This document shows, in pieces, positions 1 to 64,000 of a stretch of 64,000 bases of DNA. Where the stretch lies: NCBI RefSeq assembly GCF_910592395.1, contig NC_088322.1, positions 12,581,431-12,645,430 on the forward strand. Reading direction: 5' to 3'. Each line of letters opens with the position of its first letter. The stretch's first letter is position 1. A program made the translations under genes and the position numbers. Source of the stretch: Lineus longissimus (taxonomy: Eukaryota; Nemertea; Pilidiophora; Heteronemertea; Lineidae). The notes beneath the pieces are model-generated. The model was not told where the DNA came from, made no database searches, and saw nothing but the letters and a program-made list of their open reading frames with translations.

Positions 1-3000
1 CCCTTTAAAGAGTTTTAACTCTTTAAGAGGAATCCTAAAGGCACATCATCAAGATTCCATGCATCAAATCAGGGAGAAAGGATGTCAACACCTAAAATCG
101 GATTACTACCAGCTTGAACAAATTTGCAAGAGCCTATACACAAAAACTTGCTTGACTAGGCCCTAGGGACTACAGATGACCAAGCGCTTCATTCGGTTCC
201 ATGAATTACTGCACATCTTTGACTTGTCCATGTAAATCATACGTGAATGCATTACCCATGTAAATCGTCTGCTTTGCAGATAGTTCTCTTGACCAACACA
301 AGCACTATTCTAATGTTTCCAAAGGCATTGGTTTGGAAGACACAAATACATGTATATTATATATGAGGTTAGATTTTAGACAACTGAGTCCTGTTTACAT
401 CAGAACTGGGATTGTCAGTGCTAAGTAATGTGCAGTCAAAACAACATGTTTTGGTGTAAGAAAGGTGAATTTTACTGGAATCTTTGCAGTCCATTAAATT
501 TTCAACAACATTGTAGGTCGAAGAGGGCGAGGGATGCTTTTCTACTGTCATTTACAATTACATACACTGCAATATGTTTCTTGCCGTATTAACCCAACAT
601 CTGGTACAACATGTCAACCATAGTCCACTCCAGTACCTTTGGCCTTGATAGTAATGGACTGGAGGTCGAGGGAATTGTGTGTCATCTTGAAAGTGACCCA
701 CTGGTGAATACTCTCTTATTTTCAAGCACCAACAACACAGAACAAGTCTGGTCTGGTGGACAAATTAACTCAAAATCCAGGTCCTGTCCCTTATCAACAG
801 AAAGACCACAGACATTATACCTTTTCATGACTAGGACCCTTGATCGCCTAACTTTCCTAATCCCAGCTCATCCGCCTCAACTCTTGGAAAAATCCTCAAC
901 TACACGTACCCCTTACAAAAAGACCCCTGCCAAACAAAAAGTGGATTTTCTTTGGAAAATTTCAATTTTGGCCCAACCACAACTTTTGTTGCTAACTCTT
1001 TTCTAATCCGTCTAATTGAATACTAAAAAAACCGTATGGTACACACCAGATATAAAACTTTGAAAAGGATCATGTATTTAAACTACCATAAGTCCTAACG
1101 GTAAAGATCACAATGCGAAAACAAGGTTTGGGGTTATTTCCTCGGCAAACTTACTCATGTTGTGTGTGGGGCCTACCCCGAAAAAGACCCCTCCATGCTT
1201 TTCCATGACACTCGGCCCCAAATACTGTTGCAATATCAAATTCTGAAGTGACTGTATTCAGAGTTTCACGTTATTTTTACGAAGAGAGTATGTCTGTTGT
1301 TATGTTACAGCTAAATGTAAAGAGAAGAGCATGGGTATCTCTTTATGCATTTTCAATCAGTCATGTTAAGGTCATGTCACGAATGCTGTCAGATGGAGCA
1401 TGAGAATGAAAGTTGTGCAATATTTCGACATATCCTTTATAGCCTGCACCAACCAAAAGCCCTCTAACTGCAACAAATGTCCAAAATCGACAAAAGAAAT
1501 CAATTGTTGTCTGGCCATAGCAGAGACTACACTTACAACACAGCACATACATAATTCAAATTCAAAATATTATTTTTTCCCATTCACCACCCTAACAATA
1601 TTTAGGAACAAACCAAATGAATTAGGCAAATATTGTGAAACCTTAAAATGTGGCATTGGAGAATTAAAATGTTGTCACAAGTTTGCAAAAACAATTTATA
1701 TGTCACTATTTATATCCATAAAGAAAACTAACTTTTCAACATAGTGATTATTGGCAAATTTTCAATATCCCTTGGTCCACAACAACACTTGGAGAAAATC
1801 CCTCGATTATTTGTAAGTAATTCGACCCCTTTTGTCCAAAAGGCCGTTTATTCAGTGTTCAGGGGCCATAATGCAAAAAGTTTTTTAAGCTAATTTGGCA
1901 TTGTTTCTGGGACAATCTGTACAGTACCAATATCCACAATAAGATGCAAGGCAATCCAGTGCAGATTTATCACCATCTGTCTTCACAAAAAACATGTTCT
2001 TTCAAATTTGATACGAGTTACAGACAATGACAGAGGCAGACAATGATGACTCTGACAGGTGATGAAGTAAGAATGTCGGAGCGCATGCGGACAAAATGAT
2101 CTTCATAGGTTGCACACTCACAAACATATTCTTCAAAGTATGCCTCTGCCAGAAGGTGCAATACTTGTCACTGGCACAGGCCTTATGACCTTGGGCATGT
2201 TAATTTGAACTGAGTTATAGAGTGAGAAAGGGTTAACAACACATTCTAAATCGAATGTACATATGACCTTTTAATCCTCACATATTATCACAATGTACAT
2301 ACATATTGTATGATATAATAGTGTTGCTGAAACAAGCACTTGAGGCAGAGATGAAGTATTTTCCGATAGATTATTGATTTCAACGAGATGCAATTGTCAG
2401 CTGATTGAAGCTATTTATATACTGCAGAATTAACTCAGGATCAGAAGCGAATTCAGTGCAAGATCTGTTGAAGTCAGTAAATGTAGTGTTGGCTCATTGT
2501 TACCTCAAATAGTACGGGATGTGACCACCTACTTATACTTTTACTGCAGACTGGGTGCAAAGTGAAAAATTAGCAAACTTACTCATTTTCATTTCGGGGA
2601 GACATTCCGTGTTTGATGAACTGACAGAATATTGGATTTTATTATATGTAAGTGCACCACCATGATGAAAGCGTTCTCATGTTCACTAATTAATTATTAG
2701 CTGACACGATTAGTTTCTCTAATAGCTTCTGTCTTCGGCAATAACCTAATTAACGCAATATTAATTGAAAATTGAGATTTGATTTCTTCACCAAAAATGG
2801 ATGTCAATATGATGGCGCTACATAACGCATCAAGTATCTTAGTGCACTCTCCAAGGTAAAAATGACTTCAAGTGGCCAATTTAACTCCTACATGAACAAG
2901 TATAGAACAGATTCAAGGCAAACATTACATTGGGATCATTGCTGTAATAAATGTACATATGTAATTCTTCAATTTCATGACCTAACATGCACCTTTTCAC

Positions 3001-3834
3001 CACAGACGCCAGAGACCAGTTGTCAGTGAGAAATTACTGTGTGCATGTTGTGTATGACAAGCAAGGTTACATGTACTTCTGTATACAGAACGTTATCGCC
3101 TAGAAATCAATTGGTCATTCATTTTTAAAATTGTCAATTCACCAGTTCCACGTAACGTGAATAACCATACAAGCAAGAACTGATTCATTCAATTCATGGT
3201 CGCGATGTCGCCCTTCGATTTTTTGTCCGAAAGCAAACAACAAACAACCCAAGCACTCTTGCCCAACGCACCCATATCCTGCTCTTCAATCAAGTTGTTG
3301 AGGTCTTTAAATTTTATTCCAATCTAAAGCCAGGTATTCAGGTCAACACATGAACATGAATACTCCCATCTAAAATCACCTGTGTAGAATATTGTAATTT
3401 TGACACAAAGTAATTTAGAAGATAAATTCGTGTATAGGTGTTTGTGTCCTCGAACAAATAGAACAACCTATGACCTACTTTTTGGCTATACCCATCTGAC
3501 AATGAATACCTGAAAATCTCAACATCCTGACATCTAGCAATCTCAAATTCCAAAGAAAATTTATATGCACGTTGATTCTTCGTTGAAGTTTGCTGCGCCT
3601 CGCACGTGTCTCGGGCATTTAAATGTCCGCCAGCACTGTGGCGTAATTGCGGAATATTTTATTTGATATGGCCTTGATATAGCCCTGAGGACGATAGATC
3701 CCGATGAGCCTTGACAAGTCACTTCAGTACTGCTTGCATTTTACGCGATAGGAGAGACTATATTTCATAAACAATACATTGATATTTATAATAAAATATG
3801 TGATGGTGACCCCTTTCCAAAAAGCTGCTGAGAT

Positions 3835-3970
3835 TGGTGTTGAGATGGTGGAGTTTCAACCTGACAACTTAAGAGTTGAGATAGAGAAGTTTCAACCTGA
3901 GATATAAATCTTAGGAGTGAGATGGAGAAGTTTAAACCCGAGATAAAAATCTTAGGAGTCGAGATGGTGG
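3835..3970. repeat. Degenerate short tandem repeat
   Basis: Phrases of the type GAGATGGAGAAGTTTCAACC and GAGATAAAAATCTTAGGAGT recur about three times, with spacings near 55-60 bp. The copies are diverged and few, so this is an old minisatellite. The minus-strand open frame through it is a by-product of the repeat. Confidence 0.5.
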
Positions 3971-4609
3971 ATTCACAGCTAAAATCTGCACATTGAGATA
4001 AATGAAGACAGAGTTTTTCTAACAATATATGAATGTAATATCAAAATAGTATTTGCGCACCAGTTTTCAATATTTGAGAATCGACACGGGGAGGTATCGT
4101 CATTGATGGAGATATCATTATAAACTAGGTCAGGTATTGAAAATGGATCAATTGACTGTTTTGCCCACAGCGTCAATTTCTTAGAACTCAATAGTTTAAT
4201 CTATGTAAGTGTACATAGAATTATTTGTCAATAATACCCACTACCTTGGGCAATAATACAATACACTAATTCGGTAAACAGGTTGATAGGTGAGTGGCTG
4301 GTAGGCCTAGAATACAAGACCAGGGTTCGATTTAGACTGCTGCCACCGTTGCCATCACTTTCAGTGTCCATTAAAATGACGTTGTGCCCTCTTCAATCTT
4401 CTAAGCCAGTAGCAGAGGTTAAAAGGTGCAAAAGATAACATTCCCATCACCGCCGCAACACCACCGATGGGCTTTATACTTGTCTTATGTACAGTACTGT
4501 TCAAAATAGTAAAGTCATATTCCCTTGACCTCTGCTTGGCTCAATTTCAACACATGGGCTAATTTTCCCTATCTAAACTTAACCTAACCTGCAACACACT
4601 TGCTACGAG

Positions 4610-4790
4610 TACAGTAAAACCTCTCTATGAAGGAAAACCTCGGCACTGAAAAAAACTGTCCTTAAAAGAGAGGTGCCTGATCAGAGCGGTCAAATTTAAT
4701 GGCAATGACCAATTTCGGACCAAAACTAGTGTCCTTAATAGAGAGGGTGTCCTTATTAGACAGGTGTCCGCTATGGGAGGTTCTACAGTA
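4610..4790 (+). mobile_element. MITE, full-length copy 1 (TA-flanked)
   Basis: The copy starts TACAGTAAAACCTC and ends GGAGGTTCTACAGTA, so the ends are imperfect inverted repeats flanked by TA, as in Tc1/mariner/pogo-type non-autonomous elements. The inside repeats GTCCTTAATAGAGAGG phrases and shares the central block around GGACCAAAACTAGTGTCC with the copy at 50078-50259. No coding capacity is present. Confidence 0.75.
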
Positions 4791-5610
4791 TATTCTTCTA
4801 GTATACATCAACAACACAACGCGCCCTCGCGGTCCACCGTAGGGAACTATCCAACACTAACAGGAAAGTACATGCATATCGCCTACCTTTTCCCAAGTAT
4901 TCAATGTCTATGCTCCAACCTCCCCTAAACACCGCAAGAAGGACGAAAATCCCTAAAAGATCACGTAAATGCATTGTCCGTAGTCTTCCGTTTCGTCCAA
5001 TATGCAATATATCCTATATTATTCCACAAAAGTTACTTTAAAACAGAGTTTTTCATAGTTGAACGCGAAGTAGCGATCAGCGTGCGATAGTTATCGTTGG
5101 CATAGGTAAGTAGTGGAAATACGGAACTGCGTCGATTCGTGAATATGTAATTAGATTAAGCGATAAATCCTTGGCGCCGATTGGCGAAGGCTGTGATAAA
5201 TATTCCCGCCATTTCCAGGTAAATACACGTGGTTTGGGTGGCGTTTGTGTTTGCGTTGGGGTGGTTGGGTTAGGGTTGGTTGTAACATGTTATACTGTGT
5301 GGACTGGTGGCTTACAGTCTGGCCTGGGCAACCAAGGTATTTTACATCTGTATTGTGAAATTGAAAGTACCAACTAGTCGGTAGGCAACTGGGAAAAGGA
5401 GGGTCCGAATAAAAGAACACGCGCATCTTTGACACACGAGTATGTAATGTAATAATGTCATAAAACTTCTGTCTGTGAGGTCTTGTCCTGTCCTGAGATA
5501 ACTTATTTACGCGACAACCGTCAATCATCTTTATGTACATGTATAGTTGAAGAATCAATGAAGCAGGGAAACGTTTCTTAAAGTCGTTCAAATCCATTTA
5601 AATATATACA

Positions 5611-5710
5611 TTAGAGAGGTCACGTGAAATTGAATGGAAGCAACCAATTTGGGACCAAAACTAGTCTCCTTATAAAAAAAGGTATCCTTAATAGAGAGGT
5701 GTCCGCTGTC
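5611..5710 (+). mobile_element. MITE, 3' fragment
   Basis: The fragment matches the right half of the MITE at 50078-50259: GAGAGGTCA, then an AATTTGGGACCAAAACTAG block, then ATAGAGAGGTGTCCGCT. The left inverted repeat and the final GGAGGTTCTACTG end are missing, so this is a truncated relic. Confidence 0.6.
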
Positions 5711-7568
5711 TCTTCAGGCCTGGTGTTCTGATTTCATGCAATCCCTTTATGGAAATTATCAGGTTGTGAAAATGAGACAAATGAAGACAATGTCCACCCT
5801 GTAGAAACATGGTGCACTACGTTGGGAGAGTACACATCTAGATCAGACAGAGTACGCATTGTGAAGGGGCATGGCACATCGAGCAAAGACTTGGTACACT
5901 TTCTGGCAACATGGCGAGCTATGAAGGGGAGGGCACATCCAGAAGAGATACGGTGCACTACTGTCTCATTGACCGAAAGTTATTTCTGCAGGTAACAATA
6001 TAGAGCGACGGTAAAATACACAGGCCCGTTGCGGTGGAAAACAGAAATGCCGTCGTCTTTCACTTTCGCTCCGATGTCTTTAAACAGGGTGACAAGCTCA
6101 TGTACTCATGGGTGGCCAAGAATTATTTTCCCTAACACAATGGATACACAATAGAATTCTATTGTGCAAGGGAAAACCTTTCTGGGCCACCCTGTAGAGT
6201 TTCGTGAGTTTCCTCCTCAGCCTCAGGTAGGCCAATGATTTTTACAGGACCCCAGCTGACGCCATCTGAGCTAAAAAAGTTGAACTACGCGGTTAGTTTA
6301 AATTAAAAACTACCCCGTCTTGGGGGTGGAAGTTTTCCCCCGGGGAAGCGGGGGACGAGTTATTCCATGAACCCCCAAACATGGTGCTGACGACCGTTAT
6401 GATCACAGCTTATATTTATTCCTACTTAGTTACTCCTGTGGGGACGTTTCATGTGCGTACTATGTAGTATGGATGGCCAACGGCAGGGGAGCCAGGAGCG
6501 GGCTCAGGACACAATTAAATCTGCGATAGGGTCCGTGTACATTCTATCATATACATATACACACATTCTCGTGATTTAAAAAAAACGATGCTGGGAGTTT
6601 TACCAAACGTTGCAGAAGTGTAGTCCTACATCTTGTCAATGTCATAAGTGAATTTGAAAAAGTCGTCTTGAGGAAGCCCGGGGTTAATGTTCACTTTTCA
6701 CTTCTCCAGCCTTGCATGCAGGGTCACTCGAATATCTAATTGATTGGTCATCAGGTAACCAAGTAACTCGTCCTCGATTACCAGAGTCAGTCGTATGCTC
6801 CTCCCCTCGCATCCGTTAGTGCCGAGTTTTGGCCTGAGTTCAGAATATATACCCTCACGAATCTTGCACTAACTTACTGACTTGGCCACCGGGCCGTAAT
6901 AAAGACATCCCCATAGCCCTTTACTTCCAATAGTCTCATATTGAACTTCCAGTGGTATAATTGCCTCCGTAGCCTCCGCCCTCCGCGTTGTCTCGAAGCT
7001 GAGCAATGTCCATTGCGGGTCAAGATGAATAGCCTCAGACGTCATGCCAATGTGGAAGTATACAAAATGTATAGGCTGTGGGCAAGATTTTGCGTGGCCG
7101 CAACGACTGGCAAAGGAGTGTAAAAGGGCAACTTGTGGGTTGAACCAACATATACTGCCCGCCACGACGCTAGTTTTCATCGCAATTACCCACCTCTACA
7201 CAAATTCGTTATCGGAAACTATTCATTAACCGGTGTGTTTACGAGTGGGTTGCGTTAACCTTTATCAAGGCTTGTTTATATTTTCAATACAATAGCAGAG
7301 CATGTTTTCAGATTACATATGAATGCACTGGTTGATATTTGTTATACAAGTAGTGAGACGTGCCTATCGATCCGAGCCTATATTGATTGATAGAAAATAT
7401 CCAGGGTCACGGAACGTACTGTGCAGATCTTATCAACTGCATAAGTTAGCTGAAGCCTTGGGTTAGCCCAGCTTAATCGATGCCGGTTTCGAAAACCCCT
7501 CGAACCGCCACCTCGAATGCCTACCACGTTTTTCGGTACCATGGTCAGGGCGTCCAACATTGAGTTAG

Positions 7569-7982
7569 GTGTTTGGAGTTGACGTTTCGGAGGCTTTGCG
7601 AAAACGGACCATCCACATACCGGGGTCTTCTAACATCTCACACTTTCTTCTTAAAGACATAATAGTCGATGCTAAGGGAGCAAGACGGGAGGGAAAGAAA
7701 ACTATTCACTTTCAGCGCATTCCACTCCCTAAATCCAAGATAACTTTCGATCAAACGCAAGACAGTCTTTACTCCCGTGCGCTATCAGTGTCATCTACAG
7801 ACTTCAGTCGCTACCTGGACCAATGCGTAGGAGTGTTAGGTAACTGCATGGGCACTAAAAAGACAAGGCAGCGGATTCGGTCATACGCTTTAAGATGTGC
7901 CTGCTGCATACTGTCTGCACTTTTAGCCGGGATATCTGTCCCCGTTTACCTCTACAAGTCATGCAAAGACAAGGTCACATAA
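7569..7982 (+). CDS. Unassigned open exon with a possible C-terminal membrane segment
   Basis: This is an open frame of about 137 codons bounded upstream by an in-frame TAG at 7566. No ATG occurs near its 5' end, so if real it is a terminal exon rather than a whole gene. An AG lies at 7567-7568 but has a poor polypyrimidine tract. The last third has a basic patch (KKTRQRIRSYALR) and then a hydrophobic stretch (CCILSALLAGISVPVYLY) that could be a membrane anchor, ending in a charged tail. I do not recognise the family. The stop abuts the duplicated ERG28 promoter unit. It could be a chance open frame. Confidence 0.3.
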   Translation: MFGVDVSEALRKRTIHIPGSSNISHFLLKDIIVDAKGARREGKKTIHFQRIPLPKSKITFDQTQDSLYSRALSVSSTDFSRYLDQCVGVLGNCMGTKKTRQRIRSYALRCACCILSALLAGISVPVYLYKSCKDKVT

Positions 7983-8426
7983 AGTTTTTACAGAGTTCGG
8001 GATCCCACTTTTAAATCTGGCGCCCTTTCCACGCCGTCCGCAAGTTCTTACAGCGCCACCTACGTACAGCGCGATTAACTACAAGTGGTCGTCGGCTAAA
8101 ATTTAGCTGAAAAAATTACTCGCAAACATGTCTTATGCGTATCATTTAAGAGGCTGGGTCGGACTGGTGGGTTTGATGGCTATCGGAAACACCATACAAA
8201 ATATAAAGTTTTTATGCAAAGTTCGGGATCTCACTTTTAAATCTGGCGCCCATTTCCACGCCGTCCGCAAGTTCTTACAGCGCCACCTACGTACAGCGCG
8301 ATTAACTACAAGTGGTCGTCGGCTAAAATTTAGCTGAAAAAATTCCTCGCAAACATGTCTTATGCGTATTATCTAAGAGGCTGGGTCGGACTGGTGGGTT
8401 TGATGGCTATCGGAAACACCATACAG
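7981..8426 (+). repeat. Tandem duplication of ERG28 promoter plus start of exon 1
   Basis: Two direct copies (about 7981-8198 and 8205-8426, period about 227 bp) share the block from AAAGTTTTTA through TTTAAATCTGGCGCCC, the CTACGTACAGCGCGATTAAC core and the ATG context CGCAAACATGTCTTATGCG. The homology ends after the codons for GNTIQ. Copy 1 then runs straight into copy 2 and has no splice donor. Copy 2 continues into the real ERG28 exon 1. Confidence 0.9.
8128..8337 (+). pseudogene. Truncated duplicate ERG28 start (possible upstream ORF)
   Basis: The ATG at 8128 opens with the same residues as ERG28 (MSYAY.LRGWVGLVGLMAIG). It loses homology after NTIQ and reads through promoter sequence to a stop at 8337, giving about 69 codons. 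There is no donor site to join it to exon 2. It stops 17 nt before the true ATG at 8355. If transcription starts in promoter copy 1, it would act as an upstream ORF with an identical start context. Confidence 0.75.
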
Positions 8427-9815
8427 TGCTTTGTTGACCCGAGATTTGTCAGAGAAAGGCTTTATACGGCATCCACCGGTCGAGGTATTGTGGTGTGATA
8501 AGGAGATAGAATGTTTCAATGCATGCATGTACACACTAGAGTGCATTGTACTGGTGTGAAAGAAATTTAGTCCGCCTGGAGAATTAGTCATTCTCTGTTG
8601 TTTAGTGATTTTTCAATGATTTTGAAATCAAATTAAGACCAATGCCTTAGTTTACAACTCTGCAGAATATAGTCTTTCCTACAAATTTGGTCCTAATAGA
8701 TATTCGTCGCACACTGCCGACTGCGGCCCTCCAGGACCAGGAGGACTGACCAAATAACATCCTACGCACAACATTGAATGTTACTCCTGGTCAGTGCTGT
8801 AGGCCACAGTTTGTCCGTATTGATTTCGACAGTGTCTCTGGAGATCGATGTGGTTGTGACATTGTCCCTTAGGACTCTCGTTGGTTGTGACTCTGTCCTT
8901 AACTTGCGCCCTCAATAATTCTGTTTACAGTGCATGTAGTAGCAAAAATTTGATAAAGACTGAATGTAGTCTTTACTATTCTTGGTACTGGGTATGGTTT
9001 ATTCACCACCTGAGTATTTTCATTTCAGCCAATTCTCTCACAGCCAGGCTGTTTGGAATGTGGACGTTGTTGGCGGCCATTTTAAGAATATGCTGTGCCA
9101 TTGATATACACAATAAAAGGTACGTACAGTAGAACCTCTCTATTAAGGACACCCTCGGGACTGTCCTTAATAGAGATGTCCTTATTAGAGAGGTCAAGAC
9201 AAAAAGTGGCACGAAAGCAGAAGCAGTGGCCATTTCGCTTGTCTGTTCTCTCAGCTTTTTACGTTAGTGTATGTCTCTGTCCTCATTCCAGCATCTACAA
9301 TATTACTCTCATCTCCTTCTTTCTGGCCCTGGGACATTTTGCAAGTGAAGTCTTCATCTATAAAACTGCTGACCTGACGATAGGGATTGTCATACCGTTG
9401 ATTGTGTCAAGTAAGTACACAGTATTGGGAAGTCGCTGTGTTTCCAAGTGGAGATCACAAGTGTGTGTGTGTGGGGAGGGCAGTATAGTGAGGTCTTTTT
9501 ACATCATCTATAAAACCACTAACCTGACAACAAGAGTTATCATACCTTTAATTGTGCCTTTAATCATACTGCATCATGAAGTCCCTGTTCCTGTTCTAGT
9601 GTCGGCCTAGGTGACATTTAAAACTGTCTTACGACCTAGGGAACTGGTGTAATACTTCAGAGAGCTTTCAGTTTTCATTTCATGTTTCAGGTTTTTCCGT
9701 CCTTGTTATGGTCATTGGTTATTGGTGGACGGCGCCCTCTCTAGAGACAAATGGACACAAGAGAAGAGGAATGAAACGGGAAATGCTGTTTCAGACGGAC
9801 AACAAGAGTGATTAA
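8355..9815 (+). CDS. ERG28: ERG28 sterol-biosynthesis scaffold homolog, four exons
   Basis: Exons are 8355-8484, 9029-9119, 9292-9410 and 9691-9815 (stop TAA at 9813-9815). All junctions are GT-AG and phases agree, giving 154 aa against 140 in human. ERG28 is a small ER membrane protein that tethers sterol C-4 demethylation enzymes. The family signature is clear: GNTIQCFVDPRF, then ARLFGMWTLLAAILRICCAI followed by DIHNK, then FLALGHFASEVFIY and GIVIPLIVS. Four hydrophobic segments fit the known topology, and the C-terminus is basic. The ATG at 8355 was chosen because only this copy reaches a donor. Intron 2 carries a MITE fragment and intron 3 a relic of exon 3. An AATAAA lies at 10069. Confidence 0.93.
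9125..9196 (+). mobile_element. MITE, 5' fragment in ERG28 intron 2
   Basis: Begins TACAGTAGAACCTCTCTATT, then ACACCCTCGGGACTGTCC, and continues to TTATTAGAGAGGTCAA. It matches the left part of the element at 50078-50259 and stops there. It lies 5 nt inside intron 2, just past the exon 2 donor at 9120. Confidence 0.75.
9499..9565 (+). pseudogene. Relic duplicate of ERG28 exon 3 in intron 3
   Basis: The segment ATCATCTATAAAACCACTAA and what follows resembles the 3' half of exon 3, coding for (F/I)IYKT..LT..(I/V)IPLIV. It has several substitutions and no donor at the matching place. It appears to be a decayed partial exon duplication about 150 bp from its source. Confidence 0.6.
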
Positions 9816-10068
9816 GATTATGGAAGAAGATGGACAGCCTGATTGATGATGAAATTTTAGCAAATGAAGAATCCACAAATTTATGGACTCAAAACGTATC
9901 ATCTTGACCTTGTGGCGTGGCTCTATGTGTAATTAAATGACCTCATGTGCAGTCATTTGTAAAGGTCCAACCAAGTTCCTTGGTTCCTCATATTATCGAT
10001 GTTATTACTTCAGAAGATTTGGATGTTATAAATGGATGTATATTTTCACCTGCCAAATGTATTTTGAA

Positions 10069-10074
10069 AATAAA
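10069..10074 (+). terminator. Poly(A) signal of ERG28
   Basis: AATAAA lies 254 nt after the ERG28 stop and is followed by a T-rich stretch. It is the first canonical signal on this strand downstream of the gene. Confidence 0.6.
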
Positions 10075-10512
10075 TTATTTTTATATTGATTGTGAATACT
10101 CGTCCTCAGTTTTTGGAACGACATGCTAAACATCATCCCGACTCACCTCCGGGTCAAATGTGCTCAAGGAGGGTCACCTTCATTACTGAGCAGTACATGT
10201 ACTTGTGGTTATAGAAATTGCAACAACCTCCTTGATGAGCTTCCCCAAAATGAGAACTACGATTTTGCTGACCATTGCTGGCTTCAAATTGCGCTTGGAT
10301 CAAGGACATGCTAAAACAAACCCGCAGCTCCGAAAGGGAAGGAATATGCAGTAACTAGGCCTGGTCTCAAACCCATCAATCTTTTGAGTGGAAGGCAGTG
10401 GCCGCAGCTAGTATGCCATGCTCATCAGATCAGGTGCTCAGATGACCCATGAGCTGTGGGCTCAGCCTGTACAAGCTAACAACGGGTAACATCATCATTT
10501 GTATCACAGATG

Positions 10513-10539
10513 TTTATTTTACCTCTGTACACATTTATT
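10513..10539 (-). terminator. Candidate poly(A) signals of NT5C3
   Basis: Two AATAAA hexamers on the minus strand (complements of 10513-10518 and 10534-10539) lie about 1.5 kb beyond the NT5C3 stop. They would give a 3' UTR of about 1.5 kb, ending tail-to-tail with ERG28. A plus-strand AATAAA also occurs nearby. Confidence 0.45.
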
Positions 10540-12046
10540 CTGTACATGCATGAATAAAGAACACTTATTATTTTCCAACAAAACCACACAAGATTCTTTC
10601 CAAAATGCATAGAAAACTTGGCAACCAATCAAAACGTTCCAATCCTTGAACTAAACATCGTAATTTATAAAATGTACAAATTTAAACCCTGTTCCCTTTG
10701 TTTGTATTCGTATCGTAGTATACAAATTTTTATTTGATGTTGGTCAGACCTAACTCTGATTAGGGACCGTTTTGACTGTTTACAAGAAAAGTGAGGCTGG
10801 AGTTCAGTTTCGACATCCAGTTGTTTATGTAGACTATCGTCTGAAATTCCACAATCTGCTCTTTTTTCTTTACCCATCTTAAACACAACAAACATTCCCA
10901 GGGACTGTATGCCAAGTGGATCCAGACTTATGACCATGTCCAGTATTCATCTGGCCTATCACCCCACACATCCTTATGAATACTACTGCTGTGTCATGAA
11001 GAATGTTAGGAATCTGATATGGAAGCAGGTTCTGGTTGCACACCGAACCTCTATTTACAATTCTCATATTTTTACATCATTTTGCTAAAACATTCCATAA
11101 ATCATATTTCAAATTTACACATTGCAAATCAAGGTATATAAACTATCAATGCAAACATATATAGAATGCATTGTGATCAGGTAAAACCTCACAAAACAAA
11201 GGTGAACTTTATACTCCGAATTTCTCTGTTCTGGGACAAAAAATATTTCTTGTAAATCATCTTGTAGTTGTATTCTAATCTAGCTGATTAAGACGCATGT
11301 ATCCAAATTGACAGATCGAGAACATCTGACTGACCTTCCTAGTTCAACTCTTCAACCACAATAATAACAAACTGACCAATCCTCCTCACAAGACCCACAG
11401 TGAAATACCTCGGGGCCAACTGAAGCCAATAAACTTGGCCTATAGAAAAGTGCTGAGGATCCACTGGGTTTTAACAGATATAAAATACTCCCTCAGCAAA
11501 ATGAAACGTAAAAATTACCAACAACTGTTGTCACTGGACTTGAACACCTTCTGGCCTTCTGATGTACAGAATACACAGTAAGAAAGTATGAAAACTCTAT
11601 GACAGTTTCCTATTTCTTGTTTTTTAAATATTTACCGTGTTACCTGTCCCGTTCGTTGAGATTTAACTACGAATTAAAATGTTATTCAAAATGAGTGCCT
11701 CGGCTTACAATATTCAACTAGACAAGACAAGACAGTGCAAAGTGGCATCTATAAAATTTTCACATACACATGGACTTCTGTGAAACAATATGAAGCATCT
11801 AACAAAAAACAATCCCATCTAGATTCGATAAAAAATCTGTTTAGATTCAATGATTTTTTATACCAATGGTGAAATCAAAATCAAACGAAGAGTCTTTTTC
11901 TTTTCACACTACCATAAAAATCTTCTGAACAGAAGGGTTTTCCAATGATTATATCATTGAAGAAGTCATTTCTGCGACATTGATTTCTCCGTTTTGGCAA
12001 AACTCGCAAAATTATTGGGCTTGCAATAATAAAAAGGGGGGGAGGT

Positions 12047-15000
12047 TTAGATGATCTTGTTCAGCAGAGCGTTGTGGATGCTCACGGTCTCGTCTCCTAC
12101 CAGAACGATGTCATAGTTCGCCTTGAAACATGGAAGCAGATGCTCAACCTGGAAAACAGGGAAATATGATTAATTCGTCACAAAATGCATCAGATCCTTA
12201 TTTGGACGGTTGTTTGAGGCAACGTGAATGCCTGGTTTTCTCGATGGAAAGAGTGATTTGTCTGTGAGAAGTCGATGGGGTTTTAGTACCATAATTACAC
12301 GTACATTCCAAAATCGGTTGATTTTTTACCGGACACATTGACACACAGCATCACATCATTGCATGTTGCCTTAATTAAGTTGCTTTACTTCACAAGCCGC
12401 TGGCTAAGTCTTTTAAATCAGGCATACAACTGAGATCTCTCATACTTGATGTCTATGGCAGGAAAGGCAAAGGTCCCTATCCTAGAAAGAAACGTCTTCA
12501 GCTTGCGACAGTCTACTCAATCCAAGCCATCGATGGTGTCACTTAGCAAATAAACCCAAACAAAGGTCAAACACCGAAGAACTAAAACATTATTGCAAAG
12601 CTATCGACTGACCTTATCACTATCATTGAGGAAACCAATTTTGAGGATATTCGTCACGTGTCCAGCACCATCGGCCATTTTCAGATCACCAATTGTATCA
12701 CCCATCAGTATCGCATTTTCGCGGCTTCGCAGTTTCCCGAAATAATCAGAGTTGCCGATAGCACCTTCATTTTTGTTGAACGTGTGAATGAGCTCTCCAC
12801 GGAAACCTCTCAGTAAACCCTGAAAAACATAATGGAGACAAATTAATCTTTACTGCACGTGGTCACGAGGCAAGTTACATAAAAAATTATACAGTGGTCA
12901 ATGAAAATATGTACTCCCTGTCAGGTACTGACGACAATTTGATGTTTACAATTTATTTTACTGCTCAGGATTCAATTTTTTCCTGCACTAGGCTCTCCAA
13001 TGCATTGACAGGAATTTAGACTTGCCCGCGGGGCTGCAGACTCGAGTCAGATTTCGTTTCCTTTTCACATTATTAACATTTTTTAGCAGGCAGTATCCCA
13101 TTGATTTTCTGTGAAGCCAGCTTTTAAAACATTCTGAAATCATGGAAGTTGTGGGTGTGTGCGTCTTTGGGAGCCAAAGTGGGCAGGGATGCAGCAAATA
13201 ACATAGGGAGGAAACACAGACAAAGCTGGGGAGAGGAAGAGCAATTGTACATGCAATTGTTTTATGTGGCAGGGGCATTAGGAGGACTTGCTGAAGGCTG
13301 AGTTCTGGGGCAAGTCTGCAGTGATGGAGATTAGCTGTGAGCAATCGAGGCGATATGTGGTTGGAGATGGATTTCAGGGCCAAAATGGAGATGAAATAAT
13401 AATAATAATAATAATAATAATTGAGTTCTTATATAGCGCATTCCCAGGTTCCCTGCTCAATGCGCTTTTGGGACTACATTATTATCATCCCGGTCTCCAC
13501 AGAAATCAATCTGGGGTTTCAATGAGCAGCTACTGAGCGCTCGATTGAACTCGACCAGTAGGAAGTTTCTAAGTGGCGACTCAGCCGGGAATCGAACCCA
13601 CGACCTTCCGGTTATGAGACCGGCTCTCTGCCATTGCGCCACCGCAAATGGAAAAGGACGTCTGGGATGAGATGGAGATAAGCAGCAATGGAGATGGAGA
13701 TGACTTTTGGGATGAAATGGAGTGACCTGTTGGCTGAGATGGAGATGATTCTGTGACAATATGGGGGTGACCTTTGGGCGGAGATGGAGATGGCCTCTGG
13801 GACAAAATTGAGATGACCTGTGGGCAGAGGCAGAGATGACTTCTGGAAAAAAATGGAGATCACCTGTGGGCCGAGACGACTTCTAGGACAAAATGAAGAT
13901 GACTTGTGAGAAGGGATGGAGATAACTTCAGAGACAAAATGGAGATGACCTGTGGGCACAGACGGAGACGACTTCTGGGACAAAATGGAGATGACCTGTG
14001 GCCAGAGATGGAGATTTCTGAGAAAAAATAGAGAGGAGCTGAGGGCAGAGATGGAAATTACTTCCCAGACAAAAGGCAGATGACCTGGGGTGGAGATGGA
14101 GAAGACTTCTGGGACGAAATGGAGATGACCAGTGGGCGGAGATCAAATGATTTCTTGGACAAATGGAGATGACCAGTGGGCGGAGATGAGGACTTCTGGG
14201 ACAGAATGGAGATGACCTCTGGGTGGAGATGGAGAGGACTTCTGGGACAAAATGGAGATGACCTGGGCGGAGATGGAGAGGACTTCTGGGACAAAATGGA
14301 GATGACCTGTGGGTGGAGATGAAGACGATTTCTGGGGCAAAATGGAGATGACCTGTGGGTGGAGATGAAGACGATTTCTGGGGCAAAATGGAGATGACCT
14401 GTGGGTGGAGATGAAGACGATTTCTGGGAAAAAATGGAGATTACCTGTGGGCAGAGACAGAGATAACCTCTGGGACAAAAATGCAATGAAATGGAGATAA
14501 CAGGTAGGCAGAGATGGGGGTGACTTCGTGGACAAAATGGAAATGACCCGTGGGTGGAGATTACTGCTTAAGACGATGTAGAGAGGAGTTGTTGGATCAG
14601 TGGAGATGGAAGGTTAAGGGATATTACTTTTTATTAGAAAACAATGAGATGTAGTTAAACATGCTGTTTGTTATTTTTTATTACATTTTCTTTATTAGTC
14701 TTTCAGACTTGCATGCACCGGGAAAGGGGACGGCTCCAACATGCGTCAATTCCTTATATGCGAGTTCATTTTAGAATCCATCGTCTGGAATCCAACTGAC
14801 GATAGTAATAAAGTGTTCTTGCACAATACCATCTGGTCGATTTAAACGTCCGAGAAGGTGAACGCCCAATAGGCCCGGCCCGGCAGCAAGAGCCATTTAA
14901 GACACCCCCGGCAGAAACTGGCTTCACAATAGTCTCGACCAATGCATTTCACTGGTCCATAAACTACACATGTGCTTCAGGAGCACATTTTCATCCTGGT

Positions 15001-18000
15001 TGAGCGAGACTTACAGATCCATTGAAGTCCATAAAGTTTGAGACAATTTTCATGTTGTCATAAATTCCAGTGTGAAACTCGATAATTTCTTGAATGATAT
15101 CACCAATTCCTGCCGAGAAGATGAGAAGAGGGATGCTGTTCTTGTCAAGGACCTTGAAAAAGCTGTCGCAGCCCTCCCTGAAAATTAAAACAGAGAAGCA
15201 TTTTAAGTTCGAACACGCACAGGGGCACAGCAAGGAGCAAGACAAAGTGAGAAAGAACGGGTGGGTTTTTTCAAATAGGGTCAATATACCCAAAGCGATT
15301 TCATACCTGAGTTTAGATCCAGATTCCCTTACTATCCTCTTTAGCTCTTGCTGCCGGATGTTACAAGCGACCATTAGCTTGTGGGCCTTTGTGTACCTGC
15401 AACAAGGAAAACCAAAAATTTGAATGAAATACATTGATAACGTCTTCGAAAATTGCAATTTGGTAGAAATGTGGCAGAAAGAGTGGTTTCCTGTGTGACA
15501 TAATCACCGGCCATGTTTGAGGGACAGAAAAAAGAAAGCAAGCCCAAATGACCAAGACAGGGATTTGCGCCTCATGTCCCCTAAATCAGCCATTGCTCAG
15601 TCCTTGATTTGATCTGTTCAAATTCATTGAAAGTTTGAATACACGGCAGGTTTATTTTATGTAATTTTGCCAAACCAGGGAGGGGAATTCCCATACTATC
15701 TGATTGAGCCTGACAGTAAGAATCAATCTAGATCTAGACATAGACATGAAATAACAATCTTCTCCGCACCAGATTTGATTTTGTTCCAAACAATCATATT
15801 TGTAGCACTTAAAAATAAAAGTGCACTTTATCTGAATATATATAATCTATTCTGTTTTTTTAAACTTCCTGCCCTAATTGGTTGACATAATTTTCTCCAC
15901 ATTATAGAAATTTCAATCAAAAATCAATAAACTCACAATGACCACTCAGCACAATCGATTGGCATTGAAGTTGACTGCCAATAAATAGTGCTCCATGACT
16001 GTCTCATGTGATCCCGTGTGTGACAGAGAGAATGTTCATGATACAACATGGGAGTAGTTCACAAGTGACGTTCAGAATTACATGTACATCATTTCTATAT
16101 TCTTCAAGCACGCAGTGTTGGCAGGCAAATTTTCCAACCCGGGCCGAGGTATTGGCATGCAGATCACACCAGTGCATAAAAAGCTAGCACCAGTAACAGC
16201 TGCAACTGCTGTCTGTGCAGTCAATAGACTCTCACAGTCCACTCCAATTTCTATGCAATGATCACCGCATTTCAACCTGTCCCGGGCATTTCAATTAGCT
16301 TTTATTAGCTCATGACCAATGCTAATTGTTACAAGGAGAGGACTTTGTTTCCCTCTGCCCTCCTTTGCACATCACTGGGAACGTAACAACCAGCGTTCTC
16401 CACAAGGTCAATTGTCAGGGCATCCCACCTATACCTTGCTATAGAATTTTATAAAGGGTTTCTATTGGGCCACTCAAATTTAACTTGCTGTCTACCCTAC
16501 ATACCTTATCTTGCACACTGACACAACCACTTGAATATCAGGGTACCACCCTACTTTGACAAAACTCTGTGGAAAACTCTGAACGTCAGCAAAGAAGTCG
16601 AAAAATGTCATCAAGAAGCGACAAGACTCGATACATCTTCATCTCTGAATCCCAATGAGATACACAACTCTATATGAATCCTGATTGCCAGCACTTACCA
16701 TTCAACCATGTATGGTTTTTTCTCATCAGATGTTAAATCTGGGTCCATCTCGATGGCATAATATTTGTTGCGCAATGTAGTTGCCTGAAAACAAGAAAAT
16801 AATTGTTAGAAAACTGAAAAGATATGTGCTGCATTAGTCCAAATGACGATAATGATTTCCAAAATCAGCCCTCTTCCTTCTTGACACTTCAATTGTCACT
16901 CACCTCTATCCGATAAGACTCTGGCAAAAGTGTGCTCTCATCAATGATTCCATGACATGTCGGTACGATATCTCCCTCGAACGAGAATCTGCTCAACGTT
17001 CTGTCAAAGTCGGCTATTACTTGCAGTTTGTCTTTTCCACCCTCAATGAGTGCTTCGATGATGGATGCCACCCGCTGTGGGTCTTCCATGTGGACGTGGG
17101 GGGCTTGAAGCTCCTCCATCTGCAAAAGTAACCCATAATAATAGTGAAAGATTGACATTTTCATATCATTTATAATCAACTAGGCTACCACTGGATAAGA
17201 AAATCTTTTCCATAAGCACCTAAAGCCCGCTACACACGAGGGATTTCTCACCAACTTAGTTGGTTTTAAAATTAAGAACAGGTGCACAGGTGACTGGAAG
17301 TTGAGAGTCGTTCAATCCCAGCAATATTTAGGTCCTGCACTATATTTAGGCCAAAACCTTGGTCAAGGCTGAGTGCAAATATCTATTATTTCTGGCGGGG
17401 AAATCTTAGATCTAGAAACATTGCTGCCAATGATTTTGTTGTGTACAATGAAAGGAAGAAAAAGAAGATTTTATCTACTATTGTAAAAAGTATCAGTGAA
17501 AAGAGGAAAAGGAGAAATCGATGGGATAATAGGAGGTTTTGGGCAAAATCGTGGATTATGAGAAGGTACAGCCTTGGCGCCTATAAAGATAAAGAGTCAA
17601 AATATGGCCCAACTATGTTGTTGACTGAATCACACAGGAAATTTCTCCCCCACACTCCTTATATAAAAAAAAAATCCTTATATAAACAAAAGATGTCGTC
17701 GAGAAATAGAACAAGTCAGCAGTACAGCCAGCAACTCCAACCAATCGGGCAAAGTATCAGTTACCTGGTCTGGATTCCTGTTATGAATTAAAATTCCAAC
17801 TAAGTTGGTGAGAAGTCCCTCGTGTGTAACGGGCTTAACAAGGCAAGTGGCTGCTTTTTAGCCCCAGCGGTCTGATATCTTGGCAAGTGTAGCGTTTATG
17901 TGTCTGCGTTGAAACTTACGCAGTGTACAGAGAATATCAAAAGGGCAAACCCTTGTGAGGTTGTTTTTAAATCCAGTTCATATTCGCAGCGCAGTGGTCA

Positions 18001-19971
18001 TGGAAAGTGAGGTCTGTGTGATCGCAAAACGGGTTCACCATATCAGATCAAATTTGGGGGAGGTGCACCGTAAACTGAGGCATGCGATATACAGGAAAAT
18101 GACACGCAGTTCTTCAGTGGTATGGGCGGAGGCTATGGAGGCAATACCACTGGAAGTTCAGTAGTATGTGAATATTCTGACCATAATGAACCCTTGTAAT
18201 GTAATCACTACCGGTAATCATCAAAAATCATAACAATCATACTGTGTAAAAACATTGTGGAAAAATTACATCAAATCAGTCTATGATGCTATGTTTCCCT
18301 TTCCAAAATTCTATAAAAATACTCTACTTTCACTGATCTGAATCTTGTCAGTTTTAAAAATACTTCAAATCAAATCAAATGCCAAGACACTGAAATCATG
18401 ATCAGTGTCGTCAACCATATGTCTATCAAACTGAACATGCTGAATTGCATCGAAAGACCGTCAGCATTAGGGTATATAGTATTCAATCTAGGTTTTAGAT
18501 TGAATCTTCAGAACGGTTTTACTTACTTGTTCAATAACCAATGATTTCTCCAAATCAACAGTCATATCAGTACAGCAAGAATCCGAGGATGGGATCTTCA
18601 TTTTCACAAATATTTGACAAAATCAGACGCACAGAGGAAAACACGATCCAATATACAGAAACTTTTGGACAAGAAATAGAATGAGATGATCCACAAAGTA
18701 ACGATTACGATGCTTTTCCTGAGGTCACATCAACTGGACTGATCTGGTATATTCAGGACATTCAATAATAAACCAATCATTGATTGTTTTGGCATCTAGA
18801 AATGAATCGAAACCAGGACCAGAACTAAAACCAAATCTAAACTGGGTCACCACTTGCCCTGACAAGATTCAATGAATCCTTTCCAGGGAAAGTTTCACGG
18901 TTGAGCGCATCGTAGGACAATGGTACACACGTAGGCCTTGGCCTAGCAACCTATTATGTGGGTCATGCATGTACAAGTACAAATATTTTATGTAGGCCTA
19001 AGCCTAATCATGCTAATGCAGGGTGTTTCTGAAATCTGAGCACTTACACCCAGAGAATCTATTCCCCAGATGGCCGAGAATCAGATAGATAGCAGTGGAA
19101 CCTCCCTTAGCGAACACCTCTCTATTCATGACAACCTCTCGATTAAGGACACTTTAGATCGTTGCACTTGATTTGGATAACATTTACGAAGACGTAGCGT
19201 CACTTCACGTTACAGTAATGTAAAACCGTCAGAGATGTAATGCATCGTGACTTGACGACGGCCAACACCATGTTATGTAAACGTTGTTCCCAATCAAGTG
19301 CATGCATGAATCTATCGATTTGGTCCAAAATTGGTTGAGAGCACTGGTCAGTCACAAGGTGTCCTTAATAGAGAGGTTCTACTCTATTTTGATTTTTTCA
19401 ATCAGTTCATCGAACAGCCAGTGTCAGTGCATGACTTACAAAATTACAGTGCAGGAAAGTTTTTCATTCATAACATTTCTACTGACTGATTCAACGAATC
19501 CGACCCGTTTTTGATATTTCACAATGTTTACCATACTAGACCATCCTATTTTTTGAGGTGAATGAGGATTGACATTTCAGATAATCTACAACAATGAAAT
19601 CGACAAAATTAATTAGGCAATAGTCAGGCTATGGATAAAAAAACAATTTGGTGCCTAGGCCAGGGCCTGGTTTTCAAGTTTTGTCACACTCACAGCGTCA
19701 CAGTGCAGGATGATCAAGTAGGCCTAGGCCTAAACACTCCTCTGTCCTATCATTCAACAGTGCCTGGAACATGTCATGCATGTAGCATTGCATATGTGCC
19801 GTGGAAATACTGACATTTTTTTTTTTAGATTTGTCTCACTAAACTTACCATCAAAGATGCCCGTCTTCTTCGACGGTTTTTTTGTCCAAATACAAGTTTG
19901 ATGCCTCCTATGACAATCAGGCCTACAAATACACAGATCCAGAGAGCGAGTTTGTTTTGATAAAGCGGCAT
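12047..19971 (-). CDS. NT5C3: Cytosolic pyrimidine 5'-nucleotidase (NT5C3 / UMPH-1 family)
   Basis: Exons in transcript order: alternative first exons 19849-19971 or 18527-18601, then 16904-17119, 16699-16784, 15307-15396, 15015-15177, 12613-12819 and 12047-12148. All junctions are GT-AG and sum to 328 aa (membrane form) or 312 aa (soluble form). The enzyme removes phosphate from pyrimidine nucleoside 5'-monophosphates and belongs to the HAD superfamily. HAD motif I is DFDRTLSRF, with the nucleophile and acid-base aspartates. FSAGIGD is motif II (serine). [12 protein letters not shown] supplies the motif IV metal-binding aspartates, and motif III lysine is probably in the [12 protein letters not shown] region. 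The family's PTCHGIID and MVEWYTKAH blocks are also present. The second-last intron (12820-15014) carries a SINE and a minisatellite. Confidence 0.95.
12988..13395. other. NT5C3 intron sequence with a chance open frame
   Basis: A 131-codon minus-strand open frame crosses intron sequence next to the SINE. It has no splice context tying it to NT5C3, is rich in leucine, proline and serine, and matches no family I know. I treat it as non-coding intron. Confidence 0.5.
13395..13648 (-). mobile_element. tRNA-derived SINE, Met-like head, (ATT)n tail
   Basis: On the minus strand, from 13648 downward, the head reads GCGGTGGCGCAATGGCAGAG (A box). An anticodon-like stem-loop with CAT between CCGG arms follows, then GGTCGTGGGTTCGATTCCC (B box). 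The body follows and ends in GCGCTATATAAGAACTCA and an ATT trinucleotide tail (13397-13426). The acceptor-stem halves pair poorly, so this is a SINE head, not a working tRNA. Confidence 0.85.
13650..14565. repeat. 46-bp minisatellite in an NT5C3 intron
   Basis: The unit is of the type ACCTGTGGGTGGAGATGAAG, ACGATTTCTGGGGCAAAATG, GAGATG. It repeats about 20 times with a 46-bp period where copies are cleanest (14293, 14339 and 14385), and diverges towards the SINE side. Since 46 is not a multiple of three, the same Ser/Pro/His-rich peptide cycles through all three minus-strand frames. Those overlapping frames are therefore artefacts. Confidence 0.9.
18527..18601 (-). CDS. NT5C3: NT5C3 alternative first exon, soluble form
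   Basis: ATG at 18601 opens [20 protein letters not shown] and ends LVIEQ before GTAAGT. It joins in phase 0 to the exon at 17119, whose first codon is also ATG. It has no hydrophobic segment, so the product should be cytosolic. Confidence 0.75.
19090..19386 (+). mobile_element. MITE copy carrying inserted sequence
   Basis: The left end reads TAGCAGTGGAACCTCCC and the right end GTCCTTAATAGAGAGGTTCT then ACTCTA. Both match the MITE ends at 50078 and 50259. About 120 bp in the middle is unlike other copies. The copy lies in the first NT5C3 intron, between the alternative first exons. Confidence 0.6.
19849..19971 (-). CDS. NT5C3: NT5C3 alternative first exon, membrane-anchored form
   Basis: ATG at 19971 gives MPLYQNK, then a hydrophobic run [17 protein letters not shown], then a basic stop-transfer KNRRRR, ending ASLM before GTAAGT. 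It splices in phase 0 to the same second exon as the soluble form. Vertebrate NT5C3A has a long isoform with a hydrophobic N-terminus, so the arrangement matches the family. Confidence 0.8.
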
Positions 19972-19989
19972 ATGAGGGCAATTGCGAGC

Positions 19990-22262
19990 AAAATCAATAA
20001 TTCCAGTTAAAAATCAAAACTAGGCCAGCTCAGTATTGACAAGGTCAAGGCCGAATGGGCAATATTCTCCAAAATTAGAGTCTATATTTACATGTCACTT
20101 TGACATGAGAATTAATGTTTCTGGAGTTTTGAAGACACCTAGAATACGAGTAAGATATCCATATTTGTAACTTTATTCATTTATCATCAACCAATTGACG
20201 TGTAGCAATTTCTTTACAAGTGAAAGACACTTATCTTAAAAATTATAAAAAGCGATTTTGAGCACTGCAGTTGGAGAGTAGAATGCAGTATTACGGCACT
20301 GCTTTCCTAATAATTTTGTGGCGTTTGTATTGAGGCAGATATCAGGGGCAGTTACACAAAATAGCTATGTCATATATTAGCAAAGTGATATCTTATCGTA
20401 ATCTAAAAAGTGACAATGACAATATATGTGCTATTATTCATAACAATATAAAACTATTTTAGCACATCCGGAAGTAGACAAATTACCCGTGTGTGCATAC
20501 ACCTCATACCAAGATTTAGTACATTTCGGGAATGGTCCAAATCGCAATGGCTCTAAATTTTGAACTGAAAGAAGTTTTTTAATTCATATTTAATACCAAT
20601 TTTTGCCTCAAATAAGTAAAGATCGTAACATTTCTCTGAATCTAGATGAAGAAGACGTGCTTTAGTACTAACTGATTTGAGGAAAATGATGAAAAGAGCT
20701 TCCGTAAGTGAATTTACAGTGTTTGTTATGTGAATAATCAACATTATAGAGGGTGTACCAAAAAATAAGTGTCTGTTGTGTAGGGCCTTTGATGATTTAA
20801 ATAAAACAGCAGTATCATCGTGTCATTTTCTATGTTCGGAACGAGTTTACAATCCCCGATCACATCCCAAAAAAAGGTCATTGGTTGACTAACCAAGCAC
20901 CACTGTTCAATGGATTTATAGTTGAATGCGATCAAACTACGTCATTTCCGAGTTTAGCCCTATGTTCTTATGTGTTTAGTGTTATTGAATTCACTGCCTG
21001 TCGATGCTGACACTTGAAAGTTCAAAGTTAAAGTATCTATCATGATTATAATATCATTATAATCATACAATGTTATATAATTTTGCCCTTGCTTCACTTT
21101 TCAGTGTCCCAGTCATCCACATACCGTACTCATGATTTATTTGTTCACATAATTTCCCATACAGTGGCTTTCTATTTATCAGCCCACTACTCTAACACTT
21201 GGTATCACCTTCGAAATTCTTAAGATTTCTCAGCCAGGCAGGTACAACTATTCAAGCAAATAATACCCTGAATGCTCCTTTGTGTTCTCGTTGACATTAG
21301 AGTCTGCAATTCAATGCAGAATCTGAATACCCGCCAAATTCAGCTGTGGTGTGGGGAACCACCCGCCAGTCATATGATGCACTATCCACTCTCGGTGCAG
21401 GGTCTGTGATTTTTTCCTCCGAAAGTACTAACGGGGTATTATAAATGCCTCAAGATTGTTTGGATGTTTTTGTCTACAGGTAACACTGCTTTTCTATGAC
21501 ACACAAATTTTTGGTAGTTGTAAGTCTTCAAAAAAAGTTCAGTGTTTTCCCTGGCTTGAAAATCGAATTTTTTGGTGAGTATGTTATTGGTGATGAAATT
21601 TCTGAAAAACTCATATTTCACAAATCACGATTGTATGGACTAAATTGTTTGCTTATATCTGAGAGAATTATATTAAGATAATTTGTAAAATGACTCAGGG
21701 CAGTGAAAAATGTGATTCCTCTTTGGTTAATTTTTTAATGAGCCTCCTGGCTGCACCCTGCCTGTCAGGGAAAACACTGATTTATACTTGCTGGGTACCC
21801 AGCTATAGACATTGGTCTGGCCCTGTCATTGTGGATCATTGCATGTTAAAAGTTTCAGGAATAAATATTCATATAAAAAATAAACAGCATCCAGAAAGTA
21901 AGAAGGCCTATATATATATAACACACCTTTTAATGAAACCTGATTTAGTGTAAAAAAGACTTGAAAGAATTATTGGAAAGAATTGCTGAATCATCATTTA
22001 CTACCTGTGGTGAAATTCTTATGATTTAATCCTCTTTTGAAAGCCAAAATGTTAAGAAAACAATTTGACTGATTGTGATTATGCCCAGGCCCATAGCTGG
22101 CCACTGCTTGGTTGTATGATCACAGTGCCGTCTATATTTGGTCAACCTTTTAACATTTTACTGAGACATGCAGGGGTAGCCCCAACAAATCACGTTGACA
22201 TGTTATTGAGGTATTGTTTGAATTGAGCCAAACAGATATTAAGTTGATGTTGAAGTTTCAAG
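19990..22262. promoter_or_regulatory. Region between divergent NT5C3 and CCDC14
   Basis: No exon is convincing in these 2.3 kb. It separates the upstream NT5C3 first exon (minus) from the CCDC14-like gene (plus), so promoters of both are expected here. I see no clear TATA box, CpG cluster or conserved motif. The DNA is AT-rich. Confidence 0.35.
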
Positions 22263-22349
22263 ATGGTTATGCCAGTCAGAGTTCAAGTTCAAAAGGATAT
22301 TCAAAAGTGTTGCCATCTAAAGTTTTCTAAACCTAAATCTATGCTAAGC
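22263..22349 (+). CDS. CCDC14: Tentative first coding exon of the CCDC14-like gene
   Basis: The ATG at 22263 starts 29 codons (MVMPVRVQVQKD to KPKSMLS) ending in phase 0 before GTGAGT. That fits the phase 0 start of the next exon at 22726. No sequence conservation was recognised, so the choice rests on phase and donor alone. Another upstream first exon is possible. Confidence 0.35.
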
Positions 22350-22725
22350 GTGAGTTCTCTAATTTTGTCCGTCAAGCTGTCTGCCAAAAATCGCAAAATG
22401 ACAATTTTAATCTATGGATACTATGAAAAACAGCTTCTTCTCAATCTCAGGTGTTCAAATCTCCAACATTACAGCAGGTCTATGATGATGTCATGCGGAC
22501 ATTTTCGCCAAGGATGGCCTACTCTTTCTACTATGTTTGTGAGAAATGGTTCTACTAATGGTTCAATGCCGACATATCAAAATTTTGTGTTGTCAAGTTC
22601 CGCACCACTGCGGTTTTATGCCCAGGTACGGCAATTTTAAATGACGCAAATGGATGGGAATATTGGCTGATGTCTGTGTCATGGTGTATTTTCAGCCTTC
22701 AACTTTCTTCACTCTGTGATTGTAG

Positions 22726-25700
22726 GTACCAAACACGAAAAAACGAACAGCAGCGCCCGCGTCCACAAGTCAACGGAAAACGTCAAAAGTCCAGAAATCA
22801 GCATCCAAAATTGTTAAGGCGCCACCTAGAGCTGATACCGCTTACTCTTTGTACTCCATTTCTTCCGATTCTGAAAGTGATGACGCCCAGAAATTGAACA
22901 AGGATTTGAATAAGTGTGCACAATTGCTGACAGATATGTTGGATAGGGAACCAGGAAAGGCGAAGAATGGTAACAAGAACTTCATGAACCAGTCTCGACA
23001 TTATTCTTCATCTTACCGTACCGTATTACCTAGAACAAGCTTCTCAGTTCCCCAGCACCAATGTGCGGTGTTCTCCAAACCATTACAGAAAATGGAGGTG
23101 CACTATTAAAAATGTTTTTGCCCTTTTACCCCTCCTAAGACTTTCCCCCTCTTGAAAGTTGTTACGGTTTTTCACTAGCAGTAGCACCCCCTTCTTAAAA
23201 TTGGACCCAATGATTATGTTTTCAATAAAACCTTTAAAAAAATAAAAAATGGTTTCAAAAAGATGACTGAATTTTATATTTACAAACTCCATGGCAATGT
23301 ATGATAGAATATATCTTGCTCAAGTTTGATTGTCTATTCTTCAGCTTCTCGTCCAAAGAAGCCATCAAGATCCAAGTCTAAGTCCCGGACAGACAGACGG
23401 ACAGAAGATAAACCAAACCATGGCTCGGTGGCCGTGCGATCACAACCAAAACAGACTAATCGCAATCCATTGACTCCAGCAGACAACAACATCCAAGAAG
23501 GTACGTAAATTTTTTTACAACTGCAAAACTTCTTTTCTGATTCCACAAAGCTGGTTTACAAACAACACATTTAGCATCAGCTGAACTCTGCCATTGGTAA
23601 CATGACTTTCTCTCTCTTCTTGATTTGAATGTGGACTAGCGACTAAAGATTTTACTTGTGTTAATTTGATTTTCACGAGTAAATGTCCACCAGATTGCGA
23701 TACACTGGATTATAGGCCTGAACGCCACAAGTCGGTCCAGAGCATAAAATAAAACTGCCAAGCCAACAAGCTCTTCATATAGACAGAAGGATGAGAAGAA
23801 ACACTTGAAATTTATTCACCTCTAAACACTTTGTTTGCTCTTTCAGCCATTCCGTCGAGTAAAGGACAAGCTGATATGCTGTATGCCAGTTATGGCCAGC
23901 CATCAACTGCGTTTAACCACCGCCTATCGAGTTCCACTCCCGAGGCGAAGAACCAACAGCAGTACAATGCCGACCAAAACTGCCCTCCTCGGACGTTCAT
24001 ACATCCAAACTCGGCAGAAACAATCCGAAAAGAGAGGCTGAAGTACACTGTCCAAGGTCAAAATGGCTATCCGTCTCCGCACGTATCACCTAATGCAAAT
24101 TACCAATACCAGGTGTCACCACAGGGCGGTGTTACGGCCAATGTTGTCACGTCACCAGTGTATCACGGATATGGTCCTACCTCGAATGCTTTGCATCCTG
24201 AGCCCCAGCCGCCGTTTCATATACCCGAGGATGCCCAAGGTCAAGGTCGGATGAGGCATCGCAGCAGTACATTTCCTGTCGATACTGAGACTTTCAAGAA
24301 CTTAGCCGACAAACATTTCCAAACAACAAATGCAGCAAACGTTCCCCGACCAGCAAGTGTTGGCCCAACTGATGCCACCGGTTACCCAAATCAAGGTCTT
24401 AATCACGCCTTTATACCAAGAGACGATTATTACCTACAGACGAAAGGAGCATATCAAAGTCCTAACAAGCAGCTGGTCCAGTTTGAGTTTGAACAGCCAG
24501 TCCGAGACACTGAAGGTCAAGTCCCTGTGAGAAATGGTGAACCAGCCCAGAACTATCAAACTAATGATATGCCTGTGCGTGAGGCTCTAAGCGGGAATTT
24601 CCCTGCGAGCATATCTGCTCCATTCGTCTCAGTAAATGGAGTTTACACCTCCCCAAATATGGTAGCAGTCGATAATCAGCATTTTCAGAGTGCTCCTGGA
24701 AATTACCCATCCGCGCTGCCGCCTGCCAGTTTGATGGAAGGTCAGCACGACAACGACTTGTTGTTGCAAGATAGCAGCCAGGATGTGACGATGACAGATT
24801 TGCGTAGCGAGTCGACGTTTGTCCCACACGAGATAGTTCAGTCTGAGGAAGTTCTCGTTGATCAGCCAGGTGTTGGAGCAAGGCAGTTCAACCCGATGGA
24901 AGTGAGGAGTCGGTATGCGAGCATTCGATATTTGATTGGGGAGCTGAGAGCATTAGCTGGTGGTAAGTTTTCCTCCTTCATCACTTACTTTACGTGTACC
25001 TAACAACTTTAAGCATGTGACAGGGAAATAAATGCAGTGAGCTTTGCAAAAGAACAAAGACAGTGTTCAAAACATTTGACTGAAGACGGCCTCCAAGATA
25101 TCCTTTTCTTCTTCATTGTCTTTCTGGACGTTCACTGTGATGAGCCCACTAGGATGACATGAGCCTAGAGGCTTCAAAAGCACCACAGTGTAGCCTACTT
25201 AACTTACACTGGTCACAGTTTATAACTCTACGGAAGTTTCAATCATTAATTATCATTTAAGATAATTACATGTAGCCAAGCTTTCTAAGATTTATTTGCT
25301 GCTGCTGATAAAGTTTTGCTTTGAAGTTAATGTGGTCAATAAAGTTTCATCAAAATCGATTAAAATGTTCCAAACAAGCAACTTGTTTTCTGAAACAGTC
25401 AAAAGATGAAAGCCAATGTTTCATTCAGATGCTTTGATCAGTCCAATGTTCATACTTGTTTGATTAAGAATATCTACCTGGTAGTTAGTTAAAATATTTC
25501 AGCTTGTAGGTAATTAGTCTATCCTCAAGACATGGCTTTGGCATTTGCAGTATGTTTGTAATTACTGTCCACGCTAATTAAGGTGGTATCTGTCCAAACA
25601 AACTTTGATGATTTTGAAAAAGTGGAAGTTTTAATCCAATGTCAAAATTAAAAGATATTATCCATAAGACTATTGAAAAGTAATTTATTTGTGTCAAATT

Positions 25701-28700
25701 GCAATGGAAACATCTCTACCTTCTCTGTGTGATGTCTGAGTTCTGTTATTGAATCGACATGGTATTAGTTCTTTTCCAAAATCCCTTTCCACTTTGCAAT
25801 GACAAGGATGTTTTCAGACGAATTTTGAATTTGTTTCCTCCAACCATGCTGAGAGTTGGCTCCGAAAAATGTGTTGAAGGAGGTTCTATAAACCTTATTT
25901 GTCTAAATAAAGGACAAATTTGGTTTCCATTGTTTCTTCAAGAAACACCACAGTAAGAAAAGCAATTTAAAATCTTATCACTAATTCAGTTCCATTTCAC
26001 TAATTACTCTCTTTAATAAACAGTGACGGTTCACTGCACTCAGTTGGACCACTCCATCTGTGGCCTCTGTATTCACAAGCCTCAAACAAGAACAAACCAA
26101 TTAGCAGCCAATTAAGCTCCTTAATTGATTTAATTAATTAGTTTCCTTATTGAAAACTACTCAGGTATCACTGTATAAATACTAGTCTGCCTACCAAGTC
26201 TACATCAGTTGTGTCAGATCAATCAAGAGTTGACAACCAGAACCAAATTCACTCAATTTCCTTGGAGACATCAGTGCTAGCTATAAAGAGTTGTGATGTA
26301 TTCTGGAGGACCAGTTGCAGTTCAGTCCAGCTGGGAGACACAGACAAGTTTATCTGAATCATTTTGTGAAAGTTCTTTTGATAAACGGGATCAGGTTATA
26401 ATACACACTAAGACCATGAGGAATAAGAGAAATATTGTGCTCAAGAATACATCAGTTTGTAAGTTATATTTTGGCTAATTGAAAGATTTCTGTTAGTTCT
26501 TGTAAGTTTCAGGAAATATACTTGGGTGATCATTTTGGAGTCATGATATCGGTCAATCCCAATGTTTTTCTATATTTTTGATTGACAAAAATTAACATTT
26601 TAAATCTGGTATTCAAATTTTTCTTTTCTCTTCTTTCTTCAGGTGATGCAGAATTCAAACGAATCGTCTCTGAACTCGAGACATCAATCAACAGCGTATC
26701 CCCGGTGAAGGGCGCCATTAATCTGCAGGCGGAGATCGACCTTGCTCTCCAACCGCTGAGGAGTGAGAATTGTCAGCTGCGGAGACGTTTGCGGATCGTG
26801 AATACGCAGCTCAAGGAGAGAGAACGAAAGGAGAAGGAGAATATCAAGCCAGACAATAGCTTTGAATGTAAGTTTAAAATTTCTTTTTGTTTTGATGACT
26901 GTGATTTTGAGAGAAAATTTTGCAACTGAACAACTGAAATCAAGCCTTATTTTATGAAAACTAGCCTCGACTAGCAAATGTGTGAGTGGGACATCAAACT
27001 AATTACCGTCTATGTTGACTTATGTCCTTAATATGTCTGCGAATTTGTTTGTCATACATTTTCATTGCTGATCATTTTCTTCCAGTCGCACATCTCCATG
27101 CCAAGTATTCCTCCCTCCAACAAAAGTTTAATGAAGAGCGCGAGAAGAACAGTGGGCTGCAGAACAAGATCTACCAGCTAGAGGGCGATGTGGAAGCTGT
27201 CAAGACAGATAGACAGAAGATGATGTTGACACTCAGCGAGAAGGTATGTCCTCATTTGACTAACTTCAAGTTTATATTCTCATTTTAGAATGATGCGTGC
27301 GTCAAGCGGGAAGTATTTCCCTAGACGAAAAACCGACATTTGTTTCATTTTAAACCTGCATAATTAGTTTTGAGTTTCTGCCCATAGTGATTTTTTAAAC
27401 TTGCAAAAAATACACAAGCCAGCAAATAAACTTCTGAATTGAGCTGGAGATTACTTGGGAGTTTACAGCACACCAGTATGTAAACATAACTGGGTTTGCT
27501 CAGTTTAAAAAAGACCTTTCATTTTAGAAGCAGGTTCGAATCGAGTTCTAAAAAATCATATCTTCTTTTCAGGACACCGATCAGATGAAGACACGTCACG
27601 ACTGGCTTCAAGAGACAACCAAACTCAAGAAAGACCTCGACTCCTGTAATAAGAAGATCGACGACTTGAAAATCAAACTGGAAGCATCGGAGCGAGAACG
27701 TCATATCAATTCGACATCTCTCCAACAGAGGGACGTGGAGGTGAACAGGATGACCGACCTATTACAGTAAGTTGAATTTATGTTGGTGTCTTGCTTTTTA
27801 AACTTGTTCTCACATCATTTCGTTTAGCCAGTACACAAGCAACATTTCTCAAAGCCGTTCAGTCGTATCCCTTCAAAAATAAGAGTTATCAGAAACCTCA
27901 ATTCGAAGTTCAAAACCGCTTTAAAATCTTGGCTTTTCCAAACAAAACATCAAATAGGAGATGTTTTATTGCGTAACAAAACCTTTATCATGTTATACTG
28001 TATTGTATTTTGACTCTTTCCAGTGAATACAAGTTGCGTTACGACCCGTCACGCCCCCAGACTCCATTCTCCAATCGCAGCAGCCCTGCAGGTCAGGGGA
28101 CCAGCCGGTTGACTCGCCAAGCCCTGGAAGAATTCAACAAAACAAACCAACCCGCGGAAAAGGTCGGCTCACCTCTAGCCGATATGGAGGTCCGAGAAAC
28201 ATATTCCCGAAGATCACCCAAAGTTAACGCGGAACAAAACATCGAAAGGACAAGTCCATTCCGTCCAACGCGATTCGATGCAAGGCCAAGTCCGCAGGGA
28301 TTTGAAGGTAGTGTTGAGGAAAAACGTAGCCCTAACCAGGTTGTCCAAAACGACGTGCACACCAAATCAAAAACTGTGAGCTTCATGAAACAGTTAGATG
28401 ATCAGTCAAGTGTCGTTTCATCTGTTTCTGAGAAAGTTTCCCGAAGATCTACTACGCCACCTTTTGTTGCGATATCCAGGACTACGGAGACAACAACTTG
28501 TACGCCATTGACCCAGGAACCGACCACACCACGATCAGACACTTCAGCTTATTCACGTTACAGTGTTACGGATTATTTCAACAAATATCCACAAGGACAG
28601 TTCAGGCAGTATACGACTGGGTCGTACCACATGGAATCAACGCGGCAACAATCCGATTTGGATACTACAGTCTTATCATCGGTGACGTCGAGTTTTGACG

Positions 28701-28855
28701 ACGGAAAATCCATCGGCTCGGAATCAACAATAACGTCCTCTTCAGTTTCGTCAATAAATTCACAAGATGATCGCACATTCCGTGAAGGACTTGCTAACCT
28801 TGATGCTAATATTGCCCGCTTACAGAGCGCTTTGAAGAAGACGTCTGTGCGGTAA
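22726..28855 (+). CDS. CCDC14: CCDC14-like centriolar-satellite coiled-coil protein
   Basis: Supported exons are 22726-22969, 23345-23500, 23847-24962, 26643-26867, 27086-27243, 27573-27766 and 28024-28855 (stop TAA). All junctions are GT-AG with agreeing phases, about 970 codons plus a first exon. CCDC14 sits at centriolar satellites and affects centriole duplication. The match rests on an early block AYSLYSISSDSESDDAQKLN followed by LNKCAQLLTDML, and a later block LIGELRALAGGDAEFKRIV followed by LALQPLRSENCQLRRRLRIV. A heptad-rich coiled coil spans roughly exons 26643-27766. The large central exon is Gln/Asn/Pro-rich and likely disordered. The Ser/Thr-rich C-terminal exon ends with a short helix ANLDANIARLQSALKKT. 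The family assignment is from memory of conserved blocks. Confidence 0.8.
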
Positions 28856-29265
28856 TCGGTCAGGTGGACCATGCACTAAATCAGTTAAAACCCATTTTTG
28901 CTGGCCTGTTGATGAACTCATTTATTTTCGCAAATGCCATTTTTAATGGGGCAAGGGTTCAAAATAATGATATGATCCTGGGAAAGCTAACCGTGAGGAT
29001 TTTTTCTGGAGGATGAAATCTCATGATTTCTTTGCTGTGTCTGTGGGTCAATGTTGAACACTGACTGGGTCAGATTTGATGAATGCACTGTACATAAAAT
29101 ATGGCACATCTTTGAAATGGACGAAAGGCTGGCCCTTCTTGTGCTAGATAATTTGAAATTATATGATTTTATGATTGTTGTTTATTTGGAATAATTATTT
29201 TATTGATAGTATTATAGTGGTGAAGGTATGCAAGTACCTTTCTGATAATGCTGGGCAGCTGAATG

Positions 29266-29271
29266 AATAAA
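29266..29271 (+). terminator. Poly(A) signal of the CCDC14-like gene
   Basis: AATAAA lies 411 nt after the stop at 28855 and is the first canonical signal downstream, giving a 3' UTR of about 0.4 kb. Confidence 0.55.
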
Positions 29272-30180
29272 CCTCCAGCAAATGTACACAATATAGGCTA
29301 TGATATCGAAAGATGCGATGATAGCTTAGCATGGCTAGTTGTTACATCATGGACAGTGCTCACATTTTGCCAAAAACAATAATGCTCTTTTGGACTAGGC
29401 ATCTGTGCGTCCTGAAATATGGAATGTAATGCTCTACCAGGTGCTGCCCTCGTGTGTATAATGATGTGTACATTGGAATGATTCGCAGGTTTGCCCTTCA
29501 AGAAGAAACATTTTATTCAATCTTACGTAACATTAAATTGGTACTCAACTATTTTATGGTATCGCTATTTGTGCAAAGTGAATCACGTTTGTTATCATGA
29601 TAAAAGTGTCGCGTAGTTTTAGGTGTATGATTTTGAAGGAAATATAAAATTTGTGATTAAAATTGATTTGTTGTTTCTTTCTACTGGTGTGCTGGGATTA
29701 TCTTCTGGGCATGCTTGCCTGCTAAGTCCTTCTCCAAGGAGTTCATGTATTACATAACCAGGATGGGATGCCACTACCATTGGGTACAAATTGGGTTGAT
29801 TGGCCAAGTCACTCTGTCTTCAGGCCTGGAGAGGAGTGCATCTTATGCTAAGGTCCACTAAGATGGGTTTTTTTTGTGTCTCAGGCGGAGGTACCAGGTA
29901 CAGGACACGTGATGGGCCTCATTTGAAAGATGAAGGAAAGCATGGTACATGGTGATCCTTCCAAGAGTTCACTCATGTCCTTCTGATTATGGACCTGACA
30001 CTCACCTACTTGCCACTGATCTCCAAGAGGTTTTGCAAGAGTTTTTCCATGTCAGCTTGAAGATGAGCACTTGGGGCTGCTCCTTGTCACAAAAACGATC
30101 ACAACCATAGCCGTTGCTGGCTGGATGTCCAAACCAAACCCTGTTATCATTTGAGTATTTCCGTAAATGCCATATGTCGA

Positions 30181-30272
30181 CTTACCGCACTCTGAACCAT
30201 TGGAGTTATAATCGGTCTGTTACCTCCCGGAGTCCGGGTCGGCGGAGTGTATCCAAGGCTTGAGAGTCAAGA
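30181..30272 (+). repeat. Interspersed repeat block shared with 62575-62655
   Basis: The block from GAACCATTGGAGTTATAATC through GGAGTCCGGGTCGGCGGAGT to CCAAGGCTTGAGAGTCAAGA recurs near 62575-62655 with small differences. In both places it lies a few hundred bases upstream of the same tRNA-derived SINE, so the two may be parts of one larger element. Confidence 0.7.
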
Positions 30273-30643
30273 TGACTTACCGCGGCAGTTAATATCAATC
30301 CTAAGCTCTCCTGAAAGAGTAAAGGATAGATACACGGCTAAACGGCATGTCAATGCCATCCACAGAGTCAAGATTTATGCCTTGATTTATAGCTTATATT
30401 TCGTAGATGAGGGCCGAGGAGTAAAACAGCCTGAATATCTGGATCGTTGCTACGGTGCTCACGAACTTGAGTTGCCATGCATCATGCGTTTGCGTCACCA
30501 TTATCTTCACCACTATCGAGCTACATTGCGGGTTAAGATCGTAACTCTGTGGACAGTCCCGACGGACATGTAGGACCACGAGACCGGCGGGACCACGTGT
30601 CAGCGGCGATTTTTGCTCCAGAACATTTGGGGCACTATAGTTG

Positions 30644-30826
30644 ACATTTGTACAGGGACTTTCAGCCAATCAGATTTCGACAAATACATGACGTGAGACG
30701 ACTTAGAAACTTTAGAGCAGTTGGTAGAGCGCTCGTCAGAAATGGCAGAATACGATGTTCGATTCAAAGGTCGCGAGTTCGAATCCGGTTATGGACAGCA
30801 TTTTTCTTTTTCTTTTTTCTTAATAT
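30644..30826 (+). mobile_element. tRNA-derived SINE, copy 1
   Basis: It starts ACATTTGTACAGGGACTTTC and contains CAGCCAATCAGATTTCGAC. The tRNA-like part has A box GCAGTTGGTAGAGCGCTCGT and B box GGTCGCGAGTTCGAATCCGG. It ends in a pyrimidine tract of TTTTCTTTTTC type. The sequence between the boxes does not fold as an anticodon arm. A near-identical copy sits at 62781-62963. Confidence 0.8.
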
Positions 30827-33800
30827 TTTATTTTTATAACGCGTTTGTTTTCCCTTGTTATTTAGATTTTAGATACTTGAGTTATGCTGCCTGCAACATA
30901 CCTACAGAAGGACAATAACAATAGCCCATCTCCAAGATCCAAGGGATAGTCCTTCAGATATCATATTGAATAATGAATATACAATGAGACTTGTCTCATG
31001 TGAATGGTCTTCCTCCAGTATGAATATGTTTCTCTGCAATGAGACTTGTCTTTCGATACTGCCTTATATGTACGGTCTTACTCCAGTATATTTTGATACT
31101 GTATGCTTCGAATTTGAGTAACAAGCAGAAAACAATACAAGCAAAGATTTTCAGGATTTGTATGATTTATTGCAACAGTGAACACACCAGAAATATACTA
31201 CATTGCTAATACATATATTTCATCACCAGGAATAGCATCAGGCATGTCACAAGAAAGAACAGCTGGAGATTTGAGAACAGCGTTATTTGAAGCATCACTT
31301 TACAGAAATATCTATTAATGGCAAGTTCTACTGAAAGGTTTCATGATGAAACGCCGATGACGACACAGATTTATCGGATTCTGATTGGCTGAGAACCTGT
31401 GTACAAATTTACACTGTACTGCCCGAAATTTTCTGCTTTTACACCAGAGTCTTTCCCCCGACGTATCCCCTGAAGTATCGGCGATCTGTGACCTGATCAT
31501 CCTGATAATGTTGATGTGATTGTGATGTGACTGGGCACTGCCACCTCGTCATTCTGAAGACTGGCACTCATCATTCTCGCTTTCACACCTCATGGGCCGA
31601 GGGGTCAGTCACCTCTGAAATCATGAGACAGATCAAGTTAATGGTCAAATTCAGGAACACATGTAAAGATCAAGATTTCCTTCCAATAAATTTTCAGCAA
31701 GACTAGCCTTTCACTTGGACAATCGCAACGTGAATTAAGGCTATAGACCTGCCACCTAAGTTTTCCTGGCAATATGGTCCATCAGAATAGCACCAGGTAG
31801 CATACTAGCACTATGGCAAACTTCCATCTCCAATCACATAACGACTGCAATGCTTCCTAACATGATAAATGAGGTTTATGGGTAGGTGGCGCTTGAGCAA
31901 TCATGACGGACGGACATGAGGGTGAGGAGGACGGTAAAGAGATCACTCAGAGATAACCTAACTCCAGATCTGAAAGACTTCACAAAAAAGACCACCCTTA
32001 AGCCACAAATTCCCTTCCAAGCAGGCAAAGATAAATCATAGGCAAGGAGAAGGAGGCCCGGGGTTGGATATACTGAAACCAAGGAAGGGACTGAATATGG
32101 CATCTTTCTTCTCAACATGCATTGTACTTTTTCAGCTGGGTGGCCAAGATTGTATGTCCTTGTGAGATGATTACCATGGTACAACCAAATCTGTTGTCCA
32201 TTAGAATGTACCAAGTACCATCGATATTGTCTCTATTGCTTTCTTCGAAACCAGGTCGAGACAGAAGCTCTACCAATGACAGTGCTCCCTGCTGTCATCC
32301 CTGTTTCACATAGACTTCGAGTATCGCATGTGCCTGGGACGGTAGAGAGACTCTTCGGACTCCTGAAGAGCTCCCGGTACGCTTTAAGACGGACGGAACT
32401 GAAAGACTTTCATATGGTCCTACATAGGCCTATACCTACCCAAGAGACACACAGCGTACCTCATGTACTTGGGGGAGCATCAGGACTCTTCTGACTTTGG
32501 TAGGGCTCTGGGCTCCCTTGAAGACAGGCCCAATTACCCCACTTGCTTACTCAAGTAGTTTACTTGGAGTAGCTCATGCACTGACAGGGTTGGCGCGCCC
32601 GTTCGCATTTTCGCCACTTGCGAATGCTGCACATGAGTGACGAATGTAAAACAATGTCTGGCTAAAGATTTGGCGAATTCAATTTGAATAATTGCCATGA
32701 TTTGGCGAGAGAGTAATAGTGTTGTGCGAAAATTGGTCAAAGTCTATCAAAAAGATCCAACCTCCACACCAAATGCACTAAGGAACGATCGTTAGTCAGT
32801 CAAACTTTGTCATATTTGCGGGCGGTCGCGCTATCACCCGTGGTTGCTATCGTCTGCATTGTAGTTCTACCGTTCCCGCTATTGATTTTAGTAGCGCTGC
32901 TGGTCGCCTTACGCATACATGATCGGCTAGTTTCCCGCTTGCTTCGTTGCCATTGAGTCCACGGTCACGGGTTCCTCGAATCGTTCGTTGATTTGCTAGT
33001 CTCAGTACTGGCGGGCTGCCATTCTCGCACATGTTACTGTAGGCTGGGTCGGCCCCAAGATGGACAAACGAACGGCAATGGCCAGAGCTGACTCAATATG
33101 GCTAAAAGTGACAGCCACTTGGCTAAAAAGTGGGTAGGAGGAAAAAATTCACAAGAGCCAACCCTGACTGAGGTACCTCAGGAACCAGAGACATCAGCAT
33201 TAGGATCCTACTTGCCATTGACATTGAGGCCACTCATGTATCTGCAGGTTGTACCTGATACAGTACATCCCAATATGCTTTTCTTGACAGTATCATCGAC
33301 TGTATCAAGAACACCTTCAAGGCCCATGGCTTCTCTAGATGTTTAGCAGGGTCCTTATGCTGTCTTGAGTGCATCATAATTATCACACAAAGACATTACA
33401 TCTTATTCCAAGATCAATTTTATTCACAGGACATTGTGTACGTAGATACCGGTACATAATTTTTCACAGAGGGCGCGTTTTGAATAGATGTGGACAGTTT
33501 TCTAAGCAAACTGCACTGCTATTAAAGACCAAATACATTGCAGAACGTTTTGGATGATCTTTCAGACTACATTAGGCCTATGCTTTGTCTTTTCTGCTGA
33601 CAATTTCAGGGTCCTGGTGATTGAAATAGCTGTGAACATTGAGCAAAAGAAGGCCCCGCTATGGTCCAGTGGCTCGTACTCTCGACAAGACGCCAGGAGC
33701 TCCTACCCCTTCTTTGTCTAACGAGCCTTACTCCACACAGGGAAAAATGGACGAGTCAGAATGCTCAAATATAGCGCTGGTTGAGCGGTTCATCTGAGGT

Positions 33801-35212
33801 CTACAGAAAGATATAAGGAAAGACCAGGGTTAGAGTGTTAATAACCTATATCGTAGTTGATAACATACTAACCCAAATCTACATGTAAACAGTACATGAT
33901 AGACTAATGTAGCACAACTTCTTTACTCAACCACACAAGCAAACAGATTTCACAAGCAGTTTATCCACAAATAAAGATTGTCAAAATAAAACTATTTGAG
34001 AGGGAACTGTCTTTTGAGGACGGAACTTATTTCTAAAAGTGGATATCTTCCAAATCGCTGAAACAGAAGACTAACATAGTTTTTTCACATAATTAAGTAC
34101 AGCCCTTTTTAAAATCATTGTCCCTTTAGCAGACGGATGTCACTATAGTTACTTAACAACATATTCACAATCACATTATAAACAACAAGAATCCAACAGA
34201 TCTGCTCTAACGGTAATGTACAAGCATAGTATTAAGAACAACACGATTCAAGTAATGGGCTCCTATGAACTTGATACATCTCTTACCCAATAAGACTGAG
34301 TTTTCATACGTCAGAAGAGCAGGCGTTACACACTGAAACTGCACTGACTGTCTCGTACAGAAGTATGTATGAAGAATGTATGTCAGAATGTATATCAGCC
34401 TAACAAGAATGTACAAAAACTTACAGAAGAAGAACACAGAAGAACAAAGGCCTCTACTAAGTCATGAAAAATGTAGACAAAACTAAGAAATGTATTTAGG
34501 ATTTACTTGGAGTATCGCTACTTCAAGTAAGGTACACATTTTTTCTGATTTTTAGGACCCCTGGTATGCAAAAACATGTACACGTCTCCACAAAAGTGCT
34601 CCTCCCTATCATAAGCCAACCCGGTACAGACGAAAAATATGGGCCCTTAGCCTCAGCAGCATATTGAAGTTCAACATGCTAATTCAGGGCCTTCACAGAT
34701 CTTTTCATATCAGCCCTGAATCAGCCTATTCAACAAAACATTCTGTTAAAGTTTAAATGTTTCAAGAATTGAGCACTGAAAGAGGAATTGTTTATACACA
34801 TTAGCGTAGTCCTGGACACCCAGTGGCGATCAGAAAAAGAATCTGAATGGCACTACAACACTCTCAAGCCTTGGGAGGTTCATTTCACTGCCGACAGATA
34901 TCTGTAAGAGCCTAATATCTGTACCAGGATGAGCAGACAAGGCCTAATTTTATGATGAATGGATGAATAACTGGACGGAATAAGTATTGGAATCTCTTTT
35001 TAAAACATCATTAAAGCAAAGCACTGTCATGGGTATAAACACTGCAAAAAGGTTTGACAAATTTCAAGGTTAAAACGCCCTGTCACAAAGCTTAAAGCTG
35101 ACACATCATGGGCAGGGAAAGAAACTGGATGTTGTTTTTAACACTTGCGTTTGTGTCCCCTACCACCCACAGATTCTTAGCAAGAGACCAGAAGCATCAC
35201 ACCCATTTTTAC

Positions 35213-35369
35213 GTGTCTGTAAGTACCATCCAGTAATGTATCCAAATTCGACAACGATGTAGGTGTTTTATCTTTGAATCTGGTCAGCAGTCTGCGTTGA
35301 ATGCCGGGCACGGAACTGGGATGCCCTCTGGGCAAGAAGGTCCTTGTACTTATTTTGGTTTGAACGCAC
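35213..35369 (-). CDS. BBS9: BBS9 exon with a 4-nt frameshift
   Basis: The exon begins in frame as VRSNQNKYKDLLAQRASQFR. After the codons for FRA, four extra bases (CGGC, about 35310-35313) throw it out of frame. Past them a shifted frame continues as IQRRLLTRFKDKTPTSLSNL then DTLLDGTYRH, which is the expected family sequence. Removing four bases makes the exon 153 nt, an exact multiple of three, as its phase 0 borders require. It is either a sequencing or assembly error, a null allele, or real damage. The donor is GTAAAA. Confidence 0.85.
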
Positions 35370-38300
35370 CTACAAGTAAGAAGTCAAAATAGAAACTCTT
35401 ATAAAACTGTCAAAGTCCTCTAGGTGCACTTTAGATTGGTGAAGCGACTGATTTTTTAACCGAGTATGAATGCAGAGTGCTTGAGAGCACGTAGAGGAGC
35501 ATACATTTGTTAAAACTGTAGAAATACATGTTTCTTTTGATAGGCACAAATCTGTCCACCCTCCAAATTTATCACTTACTTCAAAATGTTGCTCCAGGAC
35601 CTCAAAATATTCATGCAGCGGCAGTGCACCGCTAAAGGATGCCTGGAATCCATCTTGGTTTTTACCCTTAAAGTAACCGCTCAGTCGGTTGACGAGCTCG
35701 TTGGCGAGTAGCCACATTGGTTCGAAGCTGTCACACTGAAGACGGTAGCGCTCTGAGAACAGAAAAGTTTATGATTTGATGACAGTTTTGGGGAGAACTT
35801 TATGACTGTTCTGTTGATTGCAGGTTATTGCACAGGAAAGTTTGAAAGATCACAGCAGAATCATCTGAACATCTCTTCTGTCTTACTGTTGCTTTTTCAT
35901 TTCTGTTTTGGCTCAAAAAGGCAATCTAAACGTGTTTAATTTGAATTCCAATGTTTTTACTGACGACCCCATATCATCAGGAGAAGAAGATAATCGCAAC
36001 TGGTGGGAAATTCCATTATCCTGCATTGGAGTGGAAATGGAAATGTCATGGCCTACATATTATTATTCACAGATCTTACGTGATATCTTTGATGCCAACA
36101 TTGTGACCACAGGACCCCCATAGTACTGGAACCCCAAGGCATTGCCGGGACCATCAGCATAGTCACCAAGAAGATCTGAAAATACAATCAATAAACCTTG
36201 TTGTTACTTTTAACACAACTAATTTCTTGTGCGAATTGAATCTAAACTAGTGCACTGGCACCACACACTTTTTTTACCTTCGGTTGTCTAAGAGTAATAA
36301 ATAGATAGACCAGTAAACTATGTCAACAAATGAGTGGTCATAAGATAAAAAAAATACCTATGATATCACTCTAGGCCATGGGACAAATCTCAAACTTGTT
36401 ATCACTGAAAATATTGACTTGATAAGGCTCATTATTCAAAACACCTACCCAGCTTACAATGGTTCCTAAAAGATTGCCTTTTTAGGTCATGGTTTAGTTC
36501 TAGATTCGGTATCATAACTACAACCAGATCACGACAAATATTGAAGACGGGCGTAGCCAGGGCGCACTAGCAAAACTGACTACAGCTGACATCAAGTTAG
36601 GTGTAATATAGAACAGGTTTGCCTTTAGTTGGATTTTGTTCAAGTAGTTTGTGCCTTGATAAGCACACAATAACCAGATTTATCAACAGAAACATTGGTT
36701 GAGTATACAAATTCTTCGGTGTGTGACTTATCTGATATACAAGCATGCAGCTTCGCCAATGGATGGAAATAAATTGTTATCTCAGCCACATATCCTTCGC
36801 CAATGGATGGAAATAAATTGTTATCTCAGCCACATATGCGAACAGGAAGGAGTTCAAGGTGAAGTCCAACATACCAGTGTTAAAAGTTAAATCACTTTCT
36901 TTTGGTCACATTTGAGGAAGCTATGCAAAACACATACTTTTCAATGGATCTTCCATGGAGAGTTGGCAACATGTATGCACATTTTGAAGCATAACGCTAT
37001 GAAATATAAGTTTTCATATCAAAACTCAAGGCACTGGATGACATTAGAATATACCTTCCATATCTAGTGAATAGAGACTTAGCTCACGACACCATCTCAA
37101 AGGATCCTCGGAAAAAGGTAAGAATTTTTTCTCCAGCTGTTACAGTAAAGACCAAAGTTTTGCCAAGAGGTGTGACAAGGTCACCAAAGCTGGTTATGCT
37201 TGAAATCATGTGAAAAAGTTATTTGCAATAAACTATGTGAACACAATATACACGCAATGTACACAAATTTGATTCGTGTACAGAACCCTGTAACTGAAGA
37301 GGATCTTTGGATTGCTGACAGTGGTGACCCCTGTTGCAGTCTGAAAAAATAGCATCGCAAAGCGAGCATAACCCCTCAGCCTATTAAGGTTGAAGGTGAG
37401 ATAATGGTGAAGTTGGCTTAGTGGAGTGGCTAGTTTGCATATGGAAATTAAAATTGTGGAAACCTATTTTGAGGATGTGAGCGTGGCGGCCATATTGAAT
37501 TTCGAATCGCGCTGATTTTCGAAAGGAACCTTCCCCTTACAAAACTGCATTAGGCCTACACTCACTAAAAATTGATTCCATCCTCCAAGCCGTTCTCCTC
37601 GAAATTGACGGAAAAAGATTTCAAGCACGTTGCCCTGGTGACTATATTGAGAATCAGAACGAGCCTGTTTTCGAAAGGAACCTTCCTCTAGTCACCCCCA
37701 ACGTACATACCAACAAGAGGCCCAAGGGCCTGGCGCTCAGCTGAGTTAATATCATTAATATCTTCCCGGTGTTTAGTTCATTATGCATGAAAATGGCATG
37801 CTCCATGGAATTTGATATCCTTTTGCGTTCACTATACGGTACCAATGTTTTTGGTTGACATAATTATGCCACTGTTCATTCCTCAATCCTGACCATAATT
37901 CGGGTGAAATCATCGTATGAAAATATTTACCGAAACATGAAGTTTATGCCATGAATGAGGATACGAGACAAGACCACTAATGAATATTCATAGATTGGAG
38001 GGTCGAGGCCTATCAATTAGACGAGTGCATGTTTTTTACTCTCAAGTACATATTTGGAGAGGTATTGAAAAAATATTTGTTGTGGCAAGTCTACAGATAT
38101 AAAGAAATTATTTGATGAAAAAATTAATTTCGAATTTTGCTAATTGGGTAATAGGGGGCGTGTTTTGAGTTTTTTCTGCCAGTTGGCTGAAAAGAGTGGA
38201 AATATCAAAGTCTGTCTAATTTGTCGATTATCAAAAAATTTCTGTGGTCAATCACCATTTTATTTTTCACCATTTACTTGCCCGACTGTCCGGAATAACA

Positions 38301-41300
38301 TAATCTAAATTTCAGATTCACAACACCACGCGTTCTTTGATGCGTCGCGGTCAAACATTGACAATTTAACTGCTAAAAGGCTTAAAAAATCAATTGTGGT
38401 CTTGTCTCATACTCATTGTCATAGCCTCGTTTACAAGTACGAAGTATTTTCCCGCGAATATTCAAAACTGCTTGGCTCCTTGCCAGTTAAATAACATGTG
38501 ACTATACACAAAATAGAAAACTTTGATGGAAATTGTAAATCATTTTTTTATCTATCAGGGGAAACAAGCTGATGATGATCAAATAAATCATTCATGAGAA
38601 ATCGTTTTGTTGCTGAAGCTTGCATGACAAAGTTAATGCTAAACCTTTTCTTGTGCTCTACTGCGCCACCGTAGTTTTCTATTTAGACCAGCGATGACGT
38701 CATTTCTGGTGATTCCCAACGCTGTCCAATGAGCGCTTTTTAAAATGTGCCAGTATGCAATGTATTTTTTCAGCGCTGCCAGTTGCCGAACAGAATGCCG
38801 TAGCTCCCTCAATTTCCAATCAATTTTCATGGGAGTGACATTATTGTATTGCTTAGAATGTCTACTTTTTACTCATGAAAGAATCGTAGAACTAAAACAT
38901 AATAGGCGAACAGAATCATGCCGATTCACTGCGCATACTGTGGGAATTCTCCACTTCAAAATACATCGGCGATGTCATCGCGAACAGAGCATGCAATTCC
39001 GATATCGTTTTCACAGAAATGTGGCCAAATTTTCAAGAACTAATTTCTGAATTTAGTCCCTAAAGACCTTATGACTACCACTGAAACGAACTAGTGATAA
39101 TATCGCCTACCAGACTACTTTTTAAGCAGAAAATTGGGTACTTGAGTGTCATTGAGCTCCAAGATTATTGCACATGGCGTATTTCGTACGCCGCTAATAA
39201 TGCACCTTCTCAATTAAAACCAAAATAATAAGGCCTTACATCGTTGATTGAATAGGAACACCACACAAAACACAATAAAGTGGGGGTACAATCGATTACG
39301 AAGCTGAAGTGAACAGTGATTTATTCCTGGAGCTACTGCTTTTGTTGTGTAGCTGCCATGTTTTGAGAACTGGCAAATAGGAGACTTCATTGATGGCTGA
39401 CGTCATCGGGCGGGAATTTGAATCGGCAGAAATAATTCAAAGGCAGGTAGCGCCCTCTCCTGTTAAAATTTTGAACTTTTTCTCAATAAAATAGATTTTC
39501 AAGAATTTTATCTTAATATTAGAGCATATTTCGACTAATTCTGCTGCTCCTAGGCCGATATAGGCCAGTTTCCTTCATGCACTCTCGCTCGCAGGAAGTA
39601 GGTCGAATGGCGACAAATTTTGTTTTGAAAGTAGAGTTTGACCAGAAGTATCCAGAAATGCAAAATTGAAGTCTCTAGGTCTTACGGTTACAAAATGTGC
39701 ACCATGGGTTTAACGGACGGATGGATGGATGGATGGATGGATGGATGGATGGACAGACGGACGCCACTGAACAACTTATTTGACAAGCTCGGCTGACTTA
39801 GTCAGCTGAGCTAAAAATGAATTTGATCGGACAAACGGTTCGCCTCGAAATTGACGGAAACCGATTTCAAGCAAGCCGCCCTAGTGGCCATATTGATAAT
39901 CGGAACGCGCCCGTTTTCGAAAGGAGCCTCGCTCTAGTCACCCTCAACGTACATACCAAAAATTAATTTAATCAGATGGTTCTCCTCGAAATTGACGGAA
40001 ACCGATTTCAAGCACGCCGCCCTGTGAGCATATTGACAATCAGAACGAGCCGGTTTTCAAAAGGAACCTTCCTCTAGTCATCCCCAACGCACATACCAAA
40101 AAAAATCATGATTTTAGCTAGCGTAATTCCTGAGATATAGCCGAAAGTAGTTTTTCGCATGAAGCGCCCCCTGGGGCCAAGTGTAGGTTGAAAACCGTCG
40201 AAACTGCCAAAACGCACAATGGTACCATAAAGACCTTCAAACCACCCAGAGATGAAATGCCCAGCATTTATGGTTACGGATATATGTTCCGGAAACCACT
40301 GATGGTCAATTTACGCTACTTGACCCCTGTGACCTTGAAAAGTAGGTCAAATCAAAAACCCGGGTATTATGTGATGTAGTCTCATGAGTACTGTCCTCAG
40401 TAAAAATATCATGATTCTAGCTAGCATAATTCATGAGATATAGCCAAAAGTAGTTTTTTGCATGAAGCGCCCCCTGGGACCAAGTGTAGGTCGAAAACCG
40501 TCAAAACTGCCAAAAGGCACAATGGTACCATAAGACCTTCAAACCACCCAGAGATGAAATGGCCAGCATTTATGGTTACGGATATATGTTCCGGAAACCA
40601 CTGATGGTCAATTTACGCTACTTGACCCCTGTGACCTTGAAAAGTAGGTCAAATCAAAAACCCGGGTATTATGTGATGTAGTCTCATGAGTACTGTCCTC
40701 AGTAAAAATATCATGATTCTAGCTAGCATAATTCATGAGATATAGCCAAAAGTAGTTTTTTGCATGAAGCGCCCCCTGGGGCCAAGTGTAGGTCGAAAAC
40801 CGTCAAAACTACCAAAAGGCACAATGGTACCATAAGACCTTCAAACCACCCAGAGATGAAATGGCCAGCATTTATGGTTACGGATATATGCTCTGGAAAC
40901 GGACAGACGGACAGACAGACGGACAGACAGACGGCGAACGCCTCGACAATACCCCTCTAGCCTTTATGGGCTGAGGGGTAAAAACCATAGAGATGGGAGA
41001 TCACCAGTGTATGGGCGGTTATTACCGCAAATAAAGACAAACCAAAGCAAAGACACTTGTGTAGCATATCAAGGACACGTAGATTGATACTCCTATGTGT
41101 GCCACATCAAAGACATCTGGAATGCATGTTTTGTTTTTGTTTGATACAGCATAGATAAAACTAGACCGCAACCTCTCTGGGATAGACAGTTGTTTTCATG
41201 AGCCATACACAGCACAGATAAGACATGACCGCAATACCTCTCTGGACCATACACCACGTCAAAGATAACGATGCGAAGTCAACAGGCGGCGCCACCGTCT

Positions 41301-44300
41301 TGGGAAAAGTAAAAACGATTTCGATAACTATAGGTTTTTGTTGATATAAGCGACTAGCGGGAAAATGCACATGTGTTGTTATGTCACTATTGCATCTATT
41401 CGTAGTAGACTGTCGTATTTTGAGATCCCCTTTCTTTTCAACATCATCAATCATACTAGCATATCATAACCATGGATAGAGATAAGTTAGAAAACTGTGT
41501 CAACCTCCTTCAACAAGTTGTTGGAATAATGGGGAGAGAGGTGGCGAATAACAACAACGTCAACAAGCATACGGCCGCCAGCAATCTACAGTGGCGCCGC
41601 CTGTTGACTTCGCATCGTTATCTTTGACGTGGTGTATGGTCTAGATGTCTTTGATGTGGCACACATAGGAGTATCAATTTACGTGTCCTTGATATGCTAC
41701 ACAAGTGTCTTTGCTTTGGTTTGTCTTTATTTGCGGTAATAACCGCCCAGGAGTATAAATCTACGTGTCCTTGATATGCTACACAAGTGTTTTTGCTTTG
41801 GTTTGTCTTTATTTGCGGTAATAACCGCCCATACCAGTGCCCATATGTAAACGGATACCTTCTCTGCAGAGCACACGTCATTTTATTATCAGTTCTACTA
41901 TCTGACAGTCAGGGATGGTGCCTTTGTTTCTTTTCTGCGTTAAATATTGGCCATAATACTCTGGCAAGTCGAGCAGGTTCATCCAGTGATCCCCACAGCT
42001 TGGTCTTTAGCTCTACTGCCTCTGGCCAACTCTTTAGTCATGGCAGGGAAGTCAAGAAATCCTGCAGTATGTCGCTGAAATTTGGATGGCACTCCCGTAC
42101 AGAATGTCAAGTCTTTTTTGAGTAGGCTCATCACCTCTGTTTCCATTTAAGGGAAATAAAAGGCTTCCATTCTGTCTAGGGGTCTGAGAGTATTCAACAT
42201 ATGGCTGTAATTTGCTCATCGCCAATCGAAGCAATCAGGATGGTGCATTGCACCATGGTCTCGGCCAGCCTCTCCTCTTCTTCCTTTCTCAGTTTCTTTA
42301 AGTCGGAGAATTACTCACTATCAGGTTGTTCACTCATTACAGGAATAGTCACAGACCAACCGGTTGATACAAGAACTATAGCGGTTTGATGATGGAGGAG
42401 ACACAAGCAAAAACAGCTGACCAACGACTGTTGGATGCAGTAGATGAGGGGAAATTGAAAGATGTTAAACACGCAATCACCGCTGGTGGGGATGTGAACC
42501 AGAAAGACAAAGATGGTAAGCTACTTGTGCAAATAGCTATTAAAAACCTCATTCAAGCACTAAAAGACCAAGACCAGGCTACAACTCAAGATGCAAAGAA
42601 AGCAATTGTAATAGAATTAGTAGAGCATCATGCCAATGTCAATGAACAGGGTGTATATGATACAACTGCGTTAGGATATTTGCTAGCATGGCAATTAAAT
42701 TCATTATACAATGAAAGGCAAAAACTGATTCTGCTTGATGTTGTTAGAGTGTTGTTAAATAATGGTGCTGATGTCAACATCAAGGATATTGGTGGTAAAT
42801 CTCCTTGGCACAGAGCAGCTAAGACCCCTTCCATTGAACTTCTGAAGTTATTTTTTGAGAACCAGTCTGATGTAAATGTCAGGGGTACAGGTGATCAAAC
42901 CGCACTTCATACTGCTGATGACACAGACATTGTTAGATTATTGATAGAAAACAAGGCTAATGTCCATGCTACAGACAAAGTAGGCAGAAGTCCACTCTCG
43001 TATGCGGCACAGAGACGTAACATTGATGTAGTCAGATTATTGATAGAAAACAAGGCTGATGTCAATGCTAAAGACATAGTAGGCAGAAGTCCACTCTCGT
43101 ATGCGGTCGAGGAAGGTGACATTGATGTAGTCAGATTATTGATAGAAAACAAGGCTGATGTCCATGCTACAGACAAAATAGGCAGAAGTCCACTCTCGTA
43201 TGCGTTACAGGGAGGTAACACTGATGTAGTCAGATTATTGATTGAAAACAAGGCTGATGTCCATGCTACAGACAATGCAGGCAGAAGTCCACTCTCGTAT
43301 GCGGCACAGAGAGGTGACATTGATGTAGTCAGATTATTGATAGAAAACAAGGCTGATGTCCATGCTACAGACATTGCAGGCAGAAGTCCACTCTCGTATG
43401 CGGCACAGAGAGGTGACATTGATGTAGTCAGATTATTGATTGAAAACAAGGCTGATGTCCATGCTACAGAAAAAGCAGGCAGAAGTCCACTCTCGTATGC
43501 GGCACAGAGAGGTGACATTGATGTAGTCAGATTATTGATAGAAAACAAGGCTGATGTCCATGCTACAGATGATAAAGGCAGAAGTCCACTCTGGTATGCG
43601 TTACAGGGAGGTGACATTAATGTTGTCAGATTATTGATAGAAAACAAGGCTGATGTCAATGCTACAGACGATGAAGGCAGAAGTCCACTCTCGTGTGGGG
43701 TACAGAGAGGTGACATTAATGTTGTCAGATTATTGATAGAAAACAAGGCTGATGTCCATGCTACTGATGATAAAGGCAGAAGTCCACTCTCGTATGCGTT
43801 ACAGAGAGGTAACATTGATGTAGTCAGATTATTGATTGAAAACAAGGCTGATGTCAATGCTAGAGACAAAGCAGGCAGAAGTCCACTCTCGTATGCGTTA
43901 CAGGGAGGTAACATTGATGTAGTCAGATTATTGATAGAAAACAAGGCTGATGTCCATGCTACAGACAATGAAGGCAGAAGTTCACTCTCATACGCAGCAG
44001 AGAGAGGTCACATTGATGTAGTCAGATTATTGATAGAAAATAAGGCTGATGTCAATGCTACAGACAAAGAAGGCAAAAGTCCACTCCTGTATGCGTTACT
44101 TGAAGGTAACATTGATGAAGTCAGATTATTGATTGAAAACAAGGCTGATGTCCATGCTACAGACAAGGTAGGCAGAAGTCCACTCTCGTATGCGGCACAG
44201 AGAGGTGACATTGATGTAGTCAGATTATTGATAAAAAACAAAGCTGATGTCAATGTTACAGACGATGAAGGCAGAAGTCCACTCTCGTATGCGGCACAGA

Positions 44301-47300
44301 GAGGTTACATTGATGTAGTCAGATTATTGATAGAAAACAAGGCTGATGTCAATGCTACAGACAAAGTAGACAGAAGTCCACTCTCGTATGCAGTACAGAG
44401 AGGTGACATTGATGTAGTCAGATTATTGATAGAAAACAAGGCTGATGTCCATGCTTCAGACGATGAAGGCAGAAGTCCACTCTCGTATGCGTTACAGGGA
44501 GGTGACATTGATGTAGTGAGATTATTGATAGAAAACAAGGCTGATGTCCATGCTACAGACAAAGTAGGCAGAAGTCCACTCTCGTATGCGGCACAGAGAG
44601 GTAAAATTGATGTAGTCAGATTATTGATAGAAAACAAGGCTGATGTCCATGCTACAGACAAAGTAGGCAGAAGTCCACTCTCGTATGGGGCACAGGGAGG
44701 TAACATTGATGTAGTCAGATTATTGTTAGAAAACAAGGCTGATGGCCATGCTACAGACAAAGTAGGCAGAAGTCCACTCTCGTATGCGGCACAGAGACGT
44801 AACATTGATGTAGTCAGATTATTGATAGAAAACAAGGCTGATGTCCATGCTACCGACGAAGTAGGCAGAAGTCCACTCTCGTATGCGGCCGAGGAAGGTG
44901 ACATTGATGTAGTCAGATTATTGATAGAAAACAAGGCTGATGTCCATGCTACAGACAATGAAGGCAGAAGTCCACTCTCGTATGCGTTACAGGGAGGCGA
45001 CATTGATGTCGTCAGATTATTGATAGAAAACAAGGCTGATGTCCATGCTACAGACAATGAAGGCAGAAGTCCACTCTGGTATGCGTTACAGGGAGGTGAC
45101 ATTGATGTAGTCAGATTATTGATAGAAAACAAGGCTGATGTCCATGCTACAGATAATGAAGGCAGAAATCCACTCTTATATGCGGCACAGAGAGGTAACA
45201 TTGATGTAGTCAGATTATTGATAGAAAACAAGGCTGATGTCAATGCTACAGATAATGAAGGCAGAAGTCCACTCTTATATGCGGCACAGAGAGGTAACAT
45301 TGATGTAGTCAGATTATTGATAGAAAACAAGGCTGATGTCCATGCTACAGACAATGAAGGCAGAAGCCCACTCTCGTATGCGGCAGAGAGAGGTGACATT
45401 AATGTAGTCAGATTATTGATAGAAAACAAAGCTGATGTCAATGTTTCAGACAATAAAGGCAGAAGTCCACTCTCGTATGCGGCACAGAGAGGTGACATTG
45501 ATGTAGTCAGATTTTTGATAGAAAACAAGGCTGATGTCCATGCTACAGACTTTGAAGGCAGAAGCCCACTCTCGTATGCGGCAGAGGAAGGTTACATTGA
45601 TGTAGTCAGATTATTGATAGAAAACAAGGCTGATATCAATGTTACAGACAATGAAGGCAGAAGTCCACTCTGGAATGCGTTACGGGGAGGTGACATTGAT
45701 GTTGTCAGATTATTGATAGAAAACAATGCTGATGTCCATGCTACAGACAATGAAGGCAGAAGTCCACTCTGGTATGAGTTACAGGGAGGTGACATTGATG
45801 TAGTCAGATTATTGATAGAAAACAAGGCTGATGTCAATGCTACAGACAAAGTAGGCAGAAGTCCACTCTCATATGCGGTACAGAGAGGTGACATTGATGT
45901 TGTCAGATTATTGATAGAAAACAAGGCTGATGTCAATGCTACAGACAGCGGAGGTCTCAAGCTACTTTGTCTTGCAACACAAAACAAAGAAATATTCGAT
46001 GAACTGCTTAGATGTGGGGCAGAAATTGATGTCTCAGATCAAAGAGGTCTAAGTATCCTACACATTGGATTAGCGAGTGTTAGTGAGAGCTTATTGTATG
46101 TTCTTGTGGAAACTGTCAATGCTCCTGGAAGTTACAACAGGACAATGCTTTATGTCGCTGCAGCGCTTGGGCTCACTAAACACATGGCAGTCTTGCTCCG
46201 ATATCGTGGAATAAATGTGAATGCCTGTGACATCTTCGGCATGACTTGTCTTCATTATGCAACAATAATAGGAAATGAAGACATAATCCGTAACCTTCTC
46301 AAGGCAGGGGCCGATATTGGAGCACTGGATACTGCAGGGAGGTCTGTTTTGCATATTGCAGCAATCTATGGACATTGCAAATTGATAGAAACTTTCACTC
46401 AAATTCAAAAGGACTTGCTTCCTCATGCAGGAGACAACCAAGGACGGAATTGCCTACACTATGCTGTAATCTACAGAAGAGATGAAGTAGTAAAACTACT
46501 TCTCAATGATCAACCAGATTCTCAAATTAATTCTATCAAGGACAATAAGGGAAAGAAGCCAATGGACTATCTGTACAAATTTGAGGAAAACACTTTGATA
46601 TGGAAACTGTTTGGCAATCAATCTCCAGTTATCAAAATTATCAACGAATACACTGACCTCTCATGCCACAAGAGTGAAACAAATCTCTTAGAGGTATCAA
46701 AACAGTGTGGTATCGGCTCTGTCAAGACAATTTTAGGTTTTGATCTGACAACTTTTGCAAAACAAATCAAATCAAAAGTTGAAGAGGTGATCCGTGAAGC
46801 TATACCACAGTCTGGTGATGTTGAAGTCATTGGCTGTGGAAGTTCCTCTGAAGGTTCAAAACTTGGACTTCCAGATGAACTAGATTTCATGGTCAAACTA
46901 TATTCAATTCAATACCAATATCTGGCTAGTGAGGGCTATGGAGAGATGGTAAGAGATAAAGAAAAGAATACAGAACTGAATACAGAAAATACACCATATG
47001 GTATATGGCTGTGGAATAGACTGATGATCTACTGGAGTGAACATCAGCATCAAAAGGAAGGTAAACATCAAAGAACTGATCATGAACCCGAGTTTCAGAT
47101 GCCATTGCCTCCAGTGCGACACCCTGATCAAACAACTTGTACAACCTGGATCTGGTTATATAGTGATAGTATGTTCAAGGATTTGGCAGTTTCAATAGAT
47201 TTTGTCCCTGCTATTGAAATTAAGGATTACGCCATGAAGCGCTTTATTGTTCCAAAAATACCACACAAAGAGAGCACCATCTCTAAAACTTTCACCACAG

Positions 47301-50300
47301 AGAAACTGAACCAACTTGGTCGCATATCCCATCCAACGATGGAGGTCGAGCTCCTACTCAACTTGGACCAATACTTGATGGATGTGTTCATAACAGCAAA
47401 GAGCCTACGAAAACCTGAGGTTTGTGGATTCAAGATGAAGAATGACAAAGATGAGACAGTTCCAATGGGCGAGTACATTACCAGCTACAGACTGAAAACT
47501 TCATTTATGCATTTCATAGAAGTGTTTAAATTTTCAAAGATGTCACTTGGCAAAATGGTGCTGATAGTCTATGAATATCTAGAGAAATGCCTCCAAAGGG
47601 GCAACCTTCCATCATTCTTTAAAGATGAATTGGAAAGACCAGTGAATGTGCTGGCTGGATCCAAGTTGAGTAAGGAAGGTAGCATTCTGGCAGCAACGAA
47701 AATGACAGAATTTGTAAGGTGTTTGTATGAAAGAGATTTCTCATCAGTTAAAGACTTGGATTTAAAAGAGGAGCAACTTGCAAGAAGAAAGTTTAGGGCC
47801 ATTTTCAGATAGGAAGACAGAATGAACATGATGACTGGAGCCTGTCAAATTCAGTCTGCAATCTAGGCCATATCATATCCTTATCTGCTAAAACTCAGCC
47901 TCGTTGCTAAAACTCAGCCTCGTTTTGGTACCAATGCATGATAGTGCATTGGTACTGCAATGTACTACCTGTCTGATAGAGAGTAGCCAAATGATTATGT
48001 GTCACTAAAGTGTCCCCTGTGACCATACAGTTACCCACATCTGTTTCAATCTTGCTGATATTGGAGAATAGGTTACTCACTGACTGTTTATGATATTTAT
48101 CCTCGAACATATTATCCTATTTAGCTCCAGTAGACAGATTAATAATCCTAAATAATCCTGAAGGGTGTGGCTGCCCTTTTTGGGCGTGTTCTGGGAGGCT
48201 TAAAGAGCCTTGAGGGTGAAAAATCCACTAGGCCTCTCTCTTGATATCTTGACTAATGGTATGCAAAATGTTGATTTCATATCTCAACTGGTCTCTGCTA
48301 TATTATTGGTTATAGTCATGAGGGGCAGGGTTCTAAAATGCCAATCAACAGAAAAAAGCTGTCGTCTTAGCGTAGTCTCAGCCAATTAGCTCAGTATCTA
48401 TGCACATTTTGGCACATAATGATGCCTTCTTTCAGATGCAAGCGGTCTGATGGCTTGAAATTAAAATAGTTCTGAGAAATCTTGAAATAAACAGTGGCTT
48501 GATAGATGGGGTCAAACATGCTGAGAGACACATGTTGGGTGCCATGTTCTGTGAGGCTTAGAGTTCAAGACAGTTGATGTATGATATCCATGGGTGCATA
48601 ATGTCCTAAGGTACCAAAATATAGTCATCTTAAACTGAAATATACCACACATGATGTAAAATCAGTACTTTGTTGGTGCTCATTTTGCAAATCAGAGTTA
48701 AAAATCCAGGACATGACCTACTTCCTTGATGCACATTCTGTATACCCTGCACGAGTATGCATGTGTCAGTTTAGGCGTTGGTGTAGTGGTTGCTATGGCG
48801 AGGGCATTTTCACCATTAGTTAAGTTAGTTCATTGTAGAGTTTGAAGTAACTAGTACATATACCTAATTAATAATATATCCCAAATGTCCACTTATATTA
48901 GTTAGCATAGCCCCATAGGTTTATAATATTCATGAATTTTTTTATCTTTCACCCATGGGTGGATGGAGCCCATGTGGTCAGCATGAGTTAGTTGTCCAAC
49001 AGACAACATGCTTGGGGTTGTTTCTTTTGGATTGCTATCCAGTCATCACGGATGCCTCTCTATCCCGGAATGGCTATATTGAGCGTGTCCTAATTAGAGT
49101 CTGGCCTGCATGTAAGCAGATATGCCACTCAGCGTAAACCAAACCGAGGCCATCAGATTATGCGGGAACTGATATCAATTACATATTCCTGGTCTGGATC
49201 GTAGACTGATTGGATGTTTTACTACAAAGAGAGCATCTTTACATTTTGAGGGTATTTGTACAGAGGTATACCTTGACATCAGAAGGACTCAATCCATTCA
49301 AAACTGCATCAGAGGGCATATGGAACAGGTACATAGTAACTCATATTGGCCTACGGAGGTCAAGTCAGAGGTTCCAGCTAATACTTGCCCCCCAGTTTAT
49401 AGTAGATTAGAACAGGCAAAATGTGCAAACTTGTACTCTACACTGTACATCAGCTGATCAGAGCTTCCAACCTCTGCTGTATGAAGAAGATCTTATTAAC
49501 TATCGAATATATCCAACCCATGACTCTTGGTATTTTTACACTTTTAGCGTCTTACCCAAGTGTAAGAAGATGATGATTGACCCAATTTAATCTGAGTATT
49601 AGCAAACAACATTTCAACCTGTGCTAGCGTCAGAACTATTTCTGTGAAGACAAAATAGTGCGGATATCTTACAGATCAAATCATCTTATCACAAGTGTTA
49701 CTGCAAGTGTACCAACACTGTGGCAATATTTTGGACACTTTTTTTTAATCATCAGTATTATGGGAAGCAGTAAGGAAATCGCAGCAAACCGCTTCACATC
49801 GCAAGGTGCATTTCAGCCAATCCACTAGCAACATGTTTGCACCCTTCATACAGCCGAGAGGGTGCCACAAATAATCAGACTCTTGAAATTTGCCAAATGT
49901 GCAAACTTGGTCTAATGGTGACAACAGAGTGTACATGTTCACTCAGTACAATCGAAATTGGGACTTTGCTGTCTGTGTCAAGCTGTGGGCTCCATCCCAA
50001 ATGCTTTTGAGGTTATCTTGACATCATTACCATATCATGACACGATATTTGAGCACAGTAGGTTTATGACACCTGAGTACAGTAGAACCTCACTACTAAG
50101 GACACCCTCGGGACTGACAAGTGTTGTCCTTAATAGAGAGGTGTCCTGATTAGAGAGGTCAAATTGAATGGAAAGAACCAATTTGGGACCAAAACTAGTG
50201 TCCTTAATAGAGTGGTTGTCCTTAATAGAGAGGTGTCCACTAAAGGAGGTTCTACTGTATATCAGTGTCTTTTGCTTGTAACAGAAAGTAGGAATCCAAT

Positions 50301-53300
50301 GCTAGTAGCGAGGAATATTCTATAGTCCTCGACCAACTGTTCGAAACTAAGCAAATTACAAACTTGGTGTGAATTTATTAAACGTGGTGGCATTGCATTC
50401 ATATCAGCCCATTAGATTCAACGTTAAGTTGAACGTAACCTAAATGTAAATGATGCTTCCTTTCTTGTGCCATTATTTTAGCCTATAAATAGCACCCTCT
50501 CTAATGATATGTTAGATGTAAATGATGTTTCAACTGGCTGAGTAATAATAGAAATGAGTGACAAATAATTTCTTGTTATGTTATGTTAAATGCTTATGAT
50601 GCTGCTTCTAATTTTTCTGTAATTATAAATGTATGATAAATATTCCATATTATGTTGTGTTAGACTGATACAAATGATGAAGCATCAACTGTTTGAGAAA
50701 TCATACCAGTGTATGATAAATATTCCATATTATGTTGTGTTAGACTGATACAAATGATGAAGCATCAACTGTTGGAGAAATCATACCAGTGTATGATAAA
50801 TATTTCATGTTATGTTGTGTTAGACTGATATAAATGATGATGCTTCGACTGTTGGAGAAATCATACAAGTGTATGATAAATATTTCATGTTATGTTGTGT
50901 TAGACTAATATAAATTATGAAGCTTCAACTGTTTGAGTAATCATACCAGTTTATGATAAATATTTCATGTTATGTTGTGTTAGACTGATATAAATGATGA
51001 AGCATCAACTATTTGAGTAATCATACCAGTGTATGATAAATATTTTATGTTATGTTGTGTTAGACTGATATAAATGATGAAGCTTCAACTGTTTGAGTAA
51101 TCATACCAGTGTATGATAAATATTTCATGTTATGTTGTGTTAGACTGATACAAATGATGAAGCATCACTTGTTTGAGTAATCATACCACTGTATGATAAA
51201 TATTTCATGTTATGTTGTGTTAGACTGATATAAATGATGAAGCTTCAACTGTTTGAGTAATCATATCAGTGTATGATAGATATTCCATATTATGTTGTAT
51301 TAGACTGATATAAATGATGAAGCTTCAACTGTTTGAGTAATCATACCAGTGTATGATAAATATTTCATGTTATGTTGTGTTAGACTGATACAAATGATGA
51401 AGCTTCAACTGTTTGAATAATCATTCCAGTGTATGATAAATATTCCATATTATGTTGTGTTAGACTGATACAAATGATGAAGCATCAACTGTTTGAGAAA
51501 TCATACCAGTGTACATGTATGATAAATATTTCATATCATGTTGTGTTAGACTGATATAAATGATGATGCATCAACTGTTTGAGTAATCATACCAGTGTAT
51601 GATAAATATTTTATGTTATGTTGTGTTAGACTGATATAAATGATGAAGCATCAACTGTTTGAGTAATCATACCAGTGTATGATAAATACTTGATGTTATG
51701 TTGTGTTAGACTGATATAAATGATGATGCTTCTACTGTTTGAGTAATCATACCAGTGTATGATAAATATTTCATATCATGTTGTGTTAGACTGATACAAA
51801 TGATGAAGCATCAACTGTTTGAGAAATCATACCAGTGTATGATAAATATTTCATGTTATGTTGTGTTAGACTGATACAAATGATGAAGCATCAACTGTTT
51901 GAGTAATCATACCAGTGTATGATAAATATTTCATGTTATGTTGTGTTAGACTGATATAAATGATGAAGCTTTAACTGTTTGAGTAATCATACCAGTGTAT
52001 GATAAATATTTCATGTTATGTTGTGTTAGACTGATACAAATGATGAAGCTTCAACTGTTTGAGTAATCATACCAGTGTATGATAAATATTCCATATTATG
52101 TTGTGTTAGACTGATACAAATGATGAAGCATCAACTGTTTGAGTAATCATACCAGTGTATGATAAATATTTCATATCATGTTGTGTTAGACTGATACAAA
52201 TGATGAAGCATCAACTGTTTGAGAAATCATACCAGTGTATGATAAATATTTCATGTTATGTTGTGTTAGACTGATACAAATGATGAAGCATCAACTGTTT
52301 GAGTAATCATACCAGTGTATGATAAATATTTCATGTTATGTTGTGTTAGACTGATATAAATGATGAAGCTTCAACTGTTTGAGTAATCATACCAGTGTAT
52401 GATAAATATTTCATGTTATGTTGTGTTAGACTGATACAAATGATGAAGCTTCAACTGTTTGAGTAATCATACCAGTGTATGATAAATATTCCATATTATG
52501 TTGTGTTAGACTGATATAAATGATGAAGCTTCAACTGTTTGAGAAATCATACCAGTGTATGATAAATATTCCATATTATGTTGTGTTAGACTGATATAAA
52601 TGATGAAGCATCAACTGTTTGAGTAATCATACCACTGTATGATAAATATTTCCATATAATGTTTTGTAAGATACCAATGAATGATCAATAATTTCATGCT
52701 CTGTTACATTAAATGTAAATGATGATGATGATGGTCTTTTTGGGTAATGATATTTTGATGCGTGTAAAGTTTGTAGACTTGCCACCACAGCGGGGAAATG
52801 AATTTGTTTTGCCTTGGGCTGTTTGAAATATAGAATATACGATCCACGTAATGTCATTCCCTATTACAAGTGTAAACAATGATTTTATGCTGTTTGAATT
52901 ATCATATATGTGATAAATTCTTATGCTGTTTGAGTTATGATATTGATAAGCTAGGAAGTCTTTGTGGAGACCTGTTCACAATGAAGCTTTTGTGCCTTGA
53001 TACAGATCCTGGTTATCATAAGTGACAGGTGCTGCAGAAAAGGCACCATTATTATAGTCCATTGATAAATGTTATGTCCGCATCATTTGGGGCTCTGGAG
53101 GGCGAATTACTGGTCAGATTTCTTTGAAGTTTGGTTTTTATTGGTTTTCACCTCAAAACCAAACACGATTTTTTACCTTAGTTACGATTTTTTTTGTATT
53201 TATTTGTGCACACTGATGTCCGCCCTGTACGGTTTATTTCTAGACCAATCTGTATGAAATATATTAAGGTTATTATTTTTTGTGTTCATCTGACATAAAA

Positions 53301-56300
53301 TTTATGAGTGGACTAGTATAGGAATTGCGTAAAAAATCAATGAAATTTCAATTCCCCTGTATTAAAACGATAACTTTGCTGTTGTTTGTGTAACTGTAAT
53401 CGATAAATGATCCCAAGTAGGCCTATTGTTTTACATGACCCATAAACAATAATGCCTGTGCTAAACATGCTAAATGAAATATCATATGAAATAATATTCT
53501 ATGTTGCACTTACTGTACATGGGAATGTTACCCTCTTTGTTTCATCAGACATGATCTGAACAGGGATCGAACTCAGAACCTCAGAGGTGATAGGCACTGG
53601 TGATAAATTTGAACAACAGTCTTATACTGCTATGCCAATCTGTCAGCCGATATATGCCCACAAACAGAAATAGAAATACAATCCATATAAGCCTATGTAT
53701 TAAATGGATGATCCTCTAAGCAACTGAACACTGACTTTCAATATTTTTTATTACGCGGAACATTTTCAATATTGTCATGGTTTATATTAAGAAACTCTGT
53801 CAAACTTTGAAAAATAAATTGTAATGTGATTAATATAGAAAAGTTTTTTTATTTCCTATGTTATTGTTATGAAATGAGATGTAATCAATGCATATGCCCC
53901 AATCACAAGCTTTGCAGGCAGAAGGGATGTCATCTGAAAACCTGAGCCCACTGTCAGATTGAATGTTGGTATATTCTCAACAGGGAAAACATCACCAAAG
54001 TCGACCAGTGACTGATTCGGGTCATGGTCAGGACATGATCCAATCTTTCTTACCTGGGGAGAGATCATTGACGTTTATAGCCCTAGTCACAAGTTTGTAA
54101 GGAGACGGAAAGTCATCTGCCGAGCCCTGGGGTTTGTTGTCTGCTGTGACCAGACAAATCATGGTCCATTCTTACCTGGGAACAGGTCATTGAGGTTGAC
54201 CGGTGGTTTATTTGTATCAATGGTCACTTTGTAGTTGGCATTCTTGATCGGAGCACACGCCTTCATCACAAGTTTTGCAGGCAGACGGAAGGTTGTCTGT
54301 GAAACTCTTGGCGCACCTGAAAGTGAAATAACATCATTAAGAAATGAAAAGTTTAAGATGTAAACAGTTTTGTTGATAATGATGATGTCAACACTTGATT
54401 TGAGGAAGCCAGAGCCAGAGACAATTGGAACATTGATTTATTTTTCACATGACCGATAACAAATTTGGTTTATAAAACCAAACAATGCCATGTCACATTA
54501 GTTTAACATCATGAAGAGAACAAGAACAGACTGTAAGGCATCATCATCAAATTTAGCACCTGGCTGCATGTGAATTTGGTAGCCCGAGCCCCGACTTCAT
54601 TGGCAACCTGACTGACAGCAAGAAGACGATGTCAACTTCTCACTAATTTCTTTTACTACAACTGATTGAGAAAATTTTCCCTGATGTTTAAGGTGGATGT
54701 ATAAACTTTCTCAACCGAATTTCTCGAAGCGCTAAATGGCCTTATGGAATTTCGAGCTCTTGAAATCTTTACATAGTTGTCTTTGATGTAGAAAGTCGCT
54801 GAGATTTCACATGGGGTGTTTGGACCTGCAAACGGATGGACGAACTCAGTGAATAAGAATATGCATTGAAATAAATGTCTGTTATCTTAGGAAGTCGATC
54901 AGATATCCAAAGAACTGACTGAATTGTTTTCAAAACCATTTGACTAAAACAGACCGACTTTTCAACTAACCCACTTTACGACGGACACTATGATTCATGG
55001 GGTAACGTCATTGCTATGAATGTTTGGGCCTGATTACCACCCAGAAATACTGACAAATCAGTTCAGAGCAAGAAGACATAGCTAATCCATTCACTTTTTT
55101 CCAGCTTGCAATCAACAACTTTCCTGATAATTTCACACTGATCAATATTTTATGGAGAAAATTTCACCGAAATGAATGACTTACTTATTGTGTTGAATGT
55201 AAATGAGCTCTCATTGACTGTCAGTGGTGGGGGGACATGGATGCTGACGACAACATTGGAGACGTGGGCCTTGGCTTTTATCATCACCTGAAGAGATGAC
55301 GGAGACAATGATAATGGTGAGTAAATGTTAGATTTTCTATCATATCAAGTCTGCATTCAAATGGACAAGAAGGGGAATGGATGTATTGAAATGGAGTATA
55401 AAATCCCAGATGACCATAATGGGTAAACAGGGCTCCCAAAAAAACGAACAGTCACATTATTTTCAATGAAACGGCCAAGGGCCATTGTGCTCACTGTATA
55501 CATCTTTAGTAGACAGTAACATGCTTAGTTTACCATGTTTACACATACCCAACACTAATAGGCAATTTATTTCATTTGACCGCTCTGACCTTGAAAAGCA
55601 AATTTTAGAGTTTGACCTCAGTGACCTTGAAAAGAACGCAATATCGACCTTAAGTTTTGTCAAAACGTACAAATGCCTAATAAGTGTCTTCATACCACAT
55701 TTAAAGACTGTACAACAAATAATGACAAAACGTGCCACTATCAGTGAAATTTGAGAGTTTGACCTCTGTGACCTTGACAAGTAGGTCAAATCAAAAACCC
55801 GTACGATATGTTCTGTATCCTTGCTAGGGGTACCCACAATGAAAGTTTTAGCAAAAACAAATCGGTAATACATGAGTTATCACACTTTTTAAGTTTTTGG
55901 TTTTAGCCCCCTGGTGGCCAGGTGAAGAATCAGATCGGACCGAAATTCGCTGTCGGAGGTCATGTGACCTAGGTCATAATGTGTACAAAGTTTCAGCTCA
56001 TAGCACAAGCGGTTAAGAAACGTGCCACACAGGATACGGACGACGGACGCCGGACGACGACGACGACACAGGGCTATGGTAGAGACTCCCCTGACGGTGA
56101 GCCAACAACCCTTGGAGTCCAAGCACTTGTACCAGAGTCGATGGTGGTTCTTTCTTTAGGAAAAATGAGACCTAAGATTATGATTTGGTCCAGAAGTTGC
56201 AGCTCCAGAGCCAATCTGTAAGGCGAAGTCAGGAGAAAGTTGCAATTCCTCTTTCAGCTCAAAACACTCCAAACTTTGCTTCACAAAGGTGACTCTGGAG

Positions 56301-56533
56301 CTTTATTTTCTTGACTGAGTGCTGTACCAGCAGTATTTCAACTACTCCCCTCAAACTGAAGTGAAAGAAAAGTTGGCTTTTCTTAGTTCACTCTCAAATG
56401 ATTGGCAGTTTCATGCTAAGCATTACAGATTCCCAGAGTTGTTTCTGGGACGTCAACAAAAAGTTTCATATCTTACTGTGACTGTGAGGGATGGAATCAC
56501 ATCTTCGTCTTGAATGATGTCACCCTGAGCTCT
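35213..56533 (-). CDS. BBS9: BBS9 (PTHB1), partial, interrupted by an 18-kb intron
   Basis: BBS9 is a core subunit of the BBSome, which moves membrane proteins into and out of cilia. Recognised exons in transcript order: 56477-56533, 55185-55287, 54773-54825, 54176-54316, 36080-36175, 35580-35752 and 35213-35369. They cover the middle to late part of the protein: the GAE-like beta domain (IHVPPPLTVNESSFTF, TFRLPAKLVM, VTIDTNKPPVNLNDLFP), the platform (GPGNALGFQYYGGPVV) and the alpha-helical part (FSGALPLHEYFEVLEQHF). Phases agree at most junctions. A short linking exon between 54773 and 54316 is unresolved: a 48-nt candidate at 54560-54607 keeps GT-AG but leaves the next exon out of frame. 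The N-terminal propeller exons and the C-terminal end were not found. The last listed exon carries a frameshift. Confidence 0.9.
35580..35752 (-). CDS. BBS9: BBS9 exon, alpha-helical region
   Basis: Encodes (Q)RYRLQCDSFEPMWLLANEL followed by VNRLSGYFKGKNQDGFQASF and SGALPLHEYFEVLEQHFE, strongly like vertebrate BBS9. Its first codon is completed by the C left by the exon at 36080. It ends in phase 0 before GTAAGT. Confidence 0.93.
36080..36175 (-). CDS. BBS9: BBS9 exon, platform region
   Basis: Encodes (D)LLGDYADGPGNALGFQYYGG followed by PVVTMLASKIS. The family's GFxxxGGxxxTxLASKxSQRYR block is completed across the junction with the next exon. The upstream partner exon lies 18 kb away at 54176. 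Confidence 0.92.
36180..37590. other. BBS9 intron, left end
   Basis: No exon is seen. A 44-bp tandem duplication (CTTCGCCAATGGATGGAAAT and the following 24 bases) sits at 36751-36838. Open frames here are short and unsupported. Confidence 0.5.
37597..40100 (+). repeat. Three copies of a roughly 120-bp interspersed repeat
   Basis: Blocks starting CCTCGAAATTGACGGAAA and ending near AACGTACATACCAA occur at about 37597-37710, 39843-39960 and 39984-40102; the last two are tandem with a 141-bp period. The first copy continues into CAAGAGGCCCAAGGGCCTGG, and an AGCTGACTTAGTCAGCTGAG-like run lies at 39788-39812. A larger element may therefore span 37.6-39.8 kb, but its ends are not clear. Confidence 0.6.
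39714..39765 (+). repeat. (GGAT)n / (GACG) microsatellite
   Basis: About nine near-perfect GGAT units run into GGACAGACGGACGCC. The simple repeat lies at the right end of the repeat-rich block. Confidence 0.85.
40105..40910 (+). repeat. 302-bp tandem repeat, three copies
   Basis: GCATGAAGCGCCCCCTGGG recurs at 40157, 40460 and 40762. Copies 1 and 2 are complete and nearly identical; copy 3 breaks off into GGACAGACGGACAGACAGAC. The complete copies contain TGACCTTGAAAAGTAGGTCA, an everted pair of nuclear-receptor-like half sites. A diverged relative lies at 55560-56090. Confidence 0.85.
41003..41845. mobile_element. Foldback element with long inverted-repeat arms
   Basis: The left arm (41003-41120 plus 41245-41295) is the reverse complement of the right arm (41591-41749). 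Matching pieces include GTGTAGCATATCAAGGACAC, ATGGGCGGTTATTACCGC and AACGATGCGAAGTCAACAGG. The left arm is interrupted by about 125 bp, and the end of the right arm is tandemly duplicated (about 41750-41845). The loop is about 295 bp. No transposase is present. It ends about 540 bp upstream of the ankyrin-nucleotidyltransferase ORF. Confidence 0.85.
42389..47812 (+). CDS. Ankyrin-array cGAS-like (Mab-21 fold) nucleotidyltransferase
   Basis: This is one uninterrupted ORF of 1807 codons. The first ATG at 42389 follows an in-frame TGA at 42365; a 5' UTR intron is possible, with an AG at 42342. Residues 10-198 hold diverged ankyrins. Residues 199-1188 hold 30 nearly identical 33-residue repeats (GRSPLSYAAQRGDIDVVRLL then IENKADVHATDKV). 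Residues 1189-1395 hold diverged ankyrins. The C-terminal 400 residues form a cGAS/Mab-21-type domain: GSSSEGSKLGLPDELDFMVKL with G1484, S1485, E1497 and D1499, then D1604 in VSIDFVPAIE. The S-to-E spacing of 12 equals that of human cGAS, and SYRLKTSFMHFIEVF resembles the helical Mab-21 half. No cGAS-type zinc thumb is visible. The likely role is nucleotide second-messenger synthesis on ligand sensing (inference). The ORF is nested in a BBS9 intron on the opposite strand. Confidence 0.92.
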   Translation: MMEETQAKTADQRLLDAVDEGKLKDVKHAITAGGDVNQKDKDGKLLVQIAIKNLIQALKDQDQATTQDAKKAIVIELVEHHANVNEQGVYDTTALGYLLAWQLNSLYNERQKLILLDVVRVLLNNGADVNIKDIGGKSPWHRAAKTPSIELLKLFFENQSDVNVRGTGDQTALHTADDTDIVRLLIENKANVHATDKVGRSPLSYAAQRRNIDVVRLLIENKADVNAKDIVGRSPLSYAVEEGDIDVVRLLIENKADVHATDKIGRSPLSYALQGGNTDVVRLLIENKADVHATDNAGRSPLSYAAQRGDIDVVRLLIENKADVHATDIAGRSPLSYAAQRGDIDVVRLLIENKADVHATEKAGRSPLSYAAQRGDIDVVRLLIENKADVHATDDKGRSPLWYALQGGDINVVRLLIENKADVNATDDEGRSPLSCGVQRGDINVVRLLIENKADVHATDDKGRSPLSYALQRGNIDVVRLLIENKADVNARDKAGRSPLSYALQGGNIDVVRLLIENKADVHATDNEGRSSLSYAAERGHIDVVRLLIENKADVNATDKEGKSPLLYALLEGNIDEVRLLIENKADVHATDKVGRSPLSYAAQRGDIDVVRLLIKNKADVNVTDDEGRSPLSYAAQRGYIDVVRLLIENKADVNATDKVDRSPLSYAVQRGDIDVVRLLIENKADVHASDDEGRSPLSYALQGGDIDVVRLLIENKADVHATDKVGRSPLSYAAQRGKIDVVRLLIENKADVHATDKVGRSPLSYGAQGGNIDVVRLLLENKADGHATDKVGRSPLSYAAQRRNIDVVRLLIENKADVHATDEVGRSPLSYAAEEGDIDVVRLLIENKADVHATDNEGRSPLSYALQGGDIDVVRLLIENKADVHATDNEGRSPLWYALQGGDIDVVRLLIENKADVHATDNEGRNPLLYAAQRGNIDVVRLLIENKADVNATDNEGRSPLLYAAQRGNIDVVRLLIENKADVHATDNEGRSPLSYAAERGDINVVRLLIENKADVNVSDNKGRSPLSYAAQRGDIDVVRFLIENKADVHATDFEGRSPLSYAAEEGYIDVVRLLIENKADINVTDNEGRSPLWNALRGGDIDVVRLLIENNADVHATDNEGRSPLWYELQGGDIDVVRLLIENKADVNATDKVGRSPLSYAVQRGDIDVVRLLIENKADVNATDSGGLKLLCLATQNKEIFDELLRCGAEIDVSDQRGLSILHIGLASVSESLLYVLVETVNAPGSYNRTMLYVAAALGLTKHMAVLLRYRGINVNACDIFGMTCLHYATIIGNEDIIRNLLKAGADIGALDTAGRSVLHIAAIYGHCKLIETFTQIQKDLLPHAGDNQGRNCLHYAVIYRRDEVVKLLLNDQPDSQINSIKDNKGKKPMDYLYKFEENTLIWKLFGNQSPVIKIINEYTDLSCHKSETNLLEVSKQCGIGSVKTILGFDLTTFAKQIKSKVEEVIREAIPQSGDVEVIGCGSSSEGSKLGLPDELDFMVKLYSIQYQYLASEGYGEMVRDKEKNTELNTENTPYGIWLWNRLMIYWSEHQHQKEGKHQRTDHEPEFQMPLPPVRHPDQTTCTTWIWLYSDSMFKDLAVSIDFVPAIEIKDYAMKRFIVPKIPHKESTISKTFTTEKLNQLGRISHPTMEVELLLNLDQYLMDVFITAKSLRKPEVCGFKMKNDKDETVPMGEYITSYRLKTSFMHFIEVFKFSKMSLGKMVLIVYEYLEKCLQRGNLPSFFKDELERPVNVLAGSKLSKEGSILAATKMTEFVRCLYERDFSSVKDLDLKEEQLARRKFRAIFR
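42983..45952 (+). repeat. 99-bp coding tandem array, 30 units
   Basis: The phrase GGCAGAAGTCCACTCTCGTA recurs every 99 bp from 42983 to 45854 with no insertion or deletion, so each unit is one 33-residue ankyrin repeat. Most differences fall at a few places: the two residues after ATD (KV, NE, DE, NA, IA, EV), the AAQRGD / ALQGGD / AVQRGD / AAEEGD stretch, and H versus N in ADVHA. These occur in mixed combinations. Confidence 0.97.
47813..50620. other. 3' flank of the ankyrin-cGAS-like gene and BBS9 intron
   Basis: AATAAA at 48486 is the first good poly(A) signal after the ORF and gives a 3' UTR of about 0.67 kb. A short tandem repeat GCTAAAACTCAGCCTCGTT lies at 47887-47923. A full MITE occupies 50078-50259. 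No other gene is visible; the remaining open frames are short. Confidence 0.5.
50078..50259 (+). mobile_element. MITE, full-length copy 2 (TA-flanked)
   Basis: The best preserved copy: it begins TACAGTAGAACCTCACTACT and ends AAGGAGGTTCTACTGTA, with terminal inverted repeats flanked by TA. Internal GTCCTTAATAGAGAGGTGTC phrases are themselves repeated. It defines the family found also at 4610, 5611, 9125 and 19090. Confidence 0.85.
50631..52665 (+). repeat. 80-bp satellite array with a 400-bp higher-order unit
   Basis: Twenty-five units plus a partial one start GTATGATAAATATTYCATRT and contain TGTTGTGTTAGACTGATA. All are 80 bp except one with a 6-bp insertion at 51511. Diverged single units flank the array on both sides. 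Five successive units at 51757-52156 show the same variant pattern as the five at 52157-52556, so recent amplification was in 400-bp blocks. The array lies inside the long BBS9 intron. Confidence 0.95.
52670..53545. other. BBS9 intron without further genes
   Basis: This is AT-rich sequence with decayed satellite-like phrases (52680-52960). No exon or mobile element is recognised. Confidence 0.5.
53553..53650 (-). mobile_element. tRNA-derived SINE relic
   Basis: On the minus strand a TTGGCATAGCAGTATAAGAC A box is followed about 45 nt later by a GAGGTTCTGAGTTCGATCCC B box. No anticodon arm folds between them. This is a short SINE head or tRNA pseudogene. Confidence 0.55.
53895..54000 (-). pseudogene. 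Decayed duplicate of the BBS9 exon at 54176 (copy A)
   Basis: The minus strand encodes SGFQMTSLLPAKLVIGAYAL and, just upstream in its frame, DPNQSLVDFGDVFP. These echo SQTTFRLPAKLVMKACAP and DTNKPPVNLNDLFP of the intact exon, but in swapped order and without proper splice sites. It appears to be a rearranged duplicate. Confidence 0.6.
54052..54131 (-). pseudogene. Decayed duplicate of the BBS9 exon at 54176 (copy B)
   Basis: On the minus strand a CAG acceptor-like end is followed by codons for GSADDFPSPYKLVTRAINVN then DLSPG and a GTAAGA donor. It matches the two ends of the intact exon (RLPAKLVMKA and VNLNDLFPG) with the middle deleted. If spliced in, it would alter BBS9. It lies 45 bp from the real exon. 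Confidence 0.6.
54176..54316 (-). CDS. BBS9: BBS9 exon, GAE-like region
   Basis: Encodes GAPRVSQTTFRLPAKLVMKA followed by KVTIDTNKPPVNLNDLFP, close to vertebrate BBS9. It starts with two bases of a split glycine codon and ends with one base (G) that completes the aspartate codon of the exon at 36175, across the 18-kb intron. Confidence 0.92.
54773..54825 (-). CDS. BBS9: BBS9 exon, short
   Basis: Encodes (S)PNTPCEISATFYIKDNY. It joins in frame to the exon at 55185 and ends in phase 0 before GTAAAG. It corresponds to the stretch after the FTF motif in the family. Confidence 0.8.
55185..55287 (-). CDS. BBS9: BBS9 exon, beta-sandwich region
   Basis: Encodes VMIKAKAHVSNVVVSIHVPP then PLTVNESSFTFNTI, with an A left over that completes the serine codon of the next exon. 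The family's VxPPLxxxxxxFTF pattern is present. Confidence 0.88.
55560..56090 (+). mobile_element. Interspersed repeat related to the 302-bp repeat
   Basis: TTTGACCTCTGTGACCTTGA followed by CAAGTAGGTCAAATCAAAAA matches the core of the repeat at 40105-40910. Downstream are GCCCCCTGGTGGCCAGGTGA and a right end rich in GGACGACGGACGCCGGACGA. Several TGACCTTGAAAAG phrases recur (about 55588 and 55628). It lies in a BBS9 intron and has no coding capacity. Confidence 0.7.
56477..56533 (-). CDS. BBS9: BBS9 exon, most upstream one recognised
   Basis: A 57-nt exon encoding RAQGDIIQDEDVIPSLTVT, bounded by CAG and GTAAG, in phase 0 with the exon at 55287. It matches the family's DxVPSVTVKV stretch. Exons for the N-terminal beta-propeller were not found between here and 64000, so they probably lie beyond the window. 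Confidence 0.75.
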
Positions 56534-57625
56534 CTGAAACAGACGTTGCAAGATCATAGAAGAAGAAGGTTGAATATGTAGGTTAACTGTTTTCAGTTAG
56601 GCACACAACACTGAGGAAATGCAATGTCATCCCCCCTCCCCCTCCAAGGCTCTGACATCAGACTCAATCAGAGCTCAAACGTGAGCAAGAGTTGGAACGG
56701 TTTCGGGTAAATGGCCTGAAAAAAGTGATTAAGAGGAGCATGAACGCGAACCATATACTATCTATTAAGACCGACAATCATTACAATGGGTGACTTTAAG
56801 TTGGTGACGAAACCGGTATGGATTTCATCATTGTTGGTACTAAAATTCTCTTTCTTGTCATTTTGTGTCTGAAATTGAAATGATTAATTTTGTGAAGAGC
56901 TTGAACTGTGTCGTGAGTTATTATCTTGCAAATCAATGAAAACATGGAACAGGAACTCATTGTTAGATTTGAAGCATGCAAAGAATCACAGTCAGAATCC
57001 CTACAATGAAATCATTACTTGCAGTTTCAGCAAAATCACTTCAGCACCACTTTTACTTGCCCCCAAAATGTTGTCACAAATAAAAAATCAAGCTTTGGAT
57101 TTGACCCCCAGCCTACACTATTCACCAAGCTAAAAGTTTCCGAAACAAAATTTGTCAAGATATGTTGCAATACCTACTGATACTCATAGGCCATGAGGCC
57201 TACATGTCAGCGACAGTATAATAAATCTCGGAGTTGGGCGGAGAGCACTGAGGAACGCATTTCAGCTTACTCCTTCGGTCGAATGACATGATTTTTCCAA
57301 TGTGTGTTACTGTCACTGCTATCTTGCGGCTGCCCCACCGAAACCAGGAATATTTGGGGATCTTCCCGAGTTTTTTAAGTGTTTTTTGATCAGATAGTGG
57401 TGATTCTGTGACAACTCCATGGTAAACCACCCCGTGTTCATTTCCGAGTCAGCCGTGGATCGCGCATCTATCTGTCTTCGGTCATATGGATATGTGTTCG
57501 GTGAGAAGTCTCGGGGAATGCGACCATCAGCAGACCTTGGGCTAACTTGACGTCTCGGGGTAGTGACAGTGGGTGTTCAAAGAAATACTCAATTGCCAAC
57601 GCCCGTACCAGTACAACCCATCCGT

Positions 57626-60600
57626 AATATGTAAAGAGCAATCTCTAGTGAACTCACACAACTGTTTGACATGGGGAGCCCCCCAAACTCCCGTCCTTCT
57701 GACATATATAGCCAGTACATTGGGGGATGAGTCCCCCAAACCCCCTCCCCCGTTCTCTAAAAGTGACAGGTTTTAGTCAGTACATTGGGGGGAAGCCCCC
57801 CCCCCCCACCCCCCACCCCCCCTATTGGACTCTAAAAATAGAATTCCTTGGAGACGCTGAACAATAAGGCCCCATAAAGAAATAGTCCCCGCCCCGGTAG
57901 CTGTCTCATATCTGCTGGAAGAAGCAGCTCTTTGTGGTGAAATAATAATTGAATGCATGTCATGACACCCAGGAGCTTTTTCTCATTTTTGAAACAGTTG
58001 CATGGTTGGAATGAATTTCCAAATCTGTCCGTCAAATCTCTATGCAATGAAAATTGAAATGTCACAACTGTCTCCACCGACGTTGTCCTGTATGTCCTAG
58101 CAGACGATTTTTAAATAAATGATGTGATTGATATACTTGTAGATTGGAATGAATTATTTCTTCAATGATATGAAAATTTAAAACCCTCTGACATGCCTGA
58201 GTACAAAAATGCAGAGGCAAGACACACCATGCATGTCATGACACCCAGGAGCTTTTTCTCATTTCTGAAACAGTTTAGCGCATGGTTGGAATGAATTTCC
58301 AAATCAGTCCGTCAAATCTCTATCCAAATGGAACATGACCACTCTATATTTGTGCAGTAGTGTTAAAACTGACTTTTTTGAAGTAAAGTACGTAAATCGA
58401 GAAGAAGAGGACGTTTACTTCGTCTGCAATGAAATGTCACAACTGTCTCCGCCGACGTTGTTGTCCTGTATGTTCTAGCAGACGATTTTTAGATACACTT
58501 CAAGACAGTGGCGCCGGTGTGAATAAATCTACTTGCGTGTTTGGTCAATGGCTCATGACGTCATGAAATAATTGCGTCAACAACGGGAATCATGGTAACT
58601 GTGGTTGCGGTGCGTCGTGAAAGCAGGATCGGCAAGCGCGGCCCGTATGGAATGCAACAAACTGTACCGGAACCGGACCTGTCATGGGTCTGCACAAATT
58701 TTTTCAGATTCGATGGACATGATGGATATATGAATTTTGTTTACACTTTATACACACGTAACCATTACACTCACTACGTTGTGTGAGTTAATATGTAAAG
58801 AGCAATCTCTAGTGAACTCACACAACTGTCCTTCTGACATATATAGCCAGTACATTGGGGGATGAGTCCCCGAAACCCCCTCCCCCGTTCTCTGAAAGTG
58901 ACAGGTTTTAGTCAGTACATTGGGGGGAAGCCCCCCCCCCCCATTGGACTCTAAAAATAGAATTCCTTGGAGACGCTGAACAATAAGGCCCCATAAAGAA
59001 ATAGTCCCCGGCCCGGTAGCTGTCTCATATCTGCGGACAGTTGCATGGTAATTGGAATGAATTTCCAAATCAGTCCGTCAAATCTCTATCCAAATGGAAC
59101 TTTAAGACCACTCTATATTTGTGCAGTAGTGTTAAAACTGACTTTTTGAAGTAAAGTATGTAAATCGAGAAGAAGAGGACGTTTACTTCGTCTGCAATGA
59201 AATGTCACAACTGTCTCCGCCGACGTTGTTGTCCTGTATGTTCTAGCAGACGATTTTTAGATACACTTCAGGACAGTGGCGCCGGTGTGAATAAATCTAC
59301 TTGCGTGAATGGTCAATGGCTCATGACGTCATGAAATATTTGCGTCAACAACGGGAATCATGGTAACTGTGGTTGCGGTGCGTCGTGAAAGCAGGATCGG
59401 CAAGCGCGGCCCGTATGGAATGCAACAAACTGTACCGGAACCGGAACTGTCATGGGTCTGCACAAATTTTTTCAGATTCGATGGACATGATGGATATATG
59501 AATTTTGTTTACACTTTATACACACACGTAACCATTACACTCACTACGTTGTGTGAGTTATCAAAGTATGTTGGATCAAACACCCACACAGGGTCTCCTA
59601 ATTATCATGATCATACATTATCAAATAGTAACATATCGCCTTCTTTTCGGCGAAAACGAGACTGCATGAATTATTCACAATGTGTTCAACTGCGTTCATT
59701 TCGCAGTACATTCATTAGTTAATATGTAAAGAGCAATCTCTAGTGAACTCACACAACTGTTTGACATGGGGGAGCCCCCCAAACCCCCGTCCTTCTGACA
59801 TATATAGCCAGTTCATTGGGGGATGAGTCCCCGTTCTCTGAAAGTGACAGGTTTTAGTCAGTACATTGGGGGGAAGGCCCCCCCCCACCCCCCCCCCACC
59901 CCCCATTGGACGCTTAAAATAGAATTCCTTGGAGACGCTGAACAATAAGGCCCCATAAAGAAATAGTCCCTGCCCCGGTAGCTGTCTCATATCTGCTGAC
60001 AGAAGCAGCTCTTTGTGGTGAAATAATAATTGAATGCATGTCATGACACCCAGGAGCTTTTTCTCATTTCTGAAACAGTTGCATGGTTGGAATGAATTTC
60101 CAAATCAGTCCTTCAAGTCTCTATCCAAATTGAACTTTATAACCACTCTATATTTGTGCAGTAGTGTTAAAACTGACTTTTTTGAAGTAAAGTACGTCAA
60201 TCGAGAAGAAGAGGACGTTTTCTTTGTCTAAGAATTATTCAGGACGAAATGTATAATATTTGGGGGTTTTCGTGATTGTCCGGCCCAATTGGCAAAATTG
60301 CCATTTGGGATGGTGAACAGAGCTAGGAGCAAATGCGACGCTTATGATTTATTTAAAGAAATAAAATGCCCGATTTAATATCCTGCAGAATCAGGGGAAT
60401 CGGGCGTTTCCAGTGATATACGACACAAATGGGTTGTCCTCATGCATTCACTTTGGAAACGCATTTTAAAATAGATGTTACGTCCTGTTAATGGGACTCG
60501 TCATCATCGCGTACATTTGGGAAAAACTCCCTAACGAGACCCTAGCAGACGATTTTTAAATACATGATGTCCCACACCCGCACTTCAGTGGCGCCGGTGT

Positions 60601-60863
60601 GAATGAATCTACTTGCGTGAATGGTCAATGGCTCACGATGAGGAAGGAAACAATGGGAATCATGGTAACTGTGGTTGCGGTGCGTCGTGAATGCAGAATC
60701 GGCCAAAGCGCGGCCCGTATGGAATGCGACAAACTGTACCGGAACCAGAATTGTCATGGGTCTGCACAAATTTTTTCAGATTCGATGGACATGATGGATA
60801 TATGAATTTTGTTTACACTTTATATGCATACGTAACCATTACACTCACTACGTTGTGTGAGTT
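57626..60863 (+). mobile_element. Three copies of an element with 12-bp terminal inverted repeats
   Basis: Each copy starts AACTCACACAAC (57651, 58815, 59745) and ends GTTGTGTGAGTT (ending 58789, 59559, 60863). Each start is preceded by the shared AATATGTAAAGAGCAATCTC. The left part holds long C-runs (about 57796-57828, 58931-58943, 59878-59904), which are G-runs on the minus strand. The right part holds GGTAACTGTGGTTGCGGTGC. Copy 1 is about 1.14 kb, copy 2 is internally deleted (about 0.75 kb), and copy 3 contains unrelated sequence at about 60232-60545. No transposase is visible, so the copies look non-autonomous. Confidence 0.75.
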
Positions 60864-60869
60864 ACCAAT

Positions 60870-62570
60870 TAGAGGGGGCAGAATGGCACTGTTTAGACAA
60901 GAAGTCTTTCCAACAGCCTCAAAGAATATTGGATAGAACGTCACTGTACTGGGTCCCAGTAATAAATATTGCCATAAAGACATGTGATATTGTTCTGGGA
61001 CTTATGTAAGATTAGTTTTCTCCGCAAAACCCAAGACTGAAGGATTAAAATCTTGTGTTTATAGGCTAACAAATGCAAACACTTCCAAGTGAACCCCCTA
61101 CAAGAGAAGAGTGGCTCTTCTTCTCTCCGACTTTGACACCCTACTGCGAACATATCAATAGATCAGCCAGTGGTCCTTGGTGTCGCCGCGTGGGTTACGT
61201 CCAGTGAAATTGTTTGCAAAGGTCAGGGAACCACGATCTGACACTCCATAACCAGCGTATCCCCTTTTCATGCCAGTTACAGTCGGGTGCTACACCACAG
61301 TCGGGATAGTGGCCGCCAAATGAATGGTTGTTGAGTTTAAAACTGTTAACTGTTTACGTCAATTTACATATAATTAGACAAACCTTCATGAATTCAGTGG
61401 AGATTTCCACATCACAGGATAGAAGAGCAGTGATGGGATCTCGCAGACTCAACATGATCACTTCCATCTTCACCATCATGACTTGGACGAGCGCCTTTAG
61501 TTTCTTTGAGCAAATGGCATTTGATTAGGGATGGGAATTAAAATTGCCGTTGAACATGTACATGAAGTGCAGTGATGTACATAATTCAACATGTCTGGCT
61601 TGAAATTTCAAACTGCGCAGTTAATTCCTGCCTTGATTGTATGACTATTTCTACAATAAAAACCCTTTGAAACCAACCCATACCTTTATCAGGAATAGAT
61701 ACTGTGCCTTACCTTCTGCTGCAGCCGTTTTGATTTGTTTCGGAAAATTTTAAGGCATTTTTACGTTTGAAATCGGAGAAAGTGTTCCCGCGATGTTCTC
61801 CGCAGCTCACACACCAACCGACTGGCGTTCAAATCAACCGCGACCGATCATGACCAAAGACAATACATTTTACGTCACAGCATCCGGGCACCCCCTTGAA
61901 CCAGGCCGGCCAGTAGTTATCTGCTCAAGCGAGACCTTTGTTCTGTCAATGATCAATATGACAGGCATTGTTAAAATGTGGGATTTGCTTTAGCATACAT
62001 ACTTTTACATGTACATATGCTGAGCTGTGGGAATGCATTAGGCAGGTTCCGTAAGCCAAAAGATTATGTAAATGCATTTTATCGACGATTTCTTTTTAAT
62101 CATTTCCCCAATTCCTTCTGCAACCAAGTATAAAATATGGTTCAGTGTCGTGTAACCAATTAGCAGATAGAGGACGTGATGACTCGACAGACATTCATAC
62201 TTTGTAGTTCGTCGTTCGTAGGGCGGTCAGTTTCGAAACCTGCAATCATTCGAAACAGAATACAATTGCCAACTTTGATAGCATGATATCAAACTTGATT
62301 CGGTCGGGTCACTTGATGTTGTCCATTAAACACTCCTGTCTCCTGGGTAAGACGAACTAAAAATGAGTGATCCAATCTTGCCAGGCTTATTATAAAAGCT
62401 TCAGCCGTCATTGGATTGCCCCACCTGAAAAAATTGGCATGTGGGTATGTGGGTATGTGGCATGTGTAATGGGGTTTTAGATAGCAACAGGTTGTGAGAG
62501 ACAGGGGCTGACTTCATGAAAGACATGGGCTCAAGTCATACAAGACGGAAGACTGTTTCGCCCCTCGCAC
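60870..62570. other. Unassigned sequence with two weak minus-strand exon candidates
   Basis: Two minus-strand open stretches look protein-like. The first is 61384-61510 (KALVQVMMVKMEVIMLSLRD to ISTEFMK, then GTTTGT). The second is 61155-61271, a 38-codon end reading MKRGYAGYGVSDRGSLTFAN to GDTKDHWLIY-stop. They might be consecutive exons joined by an intron of about 94 nt with a weak acceptor. I recognise no family. The rest of the stretch shows nothing. Confidence 0.25.
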
Positions 62571-62574
62571 CCAT

Positions 62575-62655
62575 TCTGAACCATCAGAGTTAATCGGTCC
62601 GTTGGTGTAACGGAGTCCGGGTCGGCGGAGTGGCTCCAAGGCTTGAGGGTGAAGA
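62575..62655 (+). repeat. Interspersed repeat block, second copy
   Basis: GAACCATCAGAGTTAATCGG through GGAGTCCGGGTCGGCGGAGT to CCAAGGCTTGAGGGTGAAGA matches the block at 30181-30272. Confidence 0.7.
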
Positions 62656-62780
62656 TGCTCACACCAGCCGCCGGCTGTGAAAGACCGGAGACTTCTCGTT
62701 TACCACAGCCAACAAGTTCTGTAGGTCCCCACCAGGGGAATGACACAAGCCGCTAGCGAATTTTTTTTCCTGAACATTGT

Positions 62781-62963
62781 ACATTTGTACAGGGACTTTC
62801 AGCCAATCAGATTTCGACAAATACATGACGTCAGACATCTTAGAAACATTGGAGCAGTTGGTAGAGCGCTCGTCAGAAATGGCAGAATACGATGTTCGAT
62901 CCAAAGGTCGCGAGTTCGAATCCGGTTGTGGACAACACTTTTCTTTTTCTTTTTTCTTTTTCT
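62781..62963 (+). mobile_element. tRNA-derived SINE, copy 2
   Basis: Near-identical to 30644-30826: ACATTTGTACAGGGACTTTC, A box GCAGTTGGTAGAGCGCTCGT, B box GGTCGCGAGTTCGAATCCGG, and a tail of CTTTTTCTTTTTTC type. Its similarity to copy 1 over about 180 bp suggests recent activity. Confidence 0.8.
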
Positions 62964-62969
62964 GTTTTG

Positions 62970-64000
62970 CATACAGTAAGCAAAATTTATCATTTCGTGT
63001 GTTTTTTCAAGACTGATTGCTTTCAACGCACTTCACCAGATCGAGAATGAAATGTTCCGTGGTGTCCTTAATGGAATGGACCATGTTTACATGAAGTAAA
63101 TAAGAAAATGGAAAACAAAAGAGAAAATTCCATAAATTCTTTCAATAATGTTTATTTCCCTGCAAAAGCATCGTTATACAGACACTGTTGTTTTCTTATT
63201 ACACCCAATCTGGACATTGCACATTGTACAAAAAGCCCTAAAAAGATGCATTCTGGTCCAACTTGCAGGAAAGTTGGATCCTGGATTGACACAAACACAA
63301 ATAAATTACTTAGTTTAAGTTTTATAATATGCACATGCAAAAATTGGTAGTTTTTCTAGTCTCAAGCAAAGATCGTAGCATTGTCTGTCAAGCATAGCAC
63401 ATGGACGTCACATCAAATTTTGGTCATTACTGCACATGGGAGAAATAACAAAAGTCCGCATATTTTAATTACTCCCCGCTCTAGCCAAGGCCATAAAGTG
63501 TCCCTGGAATACAAATCTTTTGTACCAAAGTTATCTCTTTTATATTTAAAATTGTGGGTGTTCATGTTTATGAATGACACGACTGTCCATCAGTCAAGGA
63601 GCAGATGACATTTTTACTCCCGACATGGAAAGCTGACCTGGGTCCACTTGCTCAACCAGTGTTAGAGACAAAGGCCAGTATGACTGAGCTCGACTATGCT
63701 ATCGACTTCAGTAAAACTCATTTACAGTAGTAGGCTAGCACAGAATGCCAACGTTACTGACAATGCCGATTGAGCAACCCGGCCCAGTATGAGATGAGAA
63801 AACTACCAAACCATCAACAATTCAACGTATCGATAAAGCAACCTCGTTCCCAAAAGTATATCCTGATTTTGAGCTTAAGATGCCAACATCGCCCAAAAAA
63901 CTAAAAGGTAGGACAACGTCAACGCCATCAACCTCAAAACCAGGATATTGTACAATGAGTATGAGGTTCTCAATCTTGGGTATCTAAAATTTGTATGTAT
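62970..64000. other. Right end without a recognised gene
   Basis: Only short open frames are present and no splice-consistent exon is seen. A 41-codon open run at 63607-63730 on the plus strand is probably chance. Confidence 0.5.

What the first reader, a model, noticed from the sequence alone, without database searches (positions are those of the whole stretch)
42389..47812. Giant ankyrin-array protein fused to a cGAS-like nucleotidyltransferase
The C-terminal 400 residues carry the cGAS/Mab-21 catalytic layout (G-S, then E-x-D twelve residues after the serine, then a third D about 107 residues on) after some 40 ankyrin repeats. cGAS-like receptors normally sense nucleic acid through their own fold and lack a long repeat array. 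Here a large, modular protein-binding array may add ligand recognition or place the enzyme. All catalytic acids appear intact, so this may be an active signalling enzyme with a new sensor architecture.
Basis: partly seen in the sequence, partly recalled or inferred. Interest (0 to 1): 0.92.

Follow-up and report, generated by a model that had tools for sequence, protein, structure and literature searches.

The report
Worm immune enzyme with variable array
A bootlace worm gene joins an enzyme resembling the DNA alarm sensor cGAS to thirty near-identical repeats that differ mainly where such repeats usually bind targets, and it belongs to a large family that may work as a built-in repertoire of protein-recognising alarm receptors.

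Summary

New here: the genome has 74 loci for this domain, 66 in single open frames of 800 or more residues. The 33 read in DNA, chosen among unbroken frames, all carry ankyrin repeats and all three acids. In two tandem families the repeats are about 90% identical in DNA, vary in number (17-48; 4-33) between closely related enzymes, and change most at the recalled ankyrin binding positions (pN/pS 4.3 and 4.6; the excess survives a mutation-spectrum control). This resembles fungal NLR repeat arrays. Best reading: a germline repertoire of ankyrin-sensing cyclic-nucleotide synthases. Activity and ligand are untested; the STING search did not complete.

The parts
42389..47812 (+). Whole single-exon reading frame, ANK-cGLR gene, 1807 aa
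42389..42973 (+). Residues 1-195: N-terminal degenerate ankyrin units
   Evidence: reading of the sequence
42974..45943 (+). Residues 196-1185: 30 near-identical 33-aa ankyrin units, variable at positions 2, 3, 9, 12, 13, 14, 16, 31
45944..46708 (+). Residues 1186-1440: divergent linker ankyrin units shared with the paralogues
   Evidence: 38-85% identity to P0002-P0006
46709..47809 (+). Residues 1441-1807: cGAS-fold nucleotidyltransferase and helix-bundle domain
46838..46843 (+). G-S of the activation-loop motif (G1484, S1485)
46877..46885 (+). First two catalytic acids E1497 and D1499
47198..47200 (+). Third catalytic acid D1604
41833..47851 (+). Segment shared (89-92% DNA identity) with the five tandem copies at C15:13.95-14.04 Mb; starts some 550 bases upstream of the ATG, so a DNA-based duplication
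49208..49500 (+). Resumed homology (96-98%) to the same copies after about 1.36 kb absent from them; 49500 is the end of the piece compared

Best explanation
An intracellular sensor. The ankyrin array binds a protein (pathogen-derived, or a host protein altered by one), and binding releases the C-terminal cGAS-fold enzyme to make a cyclic dinucleotide for a STING-type receptor. The gene is one of 74 related loci. Within tandem families the repeats are kept alike by recombination, change in number, and are pushed to differ at the ankyrin target-binding positions while the catalytic residues stay fixed, giving a germline repertoire of specificities on one kind of enzyme. Shown: architecture, predicted fold, intact acids, family size, repeat-number differences between paralogues, excess amino-acid change at the binding positions. 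Inferred: catalysis, product, protein ligand, release mechanism, STING output, immune role, intracellular site.
For: cGAS fold. Acids present in 33 of 33 genes read. 74 loci, 66 with open frames of 800 aa or more. Repeat counts 30, 17, 20, 48, 45, 17 in family A and 27, 22, 4, 11, 6, 33, 20, 19 in family B. pN at a priori binding positions over pS: 4.3 (A, 177 repeats) and 4.6 (B, 142 repeats), gene bootstrap lower bounds 3.5 and 3.6; random six-position sets reach that pN in 25 and 326 of 20000 draws. Distinct variants per site exceed synonymous ones (p 1.6e-4 and 4.3e-8). Mutation-spectrum null exceeded (15 and 1 of 4000 draws reach it). Each of the 30 window repeats has its own combination at 8 variable positions; positions within the hairpin pair and within the helix pair tested are linked, those across are weakly or not linked. 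In a genome search with four window units, matches above 50% identity were listed only in the six C15 cGLR genes (150 of 1101 candidates scored). Window domain pI 6.8, below the >8.5 that Li et al. report for nucleic-acid-sensing cGLRs.
Against: No activity, expression or ligand data. STING was never tested (search unanswered). Six of 27 family domains have pI above 8.5, so some may still bind nucleic acid. In the window array alone the frequency-free test is only suggestive (p 0.06). Two of 20 arrays (L016 0.9, L031 0.6) show no excess and 3 of 20 (L018, L022, L031) fail the random-position test; 7 of the 27 genes tested have fewer than five alike units. Positions outside the set are also above 1 in both families (1.46 and 1.48). 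The enzyme domains themselves have dN/dS about 1.2 among close copies, so fast change is not confined to the array. Repeats within and between copies are equally alike, which suggests exchange and breaks the independence that such tests assume. The binding positions used are recalled from designed ankyrins, not measured here.
Confidence: 0.55

Rival explanations
1. An ordinary ANK-cGLR whose enzyme domain senses nucleic acid in its own groove; the array only anchors, clusters or localises it, and its variability reflects relaxed constraint plus slippage.
For: Known cGLRs sense dsDNA or dsRNA through the enzyme domain (PMC9980059 passages); five family B domains and one other are basic (6 of 27 above pI 8.5); tandem arrays slip easily; the rest of the unit also exceeds pN/pS 1 in both families.
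Against: Relaxed constraint predicts pN/pS of at most 1; the a priori positions show 4.3 and 4.6, and distinct-variant counts agree. The window domain is near neutral.
Confidence: 0.25
2. A catalytically silent Mab-21-like scaffold: the fold and acids persist but the protein works as a repeat scaffold or in development.
For: [quoted passage not shown] The second-to-third acid spacing is 104, outside the published 50-90.
Against: G-S, E, D, D kept in 33 of 33 genes although two loops next to them vary strongly in both tandem families. A silent scaffold would be expected to lose acids.
Confidence: 0.12
3. The array is under self/non-self (allorecognition) or selfish-element conflict rather than pathogen pressure.
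For: The closest evolutionary parallel, fungal NLR repeats, includes genes for heterokaryon incompatibility (PMC12222747, start of abstract in the listing; PMC4986451 passages). The window copy moved as a DNA segment.
Against: No data on allorecognition in nemerteans were sought or seen; nothing in the sequences separates the two pressures.
Confidence: 0.08

Closest known systems
Ankyrin-fused cGLRs of corals and other animals (Li et al. 2023, PMC9980059)
   Same: cGAS-fold enzyme joined to ankyrin repeats; large gene radiations (S. pistillata 42 cGLRs, 3 of them fused to ligand-interacting domains including ankyrin; some bivalves over 200 cGLR proteins)
   Different: In that survey 87% of cGLRs have no added domain; in the passages and sections I read no repeat-number variation or selection on the repeats is described, and 'nemert' does not occur in the text. 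Here 33 of 33 genes read have ankyrin repeats and 20 of the 27 tested have arrays of five or more alike units
Fungal NLRs with ANK, TPR or WD repeats of high internal conservation (Dyrka et al. 2014, PMC4986451, passages; HET-D/E)
   Same: Near-identical tandem repeats, number variation, replacement changes at predicted interaction surfaces, concerted evolution, multigene family
   Different: Different signalling module (NACHT or NB-ARC, not a cGAS fold); shown there across isolates, here only within one genome. That paper counts only 0.8% of metazoan ANK, TPR and WD repeats as highly conserved
Oyster proteins with a Mab-21-like cGAS domain, DED-TRADD-N and TPRs (PMC8195603, one passage)
   Same: A cGAS-type domain within a large, lineage-expanded multidomain protein bearing repeats
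   Different: TPR rather than ankyrin repeats, with adaptor domains not seen in the window protein by Pfam
Human cGAS and oyster Cv-cGLR1
   Different: No ankyrin array (recalled); 15-19% aligned identity in the rows listed; window domain not basic

Membership tests
cGLR (criteria of Li et al. 2023) | G[S/G] activation loop, [E/D]h[E/D] pair and a distal acid present | tested here: met
   33 of 33 genes read, incl. the window
cGLR (criteria of Li et al. 2023) | Exact printed motif h[QT]GS X8-20 [DE]h[DE]h X50-90 h[DE]h | tested here: not met
   Cys stands before GS and the last gap is 104; 3 of 33 family members have a gap within 50-90. The residues are there but not the printed spacing, so the label cGLR is used with this reservation
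cGLR (criteria of Li et al. 2023) | Homology over both the NTase core and the C-terminal helix bundle | tested here: met
   alignment over model residues 1-340; PF20266 just above its cut-off on the piece, below it on the whole protein; PF03281 below its cut-off here. Of 10 relatives scanned PF20266 passes in 6 and PF03281 in 3
cGLR (criteria of Li et al. 2023) | Predicted structural homology to cGAS, cGLR or CD-NTase | tested here: met
cGLR (criteria of Li et al. 2023) | Makes a nucleotide second messenger on ligand binding | not testable with these tools
   needs purified protein
cGAS-STING pathway component | STING gene in the same genome | not tested
   PF15009 search in the genome sent 24 times (first, last), never answered
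High-internal-conservation (HiC) repeats (Dyrka et al. 2014) | Repeats over 85% identical over at least 100 aa | tested here: inconclusive
   Mean pairwise protein identity 80% and DNA 90% in the window; protein 0.74-0.95 in 19 of the 20 arrays, 0.62 in L016; T-reks was not run
High-internal-conservation (HiC) repeats (Dyrka et al. 2014) | Repeat-number polymorphism | tested here: inconclusive
   Large differences between paralogues; no second individual was read
High-internal-conservation (HiC) repeats (Dyrka et al. 2014) | Positive diversifying selection at predicted interaction positions | tested here: met
   with the recombination caveat and with recalled positions; the methods of that paper were not used

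The most novel reading that the evidence does not exclude
An animal has evolved a self-diversifying repertoire of intracellular protein sensors in which number-variable, binding-surface-hypervariable ankyrin arrays switch on cyclic-dinucleotide synthases, a cGAS-based counterpart of fungal NLRs or of lamprey variable lymphocyte receptors (the latter recalled), with allelic and perhaps somatic variation of array length and content.
Probability: 0.35. Interest if true: 0.93.

Novelty: new variant of a known kind. Interest (0 to 1): 0.77.

Why it matters
Known cGLR ligands are nucleic acids; Li et al. leave open what the acidic, auto-active ones sense. A family in which a repeat array varies at binding positions while the catalytic residues stay fixed gives a direct handle on non-nucleic-acid sensing by cGLRs. 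It would also show that animals use the repeat-shuffling route to receptor diversity described in fungal NLRs. My searches for a prior report (open-licence PMC only, mostly listings) showed none for animals.

Tried and rejected
Low-confidence first model (pLDDT 50) gave meaningless fold matches; replaced by a 13-sequence alignment. Viral origin: no viral structure match with E at most 0.001, and none of 38 pattern matches in viral contigs encodes a relative. Retroposition: not favoured, since homology to the tandem copies runs about 550 bases upstream of the ATG and resumes downstream. NCBIfam: no match for the enzyme; ankyrin-effector names for P0006 are far below their cut-offs. A PDB profile search with the full alignment listed ankyrin-repeat chains in its 60 best rows. 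Rfam and tRNA scans of the window were empty. Bacterial contamination: not supported, neighbours are animal genes (Erg28, CCDC14, BBS9). In one search some printed dN/dS ranges hold -inf because a pair had no synonymous change; only pooled ratios are used. In one search the consensus printed for genes with fewer than two units is left over from another gene and is not used. Of 30 window ORFs scanned with Pfam besides the finding, 4 had matches. Passages of PMC6321704, PMC12424679 and PMC10855445 held nothing on ankyrin-cGLR arrays.
Full report
OBSERVATION. Window 42389-47812 (+) is a single open frame of 1807 residues with stops upstream in frame. Residues 196-1185 are 30 tandem 33-residue ankyrin units (TRF: 99-bp unit, 30.4 copies, 90% matches). 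More divergent ankyrin units flank them. The C-terminal 367 residues carry G-S (S1485), E1497, D1499 and D1604. The array is protein-coding and constrained: 184 substitutions from the unit consensus give no stop, where 9.5 are expected if substitutions ignore frame.

SPECIES AND FAMILY. The closest named proteins are Lineus longissimus ankyrin proteins (P0002-P0006, 44-88% identity). The window's genome has 391,118,348 bases. Contigs C15, C20 and C14 have exactly the lengths given for the contigs of P0002, P0006 and P0003; C4 and C12 differ by a few kilobases from those of P0004 and P0005, so the assembly version may differ. The published assembly is 391 Mb, built from HiFi reads (PMC8593623, passages). 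The domain gives 93 six-frame matches, 74 loci after merging: 66 in open frames of 800 aa or more, 50 of 1000 or more, 11 of 2000 or more, the longest 3205; five are short or broken. I read 33 of the 74 in DNA (the window and L009-L040), picked among unbroken frames and so not a random sample; the five short or broken loci were not fetched. All 33 have ankyrin units and the E, D, D acids. The gap between the second and third acids is 83-129 in 30 of 33 and longer in L030 (249 to the first of two candidates), L032 and L040 (171), which carry inserts. A tree of the 33 domains splits into two supported groups of 12 and 21, the window within the six C15 genes.

THE ARRAY. In the window the 30 units average 90% DNA and 80% protein identity, are all different in DNA, and have 30 different combinations at eight variable positions. 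Positions 2-3 and positions 12-14 are linked within each pair; across the two groups association is weak or absent (pairs 3-14, 2-14 and 3-12: 1412, 258 and 176 of 2000 shuffles reach the observed value), as expected if recombination shuffles parts of units. Using the six positions randomised in designed ankyrin libraries (recalled) as an a priori binding set: the window has pN 0.239 there against pS 0.091 overall, ratio 2.6 (bootstrap over repeats 1.9-3.6) and 0.73 elsewhere; counting distinct variants only, the window alone is suggestive (p 0.06). Family A (C15, six genes, 177 units): ratio 4.3 (bootstrap over genes 3.5-5.9), elsewhere 1.46. Family B (C12, eight genes, 142 units): 4.6 (3.6-5.8), elsewhere 1.48. 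Random six-position sets reach the observed pN in 25 (A) and 326 (B) of 20000 draws. Distinct-variant counts: A 3.2 replacement variants per site at the set against 1.36 synonymous (p 1.6e-4); B 2.8 against 0.55 (p 4.3e-8); elsewhere replacement and synonymous rates do not differ significantly. A null with the observed mutation spectrum: A 27 single-step variants at the set against 18.6 expected (15 of 4000 draws reach it), B 20 against 10.7 (1 of 4000). Over the 27 genes tested, 20 have arrays of five or more alike units; the ratio exceeds 1 in 18 of these 20 (not L016 or L031), and the set beats random positions at 5% in 17 of 20 (not L018, L022, L031). Genes within a family are not independent. 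The six genes fetched last (L035-L040) were not put through this test.

ENZYME PART. Among close copies the domain has dN/dS 1.16 (A, 15 pairs) and 1.22 (B, 28 pairs), with variation gathered in two loops, one after the E-D strand and one after the third-acid strand, in both families, while the catalytic residues do not vary. The domain pI is 6.8 for the window and above 8.5 in 6 of 27, five of them in family B; Li et al. report above 8.5 for nucleic-acid-sensing cGLRs.

SPECIFICITY OF THE ARRAY TYPE. Searching the genome with four window units (157 matches, list cut, 150 of 1101 candidates scored): matches above 50% identity were listed only in the six C15 cGLR genes. Of the other listed rows, nine lie in frames without a cGLR match (one on C11, one on C1, two on C9, one on C12 and four on C20, the last five beside a cGLR locus). 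So other ankyrin genes exist, and whether their repeats vary in the same way was not tested.

CONTEXT. Neighbours are animal genes (Erg28, CCDC14, BBS9). The gene lies on the opposite strand between two BBS9 exons (35373-35768 and 54162-54437, both minus), which match solved BBS9 chains at residues 596-656 and 517-565, in the order of one gene, so it appears nested in BBS9. The tandem copies share DNA from 41833 to 47851 and again from 49208: a DNA-based copy rather than a retrogene.

COMPARISON. Ankyrin-cGLR fusions and large cGLR radiations are known (PMC9980059; passages and sections 5 and 19 seen). Near-identical, number-variable, diversifying ANK, TPR and WD arrays are known in fungal NLRs, and highly conserved repeats are stated there to be rare in metazoans, 0.8% (PMC4986451, passages). 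My searches showed no report joining the two, and no paper holding Nemertea, cGAS and STING together. By the printed cGLR motif the protein misses the spacing and the residue before GS, so I call it a cGAS-fold, cGLR-like enzyme.

VERDICT. The fusion is real and of a known kind; the diversifying array and the size of the family make it a new variant worth testing.

Noticed in passing
35373-35768 (-) and 54162-54437 (-): Two BBS9 (PTHB1) exons flank the ANK-cGLR on the opposite strand, so the gene appears nested inside BBS9; the exon between them was not located.
   Followed up: partly
cGLR domain loops after the E-D strand and after the third acid, families C15 and C12: Two loops of the enzyme are hypervariable in both families while the catalytic residues do not vary; they may be a ligand, partner or antagonist surface.
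   Followed up: partly
50630-52671: 80-bp tandem array, 25.4 copies, 93% matches, AT-rich, in the BBS9 interval.
   Followed up: no
13690-14480: 46-bp tandem array, 17.6 copies, with overlapping open frames on the minus strand.
   Followed up: no
47810-47880: The frame stops about 17 residues earlier than that of P0002; the sequence after the stop reads as a relative of the P0002 tail in another frame.
   Followed up: partly
L030, L032, L040: In this subfamily the stretch between the second and third acids is 171-249 residues and, in L030 and L040 where it was printed, holds inserted, partly repeated segments.
   Followed up: no
L029, L031: L029 has a composite array of two alternating ankyrin unit types and a tandem repeat tail after the enzyme; L031 has a similar unit type and is the longest frame, 3205 aa, with units 95% alike and no excess of replacement changes.
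   Followed up: no
9086-9607 (+), 27977-28852 (+): Erg28-like and CCDC14-like exons, ordinary neighbours.
   Followed up: no
L020 and C20:10403611-10404681: Ankyrin-only frames (1212 and 710 aa) lie just upstream of two cGLR frames, perhaps a split gene or separate exons.
   Followed up: no
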